Of a stretch of DNA of 64,000 nt, positions 1-64,000 are shown piece by piece; positions within the stretch are counted from its first letter, which is position 1, and every line of letters begins with the position of its first letter. Location: assembly GCA_017531985.1 (NCBI GenBank), contig JAFXJY010000021.1, forward strand, positions 1 through 64,000, written 5' to 3'. Source of the DNA: Bacteroidaceae bacterium (GTDB taxonomy: Bacteria; Bacteroidota; Bacteroidia; Bacteroidales; Barnesiellaceae_A). The translations under genes were made by a program, and so were the position numbers. The notes below the pieces were generated by a model. It saw only the letters and a program-made list of their open reading frames with translations. It had not been told where the DNA came from and did not search any database.

Positions 1-1
1 C

Positions 2-3000
2 GATGTTAAAGCCGGTACTGCTCAATCGCTCGATGCTCAAACTATTGAATTGGGCGGAACTAATGCGGCTTGCAGCGAATGGACCGAAGTGAAATATACT
101 TTCACTCCCGAGGCTGACGGTGAATATTGCTTCTCTATTTCGTTCAAAGAGACTGCAAGTTTCCGCGATTGCGGTAACATCGCTATCGATGACGTTACTA
201 TCACCGGCTATGCTCCTGCCGAAGGTGGTGAGACTCCTATTGTTCCCGTTGAACTGACAGTTACCCCTGCCACAACCGAAGAGCCTACTATCTTCGTAGG
301 CGAAACATACACTACAACTGTGAATGTGAAGGCTGCTAATCTTATAGGCGACATCACCGTACAAAACATCTCATCGGAAGAGCTTACAGTCGATGTAGAG
401 ACCATTCCTATGGCCGATGCCATGAGCGAAGAAGGTTACACCCTTACACTCACTGCCACTCCGGCTGCTACTACAAGTACCGGTGCTACATTTGAATTGG
501 CAGCTGAGAACCTTGAAACTCTTATGGAGGTTGCCTTGACATGGAAGGCTATCGAACGTGCTACAATCACACTCTCGACCGATAAGGTAGAGATGGGTAA
601 GGTATATGTAGGTGACACTTACACTACAACTGTAAATGTGAAGGCCACCAACCTTGTAGCCGACATCGCTGTGGAAAATATCTCGAACGAAGTATTGACA
701 ACAAATGTTGCTGCTATTCCTATGGCTGAGGCTATGAGCGAGACTGGTTATGACCTCGTTGTAACTATCGTTCCTGCCGATACCGAACTGACCGGTGCTA
801 CATTTGAGTTGAATACCACTAACTTGAAAGAAGCCGGTAACGTAGCTCTCGAATGGAATGCCGTACAACCCGTAGAGGTTGTATTGACACCTGCCTCATA
901 CGAGTTGACCGATGCTTTCGTAGGCGATACTTACACTACTATCGTAAATGTGAAAGCTGCCAACCTTGTAGGTGACATTGCAATAGAGAACATTTCGTCA
1001 GCCGAAATGACAGTAGCCGTAGAGACCATTCCTATGGCCGAAGCTATGAGCGAGACTGGTTATGACCTCGAAATCACTATGGTTCCCGCAACAACCGAAG
1101 CTACAACAGCTACCCTCTCACTTGTTGCCGAAAACTTGAAAGAAACAGCTACATGGAATGCATCATGGACAGCCATTGAGCATGCCGTTGTAACCGTTTC
1201 ACCCGAAATAGAAGAACTAGAAGAAGCTATCTTGGGTCGCAAGTACACAGTAGAAGTTAACGTCAAGGCTACCGGTCTTGTAGGTGATATAAACGTTGCC
1301 AACAGAACAGCCGGTGATTACCAAAACGATGTTACCTTGGGAACAGATGTTATACCCATGGCCGACGCTATGAGTGAGGAAGGTTATAATCTCCAATTGG
1401 TTGTAACACCCACAGTAATGGGTCGTGCATCTATTATTATCGAACTTAGCACTGCGAACGAGACTGATGCAGCCTACTATTTGTTGCAATGGAACGCAAC
1501 TACCGGTATGGAGCTTCTCGAACCCAACCAAGATAACTACACAACAGCTATCGAGGTTCCCTATTTCAACACATTCGATAACTACGATAATGACTACGAC
1601 GGTACAACAGTCGTACCCAAAGGATGGGCAACCGTAGGTAGCTATCCTTTCTTCACAGCAGCCATCCAAGATCTTGATGCCGTAACAGGCAACTACTACT
1701 TGGTAGCCGATGAGTCGACTCTCGACAATCGTGATGACCGCTTGTACACTCCCTTCTTCCGTCTCAGCACCGACTACGAGTACACCATCTCTTACTACTT
1801 GTACATGCCCGGTAATTCAGGCGGTGGCATATTGAGAGCTACCGATCTTCAAGTAACCGTAGGTACTGAGCAAGATTTCGACTTCCATCCTGTTACAATG
1901 ATGACAGTAGTAGACGAGTCGATAGGCGAATGGGTAAAACAAGAGTTTACATTCAAGCCACAAATAAGCGGTGCATATTGCTTTGCATTCACACTGAACA
2001 CCGATGTTAACTACTCGGGAATGGTAGCCATTGAAGACTTCAACATCACAGCTCCCGGTCTCATGCATCGTCCTACTCCCGCATTTGCATTCGGCGGATT
2101 GTTTGAAATCATGGAAAGCAAGATGGTAGTATTCGAGGGACAAATGGTAGAACTTACCAACTTGTCGAAAGATGCCGAAAGCTACCAATGGGAAGTTACA
2201 TTCCCCAATGGTGAAACTTACTACTCGGAGGAAGAAACTCCCTCATTCGAGTTCAACCAATCGGGTGAATACAGCGTGAAATTGACAGCTACCAATGCTC
2301 GTGCATCTCGCTCAACAAGCCGTTCGGTATCGGTTGAGTACATCAACTACAAATCGGACAACCTCTCTATCATGACATGGAACCCCATTCAAGATGGTCT
2401 GTTAGAGCGTGGATTGATACCTGCCTTCGATGGAGACGGTAACGAGGAACACAACTATGACTTCGTAACCGGTTACAATCGCTACTATCACAAGTTTGCC
2501 GAGCGTTTCGAACTGCCCGAGGGTACACAACTGGGTATTACAGTTCTCAACACATGGATGGCACACTACAAGAACTGTGCATTCACATCGGGTTATGATA
2601 GTGAAAAACCATTTGAGATTGTATTCTACGGTGAGACCGATGGAAAACTCGACGAGAACAAAGTATTCGGTCGCGTAACTTCAACACTGAAAGAAGTATT
2701 TGGCAATACAGGTATTGGTTCGGGTGCCGGTGAAGGTCGCACAGTCAACTTCCTCGAATTGCTGGGTGAAGCTGTTGAAGTAGAAGGCACATTCTATCTC
2801 GCCTTCGAGTTTGCAAGCAACATGGTTATTACAGCTTATGACCCCAACTTAGGTCGTTCTTACTTTGCAACCAACGTTGTGAAACATGCCACCGAGAAGT
2901 CGACTCTCTACGTTAAGCCTGTGGCAGTTCCCGATAATGCAACTATAACTGCCGATGGTAACTGGTACACTGTTGACCAACTTGACAACACCAAGAAAGG

Positions 3001-3277
3001 TCTGGGTGCATACTTTATCCTCTGGGCTAAGAGCCAAAGTGGCAACATGGCTATCAACGCCAACGGCGATGTAGTATTTGCCCTGTACATGGACGGTGAT
3101 AACCTCAACGTAAGCGGTACAGTAGCCGGCGAGGAAGTTCGCATCTACGACGTTAACGGTATGTTGGTAACAAGCGTAATGGGTCAAGAGAACACAACTG
3201 TTATACCGGTAGCCAATCTTAATGATGGTGTTTACATCGTAAATACAATAACCGGAACAGGTAAGTTTGTTAAATAA
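2..3277 (+). CDS. T9SS cargo protein with four ~104-residue repeats, PKD-like domain and sorting tail; 5' truncated by window
   Basis: The reading frame is open from base 2, so the true start and signal peptide lie outside the window. The visible ~1091 residues hold a short beta-rich piece, then four repeats of about 104 residues (DNA about 250-1503). Each repeat carries a YTTTVNVKA-like strand and the signature IPMA(D/E)AMSE(E/T)GY. Next come a choice-of-anchor-like jelly-roll region with a GWATVGSYPFF motif, a PKD-like domain (around base 2090-2335), a further beta-rich region, and a C-terminal sorting domain ending GVYIVNTITGTGKFVK. By family knowledge this tail sends a protein through T9SS to the surface or outside. 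No catalytic motif is visible; an adhesin or structural surface role is inference. A strong terminator follows the stop. Confidence 0.85.
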   Translation, partial: DVKAGTAQSLDAQTIELGGTNAACSEWTEVKYTFTPEADGEYCFSISFKETASFRDCGNIAIDDVTITGYAPAEGGETPIVPVELTVTPATTEEPTIFVGETYTTTVNVKAANLIGDITVQNISSEELTVDVETIPMADAMSEEGYTLTLTATPAATTSTGATFELAAENLETLMEVALTWKAIERATITLSTDKVEMGKVYVGDTYTTTVNVKATNLVADIAVENISNEVLTTNVAAIPMAEAMSETGYDLVVTIVPADTELTGATFELNTTNLKEAGNVALEWNAVQPVEVVLTPASYELTDAFVGDTYTTIVNVKAANLVGDIAIENISSAEMTVAVETIPMAEAMSETGYDLEITMVPATTEATTATLSLVAENLKETATWNASWTAIEHAVVTVSPEIEELEEAILGRKYTVEVNVKATGLVGDINVANRTAGDYQNDVTLGTDVIPMADAMSEEGYNLQLVVTPTVMGRASIIIELSTANETDAAYYLLQWNATTGMELLEPNQDNYTTAIEVPYFNTFDNYDNDYDGTTVVPKGWATVGSYPFFTAAIQDLDAVTGNYYLVADESTLDNRDDRLYTPFFRLSTDYEYTISYYLYMPGNSGGGILRATDLQVTVGTEQDFDFHPVTMMTVVDESIGEWVKQEFTFKPQISGAYCFAFTLNTDVNYSGMVAIEDFNITAPGLMHRPTPAFAFGGLFEIMESKMVVFEGQMVELTNLSKDAESYQWEVTFPNGETYYSEEETPSFEFNQSGEYSVKLTATNARASRSTSRSVSVEYINYKSDNLSIMTWNPIQDGLLERGLIPAFDGDGNEEHNYDFVTGYNRYYHKFAERFELPEGTQLGITVLNTWMAHYKNCAFTSGYDSEKPFEIVFYGETDGKLDENKVFGRVTSTLKEVFGNTGIGSGAGEGRTVNFLELLGEAVEVEGTFYLAFEFASNMVITAYDPNLGRSYFATNVVKHATEKSTLYVKPVAVPDNATITADGNWYTVDQLDNTKKGLGAYFILWAKSQSGNMAINANGDVVFALYMDGDNLNVSGTVAGEEVRIYDVNGMLVTSVMGQENTTVIPVANLNDGVYIVNTITGTGKFVK
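250..1503 (+). repeat. Four tandem in-gene repeats (~310 bp each)
   Basis: The copies lie at about 250-562, 563-870, 871-1188 and 1189-1503, all in one frame of the surface protein gene. They share a start of the type VGDTYTTTVNVKA, the core GDI.V.N, and IPMA.AMSE.GY. Copies 1 to 3 are most alike. Copy 4 has diverged and carries a short insertion before its IPMA motif. The pattern suggests Ig-like beta-sandwich modules made by intragenic duplication; unequal recombination could change the copy number. Confidence 0.8.
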
Positions 3278-3301
3278 ATGACTATTGGTTAATTAATCCT
3301 T

Positions 3302-3356
3302 CAAAAGACGCATCTAACATCTATGACAATAGAGATGGGTGCGTCTTTTGATTTTT
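3302..3356 (+). terminator. Intrinsic terminator after repeat protein gene
   Basis: The arms at 3302-3312 and 3340-3350 (CAAAAGACGCA and its complement) form an 11-bp stem. The loop between them can fold further, and a T-run follows at 3352-3356. It lies 24 bases after the stop at 3277 and ends just before the next start, so it probably separates the two T9SS genes. Confidence 0.8.
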
Positions 3357-3367
3357 AGCGAAACAAG

Positions 3368-6193
3368 ATGAGACTAAACAGTAAAAGACTCTTGGCTCTT
3401 CTATGCATGGTAATTATTTCCCACACCATGGCCAAGGCAGTACCGGCTTATCCCGGAGCAATCAAGACAACACAGCCCGATGGGACTGTTATAGAAATAG
3501 TATTGCAAGGCGATGAATATTGTAACTGGGCTCGAACTACCGATGGTTACACTCTGCTGCGAAATGATGACAATTACTGGACATTGGCATGTCACAACGA
3601 TGAAGGTCAACTGGTGGCATCAAAACACATCTTCCGCAACAATAGCGAAATAGCATCTGCCAACAACATTGAACGTGGACTTCAATTTACTAACCAACAA
3701 CTTGCCGAAGCCCATAAAAAGAGACTTAATAGAAGAAACAAAAATGGATCAGACCTACAAGTTGATGGCACATTCCCCTCGAAGGGAGAGAACAAGTTGC
3801 TGCTGCTCATGGTCAATTTTAGCGACACCGAGACAACATATACACAGGAAGACTTCAACAAGTTGATGAATGAAGAGAACTATAAAGGCATTGGCAGTTT
3901 CCGCGATTTCTACCTCGAAAACTCATATGGACAACTCGACATCACCACAGTAGTTACTCGTTGGGTTACATTACCCTACACCAAGGATTATTACGGCTCG
4001 GAACGAGCAATAGAAATCATACAGAACGGATTGAACATCATCGATGATGAAATAAACTTGGCCGACTTTGATAACGACGGTGATGGCATATTGGATGGAC
4101 TGGCAGTCATACACCAAGGAACCGGACAAGAGGCATCGGGTAACACCAACGAGATATGGTCGCACAGCAGTACGATATATGGTATGTCTTTTGATGGCAT
4201 ACAAGTACGCCGATACACCATCGAGCCTGAGTTGCTCAACAACCAAGGAGATATGACCGAAATCGGTGTGATATGCCATGAATTCGGACACAACTTAGGA
4301 GCTCCCGATTTCTATGACACTGACTACTACTCCTCCGATGGCAATTTCCCCGGCACCGGTGTGTGGGACTTGATGGCATCGGGAGCATGGAACGGTGTAA
4401 ACGGTGATCGTCCTGCCGGTATCAACATGTGGCAAAAGATACAATGTGGATGGGTAACACCCACTTTATTGGAGAGCAACACAAGCATCACCGATATGAA
4501 ACCCGCACACAGCGACCCTGTTGCCTATCGCTTCGACACCACCGTACCGGGCGAATATTTCATCCTCGAAAATCGCCAACAAGCCGGAAACTTTGATGTT
4601 GCACTACCCGGACACGGACTACTGGTATATCATGCCAATGATGCTATGATAAAATCCTCCGTTGCCAATAATACTGTCAACACCACTTATCCGCAAGCAA
4701 TGTATTTAGTGTGTGCAGGAGCCGGTGAAGACCCCTCGAAATACAGCTCGTCTTATGGTAATGTCGATGGTCCTTCTACCCCCTTCCCCGGAGCATCAAA
4801 AGAGAATACGTTCAGCGATTCAACACTCCCATCAACTCGCTCTATCAGCGGTCGAAACAGCTATAAATCCTTGCACAACATACAAGAGAGTGGCGATGGA
4901 CTTATCAGCTTCGAATTTACCAATGCCGGAGCACCCACCGCACCCATTAACTTGACAGCTCGTAATGAAAAAGGTGCTGTTTACCTATCGTGGGAGATGC
5001 CACAAGGTGTAGAGGGAGTGGTGAGCTTCAACGTCTATCGCGACCAGATACTTCTGGCAAATACCAATAAATATGAATACATCGACACCAATCTAAGCAA
5101 TGCCGAATATGTGACCTACTATGTCGATGCCGTATATAGCAACGGACTTATTTCGCCCTATATTGAGACATCGACCCGAGTTCCTGTCAACTTTGTTACC
5201 GACATAGAGGCCATCGTTAGAGATCAAGAGGTGGAACTCAACTGGAAAATAGAGTCAAATTTGACACGCATGACCGACATTCAAGCCGAATACACATTCC
5301 TCGATTACGAAGTTTCAAAACTCGATTATGTACATCGTTACCGTGTCGAAGATTTACAACTGTACAAAGGATATAAAATAAAGAAAATCGCATATCTGCC
5401 CTATCAAGCTCAGAAGGATATGACCATCACTCTACGCGTGTGGGAAGCCGAGCCGGGTGGTGCCAATCCTACTATCGTATCGGAACGTGTCGTTAAAGAA
5501 TATGGTACTGCTGTGTGGAATACTACATTACTCACCAAGAGTGTAGAGATTACCGGAGAAAAGGAATTGTGGATAGGACTTTACTGTCAATCTTCTACCG
5601 GCTCAATACGCCTGCTCACCGACCAAGGGCCGGTCGTTGAAGAATATGGTAACTGGGTGCGATTGAACAACGGTGAGTGGGAAGCCGATAAATTTACAGC
5701 CGGCAACTTCTTCCTTTACGTTCCTCTCAGCGAACCGGAAGTGGGCGATGTGAATGAAATATCTGATTCCGGTACTCTATTCAACCCCTATTTAGATATG
5801 TTATTCCCCACGGGTTATGTCATATATCGCGACGAACAATTGCTTGCATGGACCGATAGTCGCAAGTATATCGACCACTCACCTCTTTCGAGTTTGCACA
5901 CATATAGCATTGCCAGCCTATACCGTGGCAACAACGAATCGATAGCAATACCCATAGAGGTCATTTACAACGGCAGCAAGGCAATAGAGGTCAACGATGA
6001 GAAACCCATACAAGCGATTGTAAGAAACCAAGCTGTTATTTTACCATCATACGAAGGCAACCTATTGATAACCGACATGATGGGACGTGTGGTATATAAC
6101 AGCTACTACACCGGTCAGGAAAGCATTGGTTTACATCAAGGTGTCTATATCTTGAAAGCCGGAAATTATGTTGATAAAGTGATGGTTAGATAA
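3368..6193 (+). CDS. M6-family secreted metalloprotease with T9SS sorting tail
   Basis: This 941-residue protein begins with a signal peptide (MRLNSKRLLALLCMVIISHT, then AKA). The zinc-binding motif HEFGHNLGAPD spans residues 304-314: His304 and His308 are ligands, Glu305 is the general base, and Asp314 fits the extended HExxHxxGxxD pattern of M6 (immune inhibitor A-like) peptidases. An Asp-rich stretch DFDNDGDGILDG precedes it and may bind calcium. Fibronectin-like and jelly-roll modules follow. The C-terminus (GVYILKAGNYVDKVMVR) is a T9SS type A-like tail. Protein substrates outside the cell are inferred from the family. The start at 3368 is the ATG directly in front of the signal peptide. 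Confidence 0.9.
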   Translation: MRLNSKRLLALLCMVIISHTMAKAVPAYPGAIKTTQPDGTVIEIVLQGDEYCNWARTTDGYTLLRNDDNYWTLACHNDEGQLVASKHIFRNNSEIASANNIERGLQFTNQQLAEAHKKRLNRRNKNGSDLQVDGTFPSKGENKLLLLMVNFSDTETTYTQEDFNKLMNEENYKGIGSFRDFYLENSYGQLDITTVVTRWVTLPYTKDYYGSERAIEIIQNGLNIIDDEINLADFDNDGDGILDGLAVIHQGTGQEASGNTNEIWSHSSTIYGMSFDGIQVRRYTIEPELLNNQGDMTEIGVICHEFGHNLGAPDFYDTDYYSSDGNFPGTGVWDLMASGAWNGVNGDRPAGINMWQKIQCGWVTPTLLESNTSITDMKPAHSDPVAYRFDTTVPGEYFILENRQQAGNFDVALPGHGLLVYHANDAMIKSSVANNTVNTTYPQAMYLVCAGAGEDPSKYSSSYGNVDGPSTPFPGASKENTFSDSTLPSTRSISGRNSYKSLHNIQESGDGLISFEFTNAGAPTAPINLTARNEKGAVYLSWEMPQGVEGVVSFNVYRDQILLANTNKYEYIDTNLSNAEYVTYYVDAVYSNGLISPYIETSTRVPVNFVTDIEAIVRDQEVELNWKIESNLTRMTDIQAEYTFLDYEVSKLDYVHRYRVEDLQLYKGYKIKKIAYLPYQAQKDMTITLRVWEAEPGGANPTIVSERVVKEYGTAVWNTTLLTKSVEITGEKELWIGLYCQSSTGSIRLLTDQGPVVEEYGNWVRLNNGEWEADKFTAGNFFLYVPLSEPEVGDVNEISDSGTLFNPYLDMLFPTGYVIYRDEQLLAWTDSRKYIDHSPLSSLHTYSIASLYRGNNESIAIPIEVIYNGSKAIEVNDEKPIQAIVRNQAVILPSYEGNLLITDMMGRVVYNSYYTGQESIGLHQGVYILKAGNYVDKVMVR

Positions 6194-6222
6194 TCTATCC
6201 ATATATCACTGAGACCATAAAC

Positions 6223-6259
6223 AACAAGAGGGTGCGAGTCAGACTCGCACCCTCTTGTT
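6223..6259. terminator. Bidirectional terminator between convergent M6 protease and infB
   Basis: An 18-bp perfect inverted repeat has arms 6223-6240 and 6242-6259 around a GCGAGTC-A-GACTCGC centre. It lies 30 bases after the + strand protease stop and 21 bases after the - strand infB stop. The outer AAC/GTT pairs supply T-rich tails on both strands, as expected for a shared terminator. Confidence 0.85.
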
Positions 6260-6279
6260 TATCATAGCAGTAATAATGA

Positions 6280-9156
6280 TTACAGACTCTTCTTCACTTC
6301 CACTTCTTCGTAGGCCTCGACAAGGTCACCCACTTTCACGTCATTATAGTTGGTGATGTTAAGACCGCACTCATATCCGGTAAGCACCTCTTTTACATCA
6401 TCCTTGAAACGCTTGAGCGAACCGAGTTCACCGGTATAAATAACAATACCATCGCGAATGAGACGCACACGGGCCGAACGACGCAATTTTCCTTCCTTAA
6501 CCACACATCCGGCAATGGTTCCCACTTTCGAGATGTGGAATGTCTCGCGTACCTCGGCAGTACCGATAATCTCCTCGCGAACTTCGGGCGAAAGCATACC
6601 CTCCATGGCAGCCTTAACCTGCTCGATAGCATCGTAGATAATCGAATACATGCGAACATCGACACCCTCTTTCTCGGCCAATCGGCGAGCTGCTACCGAA
6701 GGACGCACTTGGAAACCTACGATAATGGCATTAGATGCTGCTGCAAGGATAATATCCGATTCTGAAATCTGTCCTACGGCTTTGTGTAGCACGTTGACTT
6801 GAATTTGCTCGGTCGACAACTTTATCAGCGAGTCGGTCAATGCCTCTACCGAACCGTCCACATCACCTTTGACAATGATGTTAAGCTCTTGGAAACCTCC
6901 TACGGCAATACGGCGACCTATATCGTCGAGTGTGAGAAGTTTCTGTGTACGCAATCCTTGCTCACGTTGCAGTTGTTCACGCTTGTTGGCTATCTCACGA
7001 GCTTCTTGCTCAGTCTCCATCACATTGAATGTATCACCGGCTTGAGGTGCTCCATTGAGACCGAGAATAAGTACCGGCTCGGCAGGGCCGGCCTCTTGTA
7101 TGCGTTGGTTACGCTCATTGAACATCGCTTTGATGCGACCATGATGAGTTCCTGCCAACACAATATCACCCATACGCAACGTACCATTCTGTACTAATAC
7201 AGTGGCAACATATCCGCGTCCTTTATCAAGAGTCGACTCAATAATAGAACCCACGGCACGACGATTGGGGTTGGCTTTGAGTTCAAGCATTTCAGCTTCC
7301 AAGAGTACTTTTTCGAGCAGTTCATCTACTCCGGTACCTTTCTTCGCCGATATATCGTGCGACTGGTACTTACCACCCCATTCCTCTACAAGATAGTTCA
7401 TGGCAGCAAGTGCCTCTTTAATCTTATCGGGGTTGGCAGTAGGTTTATCCACTTTGTTAATGGCAAATACAATGGGTACACCGGCAGCCGATGCGTGATT
7501 AATAGCTTCGACTGTTTGAGGCATGACATTATCGTCGGCTGCTACTATAATGATGGCAATGTCGGTAATTTTCGCACCACGGGCACGCATGGCGGTAAAG
7601 GCTTCGTGACCGGGGGTATCAAGGAATGTGATGTGACGACCATCATCGAGTGTAACATTATAAGCTCCAATGTGCTGCGTAATACCACCAGCCTCTCCGG
7701 CTATAACATTGGCATTGCGTATATAGTCGAGCAACGAAGTTTTACCATGATCGACGTGACCCATTACGGTAACGATGGGTGGACGTTGCATCAACTCATC
7801 GGGATCATCAACTTCCTCGGCAATGGCCTCGGACACTTCGGCACTTACATACTCGGTCTGGAAGCCAAATTCTTCGGCTACGATATTGATTGTTTCAGCA
7901 TCAAGGCGTTGGTTGATTGAAACCATAATACCAAGACTCATACAAGTACCTATAACCTTGTTGATGGGTACATCCATCATCGAAGCCAAGTCGTTAGCTG
8001 TAACGAACTCTGTGAGTTTAAGTATACGGCTTTCGGCAAGTTCTTGTTCAACACGCTCTTGCTCACGATTGGAGAAAGCCTCGCGTTTTTCTTTACGCCA
8101 CTTGGCACCTTTTTTGTTGACACCTTTCTGCGTCAGTCGGGCAAGCGTCTCTTTTATCTGCTTTTGTACGTCTTCTTCGTTTACTTCGGCCTTGATAGGA
8201 CGCTTAGGCTGCTTCTTATCTTTGTTATTTTTCTTATTGTTGTTATTGGCATTGTTATTGCCCGGTTGATTGTTCTTACGCTCGGGGTTGGTGTTTATGG
8301 TCGATGCTGTTTTCTCTATGTCGACACGATCTTTGTTGATACGTTTGCGTTTTTTACGTTCACCACTTGCTGCAACACCGCTATTAGCTGCTGCATTGTT
8401 TACTTGTTGCTTGGCTTCACGTTCCTTACGACGCTCCTCCTTGGTTTTTTTCTTGGGACGAGTCTGCTGGTTAAGGCTATCAAGGTCGATGCGACCCAGC
8501 ACTTGTGGCTTGGGTGCAGCATCAACTCGGCTCAACGAGAACACCTCTTTCTTGGCTTCGGGAGCAGGTTCCTGAGGCTTTTCAACTTTCGCTACCGGTT
8601 GAGGTTGCTGTTGAACTGTGGGTTCGGGGGTGGGTTTCGTTGCAGGTTCTTCCTTTTTAGCAACCGGCTTTTCTTCCTTTTGTGCGGTCGGTTGTTTCTT
8701 TACTTCCTCTTGCTCTTTGCGAGGTTGTTCAGCAGGCTTTTCTTCAATAGGTTTTACCTCAACGGGAGTCTCTTTCGGCTCCACAACGGGAGCAGATATA
8801 GGCTCTTTCTTGGGTTCTTCCTTTTGAGGTTGAGGCTTGACCGGTTGAGTAGTAGAGGGTTTGTTGTCCAAGTCGATCGTACGCAAGATACGGGGCTTTT
8901 TCTCTTCAACCTCAGCGGTGATAGAGGGCTTTTCGACATGGGCGGGACGCTTGTGTCGTTCAAGGCTGATGTTATCCGATTCTTTTTTCTGTATTTTATC
9001 GGGTGCAAATTCCTTGACCAACAAGTCGTAATGTTCGTCACTGATTTTTGTATTGGGGCTTGCTTCTATCTCTACCCCTTTCTTTTGCAGGAATTTGACA
9101 ATTGTATCAATTCCCACATTTAAGTCTCTTACTACTTTATTTAACCTTACTGACAT
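6280..9156 (-). CDS. infB: Translation initiation factor IF-2
   Basis: This 958-residue GTPase brings initiator fMet-tRNA to the 30S subunit and promotes subunit joining. An IF2 N-terminal module (residues 1-54) is followed by a long disordered stretch rich in Pro, Glu, Lys and Asn (about 55-330). A second N-terminal module comes next. The G domain then shows G1 GHVDHGKT at 466-473, G3 DTPGHEAF, G4 NKVDKP and G5 SAKKG. Domains II to IV complete the C-terminus. It is the last gene of rimP-nusA-infB, 62 bases after nusA. The large antisense frames opposite the linker arise from its biased composition. Confidence 0.98.
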
Positions 9157-9218
9157 AGAGTTCTATTACTGATTAAAAAAATATGGTAATTTCGCCGCAC
9201 TCGTTATTATGATACTGC

Positions 9219-10658
9219 TTAATCCTCAAACTCGGCACGGAGTATTTCGAGAACTTCGTCGACGGTATCTTCTTCCAAGTCGGCCTTGTCAATGAGTTCT
9301 TCTCGCGAACGAGCCAACACTCCCTTGGCGGTCTTACAACCTATCTTTTTGAGAGCATCTATTACCCATTGATCTATTTCGTTGGCAAACTCGTCAAGGA
9401 ACACATCCTCTTCATTGCTGAAGAATGCTTTCACTTGTTCTATGATACTGTGGTCGAGACCGGTCTTAGCTGCAAGTTCATCAGTTGCCGTATTGTTGAT
9501 GCTAAGGTCGGTTGTGTAACCTGCTGCCATGAATGCATTGATAGCTTCGGTGCTTATCTCGCCATCATATTTATCGAGCGTTATTCCTACTGCCTCCTCG
9601 CCTTCTTGTTTCATGCGACACACTTCGATATCATAACCGGTAAGTTTCATGGCGAGACGTATGTTCAATCCATTCTTACCGATGGCCAATGATACTTCTT
9701 TCGAGTCGTTGAGATAGACCGAGGCTCGCTTGTTTTCTTCATCGACCTCAATCGATGCTATCTTGGCAGGACTAAGTGCTCGTTGTATGAAAAGTGATGG
9801 ATTGGACGTGTAGTTGATAACATCGATATTCTCATTACGCAACTCACGCACGATTCCATGTATACGCGAACCTTTTACACCCACACATGCACCTACGGGA
9901 TCGATGCGATCATCATACGACTCTACGGCTATCTTAGCACGCTCACCGGGAATGCGGGCTATGGCACGAATGAGGATGAGTCCGTCGTGTATCTCGGGAA
10001 CTTCCAACTCGAAGAGACGACGCAAGAAATCGTTGGATGTACGAGAAACAATAATCTTTGGGTTGTTATTCTTGTTCTCGACATCGAGTACGATAGCTCT
10101 CACAGTGTCACCTTTGCGATAAAAATCGGTGGGTATTTGCTCCTCCTTGGGAAGTTGTATTTCGTTGTTCTCATCATCGACGAGCAACATCTCCTTTTTC
10201 CATATCTGATATACCTCGGCACTGATAAGTTCTCCAATACGGTCTTTATAGGTGTTGTAAAGAGAGTCCTTCTGCAAGTCGAGGATTTTCGAGGCTAATG
10301 TCTGACGCAGGTTTAAGATGGCTCGGCGACCAAACTTCTCGAAGAATACTTCATCGGTAACATCTTCGCCCACTTCAAAGTCAGGGTCGATGGCTTTTGC
10401 CTCACTAAGTGAAATTTGCATATTAGGATTGGTAACAGCACCATCTTCAACGATTTCACGGTTACGCCATATTTCGAAGTCACCTTTCTTGGGGTTTACG
10501 ATTACGTCAAAGTTTTCGTCAGTACCAAACATCTTGGCAAGGACATTGCGGAACGACTCTTCCAAGACGCTTATCATTGTAGTCTCTTCTATGTTCTTGA
10601 GGTTCTTAAACTCAGAGAACGTATCTACCATGCTGATGGTTTCTGCTTTTTTAGCCAT
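9219..10658 (-). CDS. nusA: Transcription termination/antitermination factor NusA
   Basis: This 479-residue RNA polymerase-binding factor modulates pausing, intrinsic termination and antitermination. The order seen is an N-terminal polymerase-binding domain (about 1-130), an S1 domain (containing KGDTVRAIVLDVE), and two KH domains (GVKGSRIHGIVREL and IGKNGLNIRLAMKL motifs). The C-terminal region is acidic and helix-hairpin-helix-like (IDALKKIGCKTAKGVLA). It starts 5 bases after rimP. In E. coli NusA autoregulates this operon, which makes the terminator-like leader hairpin at 11148-11177 noteworthy. Confidence 0.98.
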   Translation of the reverse strand: MAKKAETISMVDTFSEFKNLKNIEETTMISVLEESFRNVLAKMFGTDENFDVIVNPKKGDFEIWRNREIVEDGAVTNPNMQISLSEAKAIDPDFEVGEDVTDEVFFEKFGRRAILNLRQTLASKILDLQKDSLYNTYKDRIGELISAEVYQIWKKEMLLVDDENNEIQLPKEEQIPTDFYRKGDTVRAIVLDVENKNNNPKIIVSRTSNDFLRRLFELEVPEIHDGLILIRAIARIPGERAKIAVESYDDRIDPVGACVGVKGSRIHGIVRELRNENIDVINYTSNPSLFIQRALSPAKIASIEVDEENKRASVYLNDSKEVSLAIGKNGLNIRLAMKLTGYDIEVCRMKQEGEEAVGITLDKYDGEISTEAINAFMAAGYTTDLSINNTATDELAAKTGLDHSIIEQVKAFFSNEEDVFLDEFANEIDQWVIDALKKIGCKTAKGVLARSREELIDKADLEEDTVDEVLEILRAEFED

Positions 10659-10663
10659 ATTGT

Positions 10664-11131
10664 TTACTTAAATCTGATTAGATATTTAGTGTATTTAATT
10701 TCTTCATAAGTGAGAGGTATATCTTCTTCGACCTCTATCTTGCGTTTGCTGCCCTCGGGCTTTACCTTCTTGGTGATAGTGAGGGTGAATGACAGCTCGT
10801 CACAATCCTTCAACACGCCTGTGAGTTTGCGACCATCGCGTGTCAACACCTCTACCTCGTTTCCTATATTTTTACGATATTGTGCTACTACCTTAAAGGG
10901 CGAAGTTATTCCTGCCGAGCCAACCTCAAGTTCGTAATCCTCTACATCACGATCGAGTTTCGACTCAATGAATCGATGCAACTTTTCGCATCGTTCTATA
11001 TCCACTCCCTCTTCATTGTCTATCTCCACAACAATGTTATTGCCGGGATGCACCATAACATCCACAACAAAGCAATCGCTGTCGCGTAAGCCTTCGGCTA
11101 CTATCTCTTGTATTATACTCTTCTCTATCAT
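10664..11131 (-). CDS. rimP: Ribosome maturation factor RimP
   Basis: This 155-residue protein of the RimP (YhbC) family is needed for 30S subunit maturation. Family features include VVDVMVHPGNNIVVEID near the N-terminus, the LEVGSAGI motif (usually LEVSSPG), and a C-terminal SH3-like domain that ends near KYTKYLIRFK. I chose ATG 11131 (MIEKSIIQ). The longer frame to 11146 would use TTG and lies close to the T-run of the leader hairpin. It is the first gene of the rimP-nusA-infB operon. Confidence 0.93.
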   Translation of the reverse strand: MIEKSIIQEIVAEGLRDSDCFVVDVMVHPGNNIVVEIDNEEGVDIERCEKLHRFIESKLDRDVEDYELEVGSAGITSPFKVVAQYRKNIGNEVEVLTRDGRKLTGVLKDCDELSFTLTITKKVKPEGSKRKIEVEEDIPLTYEEIKYTKYLIRFK

Positions 11132-11147
11132 AGTTAAAAGTCCCAAG

Positions 11148-11177
11148 AAAAAAACGAGGGGACATCGTTGCCCCCTC
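11148..11177 (-). promoter_or_regulatory. Terminator-like hairpin in the rimP-nusA-infB leader (candidate attenuator)
   Basis: On the transcribed strand GAGGGG (11177-11172) pairs with CCCCTC (11161-11156) across a 10-base loop. A G and then seven T follow (11154-11148), which is the layout of an intrinsic terminator. It lies between the promoter at 11197-11227 and the rimP start at 11131, with only about 15 bases between the expected transcript start and the stem. Regulation through NusA is inference from the E. coli operon. Confidence 0.65.
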
Positions 11178-11196
11178 CGTATGACTCGGTGTGCTG

Positions 11197-11227
11197 CAAA
11201 TATAATACATTATTATACGCAATGCAA
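11197..11227 (-). promoter_or_regulatory. Promoter of rimP-nusA-infB
   Basis: Read on the - strand, a TATATTTG -7 box (11204-11197) has TTG 20 bases upstream (11227-11225), which matches the Bacteroidota consensus. Transcription should begin near 11190, giving a leader of about 60 bases that includes the hairpin at 11148-11177. Confidence 0.75.
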
Positions 11228-11306
11228 GTAGCCGACCTTTAATAGCCCTAATATTCGCGTAATTGTGGTTGATAATTATATTTATTTTACATTTTTTGTA
11301 TTTTTA

Positions 11307-12041
11307 TCACATTATCGGAAAGGCAAAAGCATTGCTCTCCTTTTTCCATTGCCCTTCGTTACCTTGACAATAAGAGTTGCATAAGCGATGAAAATCGTCG
11401 CTATGATTGAAATAAGTGAGATGAGCCAACTCGTGACACACAATGAAACGCCGCAAATGATGAGGATAGAACAAGACATAGGCCGAAATGGTAATCACTC
11501 CCCGGCGTGAACAATGACCGAGCGTGCTGCGACCTTGTCCCACACGCACATCGGCTACTCGCAACGAATATTGTCCTGCATAATCAAGCACCATATCACA
11601 CAAGACCTTTCCCCACATAGCACGCATCCGTCCCACAATAAATCGTGAAACAAATCGCTCATATCGAGGCTCTTCAATATCATTCTCGGCACTATAATAG
11701 ACATACAGGCAATTGCCCTGTCGCAACGACCTCACACAGTTACGCTCCAACTTATCGTCCGAGAGTATATGTATCTCACCCTCCATTGTCTTGATTACCT
11801 TGCCCGAGAAGAGGTGAGCTACACGATTGCGACAAACAGCCCTGTCGAGCATTCGCTGCAAAGCCACACGGTTGGCATCAACAAGTTGCAACAAATACCT
11901 CTCATCCACCTGCACAGCCACAGGAACAACAACACATAAACACCCCTCAACAACTTTAAAGATAATACGTTTTGCCCTCTTACTGAGAACAATAGGTATC
12001 TCACCCCACTCTCTGTCGACTATCACATTATCACTATTCAT
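11307..12041 (-). CDS. YgjP-like (DUF45) M48-type metallopeptidase
   Basis: This 244-residue protein carries HELAHLTYFNHSDDF at residues 203-217: His203 and His207 with Glu204 form the HExxH zinc site, and the following NHS.xF is the hallmark of the YgjP/DUF45 family. A motif SRRGVITISAYVLFYP before the site is also family-typical. No signal peptide or membrane segment is visible, so it is probably cytoplasmic. The substrate is unknown. A -7 box TACCTTTG lies at 12070-12063 on the - strand; the -33 element is weak. It is divergent from korAB. Confidence 0.88.
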   Translation of the reverse strand: MNSDNVIVDREWGEIPIVLSKRAKRIIFKVVEGCLCVVVPVAVQVDERYLLQLVDANRVALQRMLDRAVCRNRVAHLFSGKVIKTMEGEIHILSDDKLERNCVRSLRQGNCLYVYYSAENDIEEPRYERFVSRFIVGRMRAMWGKVLCDMVLDYAGQYSLRVADVRVGQGRSTLGHCSRRGVITISAYVLFYPHHLRRFIVCHELAHLTYFNHSDDFHRLCNSYCQGNEGQWKKESNAFAFPIM

Positions 12042-12062
12042 AAGCTAAAAAACAGGTCTCCA

Positions 12063-12070
12063 CAAAGGTA
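12063..12070 (-). promoter_or_regulatory. -7 box of the YgjP-like gene
   Basis: TACCTTTG on the - strand lies 22 bases upstream of ATG 12041 and matches TAnnTTTG. No convincing TTTG stands at the proper distance upstream, so the promoter may be weak or need an activator. Confidence 0.5.
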
Positions 12071-12137
12071 CACATTTCGCATCAAAAACAGTGCTCAATT
12101 GTTAATAAAAAAATTAGGGCAAAAATATTAGCAATAT

Positions 12138-12171
12138 TTTGACGGTCGAATACTTAAATTTACTAACTTTG
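12138..12171 (+). promoter_or_regulatory. Promoter of korAB
   Basis: TTTG (12138-12141) and TAACTTTG (12164-12171) are separated by 22 bases, one more than usual. The expected start near 12177 leaves a leader of roughly 55 bases before ATG 12234. Confidence 0.6.
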
Positions 12172-12233
12172 CACCAATCTATGGTGTAATCCTTAGAAGT
12201 AGTTAACCTAATCTACAAACTAATAGCAACGAA

Positions 12234-14084
12234 ATGACAGAATCTACAAAGGTGAAAGTTCTGGATAAGGTGGTTGTTCGTTTCTCGGGTGACTCGGGTG
12301 ACGGTATGCAACTTGCAGGCAACATCTTTTCAGCAATCTCGGCAGCCATAGGCAATGAGATTTCGACATTCCCCGACTATCCCGCGGAGATACGTGCTCC
12401 GCAAGGCACTCTCAGTGGCGTGTCGGGTTTTCAAGTACATATAGGTAAAGGTGTGTATACACCCGGTGACAAAGCTGATGTGTTGGTTGCAATGAACCCC
12501 GCTGCGTTGAAAACACAAATTCAATTCTTGAAAAAAGGTGGTGTGGTAATCATTGATACCGACTCATTTAAAGAAGCAGACTTAAAGAAAGCTCTCTATG
12601 AGACCGATGATGCCATCGCAGAGCTTGGCATTGATCCCGCACAAGTCATGTCGGTGGCCATCACAACACTCACTAAAGAGTCGCTTGCCGACTCGGGTCT
12701 CGATGTAAAGAGTATCGTACGATGCAAGAACATCTTTGCATTGGGTCTTGTGTGCTGGCTCTTTGACCGCCCGGTTTCACAAGCCGGACACATGCTCTCG
12801 CACAAGTTCGCCAAGAAACCCACTATCGCCGAAGCCAATGTTAAAGTCCTTAACGATGGCTACAACTACGGCAATAACATACATGCATCAGTATCGACCT
12901 ATCGCGTAGAAACTGCTGCGGTACGTCCCGGTATCTATACCGACCTCAATGGTAATACAGCCACAGCATGGGGTCTTATTGCAGCATCGGAAAAAGCCGG
13001 TCTGCCCCTCTTCCTCGGAAGCTACCCCATCACTCCCGCCACCGACATCCTTCACGAGCTGGCCAAACGCAAAGACCTCGGTGTAAAAGCCGTACAAATG
13101 GAAGACGAAATAGCCGGAGCATGTTCGGCAATCGGTGCCGCATTCGCCGGAAACTTGGCTGCTACATCAACATCAGGTCCCGGTCTTGCTCTCAAGAGCG
13201 AAGCTATCGGCTTGGCTGTAATGGCCGAGCTACCCTTGGTAGTTATCGATGTACAACGCGGTGGTCCTTCGACCGGATTGCCCACTAAGACTGAGCAAAC
13301 CGACCTCTTGCAAGCATTGTATGGTCGCAATGGTGAAAGCCCCCTCGTAGTAGTAGCCGCTTCAACTCCCGCCAACTGCTACGACATGGCATTCAACGCT
13401 GCCAAGATAGCTTTGGAACATATGACACCCGTAATCCTCATGACCGACGGATTCATTGCCAACGGCTCATCGGCATGGCGTATTCCCGACGAAGACGAAT
13501 ATCCCGAAATACATCCCAACTATGTAAAACCCGAAATGCTCGACGAAGGTTGGAGACCCTACATGCGTAACCCCGAAACAATGGTACGCTACTGGGCAAT
13601 ACCCGGTATGGAAGGATTCATGCACCGTCTCGGAGGTCTTGAAAAAGATGCCAAGACAAGTGCCATCTCGACCGACCCCGCCAACCACGCCCGCATGGTA
13701 GCTGCTCGTCAAGCAAAGATTGACAACGTAGCCAAGGACATACCCCTACTCGAAGTCATGGGTAACCCCGATGCCGACATGCTCGTTATCGGATGGGGCG
13801 GTACTTACGGACACATATACTCGGCCGTTACCGACATGTGCAACGCCGGCAAGGATGTGGCTATGATACACTTCAACTACATCAAGCCCCTTCCCGCCAA
13901 TGCCGAAGAAATTATCCGTCGCTACAAGAAAGTGGTCGTTTGCGAATTGAACAACGGACAATTTGCATCATACCTCGCAGGTCAAATCCCCGGTGTTGAG
14001 TTCTTACGTTACAACAAAGTAGAAGGTCAACCCTTCAGCTCATCGGAATTAGTAGAACATTTCACCCAACTAATCGAGAAGTAA
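12234..14084 (+). CDS. korA: 2-oxoacid:ferredoxin oxidoreductase subunit alpha (2-oxoglutarate type)
   Basis: This 616-residue subunit fuses the gamma-type domain (about 1-190, motif RFSGDSGDGMQLAG) to the alpha domain (about 240-616). The alpha domain includes EDEIAGACSAIGAAFAGN and TSGPGLALKSEAIGLA. With KorB it oxidatively decarboxylates a 2-oxoacid, most likely 2-oxoglutarate to succinyl-CoA, and passes electrons to ferredoxin. KorA-type fusion and pairing with a small beta subunit fit KorAB of anaerobic Bacteroidales. The substrate cannot be proved from sequence alone. The stop is two bases from the korB start, so translation is probably coupled. Confidence 0.95.
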   Translation: MTESTKVKVLDKVVVRFSGDSGDGMQLAGNIFSAISAAIGNEISTFPDYPAEIRAPQGTLSGVSGFQVHIGKGVYTPGDKADVLVAMNPAALKTQIQFLKKGGVVIIDTDSFKEADLKKALYETDDAIAELGIDPAQVMSVAITTLTKESLADSGLDVKSIVRCKNIFALGLVCWLFDRPVSQAGHMLSHKFAKKPTIAEANVKVLNDGYNYGNNIHASVSTYRVETAAVRPGIYTDLNGNTATAWGLIAASEKAGLPLFLGSYPITPATDILHELAKRKDLGVKAVQMEDEIAGACSAIGAAFAGNLAATSTSGPGLALKSEAIGLAVMAELPLVVIDVQRGGPSTGLPTKTEQTDLLQALYGRNGESPLVVVAASTPANCYDMAFNAAKIALEHMTPVILMTDGFIANGSSAWRIPDEDEYPEIHPNYVKPEMLDEGWRPYMRNPETMVRYWAIPGMEGFMHRLGGLEKDAKTSAISTDPANHARMVAARQAKIDNVAKDIPLLEVMGNPDADMLVIGWGGTYGHIYSAVTDMCNAGKDVAMIHFNYIKPLPANAEEIIRRYKKVVVCELNNGQFASYLAGQIPGVEFLRYNKVEGQPFSSSELVEHFTQLIEK

Positions 14085-14086
14085 TC

Positions 14087-15103
14087 ATGGAAGAGAACAA
14101 AAAATATACAGCTCAAGACTTTAAGAGCGACCAGTATGTACGCTGGTGTCCCGGCTGTGGCGACCACGCCATTGTCAATGCCTTGCAGAAAGCCATGGCC
14201 GAGGTAGGTGTACCTCCTCACAAAACCGCAGTCATATCGGGTATTGGTTGCTCATCGCGACTACCCTACTACATGGGAACCTACGGCTTCCACACCATTC
14301 ATGGTCGTGGCGGAGCTATCGCATCGGGCGTAAAGATGGCCAATCCCGACTTGACCGTATGGCAAGTATCGGGTGATGGAGACTGTCTCGCCATCGGTGG
14401 TAACCACTTCATCCACGAAGTTCGTCGCAACATCGACCTCAACATCTTGTTGATGAACAACAAAATATACGGTCTTACCAAGGGTCAATACTCACCCACT
14501 ACCGATCGCGGTTCGGTTACCAAGTCATCGCCCTATGGTACTGTCGAAGATCCCTTCATCCCCGCCGAACTCGTATTCGGTGCCCGTGGTACATTCTTTG
14601 CCCGCTCACTCGACGTTGAAGTCAACACAACTGTCGAAGTTCTCGCAGCAGCTGCTGCACATAAGGGAACATCGGTGTGCGAAGTATTGCAAAACTGCGT
14701 AATCTTCAACAACAACATCCACTCATACGTTACCGATAAAGATGTTCGTGCCGACCGCACCATCCACCTCCGCCACGGCGAGAAGATGATATTCGGAAAG
14801 GACAACAACCGCGGTATCGTACTCGATGGCTACCTGTTGAAAGCTGTTACCATTGGTGAAGACGGCTACACAATGGACGACATCCTCGTTCACGATGCCA
14901 AGAACCCCAACAACGTACTGCACCAGATGCTTGCCATGATGGATGGTCACGAACTCCCCCTCGCCATCGGTGTCATTCGCGATGTTGATGCACCCAACTA
15001 CACCGACGAATTGACCCGTCAGGTTGAAGAGGTGAAAGGCAAGAAAAACTTCAAGTCACTCCGCGAGTACATCCTCAGCGGTGATACTTGGGAAGTAAAG
15101 TAA
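14087..15103 (+). CDS. korB: 2-oxoacid:ferredoxin oxidoreductase subunit beta
   Basis: This 338-residue thiamine diphosphate-binding subunit has the cysteine-containing start RWCPGCGDHAIVNAL (iron-sulfur related) and GIGCSSRLPYYMGTYG. The ThDP/metal motif is GDGDCLAIGGNHFIHEVRRN followed by LLMNNKIYGLTKGQYSPT. It forms the active enzyme with KorA directly upstream. A 12-13 bp GC-rich hairpin at 15131-15158 ends the operon. No separate korC or korD is adjacent. Confidence 0.95.
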   Translation: MEENKKYTAQDFKSDQYVRWCPGCGDHAIVNALQKAMAEVGVPPHKTAVISGIGCSSRLPYYMGTYGFHTIHGRGGAIASGVKMANPDLTVWQVSGDGDCLAIGGNHFIHEVRRNIDLNILLMNNKIYGLTKGQYSPTTDRGSVTKSSPYGTVEDPFIPAELVFGARGTFFARSLDVEVNTTVEVLAAAAAHKGTSVCEVLQNCVIFNNNIHSYVTDKDVRADRTIHLRHGEKMIFGKDNNRGIVLDGYLLKAVTIGEDGYTMDDILVHDAKNPNNVLHQMLAMMDGHELPLAIGVIRDVDAPNYTDELTRQVEEVKGKKNFKSLREYILSGDTWEVK

Positions 15104-15130
15104 CACGTCTATTACACATTAATTAATATA

Positions 15131-15158
15131 GTGAGGCTCGCCAACCGGCGAGCCTCAC
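15131..15158 (+). terminator. Hairpin terminator after korB
   Basis: GTGAGGCTCGCC (15131-15142) pairs with GGCGAGCCTCAC (15147-15158) across a 4-base loop, 27 bases after the korB stop. The tail is only weakly T-rich. It also lies downstream of the - strand zinc-ribbon gene and may serve both. Confidence 0.7.
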
Positions 15159-15182
15159 TTACATAATAGTATAATCCTTAAT

Positions 15183-15356
15183 TTATCTCTCTACATATCC
15201 TATATGCTCCCACGCCTGATAGGCTTGACAACGATTGCAATAAGATGATGGATTACATCTTTCGCAGTATAAAGCACCACATTCTTTACAACGATATACG
15301 CTGGCTTCATGGGGATTACCGCATGTGGGACATTGATAGAATTTTGCGTTAGCCAT
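15183..15356 (-). CDS. 57-residue double CxxC-pair zinc-ribbon protein
   Basis: A short frame starts at ATG 15356 and stops with TAA at 15185-15183. Its 57 residues contain four CxxC pairs: Cys9/12 (CPTC), Cys23/26 (CKEC), Cys31/34 (CERC) and Cys40/43 (CNRC). This is enough for two zinc sites, like a compact zinc ribbon or rubredoxin-like knuckle protein. No signal peptide is seen. The ordered cysteine spacing makes a chance frame very unlikely. The overlapping 66-residue frame at 15200-15400 lacks such a pattern. It lies 90 bases beyond the terminator of the structured RNA and shows no clear promoter of its own. I do not recognise a specific family; nucleic acid or protein binding is a guess. 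Confidence 0.75.
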   Translation of the reverse strand: MANAKFYQCPTCGNPHEASVYRCKECGALYCERCNPSSYCNRCQAYQAWEHIGYVER

Positions 15357-15445
15357 AATATTTGATTTTTTAATTTTATATCCCTACTCATTTTCGGCAT
15401 TTCGGGTTACTCCGTTGCACCTTAGTCAAGTTATCGATTACGCAC

Positions 15446-15464
15446 AAAAAAAGCACGGTGCTTT
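15446..15464 (-). terminator. Intrinsic terminator of the structured RNA
   Basis: On the - strand AAAGCA-CCG-TGCTTT (15464-15450) forms a six-pair stem and ends in an uninterrupted seven-T run that continues to 15446. Its position at the closing end of the rod suggests the mature 3' end. Confidence 0.75.
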
Positions 15465-15685
15465 CAGCATTCCCATCCGGAGGTGTTTGGCGTAACCTAG
15501 CAGTAGAATAACCGAAAGCCCATGCCAATGGCATGAGCAATTCTTGCTATATTCTTACTGCTATCTCTTTTAGTCGCCAAACTTTCCGGATAGTAGAATA
15601 AAGCTAAAATGCTTTTCCAATATGTCTAAATGTGCGTATCGGATATACGCTAATGTTTCATAGGCAATTATTTTTAATGTTTATC
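15446..15685 (-). ncRNA. Structured RNA of about 240 nt, 6S-like or a regulatory leader
   Basis: A strong promoter (15689-15719) and an intrinsic terminator (15446-15464) bracket a region with no frame of note. The RNA folds into a long rod. AGCATT (15613-15608) pairs with 15471-15466. ATCCGGA plus GTTTGGCG (15591-15575) pair with 15492-15475. AGCAGTA.GAATA (15562-15550) pairs with 15510-15499. Two small hairpins cap it (15519-15533 and 15536-15548). An unpaired bubble (ACTAAAAGAGAT opposite a short purine-rich strand) sits mid-rod. A rod with a central bubble and this length fit 6S RNA, which is known in Bacteroidales, but I cannot align it to a family. The alternative is a leader for the zinc-ribbon gene. 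Confidence 0.6.
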
Positions 15686-15688
15686 ATG

Positions 15689-15719
15689 CAAATGTAGTTA
15701 TTTCTATCCTTAAAATCAA
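15689..15719 (-). promoter_or_regulatory. Consensus promoter of the structured RNA
   Basis: On the - strand TACATTTG (15696-15689) has TTG (15719-15717) exactly 20 bases upstream, an excellent match to the Bacteroidota housekeeping promoter. Transcription should start about 15682-15685. Confidence 0.75.
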
Positions 15720-15803
15720 TACCACATATCGAAATACTTCGCATGAATAGGTTAAGATGTGCATAACAAAGGTGGGTACGAATCTACACCTGTATAATAA
15801 AAG

Positions 15804-15841
15804 CCGAAGCCGGCTTATCGTCTTCGATAGGCCGGCTTCGG
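15804..15841 (-). terminator. Terminator of the membrane zinc protease gene
   Basis: CCGAAGCCGGC (15804-15814) pairs with GCCGGCTTCGG (15831-15841), with a further short stem inside the loop. On the - strand it is followed by CTTTTATTAT. It lies 23 bases after the stop at 15864. Confidence 0.8.
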
Positions 15842-15863
15842 GGTATTGTGATTATAAGATTTA

Positions 15864-16541
15864 TCAGTCGTCACTATTTCCAATAAACATAAGAATATAG
15901 TAAACGAGCGTAGCCAACGAACTCAATGCGGCTACGACATAAGTATAGGCCGCCCATTTGAGTGCATCCTTGGCCATGGGATGAGTATTGGTGTTGGTAA
16001 TACCGGCGGTGTTGAGCCATGCCAAAGCTCGCTGACTGGCATTGATTTCAACAGGAAGGGTCACGATGCTGAATAGTGTTGTTATACCGAAGAGTATAAT
16101 TCCGGCAATCATGATCTGAGGGAATGACTGTATGGTGAATATACCGATCAACAATACCCACTGCATCCAACTGGATGCAAAGTTGACAACAGGCACAAGC
16201 GAGGAACGTAATTTAAGGGGTGCATATCCCATGGCATGTTGCAGAGCATGACCTGTCTCATGAGCAGCAACAGCGGCTGCGGCTATGCTACAACTGTTGT
16301 ACACACCATCACTGAGGTTGATAGTGCGATTGGTGGGGTTGTAGTGATCGGTGAGCGTACCTCCTACATGAGTTACTGTTACATTGTTGATGCCGTTCTC
16401 GCGGAGCATCCGCTCGGCAATATCTTTACCCGTCAGCCCATAAGGCATGGGAACCTGAGAGTACTTCTTCATGCGACTTTGCAACATATTTTGCACTATA
16501 TAGCTGAATATCGCAAAGACTATAAATATAATGTATATCAT
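15864..16541 (-). CDS. Membrane zinc metallopeptidase, YugP-type
   Basis: This 225-residue integral membrane protein has an N-terminal membrane helix (residues 1-20). The zinc motif HETGHALQHAMGY follows: His94 and His98 ligands, Glu95 base. Further hydrophobic helices lie around 108-160 (VPVVNFASSWMQWVLL and IMIAGIILFGITTLFS) and near the C-terminus. The order TM-HExxH-TM-TM and length match the neutral zinc metallopeptidase family YugP (peptidase Mx1). Its substrate is not known. A -7 box (TATCTTTG) at 16576-16569 gives a short leader. Confidence 0.88.
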   Translation of the reverse strand: MIYIIFIVFAIFSYIVQNMLQSRMKKYSQVPMPYGLTGKDIAERMLRENGINNVTVTHVGGTLTDHYNPTNRTINLSDGVYNSCSIAAAAVAAHETGHALQHAMGYAPLKLRSSLVPVVNFASSWMQWVLLIGIFTIQSFPQIMIAGIILFGITTLFSIVTLPVEINASQRALAWLNTAGITNTNTHPMAKDALKWAAYTYVVAALSSLATLVYYILMFIGNSDD

Positions 16542-16568
16542 AATAGAATTGTGATTTATTGTTCGCTA

Positions 16569-16576
16569 CAAAGATA
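16569..16576 (-). promoter_or_regulatory. -7 box of the YugP-type gene
   Basis: TATCTTTG on the - strand lies 28 bases upstream of ATG 16541 and fits TAnnTTTG. The -33 region is not canonical. Confidence 0.5.
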
Positions 16577-16796
16577 GTTGATTATAGCATGTACATTTGT
16601 TAACCGAGTAGTAATTTATGTTAATATAGTTAACTTTCCACTGCTCACTATCGATGAATTAAATAGAGCTGCCGATATAGACAAACTTTTTCTCACAAAA
16701 CATTTAATTTTTATCGATATTTGTTGCTGTTTTGATAAAAAAACTATAATATTGCATGTCGAATTGTATAAAACAATCAATAAAAGCAATATAAGT

Positions 16797-19700
16797 ATGA
16801 AAAAGTATTTTTTATTAGTCATGACACTGACTTCGATAATATCGATAGCACAGGTTATTGAATCAGGAAATAAGAATACAACAGTTATTCCTCGCGAGGA
16901 GATTACGGGTCATTCACCTCGTGCTTATACTCTGATGGAAAGCACCTCGTCGCGAAGGATCTCGTATATCAAACAATCCGACTCGACCATTCCGTCGGAT
17001 CAGGTTGAAATTATATTGGAAGCACACAAAGTATTTGGCGATTTTGCCAAGATAGGTTTTCAGCTACTGCTCGATGCCGACCATTCGGTATATGGCGATA
17101 TTATACACGATTGGTCACAAGCATTTTACGAAACATACTCCGACTTTGAATATCGAATACCCGAAGATGCTGATGCCGATGAGAATAGCAAGAATGTTGT
17201 AATGGATGGAGAAGAGTCAATCTTAATACCGGCGGGTGTATATGATTTTATGGTGATATACCCCTACCCCGGGGATGGTCTTATGTTGGCCAAGGGCGAC
17301 TTTTCACGCGGTGACGATTTCAGGTTTCAAGGCGGCTGTTCCTATCGCTTTCTCATAGAATACGGAGCTTTCGAAATGCCCGACTACTCGGGATATGATG
17401 CCGTTTCGGAACTTTACGCCAAGACCGATGTCTCTATAACCGATATTATATTACCCATTAAGGGAATGGATTTTACCGATGAAGAGGAGGTGACCATTGA
17501 GATTGTCAACAGAGGACAAGACGAAGTCAAAAATCTTATTGTAGGCTACCAAATAGATGACAATCCGATTGTTATGGAGCGTACAACCTTTACCATCACC
17601 TCGGGCGATACTGTTCAATATACATTTAAAAACAAGGTCGACTTTTCTGTCGAAAAGCTATATGAAATAAAGGCGTGGTCGGTACTTAACAAGGATATGA
17701 TAACGACCAACGACACATGCATTGCCAAGTGTAACCATCAGGGTGTAACACAATTACCCTACGTTTGCGACTTTTCAACCCAAGGAGCCGATGCTTTTAT
17801 CTACGACTGGACTATCGTGGACATCAACAATGACAACTCGACATGGATGTACAGCGAATGGGTAAAGGGCGTAGGAGGAACGTATGGAGTTGCCAGTTGT
17901 TCAAGTGGTTTCAAAGAGGGAAACGACATTCTATACTCGGTACCTTTATACGTCAATGCCGGTGATAATCACATGATATTATACACGAGTTGTGTCAACG
18001 ATATCAAGACCGAGTTGTTAGATATTGCGTATGGCATGACAATGAATTACGAAGAGATGACTCCGCTGGCTCAATACGAAGTGTCTACTACCGAATGGGT
18101 GAAGCGTATCATTAACTTCAATGTGCCACAGTCGGGTGTTTACTATTTTGCTTTCAAGGCTCACACAGTCGATGGATACAACCAGTTTATCGATGATATT
18201 ACAATAGCCGAGGGATATCACGAGGTAACTCCTCAATTGCGTATCGATAAGATAATATTACCCTATTCCAACTGCGACTTGTCGGAGAACAGCAAGATAG
18301 GAGCCATGATTACCAATATAGGAACTTGTGCTACCGATGAATTTACACTTCGATACACTGTCGATTATGAACCATCTGTAACACAAACATTTGCCGACGT
18401 ATTGGAACCCACCAAGACCGGTATCTACTATTTTGACACTACCGCCGACCTATCAGAGATAGGGAAATACGAAGTGCTGATGGAGGCAACTTGTAACACC
18501 GAAATAGAGAGCGAAATGTTAAGTGAAGTACATCATTATGCTCCTATTACCGAACTGCCGGTTACAACCAACTTCAGGACCGGAGAAAATTATGCTTCAT
18601 ACTGGACCGAAATGAATCCCGGTACATGGCTTCTCGATGAATTCGGTTCATTCAATACAGGGTATCACGAACTTGAAAACGGATTGTTATCACACTGCTT
18701 TGCATTAGACCGTTCGGTACGCATCCGATTACAATATGCCAAAGGCGGATGGGAAACCGGACGCATGTATATTGCTTGCGGAAAAGCCGGTGCCGATGTA
18801 TCGACCTACCGCAAGGTGTATGAAGACAATGATATCTCGCAAGCTATGGAGGTAGAATTTGATGTAATAATCGACGAACCCGATAATTACAGTTTTGTCA
18901 TTGTCAACATGTCCGACGAATATGTATCGCTCGAACTTGGTGAACTCACCATCTCGGAATATCTCCCTTACGACCTGCGACTACTCGATGTAAGATCTCC
19001 TTTGACAACCTACACACCCCAAGTACAGTTTAGCGACGAGATGACATTACACGCTGTCGTTGTAAACCGTGGAGCTGAAACAATGCCCGATGTCAGAGCA
19101 TCATTATACATGGGTAATGATTTGTTGGCAACATCCTCCAAGGGGGTTGATATTGCATCGAACGACACTATCGAAGTTCCGGTTACAGTACAATTCCCCA
19201 CACCTGCCATAGGCGACTTATTCAACCTTACTTTACATGTCAATGGTACTGTCAACGACGATTATGACGACGATAACAGGTACGTCATGTCAACGATTGA
19301 AGTAACAGATACTATCTACGCCAATGAGAACAATGCAAGTGCAACAAGCGGACTGGGCATGATGGGTGATCAACTCTTTATAGGAAACATATACGAACTG
19401 GCAGTTGCCGATGCACTTACATCGGTATCGGTAGCATGGGCTAATGTCCAAGATCCCACCGATCCTGTTGTTGTCATGCCCGTGGCTCTTGCCATATACG
19501 AAGTCAACGATGACATGACAGTAGGACGTCAGCTATACTTCAAGGAGTCGCAACGAGGCATGGGTAGCTGGCAAAACTACTACTTTGCACCCATGCAACT
19601 CAATCCCGGTCGTTACTATTTCGAGGTACAACAATTGGGCATCTACAACATGGGAATAGGCTCGGTCAGCAGCAACTCGAAGTGTTGTTATCAGAACGTG

Positions 19701-20951
19701 GAAGGGATGCTCAGACAGGTGCCGGGCGGAACACTAATGATAAGAGCCAACTTTGCCAACGATGCTGTTATCTATAACAACGATGCCGGAGTAGTAGAGT
19801 TTATTTACCCACGCAAGAAAGCAACTCTCTATTCGTCCGACGAGACTATCGTTGTCAGTGTACGCAATTTTGGCACTACACAAGCCGATTTACCCGTCAC
19901 CTGCAAGGTCAATAACGATATATACACCCAACAACTCAGCCTCATGCCGCTCGAACAAGTCAATGTCGAGTTTAAGCACATCGACTTGACCAAGGTGGGT
20001 AGCTATGAAATTACCATACAAACAATGCTCAATGGTGATGAAAATGCCGCAAACGATGTGCTGAGAGAGACACTTTATGCGGTTGAAGACGCCAATCCTT
20101 ATGTAATGAATTTTGAACACTGCTACGACTTCGATGCAGCCCCCGACCAATTCAATCCTCGTTGGCGTACTGTCGACCGAACCGGTCAACCCACCGACTA
20201 CTACTGGGAATATGAGCATCCTTATCAAGGTGAACCCGTAGGATTTATGGTATTCAACACCGACGCTACCGTACCGGTGGCAACCAATCGTTTGCTCGGT
20301 TTCTATCCTCATTCGGGCGAAAAATTTGGAGCAGCATTCTGTGTAGGATATTGGTCAACCGAGAATTTTAGCGACTCTTGGCTCATCTCTCCCCAATTGA
20401 CTCTAAGCACCCATTCCTCACTCGAACTCTATGTGAAAACTCGTTACATCGAGCCGGATGGCGAAAAAGAGGCATACTCGATTCTTATCTCCGATACTGA
20501 CGACAACTTCGATAGTTTCAAGGTTGTAGGCGACAGCATTCGTCGGGCAGCACAAGAGGAATGGGAACACGTCGTGGTAGACTTGTCGGAATACGACAAC
20601 AAAGAGGTATACATAGCCATACGTTATATAGGAGAACGCTTGAAGAACGTATGCCTCATGGTCGATGATATTATGGTCAAAGGCGATGGCATTAACACCG
20701 ACGGTGTGACAGCTACCAATAACGATAATGCACAAGTACATTACAATGCCGCCGAGGAGATGATAACGGTAACAGCCTCCGACATGGTAAAAGTAGAACT
20801 ATTCGACACGCAGGGTCGCATCACACAAGCAGCATCGACCCTCGGTCTTACTCAATATCGCATGTCGTTGGCATCGATACCCTCAGGAATATACATCGTA
20901 CGTGTAACCACAATCGCAGGTGTACATACATGTAAGATAGCCGTAAAATAA
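16797..20951 (+). CDS. Giant T9SS cargo protein with CARDB-like repeats and choice-of-anchor J domain
   Basis: I start the gene at ATG 16797, because MKKYFLLVMTLTSIISIAQ is a signal peptide. The frame open from 16578 has no such signal in its first 73 codons. The 1384-residue product contains at least four CARDB/Ig-like modules, each marked by a strand like VTIEIVNRG, GAMITNIG, HAVVVNRG or VSVRNFG. Between and after them are jelly-roll regions, the last with WLISPQLTLSTHSSLELY...VDDIMVKG, typical of choice-of-anchor J/cleaved-adhesin domains. The tail GIYIVRVTTIAGVHTCKIAVK-like end is a T9SS sorting signal. No catalytic residues stand out; surface adhesion is inference. No clear promoter was found in the 255 bases upstream. 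Confidence 0.85.
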   Translation: MKKYFLLVMTLTSIISIAQVIESGNKNTTVIPREEITGHSPRAYTLMESTSSRRISYIKQSDSTIPSDQVEIILEAHKVFGDFAKIGFQLLLDADHSVYGDIIHDWSQAFYETYSDFEYRIPEDADADENSKNVVMDGEESILIPAGVYDFMVIYPYPGDGLMLAKGDFSRGDDFRFQGGCSYRFLIEYGAFEMPDYSGYDAVSELYAKTDVSITDIILPIKGMDFTDEEEVTIEIVNRGQDEVKNLIVGYQIDDNPIVMERTTFTITSGDTVQYTFKNKVDFSVEKLYEIKAWSVLNKDMITTNDTCIAKCNHQGVTQLPYVCDFSTQGADAFIYDWTIVDINNDNSTWMYSEWVKGVGGTYGVASCSSGFKEGNDILYSVPLYVNAGDNHMILYTSCVNDIKTELLDIAYGMTMNYEEMTPLAQYEVSTTEWVKRIINFNVPQSGVYYFAFKAHTVDGYNQFIDDITIAEGYHEVTPQLRIDKIILPYSNCDLSENSKIGAMITNIGTCATDEFTLRYTVDYEPSVTQTFADVLEPTKTGIYYFDTTADLSEIGKYEVLMEATCNTEIESEMLSEVHHYAPITELPVTTNFRTGENYASYWTEMNPGTWLLDEFGSFNTGYHELENGLLSHCFALDRSVRIRLQYAKGGWETGRMYIACGKAGADVSTYRKVYEDNDISQAMEVEFDVIIDEPDNYSFVIVNMSDEYVSLELGELTISEYLPYDLRLLDVRSPLTTYTPQVQFSDEMTLHAVVVNRGAETMPDVRASLYMGNDLLATSSKGVDIASNDTIEVPVTVQFPTPAIGDLFNLTLHVNGTVNDDYDDDNRYVMSTIEVTDTIYANENNASATSGLGMMGDQLFIGNIYELAVADALTSVSVAWANVQDPTDPVVVMPVALAIYEVNDDMTVGRQLYFKESQRGMGSWQNYYFAPMQLNPGRYYFEVQQLGIYNMGIGSVSSNSKCCYQNVEGMLRQVPGGTLMIRANFANDAVIYNNDAGVVEFIYPRKKATLYSSDETIVVSVRNFGTTQADLPVTCKVNNDIYTQQLSLMPLEQVNVEFKHIDLTKVGSYEITIQTMLNGDENAANDVLRETLYAVEDANPYVMNFEHCYDFDAAPDQFNPRWRTVDRTGQPTDYYWEYEHPYQGEPVGFMVFNTDATVPVATNRLLGFYPHSGEKFGAAFCVGYWSTENFSDSWLISPQLTLSTHSSLELYVKTRYIEPDGEKEAYSILISDTDDNFDSFKVVGDSIRRAAQEEWEHVVVDLSEYDNKEVYIAIRYIGERLKNVCLMVDDIMVKGDGINTDGVTATNNDNAQVHYNAAEEMITVTASDMVKVELFDTQGRITQAASTLGLTQYRMSLASIPSGIYIVRVTTIAGVHTCKIAVK

Positions 20952-20973
20952 CGATGGTGGGCAACCAACAGGT

Positions 20974-22257
20974 ATGGAGAAGCTCATGCAATACATATGG
21001 CAGCATCAATTACTTGATACGACACACTTGGTAACAACCGATGGTCGACGCATTCAAGTAATTGATGCCGGTCGTCTCAATACCCATTCGGGACCCGACT
21101 TTTTCAATGCCAAGGTACGCATCGATGGTTGCATGTGGGTGGGTAACATTGAAATCCATTACAGAGCTTCCGACTGGCATCGCCACAAACACCACACCGA
21201 CAAGGCCTACGACTCGGTAATACTGCATGTCGTGGAAGTAGATGATGTGTCGGTAACTCGCAGCAATGGCGAAGTAATACCACAGATGATTATGCGAGCC
21301 GCCCCTACACTGCAAGGCAACTTCAAGAAACTTGTGGAAAATGCCCCTATGCTACCGTGCGGCGAACGGATACCCACCATCGACAAGTTTTTTATTACCG
21401 ACTGGCTCAACAGCCTGTCGATCGAGCGATTGCAGAACAAAAGCGAACGCATAGCATCATGGCTCGAACTATACAAAGGCAACTGGGAGGAAGTATGCTA
21501 CATCACACTGGCACGCAACATGGGATTTGGCATCAACAGCGATGCATTCGAACGCTTGGCTCGAAGCCTCCCTCTTTCGTTCTTACAGAAACATGCCGAC
21601 AGTCTTTTTCAGCTCGAAGCATTCCTACTCGGACAAGCCGGATTCCTTGCTGATACCCGACGAGATGACAACTATTACACTCGGCTGTCGGGTGAGTATG
21701 CCTTCTTACAGAATAAATTCGGACTGACACCACTCACCGAGGATGTTTGGAAATTCTTCCGTCTCCGACCGCCCAATTTTCCGCACCGTAGGTTGGCAAT
21801 GTTGGCTCAATACATTCATGGAGGATTCTCGCTCTTTGCTCGACTATGCGAAGCAAACAGCATTGAACAGATGCGTTCACTATTTCAAGTCACTCTATCG
21901 GGATACTGGGACAACCATTACACATTCGATGCTACAACACCTCGTTCCACCTCGGTATTGGGCATATCAGCCATCGATATAATACTCATCAATACAGTTG
22001 CCCCACTGCTATATGCCTATGGCTTGTACATCGGCGACGAACAATACATCGACCGAGCCCAATGGGTGTGGGAGTCGTTGCGTCCCGAGCAGAACAGTAT
22101 TGTACACAGGTTTGCAGCCATCGGAATAGAATCGCACTCGGCACTCGATAGTCAAGCAGTCATTCAGCTATACAACGAGTATTGCCAGAAGCGTAAATGC
22201 CTTTATTGTCGCATAGGCCACAAGCTACTGTCCCGTGATGCTATCCGAGAGGAGTAA
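20974..22257 (+). CDS. DUF2851 family protein
   Basis: This 427-residue protein has no signal peptide. The start MEKLMQYIWQHQLLD, then GPDFFNAKVRIDG, WVGNIEIHYRASDWHRH and YDSVILHVV are typical of DUF2851, a Bacteroidota family of unknown function. The N-terminal core resembles a restriction-endonuclease-like fold in layout, but I cannot confirm that. The C-terminus has a CXXC-containing segment (KRKCLYCRIG). It starts 22 bases after the T9SS gene and may share its transcript. A hairpin at 22298-22333 follows. Confidence 0.85.
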   Translation: MEKLMQYIWQHQLLDTTHLVTTDGRRIQVIDAGRLNTHSGPDFFNAKVRIDGCMWVGNIEIHYRASDWHRHKHHTDKAYDSVILHVVEVDDVSVTRSNGEVIPQMIMRAAPTLQGNFKKLVENAPMLPCGERIPTIDKFFITDWLNSLSIERLQNKSERIASWLELYKGNWEEVCYITLARNMGFGINSDAFERLARSLPLSFLQKHADSLFQLEAFLLGQAGFLADTRRDDNYYTRLSGEYAFLQNKFGLTPLTEDVWKFFRLRPPNFPHRRLAMLAQYIHGGFSLFARLCEANSIEQMRSLFQVTLSGYWDNHYTFDATTPRSTSVLGISAIDIILINTVAPLLYAYGLYIGDEQYIDRAQWVWESLRPEQNSIVHRFAAIGIESHSALDSQAVIQLYNEYCQKRKCLYCRIGHKLLSRDAIREE

Positions 22258-22297
22258 TTCACCCAATACAACCACCTCAAATATAAACATAAAACAA

Positions 22298-22333
22298 AGA
22301 GGGGATGCCTCCAACATTGGGGACATCCTCTCG
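22298..22333 (+). terminator. Hairpin after the DUF2851 gene
   Basis: AGAGGGGATG (22298-22307) pairs, with one mismatch region, with CATCCTCTC (22324-22332). CGTTTCCTT follows. It is a moderate intrinsic terminator 40 bases after the stop. Confidence 0.6.
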
Positions 22334-22380
22334 TTTCCTTGAATTGAGAAAATATAATTATTTTATTACTGTCCGTTGGA

Positions 22381-22419
22381 AAATAAAAAAACCGGAGGAA
22401 TGCTTACGCACACCTCCGG
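22381..22419 (-). terminator. Intrinsic terminator of the T9SS cluster
   Basis: On the - strand CCGGAGG (22419-22413) pairs with CCTCCGG (22398-22392) and is followed by a run of seven T, then ATTT. It lies 24 bases past the stop at 22444 and ends the cluster. Confidence 0.85.
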
Positions 22420-22443
22420 CACACAAAGGATTAGTTTATGAGA

Positions 22444-25251
22444 CTATTTTGTTACTTTGTAAACCAATTGTTTATCCACTGTATTCACAACAACGAGCAG
22501 TACACCGTCAGCCTCGGTAGTAATAACGATGTTTTCGCGAGCGTTAATAGGATAATTAGCTATCACACGACCTTGCATGTCGAGCAATGCAACACTCTCA
22601 ACATATACATCGCTGTTGAAAATATTAATCACACCATTACCGGCAACGACAGCCAAGCGGTCGGCATCGGCAGCACTGATGGCCGATTTACCATTGGCAT
22701 TGAATGTCTCTTGCGAAGCATATTGACTTACACGATCCATATCGCAGTGAGCTCTCAATCGCCACAAGTAAGACGAACCGGGAACGAGATTGTAGAGTAC
22801 ATATTCGTTGGTAGTGAGACCCTCCACATCAATCCATGCGGCAGCCGAACTTTCACGATAACGGAGATCCCAAGAGAGGTGTTCTTCATTGATTGTCCAA
22901 GAGAGTTTGTCACCGAAGTCATCAGTCTCAACATGGGCAAGACCCTCGGGAATGGGACATTCGGGAAGATCGGTTGTAGTGAAGTTAACAACTTCACACC
23001 AGTCGGTAGTATCGCCCTCGGCAACTATACCGCGTACTTTCACTTGATAATCGGTGAGATGAGTAAGGTCGGTAAGTATTACTGATTTTTCATTCACAAC
23101 ATTGGCAACAAATTCTTCACCAACCTTGGCATAAGCAAACTCATAAGACTCTTGTTCACCACGCCATGATACATTGGCACTATTCCAAGTAATATCGCTT
23201 ACAGTAACCTCGGGAATAACAGGTATGGGACGACCATCGATTGACCAGCCTTCGATGGGCATACGAATCTGCGTGCCTGAGTAGCACTCCCAGTGGATGC
23301 GGATGCGTACTTCGTCATTGATGTATTGAGTAAGGTCAACATTGACGGGGATGAATTGATTGGCCGAGTCGGGGACTACATAATTCTCAGCTGTGATAGT
23401 GTGAACTTCTTCAAATTCTCCACCATTGCGACTTACCAATACAGCAAGTTTATCATTAGCTTCCCAAGCATCGTAAGGCTTATTTCCTCCGAAACGAGCC
23501 CAGATGTACATGCAATACTCAAATGTAAAGAGTGCATCACGCTTGTCAATCAAGATACGAGGTGTAGTCAATTCGGCAATATGACCGGTCTCAACATTGG
23601 GGAAGGTCTGAGTATACAACTGTTGCTCTTCATCGCCATATCCCATAGAACTATTTGCTACAGTCCAGTTATTTCCATCATTGAGACCAACGCTTTCCCA
23701 ACCGGCAGGAACTCCACCTAAGTCGGTATATGTTAAGTCAAGACTCCAAGGCAATGTCGCAGTAGTAACGTCACAACATTGAACATAGTCAGTAGAGTAA
23801 TTATAAGCATTGTCATAGCTCAATGCACGCAAATAGTATGCTACGCCGGCTTCGAGACCTTCCACCACAATACTTTGTGCCGAAGAACCCATATACACTA
23901 CACGACCCATGTCGTTCAATACATCGCCTACGGCAAGTTCACCTTCGGGAGTACCAAATTCTATCACATTGGAATAAGGAGGATTAAGACGAACCGAGTC
24001 GGTCAAAAGAACGATGACATTATCAGTAGCATTATCTTCCACATCGAATGTAAGAGAGTTCAATGTTGTATGAGTGATAGCAACATTGGCAGGGGCAGCC
24101 GGCTTGGTAGATACCGAATTGGTGGTAGCAACAGTATATTTAGGACCACGAGCACAGAACGAGTTGGCCGCATATACGGCAAAATGATATTCAGTAGCGG
24201 GATCCAATGTCAACTCTTCCCAGTCTGAGTTAATCCAATCATCGCTATCGAATGTAGTCTCGGTTGTGTAGTCGTAAACCAATGTTTCGCCAATGTATTC
24301 GCCCAGATGGTACATAGTGCCATCGACGGGAGTTGCCATCTCGGCATTTTTACTCATAAGGATCAGATAGTGATCGGCATCGGCCACCGGCTCGAACGAA
24401 CCTGTTACAGTCCTACTGGTTGCATTAACGACAAAGTTACTAACAGCTTGTGTAGGTGCTACACATTCGGCAGGAGGGGTGAATGTAAATGTAGTACCGG
24501 CAACTGTACCTGATCCGAAAGGAGCCAATTCATCGTCAGCAACAGCTACATAGTTGAGCATACCGGGTTCTTCTCCTTCAACAAGAGAGAGGTTGTCCTC
24601 ATAATATCCGCGCAATGCATAACGTGTAAACTTGGTTTCCTCTTCATTGTATTCAAATTCTCCAAATACCATCTCAATGGTATTACTTGTCTCATTCAAG
24701 CGGAGTTGCAGATTTACTTTGGCCACCGTTTCGGCATCACCCCATCCCATATTGACACCTAAGTCCTTAAATTGAACAACGAGAGTGCGAGTGGGGGCTT
24801 CACCTACGAGTTGGTAGCTTATTTCGGTCGTTTCGAGACACCAGATACCACCCATTGTGTTGACAAACAAACCAATCACATTATCGGCATTTTCCTCTTG
24901 ATTGGGCATATAAGAACCGTGAGTGGGATCGATTGTAATTTCGTCACGACCCAAGGCAATGTAGGAATGTGAACCTATAATAAATTGGTTGCAAATAATA
25001 TCGTTAAACTCAAAGTCAAATCCGATGGGAAAACCGGCAGCAGTAGTGGTTTCCGATACAACACCTGTGGGATACCAAGCCTTTTCGGTCAATCCCTCAT
25101 CTACTCGCATCCCGATAGTATCCATGACTATACCTTCGGTTATCTCGGTATAAGTACCTTGCGTAGCTTGCATAGTGTAAGCCGAGATCACTTGTGCTTG
25201 TGTGACAACTGCTGCACACAACACTGTAAAAAGTAAAAATAGCTTTTTCAT
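22444..25251 (-). CDS. T9SS cargo protein with choice-of-anchor J and fibronectin type III domains
   Basis: The product has 935 residues from ATG 25251 (MKKLFLLFTVLCAAVVTQAQ signal peptide). An ATG two codons earlier (25257) is also possible, but the leader motif spacing favours 25251. An N-terminal beta-sandwich region is followed by Fn3-like modules, a jelly-roll region around IPVNVDLTQYINDEVRIRIH...GWSIDG (choice-of-anchor J type), two further Fn3 modules (for example ITWNSANVSWRG and GLTTNEYVLYNLVPGSSYLW), and a sorting tail ending QLVYKVTK. No enzyme motif was found. It is separated from the genes upstream by a hairpin at 25323-25375, so it may be transcribed on its own. Confidence 0.85.
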   Translation of the reverse strand: MKKLFLLFTVLCAAVVTQAQVISAYTMQATQGTYTEITEGIVMDTIGMRVDEGLTEKAWYPTGVVSETTTAAGFPIGFDFEFNDIICNQFIIGSHSYIALGRDEITIDPTHGSYMPNQEENADNVIGLFVNTMGGIWCLETTEISYQLVGEAPTRTLVVQFKDLGVNMGWGDAETVAKVNLQLRLNETSNTIEMVFGEFEYNEEETKFTRYALRGYYEDNLSLVEGEEPGMLNYVAVADDELAPFGSGTVAGTTFTFTPPAECVAPTQAVSNFVVNATSRTVTGSFEPVADADHYLILMSKNAEMATPVDGTMYHLGEYIGETLVYDYTTETTFDSDDWINSDWEELTLDPATEYHFAVYAANSFCARGPKYTVATTNSVSTKPAAPANVAITHTTLNSLTFDVEDNATDNVIVLLTDSVRLNPPYSNVIEFGTPEGELAVGDVLNDMGRVVYMGSSAQSIVVEGLEAGVAYYLRALSYDNAYNYSTDYVQCCDVTTATLPWSLDLTYTDLGGVPAGWESVGLNDGNNWTVANSSMGYGDEEQQLYTQTFPNVETGHIAELTTPRILIDKRDALFTFEYCMYIWARFGGNKPYDAWEANDKLAVLVSRNGGEFEEVHTITAENYVVPDSANQFIPVNVDLTQYINDEVRIRIHWECYSGTQIRMPIEGWSIDGRPIPVIPEVTVSDITWNSANVSWRGEQESYEFAYAKVGEEFVANVVNEKSVILTDLTHLTDYQVKVRGIVAEGDTTDWCEVVNFTTTDLPECPIPEGLAHVETDDFGDKLSWTINEEHLSWDLRYRESSAAAWIDVEGLTTNEYVLYNLVPGSSYLWRLRAHCDMDRVSQYASQETFNANGKSAISAADADRLAVVAGNGVINIFNSDVYVESVALLDMQGRVIANYPINARENIVITTEADGVLLVVVNTVDKQLVYKVTK

Positions 25252-25260
25252 AAACATTTT

Positions 25261-25275
25261 TTTTAAGGTTATTAC
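25261..25275 (-). promoter_or_regulatory. A/T-rich leader motif shared with the next gene upstream
   Basis: GTAATAACCTTAAAA on the - strand ends 9 bases before ATG 25251. The same 15-mer with one change (GTAATAACCATAAAA) lies 10 bases before ATG 27130. Bacteroidota often rely on A-rich leaders instead of Shine-Dalgarno pairing, so this may be a translation-initiation or regulatory element. Confidence 0.45.
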
Positions 25276-25322
25276 TCAGTTATTTTAAATGAATTAGAAT
25301 ATTTGGGTTATTTCACATAATC

Positions 25323-25375
25323 CCGAAGAGGTTGGCACAAACTCAATTATACACCATCGGTGCCAACCTCTTCGG
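25323..25375 (-). terminator. Terminator hairpin inside the T9SS cluster
   Basis: The arms 25323-25338 and 25360-25375 form a 16-bp perfect stem (CCGAAGAGGTTGGCAC and complement) with a 21-base loop, 12 bases after the stop at 25388. The T-run on the - strand is weak, so partial read-through is possible. Confidence 0.7.
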
Positions 25376-25387
25376 AGTGATTATATC

Positions 25388-27130
25388 TTATTTTACCAAC
25401 AATTTTACAGTCTCAACACCCTGTGAGGTAGAGAGTGTAGCCAAGTATATACCGGCAGGAACATTGGCAGTCCACTCGATGTATTGTTTTCCTCCATCAA
25501 GCACACCACTGAAAGGAGTAGCCACCAATGCACCATTGACATTGTAGATAGCAAGAGTAGCCGGCATGGCAGTGGGAACATTAACAGCAAACATGGCTTC
25601 ATTCTCGACGATTGATGCAAGTGCTACAAAAGTATTATTATCGGTCTTAACACTTTCTACGGCTGCATCGCCGGGATTACCGAGGGTAAAGTCAACATTA
25701 AGACGTTGTATCATCATGTTATCTTCCTTAATTTCATCCTCTATTCGTCCGTGATCCTCCCATTTTACAATCCAGTACTTGCCATCGTGCATCGGTGTTG
25801 ACTTCAGGCTCGACTTCTCGCTTATGCGATCGCCCTTGGTAAACTCACTTTCGCGACGGATGGTGGTATCATTTACATTAACTGTTGTAACGAACGCCTC
25901 TACATCACCAAAAGAATTGGTATAGTTACGCATGTAGAAGAATGCTACTTCGTCATTAACACTGTTCTGAACAGAGAAGTATCCGTAGTTGGTCTGTTCA
26001 ATGGGTTTTATTTCAAGACCATTCTCGCTCCACAACAATTCGCCGTCTTTGCTCACGCGTTGAGCCACTACGCGATTCCAAGATTGTCCACTTGAAGCTT
26101 CATCCCACATGGCGATGAAAGAATCAGTTACTTTGTCATATATACATTTGACAGTGAATGCTCGCAATTCGCTATATCCGAGTTTCAAGCCATTGTTTAT
26201 ATTGAATCCCAATTCTCCGTTAGGTTTTACATAGGCCATATAAGCCGACTCGATATTGGTAAAATAACGGTCATCGTTCCACGTAACAAGCACACCGCCA
26301 TCGCCCGAAGGAGCTACACTCAGAAGTGTCCAAATGGGAATTGAACCCCATCCACCATTGTACACTCGGGTATCTTCACTCCACACAGGTGTACCATCGA
26401 AGTCGAGTTTACGAGCATACAAGTCTTGTGCAGTACCCTTGGCATATAACAATATAACTTGATTACTGCCTCCATCTACTACATAAGGATACATGTAATT
26501 GACTTTTGCATCGTGCAGACGCACATCCTCGGCATTCCACAACATCTCGCCATCGGCACTAAGACGTTGCATTTCAATGCTCATCATGTTAAAGTTGTCG
26601 GTGTGACTATGTTGCCATGCAAAGACGTAACTACCATCGGCAAGTTGACAGATACTCATAGAGGCTACAAGGTCATATACATTCTCTCCTTCGAGAGTAA
26701 TACCATCCTCGCCCCAGAGGAACTCTCCCTCGGGTGAAATTTTATATACCGTGTGGTTTTCAAGACCCAAACCACTGCCATATCGGAAGTCATTAACCGA
26801 GACAATAGCATTACCGTCACGATCGACAAATAAAATCTGACCACATGATGTCCATGTTCTGGCATCATAGTCGGCAAGAACAATAGGCTCTTCAAAAACC
26901 CAGTTTCCGGCAGTATCAATGAGTTGAACTGCTGTACTTACTCCTCCATAATTGGGGAAATTAACGGCTAACCAAGTTTTACCATCAGGGGTGATACCCA
27001 TTTCATTACTGTAATAAGCTTCCGACTTAGGCCAAGCATAAGCATTGACGGCCGGATCGCTGTTCCATTGAGCCAAAGCCGATACAGTGCTTAATACACA
27101 CACTGTGGCAAGTAGTAAATTTTTTTTCAT
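25388..27130 (-). CDS. T9SS cargo protein, predicted beta-propeller type; paralogue A
   Basis: From ATG 27130 the 580-residue product has a signal peptide (MKKNLLLATVCVLSTVSALA). The 27136 start would be GTG and is less likely. The body contains repeated short blades such as FVDRDGNAIVSVNDFR, YKISPEGEFLWGEDG, YARKLDFDGTPVWSED and AQRVSKDGELLWSENG, the kind of repeat seen in beta-propellers. The end GIYLATLSTSQGVETVKLLVK is a T9SS tail. It matches the neighbouring gene at 27152-28897 along its whole length. The ligand is unknown. Confidence 0.85.
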   Translation of the reverse strand: MKKNLLLATVCVLSTVSALAQWNSDPAVNAYAWPKSEAYYSNEMGITPDGKTWLAVNFPNYGGVSTAVQLIDTAGNWVFEEPIVLADYDARTWTSCGQILFVDRDGNAIVSVNDFRYGSGLGLENHTVYKISPEGEFLWGEDGITLEGENVYDLVASMSICQLADGSYVFAWQHSHTDNFNMMSIEMQRLSADGEMLWNAEDVRLHDAKVNYMYPYVVDGGSNQVILLYAKGTAQDLYARKLDFDGTPVWSEDTRVYNGGWGSIPIWTLLSVAPSGDGGVLVTWNDDRYFTNIESAYMAYVKPNGELGFNINNGLKLGYSELRAFTVKCIYDKVTDSFIAMWDEASSGQSWNRVVAQRVSKDGELLWSENGLEIKPIEQTNYGYFSVQNSVNDEVAFFYMRNYTNSFGDVEAFVTTVNVNDTTIRRESEFTKGDRISEKSSLKSTPMHDGKYWIVKWEDHGRIEDEIKEDNMMIQRLNVDFTLGNPGDAAVESVKTDNNTFVALASIVENEAMFAVNVPTAMPATLAIYNVNGALVATPFSGVLDGGKQYIEWTANVPAGIYLATLSTSQGVETVKLLVK

Positions 27131-27140
27131 ACGCACATGT

Positions 27141-27155
27141 TTTTATGGTTATTAC
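27141..27155 (-). promoter_or_regulatory. A/T-rich leader motif
   Basis: GTAATAACCATAAAA on the - strand overlaps the stop of the upstream gene and ends 10 bases before ATG 27130. It matches the 25261-25275 motif at 14 of 15 bases, while the surrounding leader sequences differ. Confidence 0.45.
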
Positions 27156-28897
27156 TTAATAAATATTTTCGTTGTAAATAGACCTTGCGGTGTAGTAAGT
27201 GTGGCAAGATAGACTCCGGTGGATACCTCGTGATGCCAAGTGACACACTGCCTACCCTGATTGAGCTGCCCGATAAAGGGCTGTGCCACGATAGTTCCAT
27301 CGAGATTATAGACTGTAATGATGGCTTGTGCCGCCTGCTTGCTGTCGACTACAAAATCCACATTGTCAACGGTCACTATTGCAACAAAATCGTTGTTCTC
27401 AATCGCTGTTTCAGTCACAGCGGCATCACCTTTACAGCCCAATTTCCCATCGTAATTGACACGATTGAGATATAGCCTCTTATAATCGGGGTCGGATGTC
27501 ACACCACGATCATCCCAGCCAAAGACGGCATAACGATGGGAGGCTATCTCGGTCACCTGCATATCGGTCTTCTCGGTAGGAGATTGCGTATCGGTAAGTA
27601 TTTTGCTTTCGTCCCACACAAGTGTTCCATCGAGAGTATTTATTCGCTGCATACGCACATCGACATTGCCATACTCAAAGGTGTTGCGTTTCATATAGAA
27701 TGCAACTACCTCACCCTCCTCGCCAAGTTGTAAGGTAAGATCGCCGTAAAGAACACGCTCTTCGAGAGGTTCCACTTCAAGACCATCCTCATCCCATAGC
27801 AGTTCTCCCTCTTTCGACACCCGCTGAGCTACCACGCGGAACTGTCCTTGCCCTTGATCGGACTCACGCCACAGGGCTATAAACGAGTCACTGGCAGGAT
27901 CATACTTACAGGTAGTAGACAAAGCACGAAGTTCGCTATACCCCAACTTTTGACCAGCTTCACCGGCAGCGAACCCCAATGAGCCGTTGGGCTTGACATA
28001 CGACATATATATGGACTCGGTATTGGTATAATAACGGTCGTCGTACCATGTAACGATTACACCACCATCGCCCGATGGTTCTACATCAAGCAGGGTGTTA
28101 AGCGGTGTCGAAAGGAATCCACCATGATATATGCGAGTATCCTCACTCCACGCCGATGTGCCATCGAAGTCGAGTTTACGAGCATACAATTCATAATTCG
28201 AACCCTTGGTGTACACCAATATGCATTGTCCCATACCGGCATCAACGATATAAGGCCAGAAGTAGGTAATCTTTTTATCGGGGTCGGTCAAGCGTGTTTC
28301 GACAGGATCCCACAGCAATTCACCTTGGCTGTTAACACGTTGCACATCAATCGAAAAAATAGTTTGATCGTAATCGCTATGCAACCACGAGAATACATAG
28401 TCGCCATCGCTCAATTGAGTTACCGAGACAAAAGCATTAATACTCCTACCTTCACCGTTGTCGATGGGGACTCCACCCTCACCCCACAACATCTCGCCCG
28501 ACTGCGAAATTTTATAGGCGGTGTAGCTACCCAACTCGTCACTATCGGGCGAGTAACGGAGGTCGGAAACAATTACTATGGCATTGCCATCACGATCGAC
28601 AAACAGATTTTGCCCTATATATCCCGTCAAGCGGTCGCGATGGTCGGATACCAACATCATCTCCTCACCCAGCATAGCTACCCCGGTCGAGTCGAATAGT
28701 TGCACATAATGTGTGTCACCATCCCCATTGAGATAAAACCAAGTGTTGCCATTAGGAGCTTGTTCCACCGCATAGGAATAGAAATATCTACTATCACTGT
28801 TTATCCACAAAGCCTCGGCAGGATTGCTGCTCCACCGAGCCATAGCGGTAGTCGATATAAACAACAGGGATAATATGGTCAATCGTACTTTATTCAT
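27152..28897 (-). CDS. T9SS cargo protein, predicted beta-propeller type; paralogue B
   Basis: This 581-residue protein starts with MNKVRLTILSLLFISTTAMA (signal peptide). It shares with the next gene downstream the blades LFVDRDGNAIVIVSDLRY, YKISQSGEMLWGEGG, YARKLDFDGTSAWSED, GDGGVIVTWYDDRYYTN and AQRVSKEGELLWDEDG, and a tail ending GLFTTKIFIK. The two genes are a clear tandem duplication, 21 bases apart. It begins 23 bases after the Omp28-like gene, so all three are probably one transcript. Confidence 0.85.
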   Translation of the reverse strand: MNKVRLTILSLLFISTTAMARWSSNPAEALWINSDSRYFYSYAVEQAPNGNTWFYLNGDGDTHYVQLFDSTGVAMLGEEMMLVSDHRDRLTGYIGQNLFVDRDGNAIVIVSDLRYSPDSDELGSYTAYKISQSGEMLWGEGGVPIDNGEGRSINAFVSVTQLSDGDYVFSWLHSDYDQTIFSIDVQRVNSQGELLWDPVETRLTDPDKKITYFWPYIVDAGMGQCILVYTKGSNYELYARKLDFDGTSAWSEDTRIYHGGFLSTPLNTLLDVEPSGDGGVIVTWYDDRYYTNTESIYMSYVKPNGSLGFAAGEAGQKLGYSELRALSTTCKYDPASDSFIALWRESDQGQGQFRVVAQRVSKEGELLWDEDGLEVEPLEERVLYGDLTLQLGEEGEVVAFYMKRNTFEYGNVDVRMQRINTLDGTLVWDESKILTDTQSPTEKTDMQVTEIASHRYAVFGWDDRGVTSDPDYKRLYLNRVNYDGKLGCKGDAAVTETAIENNDFVAIVTVDNVDFVVDSKQAAQAIITVYNLDGTIVAQPFIGQLNQGRQCVTWHHEVSTGVYLATLTTPQGLFTTKIFIK

Positions 28898-28920
28898 TCT
28901 GTCTTGTTTTTATGATGTTA

Positions 28921-31900
28921 TCAGTGAACAGCTACTTTAAATACTTGCTGCGAATTGTTGGTCGCAATCTTCACTAAATAGACGCCATTAATCACAGCCG
29001 GCACACTCAACGATTGAGTGGTGGCAGCTTGATACACACATTGACCGGCTGCATTGTAAATGACAACGTTACAAGGCTCCTGAGCAACGTCTACCCTGAT
29101 GCAACGATGTGCAACATCATAGCTCACATCTACATTACTTTCGTTTTCGATAGAACTTAGAGCAGCATTCTCGGTAGTAGCAAAGAAGATGCGACAACCA
29201 TGACCTTGTATTTCGAGTTGTTGAGCCACCAACCTGCCATCGGCATTGTACATCTTGCAAGTGCCACGCGGATTTAATATACCATTGCCCCACGAGTCTG
29301 TTATTTCAAGACAATATACTTGGTCGGCATCCAGTGTAACCTCTTCGGTGACTTCACTAATCACTCCCACAGGGAATGGTCCGAACTCGTGTACAACATT
29401 ACCATCGGCATCCTTGATAAGATATTTGTTTTCATCGGCACGATTGCCGGTCTTGATGACAAACTTGTTGGTGGGTGTTGTATTGTGAGGATCTTGGAAC
29501 TCACCCGCGATGGTGTTACCATCATAGAGTTTATAGTTGACACCTCCGAGTCTTATCACAAAGTCATTGTTATTCTGCATCAAAGTACTTTGATTGAAAG
29601 GAACCGCAATAAGCGTTGTTTCACGAGCAGGAGCTATACCTCTCCACTCGGTCAGGTGCAATTCATTGTTGAGCGTAATATCAAACCCGGCTTCGACAAT
29701 ATCTTCGGTGGAATTATTTACCAAGAGAACCTCATAATAGTTATATCCGTAAGTACCATTGATGGTAATAAGAGGTTCTTTTATTTCGGCATTCATCGGC
29801 AATACCAATCCCGGATAATCGGGACGCTTTCCGGTGACATTGAGAACATTATCTTTATCATTGCATACAAAAGCAACAACCTCAAAGTCGGCAGGGTTGG
29901 TCGCCACACCATTGATGTATTCGGGAACCTTATAGGTATATTTTCTCTTGAAGAAGTCACCGTTACGGCATCCGTCAATCGTATCACCCCACATGGGAGT
30001 AAGAGTGGCTCGTACTACATGATTATGCACATAAGCATTACCGGCAGAAGTTCCACTTTGAGGACCTAAAATATTGTTTTGAGTCACAACAACGTTCAAC
30101 ATATTGGTTGCAGCGTCAACATCGGCAGTATAATAACCCTCGACATAGACTGTCAACTCGCCTGTACTGCTATCATATTGACTACCCACCCACAAGTTGA
30201 CAGGTGCTTCTTGGTCGGCTATAAGATGCGAATATTCGCTCCATACGCCTCTGCTAAGCATCAACATATTCTCGCCATCAAAGAGATAACGATTTATCAT
30301 ACCATTGGGGTAGCCATCGGGGACAAAATAGATGTCTAATGAGTCACCGTACGCGGTACGAAAATCGGGCTGCGAAGGAGCCGGTATAGCATAGTGACCT
30401 GCATGGTAGGCCAAGGGGTATATTATATCGCCTTGTGCTTTCATCAACTCTTCGATGATGAGGTGTGCATCGGGACAGTTACCACAATGGATACCGGTAA
30501 ATTCTTCTATAAGAACGCATTTGGCTTGCTTCTCGGTCGATACATTGCGTTCGCCGGTGGTGAAGAAAGTGAAACATCCGTGACCTTCTATCAAATCTTC
30601 TTGGCAAATGAGTTGATTATTGGCATCATACAATTTGTAAAAACCTTCCATAAGGCCATTAGACCATGCATCGTTTATTTCAAAACTGTAAGTTGTATTG
30701 GGCTGCAACTCTATGATTTGTGATACACTCTCCATCATACCCTGAGCAAAAGGTCCTATTTCAGTCACCACATTGCCTTCGGCATCCTTAATAAGGAAAC
30801 GATTTTCATCGGCAAAGACATCGGTCATAAGCTCTACCTTAATAGTGGGAGTGATGTCATAAGGAGCATTAAAACGCCCATTTAATTTGTTACCGGCATA
30901 ATCTATACCATTCAGGCCGGTCAATTTGATAGTATATTTGTTACTTGTCTCTTTCAGAACAGGAGCTATGTCGAAAGGCAAACGTACCATTGTAGTGGCA
31001 CGAGCAGGAGCTGAACCACTCCATGCTATTTCATAATCGACATTATTGAAAGTGATAGTGAACGTTGCAGTAGTAATATCCTCGGTCGACTTATTGGTTA
31101 ACATCACATCAAAGAAATTGTAACCATACACCTCACCAATGGGAATGAGTGGTTCGGCAATCTCAGCAGCAAGAGGCAATTCAAGACCGGGGTAATCGGG
31201 ACGAGAGGCTGTCACGTTAAGAACATTTTCATCACTCTCACAAACAAATGCCACGACTTCCAACTCGGCAGGATTAACAGCTACCCCATTGATCGTCTCA
31301 GGCACATCATATATATATTGTCTCGAAAAATACTCACCTTTTCGACAATTGGTAATAGACTCGCCAAGTGCCGGTGTAAGATAGGCACGAGCCATATGCT
31401 GGTGCATATATTCACTACCTACACCACTTCCCGACTGCGGACCCATGATATTGTTTTCAGTTACCACGACGGTTAGGAAATTTTCGTTGGCATCGACATC
31501 GTCGGTATAATAACCCTCTACATCGACTGTCAATTGTCGGTTGTCGGGATTATAACTACTCGACATCCACAAGTTGACAAGAGCAGCCTCTTGACACTCC
31601 ATGCGAGCAAAGGTAGCCCACAAGTCGCGGTTGCACACCGGCGAGGGATATTCTTCCATGAAACGTTGTCGGTTTACCATTCCTGCCGGATAGCCCGATA
31701 TATCAAAATGATTATTTAACTCGACACCTTCTGAAATACGAAAATCGGGTTCATCAGACCCCGGTACAGCATAACTTCCTGCATGAATAGCAACTGCATA
31801 CACATTATCGCCTTGAGCCTTTATCATCTCAGCAACAATTTTGTGAGCTTGCGGACAATAGCCACAATGAATACCGGTATATTCCTCAACGAGGACTTTT

Positions 31901-31992
31901 TTGTTAGAAACCTCAGTCGACACATTCCATTGAGCCGTTACAGTACTGAATACCCATAAAAGAGCAATTGTTAACAGATGTCTGGTTTTCAT
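28921..31992 (-). CDS. T9SS cargo protein with two tandem Omp28-like thioredoxin-fold modules
   Basis: This 1023-residue protein has a signal peptide (MKTRHLLTIALLWVFSTVTA) and two copies of a module of about 455 residues. Each starts with VL(V/I)EE(Y/F)TGIHCGxCP (Cys43/46 in copy 1, Cys503/506 in copy 2) and continues with a Pro-Asp-Phe motif and SGYPAGMVNR or DGYPNGMINR, the cis-proline-like loop of Omp28-related proteins. A beta-sandwich region follows, then a motif like ADENRFLIKDAEGNVV. The end GVYLVKIATNNSQQVFKVAVH is a T9SS tail. The CxxC pairs suggest extracytoplasmic thiol-disulfide chemistry, but this is inference. It is the first gene of a three-gene unit. Confidence 0.88.
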   Translation of the reverse strand: MKTRHLLTIALLWVFSTVTAQWNVSTEVSNKKVLVEEYTGIHCGYCPQAHKIVAEMIKAQGDNVYAVAIHAGSYAVPGSDEPDFRISEGVELNNHFDISGYPAGMVNRQRFMEEYPSPVCNRDLWATFARMECQEAALVNLWMSSSYNPDNRQLTVDVEGYYTDDVDANENFLTVVVTENNIMGPQSGSGVGSEYMHQHMARAYLTPALGESITNCRKGEYFSRQYIYDVPETINGVAVNPAELEVVAFVCESDENVLNVTASRPDYPGLELPLAAEIAEPLIPIGEVYGYNFFDVMLTNKSTEDITTATFTITFNNVDYEIAWSGSAPARATTMVRLPFDIAPVLKETSNKYTIKLTGLNGIDYAGNKLNGRFNAPYDITPTIKVELMTDVFADENRFLIKDAEGNVVTEIGPFAQGMMESVSQIIELQPNTTYSFEINDAWSNGLMEGFYKLYDANNQLICQEDLIEGHGCFTFFTTGERNVSTEKQAKCVLIEEFTGIHCGNCPDAHLIIEELMKAQGDIIYPLAYHAGHYAIPAPSQPDFRTAYGDSLDIYFVPDGYPNGMINRYLFDGENMLMLSRGVWSEYSHLIADQEAPVNLWVGSQYDSSTGELTVYVEGYYTADVDAATNMLNVVVTQNNILGPQSGTSAGNAYVHNHVVRATLTPMWGDTIDGCRNGDFFKRKYTYKVPEYINGVATNPADFEVVAFVCNDKDNVLNVTGKRPDYPGLVLPMNAEIKEPLITINGTYGYNYYEVLLVNNSTEDIVEAGFDITLNNELHLTEWRGIAPARETTLIAVPFNQSTLMQNNNDFVIRLGGVNYKLYDGNTIAGEFQDPHNTTPTNKFVIKTGNRADENKYLIKDADGNVVHEFGPFPVGVISEVTEEVTLDADQVYCLEITDSWGNGILNPRGTCKMYNADGRLVAQQLEIQGHGCRIFFATTENAALSSIENESNVDVSYDVAHRCIRVDVAQEPCNVVIYNAAGQCVYQAATTQSLSVPAVINGVYLVKIATNNSQQVFKVAVH
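29165..31930 (-). repeat. Two in-gene module copies of the Omp28-like protein
   Basis: Copy 1 spans about 31930-30550 and copy 2 about 30545-29165. The order of blocks is identical: CGxC motif, AVPGSDEPDF/AIPAPSQPDF, GYPxGMxNR, NIMGPQSG/NILGPQSG, RKGEYF/RNGDFF, ADENRFLIKDAEGN/ADENKYLIKDADGN. This shows an intragenic duplication. Confidence 0.8.
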
Positions 31993-32020
31993 ATTTCTTT
32001 TTGTTTTTTGTTTTCTTGCT

Positions 32021-32028
32021 CAAATATA
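32021..32028 (-). promoter_or_regulatory. -7 box of the Omp28-like gene
   Basis: TATATTTG on the - strand lies 28 bases before ATG 31992 and fits TAnnTTTG. The -33 element is not at the standard distance, so the promoter may be regulated. Confidence 0.45.
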
Positions 32029-32199
32029 TTAAATATCACTCTTGACTTTTGACAAACCACCACACCATTACTACGGCAAGAGTGATTGCTGTGTGCATTT
32101 TTACTACTGCATATTTAATTAAAAAACTGTTTTACAATTGTTTATACTGCTGTTATGTTTTTTATAAAAATTACATTTTATCAATATTTGCACCATTTC

Positions 32200-32231
32200 T
32201 TTGAAAAAACAGATATTATTATTTATCTTTG
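32200..32231 (+). promoter_or_regulatory. Promoter of the TPR-HTH regulator gene
   Basis: TTTG (32200-32203) and TATCTTTG (32224-32231) are 20 bases apart, a full consensus match. Transcription should start near 32236. This rules out the TTG start at 32201 and favours ATG 32264. Confidence 0.8.
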
Positions 32232-32263
32232 CACTATCATCTTCACTAAAAATTGAAAGTAAA

Positions 32264-34066
32264 ATGGCATCATTCAATTACAAATCATATCCACTATTTC
32301 GACCGATATTGCTTATCTCATTGTTACTATCTGCCATCATAGCCTATGCAAATACAGACACATTGCAAGTAACAACACTACAAAAGGCACACCGGCTCAT
32401 AGAAGGAAACGATTCGACATCACAAGCACTGCGTCAACGCATTGATTCACTCAACAACATTCAACAGATGTCCGATAGTGCATTTGCCGTATTTCTTTCA
32501 CGAAATATTGGAACATATTTCCGTCTTCAAGGTCAACAATCCAACGTAATAGAAATATTTGCCGATGCAGTACATGGATTGGAGCAGAAAAAATGCCGTC
32601 CCAATGTTTTAATGAGACTCTATCTGCCACTGGGAGCCGCCTTTGAAGAGGTAGGATTATGGAGCAGTGCCATGGAGTATTATCACAAAGCCCTTCGCAT
32701 TGCCGAGGATAACAATCTGCAAGCCGACATTGCTCGCATCTACAACAATATAGGTGCTGCATACTACGATATAGATATAAAGAAATCGGAACATTACATG
32801 AATAAGTCGCTCGATATCAACTCCAAACTGGGCGATAAAACGGAGTTATTCTTGAATTACAACAACCTTGCAGCCATCTACTTGGAACAGAAGAATTACG
32901 ATGAGGCTTTGGATTACGCATTGAAGTCACTGCAATTCACTGACCGAAAAGAAGATCCCGAAATGTATCACAGTATGCTGTATAATATTGGTTCTCTGTA
33001 TCTTCTACTCAACGAACCTCATCTATCGGTATCATACATGAATAATGCCAAAGACTACTTTGAGAAAGCCAACAATCTCTCGGAGCTATCCATGCTGCAT
33101 ATAGGACTGATAGAGGCACACGAGAAATTGGGAAACAGTTCATTAGCCAATATGAGCCTGCACTTTATCGAAGATTCGTTACTTCCACACATCAACAACA
33201 GCGAAGTAGAAGCCGACACTCGCACCAAACTTGCCGCATACTACGAAAATAAGAATAATTATGTCATGGCTCTCCGGCATCTCAAAGAGGCATCGATATT
33301 AAAAGATTCGCTTACAAAAGCCAACGATGCATGGCGAGTCAACAACTTGGAACGCATTTACGACAATGAACAGAAACTCCGCGAGAATGCATTGGTTATC
33401 AACGAAATGAAACTAAGCAAAATGCGAGCTAACCGCAGCGTTATTATAGTTGTCATAGCACTGATTGCATCCATTGTATTTATCGTCTTCCTCTTTATTC
33501 GTTCTCGCTTGCAGAATAAATTACATCGCACCAACACACAGCTGGTCGAGCAGCAACTGGCACTTCAAGAGAAAGAGAAAGAATTGCAACAAATCAAAGA
33601 AAAAGAACTGAGTCGCACTATCGACCAGAAGAACAGAGAGTTATCGAGTTACGCTCTATCGCACACCAAGGACAATGAGTTCCTCATACAGTTGAGCGAG
33701 GAGTTAAAGAAACTGCTGCTCGAAATAAATCCACGCAATAAAGAACACAAAGAACACATACGCAACATCTTAGCACAGATTAAGCAGCACAATACAGTCG
33801 ACAACTGGAAAGAGTTTCGATATTACTTCGAGCAGGTACATCCTTCGTTTTATGAACGCCTTGACGAGATAAGCCCCGGCATCACACAACATCAAAAACG
33901 ACTTTGTGCCATGCTATACATAGGATTATCGACCAAGGAAATATCTTCCATAACTTTTCGAGAAGTACGCAGTATCGAGTCGGCACGCAACCGACTGCGT
34001 AAGAAGTTACAAGTACCTGCCGAGGAGTCTATCCAAGAATTTATATCTCGGAAATTGGATATATAA
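32264..34066 (+). CDS. TPR-repeat membrane protein with C-terminal LuxR-like HTH
   Basis: From ATG 32264 the product has 600 residues. An N-terminal hydrophobic segment (PILLISLLLSAIIAYA) is followed by TPR repeats over roughly 80-330 (for example MEYYHKALRIAEDNNLQADIARIYNNIG), a membrane helix (RSVIIVVIALIASIVFIVFLFI), and a coiled coil. The C-terminal HTH (LCAMLYIGLSTKEISSITFREVRSIESARNRLRKKL) resembles LuxR-type DNA-binding domains. Bacteroidota have many such sensors, with TPRs outside the membrane and the HTH in the cytoplasm. It is divergent from the T9SS cluster and runs directly into the GH2 gene. That it controls either is inference. Confidence 0.85.
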   Translation: MASFNYKSYPLFRPILLISLLLSAIIAYANTDTLQVTTLQKAHRLIEGNDSTSQALRQRIDSLNNIQQMSDSAFAVFLSRNIGTYFRLQGQQSNVIEIFADAVHGLEQKKCRPNVLMRLYLPLGAAFEEVGLWSSAMEYYHKALRIAEDNNLQADIARIYNNIGAAYYDIDIKKSEHYMNKSLDINSKLGDKTELFLNYNNLAAIYLEQKNYDEALDYALKSLQFTDRKEDPEMYHSMLYNIGSLYLLLNEPHLSVSYMNNAKDYFEKANNLSELSMLHIGLIEAHEKLGNSSLANMSLHFIEDSLLPHINNSEVEADTRTKLAAYYENKNNYVMALRHLKEASILKDSLTKANDAWRVNNLERIYDNEQKLRENALVINEMKLSKMRANRSVIIVVIALIASIVFIVFLFIRSRLQNKLHRTNTQLVEQQLALQEKEKELQQIKEKELSRTIDQKNRELSSYALSHTKDNEFLIQLSEELKKLLLEINPRNKEHKEHIRNILAQIKQHNTVDNWKEFRYYFEQVHPSFYERLDEISPGITQHQKRLCAMLYIGLSTKEISSITFREVRSIESARNRLRKKLQVPAEESIQEFISRKLDI

Positions 34067-34092
34067 CAATGCTTATCAATAAAATAGAGACT

Positions 34093-36612
34093 ATGAAAAA
34101 ATCTACTTACCTGATTTTCACCTTATTGTCCATTATCATGCTGGCATCATGTACAACTATGCCACAGCCCGAACCGTCGCCTCGCATAAGAGAGAACATC
34201 GATTCGCAATGGAAGTTTATACTTGCCGATCCTGCCGGTGCCGAACAACCCGACTACGACGATGGTTCATGGCGTACTCTCAACCTGCCGCACGACTGGG
34301 CTATTGAGGGAGATTTTTCAGCCGATAATCCATCGGGATATGCCGGCGGTGCGTTACCGGGTGGCGTGGGCTGGTATCGCAAAACAATCGAAGTGGACAG
34401 CGTCGATCTTGCCGATGGAGCTAAGATATACATCGATTTCGATGGCATATATATGTTGTCGAACGTATACGTCAATGGTATCTCAACCGGAATACGACCC
34501 TACGGCTACATCTCCTTTCGCCGCGATATTACCCCATTGCTTCATCAAGGCAAGAATGTAATTGCAGTGCGAGTAGATAATGCCGAACAACCCAATTCTC
34601 GCTGGTATAGCGGATGCGGTATCTATCGCCATGTGTGGCTCGTAAAAACCAATGCCGTTCATGTCGACCAATGGGGTACATATGTTACTACACCCGAGAT
34701 AAACGAACACAGTGCAACCATAAACATTGCAACTCGCGTTAGAAACACAACAACACAACAACACGAGATCTCTATACGTCACTACATACTTAACAAAGAT
34801 GGTGAAACCGCAGCGTACACCGAAGGAATAATGAATATTGAGCGAGATACTACCCATGAACTGTCGCATCAAGCTGTGCTAACAAACCCCATTCGATGGT
34901 CCATAGAGAATCCTTACCTTTACACCGTTCGCACCCAGATAGTGAAACAAGGCAGTGTAATAGATAGTTACGATACACCATTAGGAATACGCACTTATAG
35001 GTTCAATGCCCAAAAGGGATTTTATCTTAACGATAAACCTGTCAAAATCAAGGGTGTGTGTATGCATCACGACCTTGGGTGCTTGGGTGCTGCCGTCAAC
35101 ACTCGTGCCATAGAACGCCAGTTGGAGATACTCAAAGAGATGGGATGCAATGCCTATCGTTGCTCACACAATCCACCGGCACCCGAAGTACTCGACCTAT
35201 GCGACCGAATGGGATTTATAGTCATGGACGAGGCTCTCGACATGTGGAAAAGACCCAAAACTCGCTACGACTATGCACGCTTCTTCAATGAATGGCACGA
35301 ACGCGACATTACCGACCTTGTAATGCGTGACCGTAATCACCCATCTATTTTTATATGGAGCATAGGCAACGAAGTGCGTGAACAATGGACACATGAGCAG
35401 AGTGACAATCTTTCACTCGAAGATGCTAATATGCCTCTTAATCTTATCAAAAATGCATCATCACTTGTTGGCGAAGGGGAGGTGCTGAGTAATAATTCAT
35501 TATTAACAAGGCACTTATGCGATATAGTGAAACGCCTCGACTCTCGTCCCATCACGACAGGCAACGACGAGCCGAACCCGGGCAACCATCTATTTAGAGC
35601 CGGCTCACTTGACATCATAGGCTACAACTACCACATCGACTGGTTCGACTCGGTACCCGGCTGGTTCCCCGAGACACCATTTATAGCCACCGAAAGTGCA
35701 TCGGCCTTGATGACTCGCGGTTACTACGAGCAACCATCCGACAGCTTCATGCCACGTCCCATCCGATGGGATATTCCCTATACCAATGACAGCTACTCAT
35801 GTTCATCATACGACCATGTACACGCACCATGGGGCAGTACTCACGAGCGAAACTGGCACATGGTCAAGGAGCGTGATTACGTTAGCGGAACATTTATATG
35901 GACCGGTTTCGATTATATCGGAGAACCCACCCCCTACACATTCCCGGCCCGGAGTTCTTACTTCGGAATAGTTGATCTGGCAGGATTTCCCAAAGATATA
36001 TACTATATGTATAAGAGCGAATGGAGTAAAGATACCGTATTGCACCTGTTCCCTCACTGGAACCACCTCCCCGGCGAAACCATCGACATGTGCTGCTACT
36101 TCAATCATGCCGATGAAGTAGAGTTGTGGGTAAACGAAGTATCACAAGGCATTCGCACTAAACGCGAAGGACAATTTCACGTCATGTGGCGTGTCACTTA
36201 TCAACCGGGCGAAGTGCGAGTAGTATCACGAAGCAACGGACAAGAAGTGGCAACAAAGACCATACGCACAGCCGGCAAGCCTGCACAAATACGACTTACA
36301 CCCGATCGCTCCACCATCCAAGCCGATGGGCGTGACCTGAGTTTCGTTACCGTCGAGATTGTCGACGAACAGGGCAACTTATGCCCACTTGCCGATGACC
36401 TTGTGACTTTCCACATCGACGGAAATGCTTTTATAGCAGGAGTAGATAACGGCTCGCCCTACTCTATGGAGCGATTTAAGTCCAATCAACGCAAGGCTTT
36501 TTACGGCAAATGTTTAGTCGTATTGCAAAACAACGGAACAAGAGGTGCGTCCACTCTTACAGCCACATCAGCCAACCTAACATCGGCACAGGCCACAATC
36601 ATTGCTGAATGA
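34093..36612 (+). CDS. Glycoside hydrolase family 2 lipoprotein (beta-galactosidase type)
   Basis: From ATG 34093 the 839-residue product has a lipoprotein signal (lipobox LASC, Cys20). A start at 34069 would add 8 residues and is less likely. The GH2 sugar-binding domain (PHDWAIEGDF), an Ig-like domain and the TIM barrel follow. Catalytic residues by family pattern are Glu427 in WSIGNEVRE (acid/base) and Glu534 in IATESAS (nucleophile). DUF4982 and a Big-like C-terminal region complete it. The substrate is probably a beta-galactoside or similar glycan, but this cannot be settled from the sequence. It begins about 26 bases after the TPR-HTH regulator. Confidence 0.92.
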   Translation: MKKSTYLIFTLLSIIMLASCTTMPQPEPSPRIRENIDSQWKFILADPAGAEQPDYDDGSWRTLNLPHDWAIEGDFSADNPSGYAGGALPGGVGWYRKTIEVDSVDLADGAKIYIDFDGIYMLSNVYVNGISTGIRPYGYISFRRDITPLLHQGKNVIAVRVDNAEQPNSRWYSGCGIYRHVWLVKTNAVHVDQWGTYVTTPEINEHSATINIATRVRNTTTQQHEISIRHYILNKDGETAAYTEGIMNIERDTTHELSHQAVLTNPIRWSIENPYLYTVRTQIVKQGSVIDSYDTPLGIRTYRFNAQKGFYLNDKPVKIKGVCMHHDLGCLGAAVNTRAIERQLEILKEMGCNAYRCSHNPPAPEVLDLCDRMGFIVMDEALDMWKRPKTRYDYARFFNEWHERDITDLVMRDRNHPSIFIWSIGNEVREQWTHEQSDNLSLEDANMPLNLIKNASSLVGEGEVLSNNSLLTRHLCDIVKRLDSRPITTGNDEPNPGNHLFRAGSLDIIGYNYHIDWFDSVPGWFPETPFIATESASALMTRGYYEQPSDSFMPRPIRWDIPYTNDSYSCSSYDHVHAPWGSTHERNWHMVKERDYVSGTFIWTGFDYIGEPTPYTFPARSSYFGIVDLAGFPKDIYYMYKSEWSKDTVLHLFPHWNHLPGETIDMCCYFNHADEVELWVNEVSQGIRTKREGQFHVMWRVTYQPGEVRVVSRSNGQEVATKTIRTAGKPAQIRLTPDRSTIQADGRDLSFVTVEIVDEQGNLCPLADDLVTFHIDGNAFIAGVDNGSPYSMERFKSNQRKAFYGKCLVVLQNNGTRGASTLTATSANLTSAQATIIAE

Positions 36613-36716
36613 AGAAACCGACACACAACATCTTATCGTCTCTTTATGAAGCAATCACCTACATAGACAACCAAGCCTCACAATAAAAAGTTGTGACGAA
36701 ATAGATTGCCTTATTT

Positions 36717-36747
36717 TTTGTTTTCATAAGGGTAATATGTACCTTTG
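36717..36747 (+). promoter_or_regulatory. Promoter of rpiB
   Basis: TTTG (36717-36720) and TACCTTTG (36740-36747) are 19 bases apart. The expected start near 36752 gives a leader of about 20 bases before ATG 36774. Confidence 0.8.
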
Positions 36748-36773
36748 TAATATCAAATATAATATTGGAAACT

Positions 36774-37214
36774 ATGGCAGAGATAAAAACTGTGGGTATG
36801 GCCTGCGACCATGCCGGTTATGAAATGAAAGAACATGTGAAAGCCCTGCTTGAATCACGAGGCTATACATGTAAGGATTTCGGTACTTATTCAACCGAAA
36901 GTGTAGATTATCCCGACTTTGCTCACCCACTGGCTCTTGCAGTGGAGGCAGGCGAATGTTATCCTGGTATTGCTATATGTGGAAGTGGCAATGGTATAAA
37001 CATGACACTCAACAAGCATCAAGGAATACGCTCGGCTTTGTGCTGGACTGACGAGTTGGCCTCACTGGCACGAGCTCACAATGATGCCAATGTATTGGTT
37101 ATGCCCGGTCGCTTTATACCGATGGAAATGGCCGAGAAAATAGTCGATGCTTTTTTATCGACTGAATTTGAAGGTGGACGCCATTGTCGTCGTGTCGATA
37201 AGATACCCGTATAG
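36774..37214 (+). CDS. rpiB: Ribose-5-phosphate isomerase B
   Basis: The product has 146 residues from ATG 36774 (MAEIKTVGMACDHAGYEMK). A TTG three codons upstream is rejected. It interconverts ribose 5-phosphate and ribulose 5-phosphate in the non-oxidative pentose phosphate pathway, alongside the transketolase at 40206-42242. Family signatures are CDHAGYEMKE, VDYPDFAH, the active-site Cys motif ICGSGNGINMT, and HNDANVLVMPGR. The CGSGNG form in place of CGTGIG is the usual variant I associate with this phylum. Confidence 0.95.
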   Translation: MAEIKTVGMACDHAGYEMKEHVKALLESRGYTCKDFGTYSTESVDYPDFAHPLALAVEAGECYPGIAICGSGNGINMTLNKHQGIRSALCWTDELASLARAHNDANVLVMPGRFIPMEMAEKIVDAFLSTEFEGGRHCRRVDKIPV

Positions 37215-37229
37215 GCCCTCTACTTGTAG

Positions 37230-37583
37230 CTACCATTCTACAATAACCCCCACACGGTCAATGTTTCCGCTGATGGGGGGATTTTCTTTATAAATAGCTA
37301 TCTTTCCGCCTCGTATCTTGGGGAAACGTGCTTGTAGCGTGGTTATAATACGACCTGCTACGTTTTCGAGAAGACGAGAGGGTGTGTTCATGATAATATT
37401 TATCTCTTTATATATTAGTGCATAGTTGACTGTGTTGGATAACGAGTCACTTCGCATGGCTGCTTCAAATGGCACATGCAGTGTCAATTCAACCGAGAAA
37501 TTATTTCCTACCACTTGCTCCTGAGGATCAACCCCATGATGGGCATAAAAGTGCATTTTATCAAAATGTATGTATGTTTTCAT
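37230..37583 (-). CDS. folB: Dihydroneopterin aldolase
   Basis: This 117-residue folate-pathway enzyme cleaves 7,8-dihydroneopterin to 6-hydroxymethyl-7,8-dihydropterin. HGVDPQEQ near residue 20 supplies the conserved Glu, and the Lys in IYKENPPI near the end is the catalytic lysine of FolB. It is convergent with rpiB, only 15 bases apart. Its upstream region shows a near-consensus -7 element with a 21-base spacing, but the match is imperfect. Confidence 0.93.
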   Translation of the reverse strand: MKTYIHFDKMHFYAHHGVDPQEQVVGNNFSVELTLHVPFEAAMRSDSLSNTVNYALIYKEINIIMNTPSRLLENVAGRIITTLQARFPKIRGGKIAIYKENPPISGNIDRVGVIVEW

Positions 37584-37723
37584 AGTTCTGTTATTTTAGG
37601 CACAAATATGATGATTTTTTCTGAATTTTCACAATATATTGTACATTGTTAGCACTATTTTTGGGAGGGAACAATAACTCTAATAAGAAGTGTAGAAAGT
37701 ATTTTGGTGTAAAAAAGGGAGGC

Positions 37724-38629
37724 TCAGGGAACTATAAAACGAACAGCATGATGCAGCACATCGACTGTAAACCGATTTCCCTGTACAGTCTCCCCGTCAA
37801 GTGCTATACCAAACCGAGCATCATCACTTTTAATCACAATATTTTTGGCACGACGGTAAGTAACATAAGGCTCAAAGCGGACATCATTAAGATGCTCTCC
37901 TCGCTTATAAGCATTGATGAGTTGCAGAATTTTCCACCTTGACACAGGTTTTATCAGACACACTTCGAGCCAACCATCATCATTACAGCTCAGCGGGGCA
38001 CAACAATAGGAACCTCCAACATATCGCCCGTTGGCAATAGTACACAACAGTATAGAGCCATACTCATTAAGCGGTATTCCATCGGCTATAACTTGACAAT
38101 GTGCCGTCATACCTGTTAAGAACACCCACGTTATAGCCGAAGGATAACATAGTTGCTTCCCTACAAGAATGTTTCTTCGCAAGCGATGCATGGTACAGGC
38201 TACTTTATAATCGAGACCGAAGTGTGTGGCGTTGAGGGCATACTTATCATTGACTTTCATTATATCGATAGGCACGACAGTACCATGTACCAATCGGTCG
38301 AGATTACGGAAATTGTGTAATGTACCATAATATTTTATATAATCGTTTCCGCTTCCAAAGGGCAAAGATGTGAAAGCAATATTCTCTACACCGACCATAG
38401 CACCGGCCACTTCGCTGAGAGTACCATCACCGCCACAGGCATACACTCGTAGCTCTTCATTGGGATACTGCCGGCGGTATTCTCTCACAAGCTCTTCGCT
38501 ATCCCCTTTACGCTGCTTAACGTATATATCGTAGTCAATAGCAGTCGTGAGCGAATGAATGGCATCCAATACTTGATATTCACATGATTGAGATCCGGCA
38601 TGTCGGTTTATTATGAAAAGGTGTCGCAT
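37724..38629 (-). CDS. Diacylglycerol kinase-family lipid kinase
   Basis: The 301-residue product from ATG 38629 (MRHLFIINRHAG) has the DAGK catalytic domain: GGDGT in VYACGGDGTLSEVAGAMVG, then LPFGSGNDYIKYYG and a later LDGETVQGNRF. A frame to 38752 adds 41 residues with no family similarity that I can see. It should phosphorylate a lipid or sphingoid substrate using ATP at the membrane. Sphingosine or ceramide-like substrates occur in Bacteroidota, but this one is undefined. It differs from the DgkA-type gene at 59214. Confidence 0.88.
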   Translation of the reverse strand: MRHLFIINRHAGSQSCEYQVLDAIHSLTTAIDYDIYVKQRKGDSEELVREYRRQYPNEELRVYACGGDGTLSEVAGAMVGVENIAFTSLPFGSGNDYIKYYGTLHNFRNLDRLVHGTVVPIDIMKVNDKYALNATHFGLDYKVACTMHRLRRNILVGKQLCYPSAITWVFLTGMTAHCQVIADGIPLNEYGSILLCTIANGRYVGGSYCCAPLSCNDDGWLEVCLIKPVSRWKILQLINAYKRGEHLNDVRFEPYVTYRRAKNIVIKSDDARFGIALDGETVQGNRFTVDVLHHAVRFIVP

Positions 38630-38704
38630 GATGCAGTGTTGTGATGAAAGGGTTATTGCAAGCGAAGTTACTAAATATTCTTGGCATTGGGGTGGAAATG
38701 AGAT

Positions 38705-38737
38705 AAAAAAATGGCTCGCATGAATTTGCGAGCCATT
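38705..38737 (-). terminator. Intrinsic terminator of the OmpA-family gene
   Basis: On the - strand AATGGCTCGCA (38737-38727) pairs with TGCGAGCCATT (38720-38710), with a 6-base loop and a seven-T run. It lies 21 bases after the stop at 38759. Confidence 0.85.
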
Positions 38738-38758
38738 CTCTATACTTCTCAAATTTTA

Positions 38759-39982
38759 TTATTGAGCAACTACTTTGATTGTAGCAGCACGATCTTTTGT
38801 GAAATCGAATTTGTTGAGTTTTTCACTCTTGTCGCTGGCTTTCCAAGTGAGTTGGTCAGCGTTTACACCGTTCTTAATAAGAGCATTGTAAACGGCCTCA
38901 GCACGTTGTTGACGCAACTTGGCGTTGAAAGCATCAGTACCGGTCTCAGCATCGGCATAACCGGTAACAACATACTTAACATTGGGAGTAGCCTTGATAG
39001 CATCGGCAATCTTAGCGATTACTTTGCGGTTGTTGCGGTCGAGGTTCGACTTGTTGATTTCGAAGTAAACGGTAGCCAAAGGACCACGGTCGACATTTTC
39101 GAGGTCTTCTTCCAATTCGGCGATGCGGTTATTGGCATTGGCGAGGTCTTCTTCAAGATCTTTGATGCGGTTGTTAGCATCGTTCAATTGAGCTACGAGA
39201 GCATCACCCTCGGCATCAGTGTACTTGGGAACAACGGGAACAACAACAGGAATAACGGGAGCTTCCCAACCACGTTGGGGGAAGTTATAAGCGATACCAA
39301 TGTTGGCAGAAGTGTTCAAGTTATACCAAGAATTGGGACCACGACCTTCCTTAGTAAGACCGCTATCATATTTGCTCACTTTGAGTTCGATATTGATGTC
39401 GATAGCATCGCTAACGTGGAAAGTGTTGATAAGACCACCACGAAGTTCGGCACACCAGTCACCATCGCTAATGGGTTGACCTTCTTCCCATCCGTAACCG
39501 TAACCCATACCTCCGAAGATGATGAGCGAGTATACGCGATTGGGGTTATAACCACCAAACAAGTTTACAAGATCAACCATACCATCGAGGTGAGGACGGA
39601 GACCGTGATGTCTTTGTTGATACAAGTCATCGAAACCATCAATCAAACCATCGGCTTGGAAACCGAAAGCGTCAGCGTTAAGAGCTGCACTATTGGCCGA
39701 CATGTAATCAAGACCGATACGAGTACCGAATACGGGAGTCCACCATTTACCAAAGTTCAACGATGCTGCGGGAGCGATACGTTTTGTAAATTCGAGTTCA
39801 TTGTCATAAGGACTCAAAAATACGCTGGCACCACCATCGAGAGAAATGAACCAGTTATCCCAAAAGCCATTAATTAAAAGACCTTGTTCGGGATCTGAAA
39901 CAGTTTCTTGCTCAGTGGTAGCTGCCATGGCAACGGGTGCCAAGCATGCGAGAAGCATTGCTACTGTAAAAATCTTTTTCAT
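38759..39982 (-). CDS. OmpA-family outer membrane protein
   Basis: From ATG 39982 the 407-residue product has a signal peptide (MKKIFTVAMLLACLAPVAMA), a beta-barrel region (about 40-225) and a Pro/Val-rich hinge (PVIPVVVPVVPK). A coiled coil of about 40 residues with heptad-like NNRI..LEEDL repeats follows. A peptidoglycan-binding OmpA domain runs from residue 302 (LATVYFEINKSNLDRNNRK ... VVTGYADAETGT). It probably anchors the outer membrane to peptidoglycan and may form a pore. The promoter at 40051-40082 is a full match and implies a leader of about 65 bases. Confidence 0.93.
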   Translation of the reverse strand: MKKIFTVAMLLACLAPVAMAATTEQETVSDPEQGLLINGFWDNWFISLDGGASVFLSPYDNELEFTKRIAPAASLNFGKWWTPVFGTRIGLDYMSANSAALNADAFGFQADGLIDGFDDLYQQRHHGLRPHLDGMVDLVNLFGGYNPNRVYSLIIFGGMGYGYGWEEGQPISDGDWCAELRGGLINTFHVSDAIDINIELKVSKYDSGLTKEGRGPNSWYNLNTSANIGIAYNFPQRGWEAPVIPVVVPVVPKYTDAEGDALVAQLNDANNRIKDLEEDLANANNRIAELEEDLENVDRGPLATVYFEINKSNLDRNNRKVIAKIADAIKATPNVKYVVTGYADAETGTDAFNAKLRQQRAEAVYNALIKNGVNADQLTWKASDKSEKLNKFDFTKDRAATIKVVAQ

Positions 39983-40050
39983 AATCACAATTTTATTTAG
40001 TTTATAAATGTATTGCTTAATTGTAACGCTATTACACCAAATTCAAGCAC

Positions 40051-40082
40051 CAAAGGTATTACTTTTTAAGTAATTATCCAAA
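40051..40082 (-). promoter_or_regulatory. Promoter of the OmpA-family gene
   Basis: On the - strand TTTG (40082-40079), 20 bases, then TACCTTTG (40058-40051) match the consensus. The strength fits an abundant outer membrane protein. Confidence 0.85.
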
Positions 40083-40111
40083 TAAATTAATTAAAAATTA
40101 TGATTTCTTGT

Positions 40112-40148
40112 AAAAAGGCTCTCAAAGTGATGGTTTTGGAGCCTTTTT
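40112..40148. terminator. Terminator after tkt
   Basis: AAAAAGGCTC (40112-40121) pairs with GAGCCTTTTT (40139-40148), giving a stem flanked by A/T runs on both sides. It lies 57 bases past the tkt stop and 30 bases upstream of the OmpA promoter. Confidence 0.75.
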
Positions 40149-40205
40149 ATAGAAATATTTACTTTATTGGCACTATCTGTGCAACTATATAACAATTGGT
40201 TATTC

Positions 40206-42242
40206 TTATTTGTTAAGATAGCGTTTTATTTCTTCGGCTACCAATTGCGGTGTAAAGCCCAATTTTTCATCCAACACTTTGTAGGGTGCTGAGTGTCCGA
40301 AATGGTCGAGTCCATGAATGAGACCTCGATTGCTACCTATAATAGGCCACAACGTAGAGGGCAGACCGGCTGTAAGACCGTATACAGGAATTCCTTGGGG
40401 AATAATTGTATCTTTATATTCTTGTGACTGCTGCTCGTAGAGACCGAGAGATGGAGCCGACACAATCTGGCAACGGATACCCTCTTCTTTCAACAATTGT
40501 GCTGCATCATATAAGGTAGATACTTCCGAGCCGTTTGCTACTAAGACAATATCGGGATTTTCTTCGCGAGCTACAATGTATGCTCCTCTGACGCTTTGCA
40601 AAGCATCGGCATAACGGCTTTCGCTCATGGCGGGAATATCTTTGATATCTTGTCGTGACAGGATAAGTGCTGTGGGGGTTGCAGTGTTTTCGAGTGCAAG
40701 TTTCCAAGCTACTGCTGTCTCGGCACTATCGGCGGGACGCAACACCAGCATACTGTTCTGACCTTTGTGATTTTTGAGTTGCTCCATCAAGCGTATTTGA
40801 GCTTCTTGCTCTACCGGCTCATGTGTAGGTCCATCTTCTCCTACGCGGAAGGCATCGTGTGTCCACACATATTTAGCGGGCAATTGCATGAGTGCAGCCA
40901 TACGAACCGCAGGCTTCATATAATCGGAGAATACAAAGAATGTACCACAAGCAGCTTGCAGACCACCATGCAGAAGCATACCGTTGATAACAGCAGCCAT
41001 AGTAAGTTCCGATACTCCGGCTTGTAGGAATGCACCTGTAAAGTCACCGGGGGCAAAAGCATGAGTCTTTTTCAAGAAGCCATCGGTTTTATCGCTATTG
41101 GCAAGGTCGGCCGACGAAACAACCATGTTTTTGCATTGCTCGGCAAGTACCGACAATACGTTGCTCGATGCTGTACGAGTGGCAATATTGGGCTTAAATT
41201 CTATTGCTCCAAAGTCAATAGCAGGCATCTCGTTAGCAAAGAACTGACGAAGTTCCTCGGCTTGTTGGGGATTTTCCTTTTCCCATGCCTCTTGTTGAGC
41301 CTTGCGTTCGGCTACAATTCGACGCAACTCTTCGCGACGAGCAGCATAAAGAACCTCGGTTTCGGGGAAAATAACAAAAGGATTTTCGACATCGCCACCC
41401 AGGTTTTCGATGGTCTTTTCGTACGAAGCACCCGACTTGCTCAATGGCTGGCCATGTGTCGAGCATTGATTTTCAAAGTTTTCACCATCGGCTGTTACAC
41501 AACCCTTACCCATGATAGTGCGACCAATGATGAGGGTAGGACGCTCCTCTTCACGAAGTGCTGTTTCAATAGCACCACATATAGCGGTAGCATCAGTACC
41601 ATCTATCTCTATCACATTCCAGTTCCACGCACGATATTTGGCAGCAGTATCTTCACAAGTCACAGCATCGGTCGCTGTTGAGAGTTGTATGCTGTTGCTA
41701 TCATAGAACATGATAAGATTATTGAGCTTCAAGTATCCGGCCAAACGTCCGGCTCCTTGCGAAATTTCTTCTTGAATACCACCATCTGAAATAAAAGCAA
41801 ATGTTTTATGTGACATCCATTTACCATAGCGTGTGGTAAAAAATTGTTCGGCAATAGCGGCTCCCACTGCCATTGTATGTCCTTGACCTAAGGGTCCCGA
41901 TGTATTCTCAATACCACGAGCGAAGTCGACCTCGGGGTGACCGGGTGTTACGCTACCCCACTGACGGAAACTCTTCAATTCGTCCATCGAGAACTTACCG
42001 GTGAATGACAAGACACTATATAGCATAGGCGACATGTGTCCCGGATCGAGGAAAAATCGGTCACGATTAATCCATTGTGCATCATCGGGATCATATACCA
42101 AATACTTGGCATACAACGCATTTGTAAAGTCGGCTCCGCCCATAGCTCCACCGGGGTGTCCCGACTTGGCTTTTTCAACCATCGCGGCCGATAGTATGCG
42201 GATGTTGTCGGCTGTACGATTAAGGCTTTTAGTTATTTCCAT
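40206..42242 (-). CDS. tkt: Transketolase
   Basis: This 678-residue thiamine diphosphate enzyme moves two-carbon units between sugar phosphates in the pentose phosphate pathway. The N-terminal motifs KSGHPGGAMGGAD and DPGHMSPMLYSVL, the ThDP/metal region SDGGIQEEISQGAGRL...NLIMFYDSNSIQLS, the middle-domain THDAFRVGEDGPTHEPVEQ and a C-terminal domain are all in place. The length is that of bacterial full-size transketolases. A -7 box (TACTTTTG, 42291-42284) lies upstream; a terminator is at 40112-40148. Confidence 0.97.
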   Translation of the reverse strand: MEITKSLNRTADNIRILSAAMVEKAKSGHPGGAMGGADFTNALYAKYLVYDPDDAQWINRDRFFLDPGHMSPMLYSVLSFTGKFSMDELKSFRQWGSVTPGHPEVDFARGIENTSGPLGQGHTMAVGAAIAEQFFTTRYGKWMSHKTFAFISDGGIQEEISQGAGRLAGYLKLNNLIMFYDSNSIQLSTATDAVTCEDTAAKYRAWNWNVIEIDGTDATAICGAIETALREEERPTLIIGRTIMGKGCVTADGENFENQCSTHGQPLSKSGASYEKTIENLGGDVENPFVIFPETEVLYAARREELRRIVAERKAQQEAWEKENPQQAEELRQFFANEMPAIDFGAIEFKPNIATRTASSNVLSVLAEQCKNMVVSSADLANSDKTDGFLKKTHAFAPGDFTGAFLQAGVSELTMAAVINGMLLHGGLQAACGTFFVFSDYMKPAVRMAALMQLPAKYVWTHDAFRVGEDGPTHEPVEQEAQIRLMEQLKNHKGQNSMLVLRPADSAETAVAWKLALENTATPTALILSRQDIKDIPAMSESRYADALQSVRGAYIVAREENPDIVLVANGSEVSTLYDAAQLLKEEGIRCQIVSAPSLGLYEQQSQEYKDTIIPQGIPVYGLTAGLPSTLWPIIGSNRGLIHGLDHFGHSAPYKVLDEKLGFTPQLVAEEIKRYLNK

Positions 42243-42283
42243 AAATAAATATATGTATAGGAGTTATAAATTTTTATTTTTTA

Positions 42284-42291
42284 CAAAAGTA
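42284..42291 (-). promoter_or_regulatory. -7 box of tkt
   Basis: TACTTTTG on the - strand lies 42 bases before ATG 42242 and fits TAnnTTTG. The -33 region is AT-rich but has no clear TTTG at the standard spacing. Confidence 0.5.
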
Positions 42292-42337
42292 ATACAAATA
42301 ACCGACTTAAAACCATTTTCATGCACTCTTTTTTCAA

Positions 42338-45097
42338 CTACTTCTCTGAAAACTTCGATAGTTTACGATGAAAAAATTCTACACCTCTCACTGTTTCGCC
42401 TACAATAAGCACCAACGACGTCACTGCCAACATATATTTCCAGTCATCACCCGACAGTCTGACAACACTGAACATCTCTCCTCCATAGGTTGCAATAAGT
42501 ATTTGTCCGATGATAATCAACAGTCCGACGCCCATGAATCCGGGACATTTCCATATCGATGCAAACGATGATGTTTGCGTGGCAAATGCTTTGGCATTGA
42601 ACATATTCCAGAATTGCATCAACACAAATGTACTGAAAAATAGAGATAATTCATAGGGTGAAATATCGCCATCCGAGCCAAATGTAAAGAAATGGCTGAA
42701 TAATTCCGACCATCTTATTTGCGAAAAAGCAGTAATGTCATTATATTTGAAATATTGCAGTAATGCAAAAAGGAACACTACAAAAATTCCACCTGTAACG
42801 AGTATAGTACGTCCCATAGAGGGTGTAATAATGTGTGCCGAGAGAGGGCGTGGCTTCTCAAGCATCACTCTTTCTTCGGGGGGCAACGATGCCAATGCAA
42901 GTGCTGCAAATGTATCCATGATGAGGTTTACCCACAACATCTGTGTTACTGTTAAGGGCGACTCGGTTCCGAGGAATGTTCCCAATAATACAATCAGACA
43001 AGCTACCACATTGATGGTCATCTGGAAGATAATGAAACGTTGTATATTTCTATAAAGTGATCGTCCCCACAAAATAGCCTTGTTGATACTGGTAAATGAA
43101 TTGTCAAGAATAGTTATGGCACTCGCTTCCTTGGCAACGGTAGTTCCATCACCCATCGAGAGTCCTACCTGTGCGGCATTCAGTGCCGGAGCATCATTGG
43201 TTCCATCACCGGTTACAGCCACTACTTCACCATTTCGCTGCAAGGCCTTTACCAGTCTCTCCTTGTCAAGAGGACGAGCTCGAGCTATGATTTTAAGCGA
43301 ACCTACACGTTCGGTCAACTCTTCATCACTCATCGCTGCGACAACTTCGCCGGTTGTTATATTACTATCGTTGTCCTCGTTGGTCCATAATCCTATTTGC
43401 CTACCTATTTCGCGAGCCGTTGCCGGTGTGTCGCCCGTAATTATTTTCACATCGACACCGGCATTGATACATGATTGTATAGCCTCGGGGACATCATGTC
43501 GCACAGGGTCTGCAATGGCAACAACTCCTAATAGCGTTAATTGTATATCGGGATTTAGCACCCCGTTATCAAAATAACTTTGATTGCCAACCTCGGCATA
43601 AGCAAACGCCAACGTTCGCAGTGCCCTGTTTTGATATCCGAGCAACTCATTTTCTATCTCTTCTTTATATGCTTCTATCTCTTTTATACCATCGGTGGTA
43701 AGGATGCGGTTACACTTATGCAACAATATCTCCGGTGCACCTTTGACGTACATGATACGTCGCTGCATACCGGGAGAATCTACAACCGTTGCCATATACT
43801 TTCGTTCGGTGGAGAATGTCAACTGCTCAACAACCGGGATAGCATGTCGCACCGAAGCATAATCGATGTTCTGCTGTTTCAACCACAATAAAACCGCTCC
43901 CTCGGTGGGATTGCCTATAACTTGCGTACGTCCTTCGGGACGCGTATTAAGATCGGCAGTTGTATTAACAGCAATACTTTCACTTACAAGGTGGTCGATA
44001 GATGGGTTGTTGCCCATTACCTGCTTGTCAAGAGCATAAAAATGAGTGACTTCAACCTGCATCTGATTCTGAGTAAGAGTACCTGTTTTATCGGTGCATA
44101 TCACCGATGTGGCTCCCATTGTCTCACAAGCATGCATCTTTCTCACAAGATTATTGGCCACCAACATGCGTTTCATACTCATAGCCAAGCTTAATGTTAC
44201 ACTCATGGGCAGTCCTTCGGGAACGGCAACAACAACTATTGTGACAGCAATCATAATAGTATTGAGGAAATAGTGTCCGATACTTACCCAGTCGGTCGAA
44301 TAATCGCCCATAAAAAATGTAATAACCCGTATTACCACTATAAGTGATGCAATGATGTAGCTGAGCATAGTTACCAATCGAGCCAATCGGTCAAGTTGAA
44401 TATTGAGCGGTGTTTCCACATCATTCTCTATTTGAGCACCTTGGTACACTTTGCCATACTCGGTAGCATCACCCACGCTTGTCACCTCCATCACTCCATG
44501 TCCATCCAATACCGAACATCCATTCAGGACCATATAGGATGGATAAGTGGAATTAGGATCATTTTTTTCTTTTTCGGCAAACTTCTCGGTAGAGGGTTCG
44601 CCGGTCAGACTCGATTCGTTAACTTCCAAAGATATTGACTCCAACAAAACTCCATCGGCAGGTATTTCATCTCCGGTATTTAATAGGACAATATCCCCCA
44701 CAACTATATCTTTCTTGGGAACTTCTGTTATCTGCTTATTGCGAATGACCTTAACGGGACTTTCATCTCCAATCTGATTGAGAATATCAAATTTGCGATT
44801 GGCACTTACCTCAAATGCAAATCCTATCCCTGTCGACAACATAATGGCCACAAATATACCCACCGGTTCAAGAAAGGCATTATTCCCTTCATGACCTGTA
44901 CTCACTTGGTAAATCGCTACTCCAAAGGATAGCACCCACGCAATGAGTAAAATGCGTATGATAGGATCGGAAAATTTCTCTAAAAATTGCTTCCATAGCG
45001 GTGTATGAGCAGGAGGTGTCAACTCATTCTTTCCAAATTTCTCTCTATTAGCCACAACTTGGCTGTCATTGAGACCTTTGTCTAAAAAATTATTCAT
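42338..45097 (-). CDS. Calcium-translocating P-type ATPase (PMCA/SERCA-like)
   Basis: This 919-residue membrane pump has an N-terminal cation-ATPase domain and the actuator motif LTGEPS (about 164-169). PEGLP (293-297) lies in the fourth membrane helix. The phosphorylation motif DKTGTLT has Asp336. Later come MYVKGAPEI, ITGDTPATA and GDGTNDAPALNAA, and C-terminal membrane helices. PEGLP and overall length place it with type II Ca2+-ATPases, probably exporting Ca2+. Other divalent cations are possible. A -7 box is at 45133-45140. Confidence 0.92.
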   Translation of the reverse strand: MNNFLDKGLNDSQVVANREKFGKNELTPPAHTPLWKQFLEKFSDPIIRILLIAWVLSFGVAIYQVSTGHEGNNAFLEPVGIFVAIMLSTGIGFAFEVSANRKFDILNQIGDESPVKVIRNKQITEVPKKDIVVGDIVLLNTGDEIPADGVLLESISLEVNESSLTGEPSTEKFAEKEKNDPNSTYPSYMVLNGCSVLDGHGVMEVTSVGDATEYGKVYQGAQIENDVETPLNIQLDRLARLVTMLSYIIASLIVVIRVITFFMGDYSTDWVSIGHYFLNTIMIAVTIVVVAVPEGLPMSVTLSLAMSMKRMLVANNLVRKMHACETMGATSVICTDKTGTLTQNQMQVEVTHFYALDKQVMGNNPSIDHLVSESIAVNTTADLNTRPEGRTQVIGNPTEGAVLLWLKQQNIDYASVRHAIPVVEQLTFSTERKYMATVVDSPGMQRRIMYVKGAPEILLHKCNRILTTDGIKEIEAYKEEIENELLGYQNRALRTLAFAYAEVGNQSYFDNGVLNPDIQLTLLGVVAIADPVRHDVPEAIQSCINAGVDVKIITGDTPATAREIGRQIGLWTNEDNDSNITTGEVVAAMSDEELTERVGSLKIIARARPLDKERLVKALQRNGEVVAVTGDGTNDAPALNAAQVGLSMGDGTTVAKEASAITILDNSFTSINKAILWGRSLYRNIQRFIIFQMTINVVACLIVLLGTFLGTESPLTVTQMLWVNLIMDTFAALALASLPPEERVMLEKPRPLSAHIITPSMGRTILVTGGIFVVFLFALLQYFKYNDITAFSQIRWSELFSHFFTFGSDGDISPYELSLFFSTFVLMQFWNMFNAKAFATQTSSFASIWKCPGFMGVGLLIIIGQILIATYGGEMFSVVRLSGDDWKYMLAVTSLVLIVGETVRGVEFFHRKLSKFSEK

Positions 45098-45132
45098 ACA
45101 ACTAATATTTTAGGTATGTTCTATATATTCCA

Positions 45133-45140
45133 CAAATTTA
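45133..45140 (-). promoter_or_regulatory. -7 box of the P-type ATPase gene
   Basis: TAAATTTG on the - strand lies 36 bases upstream of ATG 45097 and matches TAnnTTTG. Nothing clear stands at -33. Confidence 0.45.
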
Positions 45141-45477
45141 CAACTCATTCGTTACCGGAAACATTCTTTTGTTCGCTTTGTGTTTTTTCTTAGCATCTTC
45201 GTGCCTTAACCTTAATCGCATAACTTACTATGCCTTTTCGGTCAGAATCAATAATACACTCTAAGAAAGAAACATAACAAAGTAATTTATAGAAGTTTTC
45301 TTAAATGAGTTGCAAAAATATTTATTATACTACAAGGGACATTAAATATGCCATATTGCACAAACAGATAACCTATATAAAGTATTGATTTTTTTATACA
45401 ATTTAACGCCCACCAACTAAAATTGGTGGAATTTACACAGGAAAGAGGAGAAAATATACGAAAATCGCATTCGCAAT

Positions 45478-45493
45478 CATGCCATATGGCATG
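45478..45493. repeat. 16-bp perfect palindrome CATGCCATATGGCATG
   Basis: The sequence reads the same on both strands and ends two bases from the TAA of the gene at 45496. It could be a terminator stem with almost no loop, or a protein-binding site. It has no T-run. Confidence 0.5.
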
Positions 45494-45495
45494 TC

Positions 45496-46857
45496 TTACT
45501 TGAAATAAGCAATAGATAGGAGAACTTCATCCTCATCAGTATGATGTTTAGCTCGTATCAATTCTTGCTTTAAAGAGATATTATAGGTGTGTTTTCCTTT
45601 TATATTTCGAGGGAAATACAATTCAGCATCTTTAAGCGAAGCTATGGCAGTAAAGGCTCTTTTTATATACCCTATGTGTGAATTTCGCTTAGATATGTCA
45701 CGCAGATTGACAATAACATTAGGCTCTTCGTTACTTTGCAAAGCACTCTCTATGAGATTATAGTTCTTTTCATTGGCAAAATACCGATATATAGTAATGA
45801 TGTCGCGTCCCAAGGGGGAGTCTTTGGTGAGCGTCGCAAAGGTTGAGTTACTAATACCCTCACTACCATACAACAAGAAGATGGCAAATAACGTTTTGCG
45901 TTCCGAGCCTCGTATATCCAAAGCGATATTTTTTCGACCTTTCAGATAGAATGAATATCCACTTAGCAACAATGGCGGGTTTTGCTTGGATTTCTCGCTA
46001 ATCATCTCAAAGAATGTGCGATAACAACCTTCATAGGGAATGGCTTCATGTAGTATCTCGAAGGAGAGACTCTTGATTATCTGCTCCATTACGCCATGCG
46101 TATTGCTGCTGCAATCGATGCACATCAGGTCAACGGAGTGTTGCCCGTTGTAGTCACTATTCTGTATCTTCAACATGAAGAATGATTTGAAACGGAAAAT
46201 ATCCGATTTCTCCCCCATCGACTTGGATATATATTGATATAAATCGCTCGTTTGACTCTTACATATCAATTCTCTCTTATCTCCATCATTGATGTGCGAG
46301 AAGGTTGGAAACAACAATTCTATGGTAGGGGTAATGTAGGGATTGGACTGTGTAATGAGTGATGCAAAGTGTGGATAGTAAAAGAAATCTATGCCCAAAC
46401 TTTTCAGCTGGCGATTATAGGTATCAAAGTTCTGACTGATAACACGTTTTACACTTTTTCTGTTACGATTTTCTAAGTAGATAAGTTGATTATCATAACC
46501 ATCAAAGTTATGGGCATCTACATTGATTATTTGCACCTTATCATGCGTATCCTCTTGCAGGGCAAGTCGAATACATGACAATAAAATGCGTTCACATATA
46601 TCTATATCGTTGTCACTCGTTATGATATTTTCAAACTGAGCCAATATCTCCTTGCGTTCAGCAATATCCAATTGTTGTAAGGTAAAGATAGCCTCTTGCA
46701 GCGTTATGCCATGAACGGCTTTAAGTTCCTCTTCGGAATATTTATAATGAGTGGTGATTTGCTCTATACAAGTTATCTCATCCTTATGTATCTTGTTATC
46801 GACCTTGATAAGGTCGATAACAAGTTTGAGAATGGATATTTTCTTGGATATTGACAT
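45496..46857 (-). CDS. Orphan protein with TerB-like N-terminus
   Basis: This 453-residue cytoplasmic protein has no signal peptide or membrane helix. Residues 1-110 (KISILKLVIDLIKVDNKIHKDE...) resemble the TerB tellurite-resistance helical fold: an acidic, helix-rich domain with a VDNKIHKDE-like metal-binding helix. The rest is unrecognised. Its C-terminal portion (about 310-450) contains KTLFAIFLLYGSEGISNSTF and KRAFTAIASLKDAELYFP, which suggests a winged-helix-like or regulatory domain. No other ter genes are near. It follows hisS by 98 bases and may be transcribed with it. The function is unknown. Confidence 0.7.
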   Translation of the reverse strand: MSISKKISILKLVIDLIKVDNKIHKDEITCIEQITTHYKYSEEELKAVHGITLQEAIFTLQQLDIAERKEILAQFENIITSDNDIDICERILLSCIRLALQEDTHDKVQIINVDAHNFDGYDNQLIYLENRNRKSVKRVISQNFDTYNRQLKSLGIDFFYYPHFASLITQSNPYITPTIELLFPTFSHINDGDKRELICKSQTSDLYQYISKSMGEKSDIFRFKSFFMLKIQNSDYNGQHSVDLMCIDCSSNTHGVMEQIIKSLSFEILHEAIPYEGCYRTFFEMISEKSKQNPPLLLSGYSFYLKGRKNIALDIRGSERKTLFAIFLLYGSEGISNSTFATLTKDSPLGRDIITIYRYFANEKNYNLIESALQSNEEPNVIVNLRDISKRNSHIGYIKRAFTAIASLKDAELYFPRNIKGKHTYNISLKQELIRAKHHTDEDEVLLSIAYFK

Positions 46858-46955
46858 GTAACACCAGTTATTACTCTATGGACATTCTATATATTAGATC
46901 GAGTTGAATGGGGAAATTATATTAGGTAATTTCACTTCTTACTAATCTAAGAACA

Positions 46956-48320
46956 TCACTTTACAATCTCGGCAATAGCCTCGGTGGGAGAGAGAAGTTG
47001 CTGCTGTCCGGTAATCATGTTTTTAAGAGCTATCTGACCGGTAGCCATTTCACTTTCGCCAATAATAGCCACAAAGGGGATGTTATGATCATTGGCATAA
47101 CTCATTTGTTTCTTCATCTTGGCACTCTCGGGGTATACTTCGGTGCGTATGCCAGCCTGACGGAATAGGGCTGCATGTTGCATACACACATCCGATTCAT
47201 TTTCTCCGAAATTGACAAACATTACTTGCGTGGTTTGTAAAGAGTCGGATGGGAACAAATCAAGTTGATTGAGTACATCATATATGCGATCGGCTCCGAA
47301 CGACATACCTACACCCGACACATTGGGCATTCCGAATACACCTGTCAGATTATCATACCTACCACCGCCGGTGATGCTTCCTATCTGCACATCGAGAGCC
47401 TTTACTTCAAGAATGGCTCCGGTGTAGTAGTTCAGACCGCGAGCAAGTGTAAGATCTATATCAAGTTGAGCCTTCAAGGGGCTGTGTGCAAGTTTGGCAA
47501 GGATATATTCCAACTCATCGATTCCCTTTACTCCGGTCTCAGATTGAGACAACACTTGTCGCAACGTTTGCAACTTGCTCTCATTACTTCCCTCCAACAA
47601 TATGATGGGTTGCAGACGTGCGATAGCCTCTTGACTCAGACCCTTCTCCTGCAACTCCTCATTCACTTTTTCAAGACCTATTTTATCGAGTTTATCTATT
47701 GCAACAGTAATGTCTATAATCTTTTCAGGAGCTCCTATTATCTCTGCAATACCGGTCAGAATCTTACGATTATTCAACTTAATAGCTACCCTGATGTTAA
47801 GTCGATTAAACACATCATCGATGATATGCAACAACTCTACCTCGTTCAGTAGCGAATCCGAACCTATGATATCGCCATCGCATTGATAAAATTCGCGATA
47901 ACGTCCCTTCTGCGGACGGTCGGCACGCCACACCGGTTGTATCTGATAGCGTTTGAATGGGAATGTAAGTTCATTGCGATGCATAACCACATAACGAGCA
48001 AAAGGAACTGTAAGGTCATATCGAAGACCCTTCTCGCACAACTTGGCTGCCAATCGATTGGTATTTCGCTCGCACAACTCTACATCATCTACACCGGCAA
48101 GGAAATCTCCCGAGTTTAGGACTTTGAAGAGTAGTTTATCACCTTCTTCGCCATATTTTCCCATCAATGTTTGAAGAGTCTCCATGGCAGGAGTCTCTAT
48201 CTGTCGAAATCCGTAAAGGGCATATACCTCACGGATTGTATTAAATATATAATTGCGTTTCGCCATCTCAATTGGCGAAAAGTCACGCGTACCCTTGGGT
48301 ATGGAAGGTTTCTGAGCCAT
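46956..48320 (-). CDS. hisS: Histidine-tRNA ligase
   Basis: This 454-residue class II aminoacyl-tRNA synthetase charges tRNA-His. The start at ATG 48320 ([16 protein letters not shown]) is the conserved N-terminus. The longer frame to 48374 crosses the promoter region. Motifs seen are [31 protein letters not shown] (motif 2), [15 protein letters not shown] and GGGRYDNL (motif 3). The C-terminal anticodon domain carries [11 protein letters not shown] -7 box TATATTTG lies at 48379-48372. Confidence 0.97.
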
Positions 48321-48371
48321 ATAAGTATAAAGTTGATTTATATTTGTGTGAATCTGTTTATATACATCGTG

Positions 48372-48379
48372 CAAATATA
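48372..48379 (-). promoter_or_regulatory. -7 box of hisS
   Basis: TATATTTG on the - strand lies 51 bases upstream of ATG 48320. This position supports the shorter hisS start, since the longer frame begins almost at the transcript start. Confidence 0.55.
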
Positions 48380-48492
48380 CACAAAATATGTTGATTCTGC
48401 TTGCATTTGACGAAAATCATTATTTTAATAATGCTCCCTTAAAACTATTGAAGACAATGTCGGTAAAATTTGTGATATTTAGCAAGAAACTC

Positions 48493-49938
48493 TTATCCCT
48501 CACGACTACGCAACCTGCGATAAAGCAGTATAACCGAGGTTGCTATGGCAATAATAGCGATCACCCATGCCAAAGGTCGAAGATAGATGTAGGCTACAAG
48601 AACTGCCATTGCCGTAAATGTGACTACTGCGGTAGCCATCCATGCTTGTCGACCGGGGGTTACTTGATAGTTGCTACGACAGGCTATGTAAATGATAACA
48701 AGGTATATCACAAATCCTATGGTATAAGAGGCACCGACTCCTGTCAGACCCCAATAGTGATAGCCTATGATATTGAGTGCGAGTGTGATAACATCGGATA
48801 GCAGTTCTGTTGCAAAATATAGTTTACCACTGCCCTTGGCAAGAAGAACAAAGCCCAATGACCACGAAATAGCCTTAAAGGTAATACCTTGTATGGCAAA
48901 GAGAAGATAACCGTTGATGACAAAGAAGTCGGTAGTATAGAGTATTCTCACCATCAACGGATGTAGGATGATGAAAATAGTTATGATGGGAGCAAGCATG
49001 AGTTGCATCATCTCCACCTGTTTGCCCACATAATGCGATAGTTGTGCATTATCTTTGGCTACACTCGACAGTCGTGGATAATACTCCATAGCCATAGCTG
49101 TAAAGATGAGTCCCACATACTTGTTCATCAGCGTAAATCCTGCTTGATAATATCCTACAACAGCTTCACCACTGCGAGCATTAAGGTAGGCAGCAAAGAT
49201 GTAGGAAAAGAGAGTAGTGATGAAACTGCTCACTGTCATAAAGACTCCTAATGTGACCATTTCTCGTCCTTGTAGGAGTGTTTGCTGCATGGTAAGTTGT
49301 GACTTGGCGATATGGCGTTCGCGATAAAAAAATGTTACTATCCATGTTGCAACAGCATAGAGTATAAGCGAGGGTACAATACCATCGATGCCCATAAAAT
49401 AATAAAGTGGCAGCGACACCATCAATGAAACGACAGAACCATACACCGAGCATCGAGCCAGCCGTTGCAATTGCTTTGTTCCTTGCAGAATAGCTTGTTC
49501 ACCCGATGTTAATGCATTGAACATCATTGTGCATGACAAGAGTACAAAACCCCATATATGGTTATCATCGCCAAATGTCCATTGGCTCAATAATGGTGCA
49601 AGAGAGATAAGTACCACGGCTCCTAATAATCCTACAAACCATGACCAACGACGCACGATGGTAACTATACGCGATATTTCACCATCATCGTTGTGCGAAT
49701 GTGCCTCTGAAATTTCACGCACCGAACTGCTACGGATGCCCAGTCCCGTAAGTGCAGCAACGGTCTCAATGGCACTATTATATAGTCCTATAATTCCTAT
49801 TCCTGAGCTGCCCAATAGTACGGCTATGACTTTGGTGCGAATAACCGAACATACGATACTCACCACCTGCACACCACCAAAGAGTGCTGCGGCCTTGGTT
49901 ATGATACGATTAAGATTATGTTCGGCAGGACGATTCAT
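48493..49938 (-). CDS. O-antigen/lipid-linked oligosaccharide flippase (MATE/MVF-like)
   Basis: From ATG 49938 the 481-residue product has about 12-14 membrane helices and the start FGGVQVVSIVCSVIRTKVIAVLLG typical of Wzx-type flippases. It probably moves a lipid-linked glycan across the inner membrane; the substrate is unknown. Its ATG overlaps the stop of the previous gene (ATGA at 49938-49935), so the two are translationally coupled. It is the last gene of the envelope operon. Confidence 0.88.
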   Translation of the reverse strand: MNRPAEHNLNRIITKAAALFGGVQVVSIVCSVIRTKVIAVLLGSSGIGIIGLYNSAIETVAALTGLGIRSSSVREISEAHSHNDDGEISRIVTIVRRWSWFVGLLGAVVLISLAPLLSQWTFGDDNHIWGFVLLSCTMMFNALTSGEQAILQGTKQLQRLARCSVYGSVVSLMVSLPLYYFMGIDGIVPSLILYAVATWIVTFFYRERHIAKSQLTMQQTLLQGREMVTLGVFMTVSSFITTLFSYIFAAYLNARSGEAVVGYYQAGFTLMNKYVGLIFTAMAMEYYPRLSSVAKDNAQLSHYVGKQVEMMQLMLAPIITIFIILHPLMVRILYTTDFFVINGYLLFAIQGITFKAISWSLGFVLLAKGSGKLYFATELLSDVITLALNIIGYHYWGLTGVGASYTIGFVIYLVIIYIACRSNYQVTPGRQAWMATAVVTFTAMAVLVAYIYLRPLAWVIAIIAIATSVILLYRRLRSREG

Positions 49939-50879
49939 AACGATATGCAATAAGTTTCATATACCACACCGCGAGCACCGAAACCTTCTTTCTGCGACAA
50001 TAATCCGGTATTGAGCAATGCACCATTTTGTTCGGTCGATATGCCAAAGTCGAAATAGTTACACTCACTATATTCATGCTCTATCAGTCGGGCAAAGAGG
50101 TAATCGAGGGCACCACAAGCCTTACCCTCGGGCGAGGCACTGATGTATTGTGCATGGGCTACACGTTCGGTTTTATACACCACGCATCCGGCTACAACAC
50201 GATTTTCGATACAAGCCGTATGCAACTTAATATTATCGGGGAAACGCTCTTGCAAAAGGGTTATTTCGGACAAGGAGTGTACAGGCTGTACTCCATGCCT
50301 ATTGCGAAGATTTTCTTCCAGAATACTCCAAAAAGGAGCAAAATCACCACCTGCGTGCAACGTTACACCACACTGAGTAGCACGTTTGATGCCACGCCTA
50401 CGCAACTGGGCATATCGCAACGGAACTCGCGGAACGACTGCCGAAGAGAGGTTGCATGCCGTACGCACCGCATCCATCTTATATAGTGCATATTCCTCAG
50501 CAGCATGCGGATAACATTGGTATATGTATGGTACAGGCTTGTAATACCACGATGTCACTCCTTGGCTTCGCAAATAATCGGCAGTGACTTCAAAGAGATT
50601 CAACATCTGCATAGATGTTATCTCGGGGCGGGTAACAAATCCTCCATATGTAAGTCCACCATGTGAAACCACTGCATCATCGTGAAGCGAAGCCGGAAGC
50701 AATGCCAGTAACTTGTCGTTGTGGTATATCATCAGTGAAGAATCCACAAAGCGATGAGCATGATACTCCATATAATCACGCATGAACAAGAACGTGCCAC
50801 CTGCCGAGGCTCTTACCTCGGCATCCCACACACTCTTATACTGTGGGTTGTAGGGTCTTATTTCAAGGTTTGCAATCAT
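49935..50879 (-). CDS. GNAT/FemAB-like acyltransferase
   Basis: This 314-residue protein has no signal peptide. Its layout fits a double-GNAT or FemAB-like fold: an N-terminal domain through GGLTYGGFVT and a C-terminal domain with CIENRVVAGCVVYKTERVAHAQYISASPEGKACGALDYL. Such enzymes pass acyl or aminoacyl groups to lipid-linked sugars or peptidoglycan precursors. The coupled flippase gene fits that. The acceptor is unknown. Confidence 0.75.
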   Translation of the reverse strand: MIANLEIRPYNPQYKSVWDAEVRASAGGTFLFMRDYMEYHAHRFVDSSLMIYHNDKLLALLPASLHDDAVVSHGGLTYGGFVTRPEITSMQMLNLFEVTADYLRSQGVTSWYYKPVPYIYQCYPHAAEEYALYKMDAVRTACNLSSAVVPRVPLRYAQLRRRGIKRATQCGVTLHAGGDFAPFWSILEENLRNRHGVQPVHSLSEITLLQERFPDNIKLHTACIENRVVAGCVVYKTERVAHAQYISASPEGKACGALDYLFARLIEHEYSECNYFDFGISTEQNGALLNTGLLSQKEGFGARGVVYETYCISL

Positions 50880-50900
50880 AATTTTGTCATCGGGGGGGTA

Positions 50901-52226
50901 TTACATGTCAAGCCAATGCTCGGGGTTGAGTTTTTTCATCTCTTTGCGTATTTGGAACGAAAATCGGGTGCGATTATTGTCCTTGGGGTCACTATAAATC
51001 AAACCCAATTCCTGACGTACTTCAACTTTATCGCCGGCCTTAACATACACTTCAATAAGCCCCGTATAAACGGTGTAATAGTTACCATGACGCAGCATAA
51101 CAGCCTTTTCGGCACCTCCGAAAGAGAAAACTCGAGCTACTTCTCCACCATAGACAGCACGAGCCTTAGCTCCGGGAGTGGTCTCTATGTCTATACCTAT
51201 ATTATTCTTATCAAGATATTTAAATTCGGGATGTTTCTGGAATCCGAAGTGTCCGACAATGCGATATTGAGCCGACGTGGGAAAAGGGAGTTTTCCCTTG
51301 TTCTTCTCGAAACTGCCTGACAGTTCTCGATCGGCACGAGGCATGTTATACTGCGACTTAGATGCAGGATTGGATGAGGATTGAGCAGTTTCATCTTTCT
51401 TCTCTGCCGGTGTTGATGTCGAGGCATCACCTTGCTCGGCAGCAAGTCGTGCAGCCTCAGCCTCGGCTTCGGCACGAGCCCGCTCAGCAGCTTTGCGTGC
51501 CTCTTCGGCAATAATATTATCTATCTGATTGTTCAGTCGATCTATATCGGCACGCTGGCGATTAGCCTCTTTTCTCAATGACTTTTCTTTTTTGCGTAAT
51601 TGGGCAACGAAGTCTTTTTTATCCTTTTGTTTAGACTTCAACGAGTTAGCCTCTTTGGTTCGCTCAGCAATGATACTCTGACGCTCGACAATCAACGAGT
51701 CAAGATGTTGTTGTTTGACATCCAACTCTATTCTCTTCAACTTGATGTCTTGTGCTTGTTGTTTACGCCACTGCGAATACTCTTTCAGATAACGAGCTCG
51801 ACGGTAGGATTGCTCAAAAGAGTTAGCCGAGAAAATAAACAAAAGCTTGTCATACTTATTTTGCCGGTTTCCCATGCTGCGAACAGCCTTGGCATACGAA
51901 TCTTGCTTCTCTTTCAGCTCGCGTTGAAGCAGCACAATAGAGTCTTGCATCTGTTTCTGCTGCCGGTTGAGTCGTGACACTTCGGCACTGAGAGCATTGA
52001 TGTATTTATTGCGGTCTTTAATTTCGGCATTGAGCAGTTCCAACTCACTAATCATGCTCTTGGCACTTTTCAAGTTCTTCTGCAATGCTCGATTGGTCTC
52101 TCGCAACTGTAACTCAATCTGCTCTTTGTCATGACGCAAATCATCAATATTTTGGGCTGAAACAACTTGTGCAAGGCACAACAACGTCACGCACAACAAG
52201 CCTGATATTTTCTTATATCCCATCAT
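50901..52226 (-). CDS. EnvC-like coiled-coil protein with degenerate M23 (LytM) domain
   Basis: This 441-residue protein has a signal peptide (about residues 1-24), a coiled-coil region of about 230 residues, a low-complexity linker and a C-terminal LytM domain. Zinc-binding positions look lost. The usual HxxxD start appears as NNIGID (Asp kept, His replaced by Asn), and the HxH strand appears as YTVYTGL without the second His. The end FSFQIRKEMKKLNPEHWL closely resembles E. coli EnvC. EnvC-type proteins activate amidases rather than cut peptidoglycan themselves. The start overlaps the upstream stop by 4 bases (ATGA). Confidence 0.9.
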   Translation of the reverse strand: MMGYKKISGLLCVTLLCLAQVVSAQNIDDLRHDKEQIELQLRETNRALQKNLKSAKSMISELELLNAEIKDRNKYINALSAEVSRLNRQQKQMQDSIVLLQRELKEKQDSYAKAVRSMGNRQNKYDKLLFIFSANSFEQSYRRARYLKEYSQWRKQQAQDIKLKRIELDVKQQHLDSLIVERQSIIAERTKEANSLKSKQKDKKDFVAQLRKKEKSLRKEANRQRADIDRLNNQIDNIIAEEARKAAERARAEAEAEAARLAAEQGDASTSTPAEKKDETAQSSSNPASKSQYNMPRADRELSGSFEKNKGKLPFPTSAQYRIVGHFGFQKHPEFKYLDKNNIGIDIETTPGAKARAVYGGEVARVFSFGGAEKAVMLRHGNYYTVYTGLIEVYVKAGDKVEVRQELGLIYSDPKDNNRTRFSFQIRKEMKKLNPEHWLDM

Positions 52227-53158
52227 TTCAATAACGATTCGACAACCGTCGATAGAGTTGTCTTTTTCATACCATTAGTTGACAATTTCTCCACCGAAAT
52301 AGGAGTATCCCACTTCACCGACGAATATTGTATATTTATCGAGTAGCTCTTTGACTTACCTTGTGCTGTAAGTATAAGTGTATGAGGCAACTTACACTCG
52401 GCAAATGAATCATTGTATTGATATTCGCAATGCAATTGACGATGAGACATCAATTGTTGAGCCACAGCACAGATAAGCCGGCTTTCATTCATGGCAAACA
52501 TATAAACGACACCATCAGGTAGCTCTCGTGGTTGCATAGCCCAGTCACTACCAGCAGTCTCGAAGATAAATCTATCGTAATCGTCTTCTACAAGAGAAGT
52601 ATGCCCCAAGAGAAAGGGACGACCCAATAAAGTGTTCTGCAAGTCGCTGATAGTAGGCTCAAAGGGTATATTATCGCTAAACGATGTTATACCTTCGGCA
52701 ATATAACGCTTATTGATTTTATCATATAAGAAAACACTATCGCGGGTCATCACTACACGGGCTATCTCTATACCGAAGATGGGACGTAGCGATACCGATA
52801 TGCTTTCGTTGTTAATCATACGCATCTCGAACGAAGAACTCAACGACCCTAACGATACACGCCCCTTTGTAACAATGGTGTTCCAAGGTGCTTGTACTGA
52901 CAGCATGTTGTCAAACATGATTTCTGTTTGTAATTTTTCCACCTCATCGGTCGACTGCCTGTCGGTAGTAACATCGTCATCCTTTGGGGACTCAGAGGAT
53001 GTTGAAGGTGTTTCTGTTGCAGATTGTTGCAAAGAATCGGTAGGTGTTACAATGGCAGGCACGTCCTTATCGGGAGATGTCAACACTGCTCGACGGCTCC
53101 TACATCCCGTTACCAACACCAGTAGTGTCAGAGCTATTATCAGTGCTATTCGTTTCAT
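52223..53158 (-). CDS. DUF4292 lipoprotein
   Basis: This 311-residue protein has a lipoprotein signal (lipobox VTGC, Cys19) and a Ser/Thr/Asp-rich linker. Its core contains NMLSVQAPWNTIVTKGRVSLGSL and LRPIFGIEIARVVMTRDSVFLYDKINKRYI, which fit DUF4292, a LolA-like beta fold family of Bacteroidota. Periplasmic lipoprotein or lipid handling is inference. Its 5' end overlaps the preceding TPR gene by 59 bases. The lipobox requires this start, so the overlap is real. Confidence 0.85.
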   Translation of the reverse strand: MKRIALIIALTLLVLVTGCRSRRAVLTSPDKDVPAIVTPTDSLQQSATETPSTSSESPKDDDVTTDRQSTDEVEKLQTEIMFDNMLSVQAPWNTIVTKGRVSLGSLSSSFEMRMINNESISVSLRPIFGIEIARVVMTRDSVFLYDKINKRYIAEGITSFSDNIPFEPTISDLQNTLLGRPFLLGHTSLVEDDYDRFIFETAGSDWAMQPRELPDGVVYMFAMNESRLICAVAQQLMSHRQLHCEYQYNDSFAECKLPHTLILTAQGKSKSYSINIQYSSVKWDTPISVEKLSTNGMKKTTLSTVVESLLK

Positions 53159-54884
53159 CTTCTATATATTGTTTTAATTCTATTTTCTTTCGCAATATAG
53201 TACTATCACCACCAGCCTCTTGTGCTTTCAACCATTGCTCCACCGCACCATCAACATCGCCCGACATGGCAAGTATATCGCCATAATGCTCATAGTAGAT
53301 AGCTACATCCGTTGCGTTAACATCTAACTTGGCAATAGCCTGTTCCATATATACACGAGCTATGAAATAAGACTCCATTTTAAACATAATCCATGCATAG
53401 GTATCGATATAAGTAGGATTGTCGGGTGAAATTTTCATGGCCTTGACACTCATCGTCTCAGCTTTCAACAAGTCACCACCATTCTCAGCCAACTTGTAGG
53501 CATAATTATTAAGCAACCATGCATTGTCGGGGGCATATATCATAGCCGAATCGTAATATTGATAGCACTTATCAAGGATGTCCCTTGCCGAATATATATC
53601 ACCTAACAGAGTATAAAAGACAGCTTTTTCGGCATGGTTCTGCTCGTTGCATCGCTCCAAGCCCTTGTGAATATACATTTCGGCTTCATCATAACGCTCG
53701 TCGATAGCCAAGGCATTGCTTATGTACATGTAAGTATTACCATTGTCGCCACCGCGTTCAATCACTTTGTGACCGGCCTCCAAGGCATCGGCACTCCTGC
53801 CGGGTCGTAGAGAAACTTTCAGCAACTGTTCCCAGTCGGCACAGCTATCAGTCTGCATAGCAACAGTACGAATCTGTTCATGAGCTTCATCCCAACGTTC
53901 GTAATATATCAGTATCGATGCATAATCTTTACGCAGTTGCGATTCATAGGGATATAACTCAACCATACGCCGATAAGCCTCAAAGAATGATGTATCACCT
54001 GCAAAATAAGAAATCTGATGAATGTAGTTTTCAAATATCTTATATTTGTCGCGGTATTCAATATTCATATTGTCCCACACATGAGCATATTCTCGATGAA
54101 ACCCTAAGGTGTCACCTTGCGATAGAAAGTAATCAGCTTGTTCTATTTGCAACATCGGTTCTTCCGGATCTATTGCTATTACCTTGTCAAGCAATGCCCT
54201 ACGCAACGAGTCGCAATGATAATGGCTATATACACTACTCAAATATATGGCATAATAAATATTGGTCGGATTGTTTTGCACCAGCTCCTCGGCAATATTT
54301 ATGGCAGCAGCAGTATCACCCTTGGCATCATAAAGATTGACACGATAGGAAGTCAATTCGGGAGAGTTGCCCATGTATGTCTCTATCGAATCATAACAAG
54401 CAAGAGCCTTATCATACTCGTCCTGATAGATATACGCTATGGCCAGAGACTCATAAACTTCGGGGCGTTGAGGATGATTGCGAATAATACGTTTAAAAAC
54501 CTCCTCGGCCTTGTCGTACTGTTGGAGTTGAACCATCGAAGTTGCATAAGTCATGTTATACCAGAAGTGAGTTGTATCGCCCTCGGCAGCTCGCTGCATA
54601 AAGTTTATGGCTGCATCGGGCATCTGCAAGCGTATATACAACATCGACAAGCAATATTGAGCCGATAGAGCAGTAGGATTGACATGATGAGCCTCTTTCA
54701 TCAGAGCCAAAGCCGCATCATAATTACCCAAGACATTCTGTCGCTCAGCCTCCATATATAGGTAATTATACAATATTGTATCTACCTCATTGACACATGT
54801 CGAACGAGTCTTCTTGGCACCGACAGCCTGCAATAATACTCCGGCACACAAGATGAATAACAATATATATAATAACCGTCTCAC
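53100..54884 (-). CDS. TPR-repeat secreted or periplasmic protein
   Basis: This 594-residue protein has a signal peptide (MRRLLYILLFILCAGVLLQA) and TPR repeats over most of its length (for example YDAALALMKEAHHVNPTALSAQYCLSMLYIRL and ALAIDERYDEAEMYIHKGLERCNE). TPRs bind other proteins. The conserved order dut-TPR-DUF4292-EnvC points to envelope biogenesis, but no reaction can be named. It starts 11 bases after dut. Confidence 0.85.
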   Translation of the reverse strand: MRRLLYILLFILCAGVLLQAVGAKKTRSTCVNEVDTILYNYLYMEAERQNVLGNYDAALALMKEAHHVNPTALSAQYCLSMLYIRLQMPDAAINFMQRAAEGDTTHFWYNMTYATSMVQLQQYDKAEEVFKRIIRNHPQRPEVYESLAIAYIYQDEYDKALACYDSIETYMGNSPELTSYRVNLYDAKGDTAAAINIAEELVQNNPTNIYYAIYLSSVYSHYHCDSLRRALLDKVIAIDPEEPMLQIEQADYFLSQGDTLGFHREYAHVWDNMNIEYRDKYKIFENYIHQISYFAGDTSFFEAYRRMVELYPYESQLRKDYASILIYYERWDEAHEQIRTVAMQTDSCADWEQLLKVSLRPGRSADALEAGHKVIERGGDNGNTYMYISNALAIDERYDEAEMYIHKGLERCNEQNHAEKAVFYTLLGDIYSARDILDKCYQYYDSAMIYAPDNAWLLNNYAYKLAENGGDLLKAETMSVKAMKISPDNPTYIDTYAWIMFKMESYFIARVYMEQAIAKLDVNATDVAIYYEHYGDILAMSGDVDGAVEQWLKAQEAGGDSTILRKKIELKQYIEDETNSTDNSSDTTGVGNGM

Positions 54885-54895
54885 AATCTATCACA

Positions 54896-55336
54896 TTACT
54901 TTACACCAGTGTGACCAAAGCCACCTGCACCACGTTCTGTTTCGTCAAGCGAGTCGGTTTCAGCCCACTGCACACGACTATATTGAGCCACCACCATCTG
55001 ACCCACACGCTCGCCATCTTCTATGACAAAAGCTTTGTCGGAATGATTGATAAGTATAATACCTATCTCACCGCGATAATCGGCGTCAATGGTACCCGGC
55101 GAATTTAACACTGTAATACCATACTTGATAGCCAATCCGCTGCGAGGACGTATCTGAGCCTCATAACCCTCAGGAAGAGCTATAAATAATCCCGTAGGAA
55201 TGAGCCGACGCTCACCGGGTTGAAGTGTTATTGCCTCATCGAGGTTGGCACGAATGTCCATACCGGCCGACAGCGGGGTACTATACGAAGGTAAAGCATG
55301 ATGCGAACGATTGATAATAGATACTGTTACAGCCAT
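54896..55336 (-). CDS. dut: dUTP diphosphatase
   Basis: This 146-residue trimeric dUTPase hydrolyses dUTP to dUMP and pyrophosphate. All five motifs are visible: [38 protein letters not shown] and [10 protein letters not shown]. It is the first gene of the - strand operon that ends at 48493. The intergenic region to the divergent GT2 gene is 149 bases. Confidence 0.97.
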
Positions 55337-55473
55337 AGATTTATGCTTTAAAGATTATGTTTATAAGTTAAGTATATGATTAAAAAAATATTCGAAACAC
55401 AAATTTCATGCGAAAATACAGAAAACTCCACAAAAACATTCAAGAAAAACACTCTTTTTTGCAAACTTATATA

Positions 55474-55481
55474 TAATTTTG
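55474..55481 (+). promoter_or_regulatory. -7 box at the GT2 gene start
   Basis: TAATTTTG (55474-55481) matches TAnnTTTG and ends only four bases before the ATG at 55486. If it is used, the transcript is leaderless for that ATG, or has a leader of about 10 bases for ATG 55498. Confidence 0.5.
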
Positions 55482-55485
55482 CCGT

Positions 55486-56451
55486 ATGAGAGAACCTATG
55501 AGTATAGTCATACCTGTATTTAATCGTGCCAAGGAGCTTCCTCGCACGGTTGCATCGATTGCAGCACAAGACTACCGTCCTTTGCATCTCATACTTGTAG
55601 ACAACAACTCATCCGACCATTCACTCGATGTGTGCCACCAATTGCAACAACAATATCAATCACAAGATTTTACCATCGACGTACTGCAACAGCCTCGAGC
55701 CGGAGCCTCAGCAGCCCGCAACATGGGACTGGCACACGTTGCGAGCCGATATATGATGTTTTTCGACAGCGACGATGTGTTACACAACGATAGCGTATCA
55801 CGCTATATGCAAGCCTTTGCCCACCACCCCGACTCCGACATCATAGGCTCAACAATTGAATTTCACGATGGCACACGCTCATTAGGTATCGCCAAGGCAG
55901 TCTTTACAAGCCATCCGGAGCCTCACATCATACATGGTACACTATCGACACAACGATTTGCGGCACGTACACAACTCATCCGCGAAGTGGGTGGTTGGCA
56001 AGAAGAGTATAACGGATGGGAAGATTGGAATTTAGGTATCCGGTTATTGTTGCACACTTCCCACATTCATTGGCTACAAGGCTCACCGGTTGCAACAGTT
56101 TATCTGCATGAAAATACACTCACGGCACGTACACACCTCGCAGGATACAAACATTTTCATCAAGCAGTGCGACACTCTTTACACGATATTCGACAATCGC
56201 AACATCCTCGCAAATTGCGACTGGAACGACTTGTAATATACCGGCAAATACTATTATCGGCACACGTATTGAGAGAAGCTCGCCGTCAAGATAATCATGA
56301 ATTACTAACATTCAGTCAATACCTCTACAACGAGGCAATGAACGAAAACAACACAACGTGGAGCATGCGACTATTATTTCGTTTCTGCCTTACCTATGCT
56401 TCACGCGGAGGTCGTGGGTGTGGCACATTAGCCCAATGGATAATAAGATGA
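55486..56451 (+). CDS. Glycosyltransferase family 2
   Basis: This 321-residue GT2 enzyme has the GT-A fold: MSIVIPVFNRAKEL, DNNSSDHS and the DxD-type metal motif FFDSDD, then GGWQEEYNGWEDWNLGIRLL. It transfers a sugar from a nucleotide-sugar to an acceptor in surface glycan synthesis. Donor and acceptor are unknown. ATG 55486 is followed by ATG 55498 (MSIVIPVFN), and either could be used. It is divergent from dut and may serve the envelope genes nearby. Confidence 0.9.
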   Translation: MREPMSIVIPVFNRAKELPRTVASIAAQDYRPLHLILVDNNSSDHSLDVCHQLQQQYQSQDFTIDVLQQPRAGASAARNMGLAHVASRYMMFFDSDDVLHNDSVSRYMQAFAHHPDSDIIGSTIEFHDGTRSLGIAKAVFTSHPEPHIIHGTLSTQRFAARTQLIREVGGWQEEYNGWEDWNLGIRLLLHTSHIHWLQGSPVATVYLHENTLTARTHLAGYKHFHQAVRHSLHDIRQSQHPRKLRLERLVIYRQILLSAHVLREARRQDNHELLTFSQYLYNEAMNENNTTWSMRLLFRFCLTYASRGGRGCGTLAQWIIR

Positions 56452-56538
56452 CGTGACTGACACAACGCATAAGAATAAGATTTACATTTTTCAACACACA
56501 TTACCATTATAAAAAAGGATATTTTCGGCAGAATTTAC

Positions 56539-56546
56539 TACTTTTG
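56539..56546 (+). promoter_or_regulatory. -7 box of dgt
   Basis: TACTTTTG fits TAnnTTTG, 23 bases before ATG 56570. The -33 element is weak. It gives a short leader of about 20 bases. Confidence 0.5.
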
Positions 56547-56569
56547 CAACATATTATATCCGTATCCAG

Positions 56570-57931
56570 ATGACACAAACACCCGATATACAAGGGCGAA
56601 TGAGTTGGGATAAACTTATCACGTCCAAACGTTTCGGCATGGAACAATACCATGACGAACGCACACACACACGCACCGATTTCCAACGCGATTACGACCG
56701 GTTGATATTCTCGGCACCTTTTCGCCGATTGCAGAACAAGACACAAGTATTTCCACTACCCGGCAGCATATTTGTTCATAACCGACTGACACACAGCCTT
56801 GAAGTATCAAGTGTGGGGCGTTCGTTGGGAAATAACGTAGCCTTGGGACTTACCGAAAAATATGCCGGTACAGCCACAGCCGAGAAATTAAATCACTTGG
56901 GTTCAATTGTTGCAGCAGCCTGTTTGGCACACGACTTAGGCAATCCCCCATTTGGACATTCGGGCGAAAAAGCTATTGCCACATACTTCTCAGAGGGAAA
57001 AGGATTGGCTCTGAAAGAGCAAATAAACGACGAGTGGGAGTGGAACGATTTTACCCATTTCGAAGGAAACGCCAATGCTTTCCGTCTGCTCACACATCAG
57101 TTCAACGGTCGGCGTCCGGGAGGCTTTGCCCTCACCTACTCGACACTGGCATCTATTGTCAAGTATCCCTATGCATCGACTCTGTCGAGCAAAAAAGGAA
57201 AGTCGGGGTTCTTCAAGTCGGAGAGTGACGACTTTCACCGCGTAGCAACCGACTTAGGGTTACTGCAAGATGGTGACAGCGGTCTACGTTATCATCGTCA
57301 CCCCTTGGTCTACCTTGTTGAAGCCGCCGATGATATATGCTATCAGATAATGGACATCGAAGATGCACACAAGCTCAAATTACTCACCACCGACCAAACG
57401 AAAGAGTTATTATTGGGTTTCTTTGAGGAGAGTAAATTACCACACATCCGAGAAGTCTTGAAAATTGCCGATGACAATAACGAACAAATAGCCTACCTGC
57501 GTTCTCGCGTAATAGGGTTACTTATCGATGAGTGTTCGCAACTATTCATCGACAATGAAGAAGAATTACTAACAGGCCGATTTGAGGGATGCCTCATAGA
57601 GCATATTTCGCAAATACCGAGAGACGCCTATGCACACTGTTCGAAGGTAGCATTTTCCAAGATATACAAGAGCAATGATGTCCTTGATATAGAATTGGCG
57701 GGTAATCGCATTATCACCGAGTTGTTAGATAAACTCATCGATGCAGTCCTATACCCCGATAAGGCTTACTCGCAACTGTTGCTCAACAAGGTTCCTCAAC
57801 AATATGAAACACGAGCCGAGACCATCTACGGCAAGTTGCAAGCAGCCATCGATTACATCTCGGGAATGACCGATGTATATGCCCTCGACTTGTATCGAAA
57901 AATCAACGGCATGAGCCTGCCGGCTGTTTAA
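56570..57931 (+). CDS. dgt: Deoxyguanosinetriphosphate triphosphohydrolase (HD superfamily)
   Basis: This 453-residue HD-domain enzyme cuts dGTP, or related dNTPs, to the nucleoside and triphosphate. Motifs are FRRLQNKTQVF, NRLTHSLEV (His75), and AHDLGNPPFGHSGE (His121, Asp122), which bind metal. A second HD-related helix bundle follows. In this region it joins dut as a nucleotide-pool gene. Its stop is 8 bases from the next start, so the TPM gene is likely in the same transcript. Confidence 0.95.
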   Translation: MTQTPDIQGRMSWDKLITSKRFGMEQYHDERTHTRTDFQRDYDRLIFSAPFRRLQNKTQVFPLPGSIFVHNRLTHSLEVSSVGRSLGNNVALGLTEKYAGTATAEKLNHLGSIVAAACLAHDLGNPPFGHSGEKAIATYFSEGKGLALKEQINDEWEWNDFTHFEGNANAFRLLTHQFNGRRPGGFALTYSTLASIVKYPYASTLSSKKGKSGFFKSESDDFHRVATDLGLLQDGDSGLRYHRHPLVYLVEAADDICYQIMDIEDAHKLKLLTTDQTKELLLGFFEESKLPHIREVLKIADDNNEQIAYLRSRVIGLLIDECSQLFIDNEEELLTGRFEGCLIEHISQIPRDAYAHCSKVAFSKIYKSNDVLDIELAGNRIITELLDKLIDAVLYPDKAYSQLLLNKVPQQYETRAETIYGKLQAAIDYISGMTDVYALDLYRKINGMSLPAV

Positions 57932-57939
57932 TAGAGTAT

Positions 57940-59190
57940 ATGATTGATATGAAACGTTTTTACCACATAGTATTGCTGATTCTCTTACTCACCCACTTTG
58001 CGGTGCAAGCAAGAGAATACACCGTCGAGTCTGTTCCCAATGTCCAAGTGGCACATCGCGACCGACATGTGAGCGACCCCGAGAACTTCTTGGGCAATGA
58101 AGCCCACAATCGTATTAATGTCATGCTATCGCAACTGCGTGACAGCAATAGCGTTGAGGCTGCTGTTGTTGTACTGCCCTCAATAGGGAATAACGATATT
58201 GACAACTTTGCAACCGAATTGTTCACACACTGGGGAATTGGCAAGGCGGCAAACGATAACGGACTACTTATTATTGCCGTCATGGATCAACGACAGATTG
58301 TGTTACGCACCGGCTATGGACTGGAAGGAGTTCTACCCGACATTACTTGCAGCCGTATCATCCGACAATACATCACTCCTGCATTTCGAGATGGCAACTA
58401 CGGACAAGGCATGACCGAAGCCGTAGAACAGATTCTGCACATCGTCATGAACCCCGAAGCATCGAGCGAACTAATGGCCGACGAGACTCAACGAGGTTTC
58501 CACATCGACCAATCCGATAAAGAGATATTACTCAACATTCTATATGTTTATTTGGCACTCAGTGTTATTCTATCGTTGCTGCTTACCATCCGCCTCAATC
58601 GCACCATACGGCAATATCGCAACGAGCCATACGAATGCTACAAGGAGTTAAATAATTCTCAGACGCTCCTCATTATAACTGCCATTTTCTTCCCTCTGTG
58701 GTGTGCATTCAACTTGGCACGATGCCAAAGAACCATGAAACAAATGAGAGAGCAACCACGCGACTGCCCCCAATGTAAGGCTACCATGGAGCGACTCTCG
58801 GAGGAACAAGACAACCACTACCTCACACCACAAGAAGATGCCGAAGAGCGAGTGGGTTCGGTCGATTACGATGTGTGGAAATGCAGCCAATGCGACAACG
58901 TGGAAGTATTCCGATTTGATAACAACACGCAATATCAAGAATGCCCTCATTGTCATGCCAAGACTTATAGCCTTGCACACGACCGTATCGTTACACAGGC
59001 TACTACATTATCGGCCGGACGTGGCGAGAAAATATATACTTGCTATTACTGTAAACTTCGCAAAGTAGTTCCTTATATCATCCCCATGATTGTAGTACCC
59101 AAGAGCGGCAGTGGAGGCGGTGGCGGCAGCTTCGGCGGAGGATTTGGTGGAGGTATGACCGGAGGTGGCGGTGCAAGAGGTGGCTGGTAA
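57940..59190 (+). CDS. TPM-domain membrane protein with extra zinc-ribbon region and Gly-rich tail
   Basis: This protein has 416 residues (413 from ATG 57949). A signal peptide (KRFYHIVLLILLLTHFAVQA) is followed by a TPM domain (about 45-180; VSDPENFLGNEAHNRIN, GLLIIAVMDQRQIVLRTGYGLEGVL), formerly DUF477, and two membrane helices. A cysteine-rich region has CPQC, CSQC, CPHC and CYYC, enough for two zinc sites. A tail of glycine-rich repeats ends in RGGW. The TPM family is linked to photosystem repair and Bacteroidota envelope proteins, but the function here is unknown. Confidence 0.85.
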   Translation: MIDMKRFYHIVLLILLLTHFAVQAREYTVESVPNVQVAHRDRHVSDPENFLGNEAHNRINVMLSQLRDSNSVEAAVVVLPSIGNNDIDNFATELFTHWGIGKAANDNGLLIIAVMDQRQIVLRTGYGLEGVLPDITCSRIIRQYITPAFRDGNYGQGMTEAVEQILHIVMNPEASSELMADETQRGFHIDQSDKEILLNILYVYLALSVILSLLLTIRLNRTIRQYRNEPYECYKELNNSQTLLIITAIFFPLWCAFNLARCQRTMKQMREQPRDCPQCKATMERLSEEQDNHYLTPQEDAEERVGSVDYDVWKCSQCDNVEVFRFDNNTQYQECPHCHAKTYSLAHDRIVTQATTLSAGRGEKIYTCYYCKLRKVVPYIIPMIVVPKSGSGGGGGSFGGGFGGGMTGGGGARGGW

Positions 59191-59213
59191 AAAATACTCA
59201 GATAGAACGAAGC

Positions 59214-59609
59214 ATGAACAGACAAGAAGGAAATAAGCCGCGATTTTCACTACAAGCCCGTTTACACAGTTTTGTGTACGCTGCGAGAGGATTGAAATTA
59301 TTACTCCGCGAACACAATGCATGGATACACTTGGTTGCAACCATCTGCGTTCTTATTGTGGGTATAATGGTATCGCTCAGCCCCATGGAATGGGCTGTTG
59401 TAACAATTCTCATTGGGGGAGTATGGGTTGCCGAGGCATTCAATACAGCCATCGAATACCTATGTAACCATGTAACCCCCGAACAACATCCGCACATAGC
59501 ACACATCAAGGACATTGCCGCTGCGGCTGTCGTGCTGGCTGCTATAACAGCCGTTGTAGGAGGTTTGTGCATTTTCGTCCCTCGCATCATAGAATGTATC
59601 TCTATATAA
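59214..59609 (+). CDS. dgkA: Diacylglycerol/undecaprenol kinase (DgkA type)
   Basis: This 131-residue membrane enzyme has three membrane helices. The signature is WVAEAFNTAIEYLCNH with IAHIKDIAAAAVVLAAI. It phosphorylates diacylglycerol or undecaprenol with ATP. The latter regenerates the undecaprenyl-phosphate carrier used in cell-wall and glycan synthesis, which fits the envelope genes nearby. I cannot decide the lipid from sequence. It starts 23 bases after the TPM gene. Confidence 0.93.
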   Translation: MNRQEGNKPRFSLQARLHSFVYAARGLKLLLREHNAWIHLVATICVLIVGIMVSLSPMEWAVVTILIGGVWVAEAFNTAIEYLCNHVTPEQHPHIAHIKDIAAAAVVLAAITAVVGGLCIFVPRIIECISI

Positions 59610-59624
59610 ATAAAAAACGGTTAT

Positions 59625-60719
59625 ATGATCATCAAGCAATTATCTATCATCAACTTTAAGAATATAACCCAAGCCGACTTGTGGTTCTCGGACAATATCA
59701 ACTGTTTCTTGGGCAACAACGGCATGGGAAAAAGCAATCTGCTCGATGCCATCTATTACCTATCATTTTGCAAGAGCTTTACCCATGTAGTCGACTCTCA
59801 GAACATACGACATGGAGAAGACTTCTTTATGCTGCAAGGTATATACGACCGCAACAACAATCCCGAGACTCTATCATGTGGTATAAGAAAACGGCAAAAA
59901 AAGTCATTCAAGCGTAACAAGAAAGAGTATGAACGACTATCAGATCACATCGGATTTGCCCCTCTTGTCATGGTGTCGCCAGCCGATAGCATTCTCATAC
60001 ATGGCAACAGCGAGGAACGTCGTAGATTCATTGATGTAGTCATATCGCAATGGGATAAACCATACTTAGAGAGTCTGATTCGTTACAACAAAGCCCTCGA
60101 ACAACGCAATACACTGCTTCGACACGAAGTTAACGACCCTTTACAATATGAGATATGGGAGGAACAGATGGCTTACACTGCCACCATCGTCTACAACACT
60201 CGTCGTCGGTTTTTGGAACAATTTATACCCGTATTCAACCACTTTTACAACCTCATAGCCGATGGTCATGAACAAGTGGAACTCACCTATCGTTCACACT
60301 TGTCAGAAGGAGCATTACAACAGCAATTGGCCGACAGGCGAGATCGCGACCTGATATTGGGCTACACCACGCGAGGTATTCATCGCGATGATATGGAGAT
60401 GACTCTCGGCGAATACCCCATGAAACGCATCGGCTCACAAGGTCAATGCAAGACTTACCTCATTGCCCTGAAACTGGCTCAATATGAATTTCTTGCCAAG
60501 AACGGTAATACAGCTCCTATACTATTGCTTGACGACTTGTTCGATAAGCTCGACTCGCAACGGGTCGAACGCATCATGCAGTTAGTGGCAAGCGACATTT
60601 TCGGACAGATATTCATTACCGATACCAATCGCGAATACCTCGACAGTATCGTAAAACGCACCACTTCCGACCACCGATTGTATCACGTATCGAACGGCGA
60701 ATTTACCATTATACCCTAA
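59625..60719 (+). CDS. recF: DNA replication and repair protein RecF
   Basis: This 364-residue SMC-like ATPase works in gap repair and RecA loading. Walker A is GNNGMGKS (residues 30-37), the signature region includes GSQGQCKTYLIALKLAQYEFL, and Walker B is ILLLDDLFDKLD (299-310). The usual length for RecF is about 360-370. It lies with DUF721 but without dnaA or dnaN in this window. The start is 15 bases after dgkA. Confidence 0.97.
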   Translation: MIIKQLSIINFKNITQADLWFSDNINCFLGNNGMGKSNLLDAIYYLSFCKSFTHVVDSQNIRHGEDFFMLQGIYDRNNNPETLSCGIRKRQKKSFKRNKKEYERLSDHIGFAPLVMVSPADSILIHGNSEERRRFIDVVISQWDKPYLESLIRYNKALEQRNTLLRHEVNDPLQYEIWEEQMAYTATIVYNTRRRFLEQFIPVFNHFYNLIADGHEQVELTYRSHLSEGALQQQLADRRDRDLILGYTTRGIHRDDMEMTLGEYPMKRIGSQGQCKTYLIALKLAQYEFLAKNGNTAPILLLDDLFDKLDSQRVERIMQLVASDIFGQIFITDTNREYLDSIVKRTTSDHRLYHVSNGEFTIIP

Positions 60720-60725
60720 TCATTC

Positions 60726-61016
60726 ATGGAAAAGAAAGATGCACAATTGTTGAGTGAAATACTCGATGAAATACTACAACAAAACAACCTTGACATAGGT
60801 CTTAATGCATCGCGTGCCAAAGAGGCATGGCGTGAGGTTATGGGTGACAGCGTCACCCAATACACCGTATCGCTACACTTCAACAATGGTACACTCTATG
60901 TGCAACTTTCATCACCCATACTGCGTAACGAACTATTTATGAACCGTCGACAACTCATCGCTCGACTCAATGCTCACATCGGTCGGGATGTTGTCTCAAA
61001 AATTCATTTCAAATAA
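60726..61016 (+). CDS. DUF721 (DciA-like) protein
   Basis: This 96-residue protein has ASRAKEAWREVMGD and VQLSSPILRNELFMNRRQLIARLN, typical of DUF721. The family includes DciA, a helicase loader in many bacteria. The six-base gap after recF and their pairing fit a replication role, but helicase loading by this member is inference. Confidence 0.9.
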   Translation: MEKKDAQLLSEILDEILQQNNLDIGLNASRAKEAWREVMGDSVTQYTVSLHFNNGTLYVQLSSPILRNELFMNRRQLIARLNAHIGRDVVSKIHFK

Positions 61017-61026
61017 GCGTATTACA

Positions 61027-61476
61027 ATGGAACAAAACATTCAATTTCCTACATTCCACCACAGCTATCCACTACAACTACGATTTAATGACATCGATTC
61101 GCTGGGACATGTCAATAACTCGGTATATTTCACCTTTTACGATTTAGGCAAAAGCCGCTACTTCGAGAGTGTCAAAAATAGTGCCATCGACTGGCGTAAA
61201 GCCGATGTAGTGATAGCCAATGTCAATGCCGACTTTCTATCACCCATCTATTCGCACGAGCCGGTGGCAGTTGAGACATGTTGCACCGAGATAGGCAATC
61301 GCAGTTTCAAACTCATGCAACGCATCATCAACACCGAGACAGGAGAGATTAAGGGTATATGCCGCACCATCATGGTAGGTTTTGATGTAGCCGCGGGGGT
61401 AAGTGCCCCCATCAGCGATGAGTGGAAAGAAGCTATATGCCGATATGAAAAAGCCGACCTTCATAAAAAGAAATAA
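61027..61476 (+). CDS. Acyl-CoA thioesterase, hotdog fold
   Basis: This 149-residue protein, from ATG 61027 (MEQNIQFPTFHHSYP), has the 4HBT-like motif RFNDIDSLGHVNNSVYFTFYD with the conserved Asp and HVNN. The upstream frame at 60970 reads into the DUF721 gene and is rejected. It probably hydrolyses an acyl-CoA or similar thioester in the cytoplasm. The natural substrate is unknown. Confidence 0.88.
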   Translation: MEQNIQFPTFHHSYPLQLRFNDIDSLGHVNNSVYFTFYDLGKSRYFESVKNSAIDWRKADVVIANVNADFLSPIYSHEPVAVETCCTEIGNRSFKLMQRIINTETGEIKGICRTIMVGFDVAAGVSAPISDEWKEAICRYEKADLHKKK

Positions 61477-61507
61477 TCTTTTTCACGACAATTAAATTCG
61501 AAAATAT

Positions 61508-61515
61508 TACCTTTG
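61508..61515 (+). promoter_or_regulatory. -7 box of the SIS-domain gene
   Basis: TACCTTTG lies 16 bases upstream of ATG 61532 and fits TAnnTTTG, so the leader is very short, about 10 bases. The -33 element does not stand at the standard distance. Confidence 0.5.
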
Positions 61516-61531
61516 CAACAAACTTACCGAC

Positions 61532-62152
61532 ATGAATACAATAGAGGAAATTCGTTCATTACTCCGCAAGGAAGCCGAAGCCATACTCAACATCCCCGTA
61601 GGCGAACATTTCGAACAAGCCGTATCGCTCATTGTGGAGCATGTCCACAACAACGGATGCAAATTGGTAACATCGGGCATGGGTAAAGCCGGACAGATAG
61701 CAATGAACATTGCTACCACATTCTGTTCAACCGGCATTCCCGCAGTTTTTTTACATCCCAGTGAAGCTCAACATGGAGACTTAGGGATACTACAAGAAGG
61801 TGATATTATGCTTCTTGTATCCAACTCGGGTCGTACACGAGAGATTCTTGAACTACTTGACCTGACCGAACGCTTTCGTCCCAACACCCACACCATCGTT
61901 ATTACCGGAAACATAGAGAGCGAGCTGGCTCAACGAGCCGATATATGCTTATACACAGGTGGAGCTTCCGAAGTATGTCCATTGGGACTTACACCTACTA
62001 CTTCGACAACCCTCATGACCGTTATAGGCGACATACTTGTGGTAAACACAATGAAAGCTACACAATTCGATGCCCGCCAATACGCTCTGAGACATCATGG
62101 CGGATACCTCGGACAACGCTCGCGACAACAGAGCAAGGACGAGAATGACTAA
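61532..62152 (+). CDS. SIS-domain sugar-phosphate isomerase (KdsD-like, no CBS domains)
   Basis: This 206-residue protein has one SIS domain: GMGKAGQIAMNIATTFCSTGIPAVFLHPSEAQHGDLG and SNSGRTRE. It matches KpsF/KdsD-type arabinose-5-phosphate isomerases over the SIS part but lacks the CBS pair. SIS-only isomerases of this kind are known in Bacteroides. The product, arabinose 5-phosphate, would feed Kdo synthesis for lipopolysaccharide. A hexulose-phosphate isomerase is the alternative. Confidence 0.85.
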   Translation: MNTIEEIRSLLRKEAEAILNIPVGEHFEQAVSLIVEHVHNNGCKLVTSGMGKAGQIAMNIATTFCSTGIPAVFLHPSEAQHGDLGILQEGDIMLLVSNSGRTREILELLDLTERFRPNTHTIVITGNIESELAQRADICLYTGGASEVCPLGLTPTTSTTLMTVIGDILVVNTMKATQFDARQYALRHHGGYLGQRSRQQSKDEND

Positions 62153-62180
62153 CGAATATCAACTACTCGATTCTACCAAA

Positions 62181-63125
62181 ATGAGAAAAATCATAGGTAT
62201 AGGGGAGACAATATTGGATATTATCTTCCGTCGTAACGAACAAGGCGAATGGCAACCCCAAAAGTCGGTAGCAGGAGGCTCAACGTTCAACTCCATCATC
62301 ACACTGGGACGATTGGGTATGAACGCCACGCTTATCACTGAGTTGGGTAATGATCGTGTTGGAAACGACATCTTGCAATTCATGCAACACAATGGTGTAT
62401 CAACCGATTACATCGATGTGTATCATCACAAAGATGGCATGACCCCCATCTCCTTGGCCTACATGGACGAGAACAACAATGCCTCTTATACTTTCTACCG
62501 CCAATATCCGGTAGAACGACTCAACGTAGCCATGCCCCTTATCGGTGAAAACGATATTGTTATATTGGGTTCCTATTTCTCCATCGACCCAACACTGCGT
62601 AAACGCATTGTAGAGATACTCGAATTTGCCCGCACACGCAAGGCTATTATTTATTACGACCCCAACTTCCGCAAGGCACACAGCCACGAGGTTATCAAAC
62701 TCATGCCCAACGTTATCGAAAACCTCGAATATGCCAATATTGTGCGAGGCTCGGACGAAGACTTCGAAACACTCTACAACATGAGAGACCCTCAAAAGGT
62801 GTATATTGACAAAATCAAATTCTATTGCCCCAACTTTATATACACACGCGGAGCTGATGGAATAGAATTTTTCAGCAATCAGGGACATTGCCACTACGAC
62901 AGCCCATCGATAGGTAAGCCGGTCAGTACCATAGGTGCCGGCGACACCTTCAATGCCGGTATCCTTTTCGGACTCATTCGTCACAATATAACACTTGCAC
63001 AACTCAACACACTATCGCTCGATGAGTGGAAACCTATATTACAATATGCCTTAGATTTTTCATCTTGCGTGTGCATGTGTCACGACAACTATCTTCCCAC
63101 TGAGATTGCCCAGCAGTATAGATAA
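62181..63125 (+). CDS. PfkB-family carbohydrate kinase
   Basis: From ATG 62181 (MRKIIGIGETILDIIF) the product has 314 residues. It has the PfkB signatures VAGGSTFNSIITLGRLG near the start and GAGDTFNAGILFGL with the catalytic Asp near the end. An ATG at 62145 would overlap the SIS gene by 8 bases and is possible. The kinase phosphorylates a sugar or nucleoside; the substrate is unknown. Pairing with the SIS isomerase suggests a shared sugar-phosphate route. Confidence 0.88.
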   Translation: MRKIIGIGETILDIIFRRNEQGEWQPQKSVAGGSTFNSIITLGRLGMNATLITELGNDRVGNDILQFMQHNGVSTDYIDVYHHKDGMTPISLAYMDENNNASYTFYRQYPVERLNVAMPLIGENDIVILGSYFSIDPTLRKRIVEILEFARTRKAIIYYDPNFRKAHSHEVIKLMPNVIENLEYANIVRGSDEDFETLYNMRDPQKVYIDKIKFYCPNFIYTRGADGIEFFSNQGHCHYDSPSIGKPVSTIGAGDTFNAGILFGLIRHNITLAQLNTLSLDEWKPILQYALDFSSCVCMCHDNYLPTEIAQQYR

Positions 63126-63172
63126 TCGTACGAAAGAAATAGCAGTTAACTCCTACTATAACATATTTTTAC

Positions 63173-63180
63173 TACCTTTG
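63173..63180 (+). promoter_or_regulatory. -7 box of the DEAD-box helicase gene
   Basis: TACCTTTG fits TAnnTTTG and lies 54 bases before ATG 63235. Its last two bases are the first two of a 12-bp inverted repeat (63179-63210). Confidence 0.6.
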
Positions 63181-63210
63181 CACCCTCAATGCCACATTAT
63201 TGAGGGTGCA
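63179..63210 (+). promoter_or_regulatory. 12-bp inverted repeat at the helicase transcript start
   Basis: TGCACCCTCAAT (63179-63190) and ATTGAGGGTGCA (63199-63210) are perfect complements with an 8-base spacer. No T-run follows. It covers the end of the -7 box and the expected start site, so it may be an operator or a 5' mRNA hairpin. Confidence 0.6.
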
Positions 63211-63234
63211 TTGTTTACTCACACTTTATAATAA

Positions 63235-64000
63235 ATGAAAACATTTGAAGAATTGGGCGTTGCCCCACTTATACTACAAGCCATCGAAGAGATGGGTTAT
63301 CAATCGCCCATGCCGGTACAAGAACAAGTCATACCATTGCTATTGGGCGAAGCTACCGACTTGATAGCTCTGGCTCAGACCGGTACAGGTAAAACAGCAG
63401 CCTTCGGTCTGCCCCTGTTACAGCGTATTAATGTCAAAAACGTATATCCGCAGGCTCTCATCATGGCCCCCACACGCGAGCTATGCTTGCAGATTGCCGG
63501 CGACCTCGCCGACTATGCCAAGTATATCCCCGGCATACACATCACACCTGTTTATGGAGGAGCCAATATCGAAGTACAAATAAGAGCCCTACGCAAGGGT
63601 AGTCACATTATCGTAGCGACTCCGGGACGACTGCTTGACCTTATCAACCGTAGGTGCATCTCAATGGATAACATCGAAACTGTCATCATGGACGAGGCCG
63701 ATGAGATGCTCAACATGGGCTTCCTCGACAGCATCAATGAAATACTATCCTATATACCCGAGGAGCGAAAGATGCTCCTATTCTCGGCTACAATGCCCAC
63801 CGGTATCGAACAGATAGCCCGCACCTACATGAACAACCCGCAAGAAATTGTGGTGGGTAGTCGCAACGAAGGTGCCGAGAATGTTCGCCACATCTACTAC
63901 ATGGTCAAGGCCAACGACAAATATCTGGCTCTGAAACGTATTGCCGATTATTGTCCCGACATTTACGGTATCATCTTCTGTCGCACACGTCGCGAAACAC
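63235..64000 (+). CDS. DEAD-box RNA helicase (3' truncated by window)
   Basis: The frame starts at ATG 63235 (MKTFEELGVAPLILQAIEEM) and stays open to the window end (255 complete codons). The motifs in order are Q motif (SPMPVQEQVIPLLL), Walker A AQTGTGKT, APTREL, TPGRLLDL, DEAD in MDEADEMLNMGF, SAT in LFSATMP, and the start of the second RecA domain (GIIFCRTRRET). It unwinds RNA with ATP, in ribosome assembly, cold adaptation or RNA decay as DeaD/CshA-type enzymes do. The missing C-terminus prevents assignment to one subtype. Confidence 0.95.
   Translation, partial: MKTFEELGVAPLILQAIEEMGYQSPMPVQEQVIPLLLGEATDLIALAQTGTGKTAAFGLPLLQRINVKNVYPQALIMAPTRELCLQIAGDLADYAKYIPGIHITPVYGGANIEVQIRALRKGSHIIVATPGRLLDLINRRCISMDNIETVIMDEADEMLNMGFLDSINEILSYIPEERKMLLFSATMPTGIEQIARTYMNNPQEIVVGSRNEGAENVRHIYYMVKANDKYLALKRIADYCPDIYGIIFCRTRRET

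Follow-up and report, generated by a model that had tools for sequence, protein, structure and literature searches.

The locus at 15719-15446 of the window (the whole 64,000-nt stretch of DNA analyzed here) raises the question of whether the RNA made there is a free-standing molecule or the opening part of a gene's message. An initial annotation had described a promoter, a long rod of paired arms, and a terminator with a U-run, and had proposed either a 6S-like RNA or a regulatory leader of the gene that follows. All three parts were found in the window sequence, and all lie on the minus strand, which that description had left unstated (Table 1). The promoter has the consensus form that had been claimed for it, and a TAnnTTTG box occurs no more than 80 nt upstream of the equivalent point in 50 of 64 related copies, compared with 3% of control segments; the transcript would start near 15683. 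About 235 nt after the promoter the RNA reaches a U7 run, and the ORF of the 57-aa zinc-ribbon protein begins 90 nt beyond it. The fold predicted for the 245-nt RNA has an energy of −79.4 kcal/mol, with a z-score of −6.7 relative to dinucleotide shuffles (none of 200 as good) and a z-score of −4.2 for the opposite strand of the same region. Our analysis identifies the element as a leader of about 300 bases that opens the mRNA of a small gene and that belongs to a previously uncatalogued family of gut Bacteroidales. Since two conserved, covarying helices (b-d and Y-Z) reach beyond the U-run, the conserved unit runs to about 15381 and thereby enters the 57-aa gene's mRNA. The element has two exclusive folds, one of which contains a terminator, which suggests an on/off switch for small, mostly secreted-protein genes.

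Table 1 Features of the leader and its downstream gene, in window coordinates.
Feature	Position	Strand	Basis or partner
Bacteroidota-type promoter: TTG (15719-15717), 20 nt, TACATTTG (15696-15689)	15689..15719	-	sequence and recurrence in copies
Minimal ORF, ATG AAA CAT TAG, near 5' end (putative)	15650..15661	-	stop-within-7-codons counts
5' hairpin a-b (GCGUAU/AUACGC)	15631..15650	-	89.6% paired, covariation
b strand, AUACGCACA	15639-15631	-	alternative partner d in read-through RNA
h-i hairpin (AAAGC/GCUUU)	15600..15617	-	99.1% paired, largely invariant
h strand, GAAAAGCA	15617-15610	-	alternative partner: end of terminator arm plus U-run
Segment 1 (e, AUUCUACU)	15592..15599	-	partner: segment 2
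Rod 5' strand (CUAUCCGGA ... GUUUGGCG)	15575..15593	-	rod1 and rod2 pairs
Segment 2 (f and apical arm X)	15530..15562	-	partner: segment 1 or segment 3
Segment 3 (X' and g)	15500..15526	-	3' side of apical hairpin; terminator 5' arm 15526-15506
Rod 3' strand (CGCCAAAC ... UCCGGAUGG)	15473..15492	-	pairing counts in 65 copies
Segment 4: terminator 3' arm (15472-15452) and U-run (15452-15446)	15446..15472	-	hairpin energy, G-U:A-C count
d, UGUGCGUAA, immediately 3' of U-run	15438..15446	-	pairs with b in read-through RNA
Pseudoknot helix Y-Z: GCACC (15461-15457, before U-run) with GGUGC (15421-15417, after it)	15417..15461	-	
DUF805b-like element (Rfam RF02914), just 5' of gene	15381..15415	-	27.2 bits, E 9.5e-6
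57-aa zinc-ribbon protein gene, presumed target of leader	15183..15356	-	ORF; homologues also follow leader

Pairing was assessed on an alignment of 65 distinct, divergent copies (alignment A1). In the terminator state, which consists of local hairpins, segments 1 and 2 pair as helix e-f (95.8% paired; both-sided changes in four of its eight pairs), and segments 3 and 4 form a stem of about 21 bp, 15526-15506 with 15472-15452, that directly abuts the U-run. This 3:4 hairpin alone has an energy of −31.0 kcal/mol in the window and a mean of −26.9 kcal/mol over the 65 copies, across which its stem is about 95% paired. The U-run of the initial annotation stands, and the short hairpin beside it, first read as the terminator, is unconserved and gave way to the 21-bp stem, whose 5' arm doubles as part of the rod.

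The paired arms that had been listed for the rod proved to be real: arms 15575-15593/15473-15492 and 15556-15562/15500-15505 lie in helices with compensatory changes among the 65 relatives, where such changes, whose absence had been named as grounds for refutation, were sought and found. Both-sided changes occur in nine of nine pairs of rod1, seven of seven of f-g, and six of nine of X-X'. In rod2, seven of the eight pairs are invariant; in L182, a held-out copy, this otherwise invariant helix shows a compensated change. The pairing of strand h with the U-run (h-U) is 99.0% paired and largely invariant. Two further helices of the rod state use sequence past the U-run, namely b-d, which is 93.8% paired over nine pairs with both-sided changes in four, and the pseudoknot helix Y-Z, which is 88.3% paired with both-sided changes in five of five.

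Comparison of these copies shows two mutually exclusive structures of the RNA, each of which is conserved with covariation. Taken as wholes, the terminator state (a-b, h-i, e-f, and 3:4) has 95.0% of 2568 cells paired vs 41-54% with slid partners and a covariation of 0.213 vs 0.157 shuffled, and the rod state (b-d, h-U, rod, f-g, X-X', and Y-Z) has 93.9% of 3512 cells paired vs 34-54% and a covariation of 0.332 vs 0.185 (both-sided changes in 32 of 55 pairs), with none of 500 shuffles as high for either state; these shuffle tests are inflated by the relatedness of the copies, and the slid-partner controls (34-54% paired) are also far lower. A blind scan of column pairs for covariation ranked the rod and f-g at the top and also recovered e-f; e-f and f-g occupy the same columns and therefore cannot coexist. 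The terminator stem, b-d, and Y-Z emerged in addition when every conserved stem was listed. When RNAalifold was run unconstrained it returned the rod, and on the 5' part alone it returned the 1:2 hairpin. The locus accordingly has an intrinsic terminator (a 21-bp stem and U7) upstream of the ORF, together with exclusive, conserved terminator and antiterminator structures, as expected of an attenuator. We consider it probable that this cis-acting leader is a transcription attenuator of the 57-aa zinc-ribbon gene.

Attenuators of amino-acid operons of the trp type comprise four segments in which pairings 1:2, 2:3, and 3:4 exclude one another and 3:4 is an intrinsic terminator. The leader resembles them in that its own 1:2, 2:3, and 3:4 pairings are mutually exclusive, with 3:4 as an intrinsic terminator. 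It differs from them in having an additional 1:4 and rod helix, a pseudoknot beyond the terminator, and downstream genes that are unrelated to one another. No trp-type peptide carrying regulatory codons was found to overlap segment 1 of the leader; a minimal ORF of one to seven codons, which vary, sits some 50 nt 5' of that segment instead. Its variants include ATG TAA, ATG TAG, ATG GTA TAA, and ATG AAA CAT TAG. A stop comes one to seven codons after an ATG in every one of the 79 distinct GCC[TA]ATG-type copies and in 97 of the 98 elements that have an ATG. Among divergent representatives this arrangement is found in eight of eight, vs 40% expected from shuffles (p about 5e-4), a test that is weak alone given the stop-rich remaining frames and the eight independent representatives left after clustering. 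That the minimal ORF may sense ribosomes is only a suggestion, because the other frames are stop-rich and two copies (L147 and L194) are without the ORF.

In the attenuation mechanism that we propose, nascent RNA folded as 1:2 and 3:4 would terminate at the U-run and leave a stub of about 235 nt, and the alternative long rod (2:3, later 1:4) would consume the 5' arm of the terminator and permit read-through, so that polymerase would pass the DUF805b-like element into the gene; from this we infer that the two folds set the frequency of termination. Helix b-d and the Y-Z pseudoknot, formed only after read-through, may lock the RNA in the rod, or ON, state or give the DUF805b region its shape. 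Of the two states the rod is the more stable in each of the 65 copies, with a mean gap of 23 kcal/mol; unaided transcripts should therefore mostly read through, read-through could be the default, and termination must be kinetic or factor-assisted, with the rod delayed or blocked. The signal could be a ligand, a protein, the speed of transcription, or a ribosome at the minimal ORF. More tentatively, and with some doubt, we propose that these leaders answer to one shared signal and make up a new class of RNA switch in Bacteroidales, marked by a symmetric exchange (1:2 + 3:4 vs 2:3 + 1:4), by mutually complementary loops in the hairpins of one state, by a start-stop ORF that possibly reports ribosome availability, and by a pseudoknot across the terminator that fixes read-through. 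If so, many small secreted-protein genes would be governed together. To our knowledge, few regulatory leaders have been described in gut Bacteroidales, and the small secreted-protein genes of these bacteria are numerous and mostly uncharacterized; the leader RNA offers one testable control device for many of them. As both folds are backed by compensatory changes, sharp predictions can be made for each helix, which makes the system unusually favorable for study.

The stability of the rod is also what would be expected of a structural 5' leader that acts mainly after transcription, in which the rod and pseudoknot control translation or stability of the mRNA and the U-run belongs to the folded structure instead of serving as a terminator. 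This reading would explain why b-d and Y-Z covary using sequence past the U-run, so that they are relevant only in read-through RNA, and why the U-run is paired with a conserved upstream A-run in 99% of cells. It leaves the conserved, G-U-tolerant, covarying 21-bp 3:4 stem at the U-run without a role, and likewise 1:2, and we judge it unlikely. The related view that the U-run is only a pseudoknot part, with no terminator, was demoted to a rival once the 3:4 covariation had been found.

Comparison also ties the unit, on its strand, to a downstream gene: a same-strand ORF follows the U-run in 92 of 100 copies, at a median distance of 85 nt. A charged start and a hydrophobic N-terminal stretch are seen in 71 of these downstream ORFs; the genes behind most copies of the leader are small and mostly encode secreted proteins. 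The proteins are mostly unrelated, and any Pfam domain is common to few of them. Tidjanibacter (L067) and Paraprevotella (L139) each have a zinc-ribbon homologue, with 51% identity, behind the leader, and a protein-only search of 295 genomes added one more (43%) with a highly diverged leader, so that the leader is present at four of four zinc-ribbon homologues seen. The near-constant spacing and the presence of a leader at every homologue found strongly support the suggestion, made at the outset, that the element serves the 57-residue zinc-ribbon gene as a regulatory leader. They also weigh against an independent trans-acting small RNA, for which the terminated product of about 235 nt would be functional and the downstream gene incidental. 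A complete promoter and terminator, multiple copies within genomes, and a near-invariant loop sequence, AGUUUGGCGACU, would suit such an RNA, but the same-strand ORF at near-constant spacing in most copies, the conserved pairings that continue beyond the terminator, and the repeated link with the same zinc-ribbon gene make it distinctly improbable. The stub may act in trans besides its cis role. Like the leader, the FopS/GibS small RNAs of Bacteroides are multi-copy, paralogous RNAs in Bacteroidales as portrayed in their report (PMC11697453); FopS RNAs are characterized there as a single-stranded 5' seed and a terminator hairpin. Identity with FopS was rejected because the architecture differs by that description, the leader consisting of a long rod and being linked to the gene behind it.

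The source genome contains three copies of the leader, and there are at least about 100 further copies in many Bacteroidales lineages, mostly from metagenome-assembled genomes. The core pattern occurs in at least 116 stretches, nearly all from Bacteroidales (including Alistipes, Rikenellaceae, Prevotella, Paraprevotella, Muribaculaceae, and others), a sample that the pattern itself skews toward one core sequence; in viral contigs it has one match, without the remaining element. A covariance model built on the 119 nt at the 5' end recovered the window type from 12 of 295 Bacteroidales genomes sampled evenly (10 of 183 genera) and from no genome among 246 others sampled from the phylum, in a census whose stricter filters lose weak matches. 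The distribution is patchy yet broad. No Rfam family matches at the leader element in 16 loci representing several subtypes. Sister subtypes retain the apical hairpin, the X'-Y pairing (with the pre-U arm), and some rod helices. In one sister subtype (L066; L083; L100, from the cultured Paraprevotella clara YIT 11840; and L105, from the cultured Prevotella pectinovora P4-76), the central rod helix is reversed, with UCGCCAAA on the 5' side and UUUGGCGA on the 3' side, and the rest of the architecture is unchanged. In another copy (L015 1520-1640, G003:C13), the entire rod has been deleted between direct repeats GCGTA (a and d), and the promoter, 5' end, DUF805b-like part, and gene are kept, so that this copy is a natural deletion mutant of the switch.

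That a gene persists without the whole switch, yet with the promoter and DUF805b-like part kept, counts against the attenuator. The deletion between direct repeats, along with the multi-copy, patchy distribution, would also fit a DNA-level element (a mobile repeat or a recombination or protein-binding site) whose palindromes merely resemble RNA structure. We regard this as very improbable, as the promoter and ORF are invariably on the same side and G-U far outnumbers A-C in the pairs, a strand-specific bias expected of RNA only: the ratio is 808:166 over the helices examined and 234:4 in the terminator stem. This excess indicates that selection acts on the RNA of the minus strand, and not on a DNA palindrome or an opposite-strand RNA, which would lack it.

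The 6S identity that had been proposed for the locus has the size and rod shape in its favor, nothing more, and scarcely deserves credence, since neither the Rfam 6S nor the Bacteroidales-1 model, both of which the initial annotation had asked to be searched, matches here, the RNA is present in several copies per genome, each tied to a different downstream gene, and the genome has its own Bacteroidales-1 RNA elsewhere. That RNA (RF01693, labeled in Rfam as the suggested 6S of Bacteroidales) lies at G000:C7:140265-140445 and scores 153 bits against a cut-off of 60; it is like the leader in being rod-like, of similar size, and under its own promoter in the same bacteria, and differs in that its model has no match at the leader locus. 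For 6S (RF00013), no match was obtained in the window region at the gathering score or at E ≤ 10, and none in the genome; no Rfam family reaches its gathering score in the window.

The sole credible match in a closer search falls between the U-run and the ORF and is to DUF805b (RF02914, clan CL00115), below the gathering score of 35.6. DUF805b is a 35-nt motif and matches only the 3' end of the leader unit. The three best DUF805b matches of the source genome are its three leader copies, the other two scoring 35.6 (C31, at the cut-off) and 26.8. DUF805b was found in 184 of 295 Bacteroidales genomes, including the source genome, where single genomes carry as many as 21, whereas 14 named control genomes have none; it mostly occurs without the long leader, which was present in 12 of the 295. 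In some genes, then, this Rfam motif is the tail of a far larger RNA. A literature search returned no paper under DUF805b and none on attenuation and leader RNA in Bacteroidales. A survey of human-microbiome RNAs (PMC8040213), in which thousands of candidates are presented, may include parts of this leader RNA.

Stand-alone DUF805b elements precede each of several small peptide genes by 44-50 nt in three loci (L154 1137-3280; L155 1298-3390, minus strand; L156 940-1650), and DUF805b therefore resembles a 5' element of individual cistrons. The products of these genes have a common leader ending in GG (MRKLKLSLKKEIISDLEA..KGG) and are precursor-peptide-like. Close-set copies had raised the idea of an integron-like recombination site, which was set aside because the arrays inspected are runs of small peptide genes with DUF805b 44-50 nt before the ATG. 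At L157 2444-2530, a tandem pair of DUF805b elements, 46 nt apart, precedes a single ORF. Downstream of the leader's own gene in the window, a 13-bp inverted repeat at 15130-15159 lies between the convergent korB-like (ending at 15103) and zinc-ribbon (ending at 15183) genes and is probably a terminator common to both.
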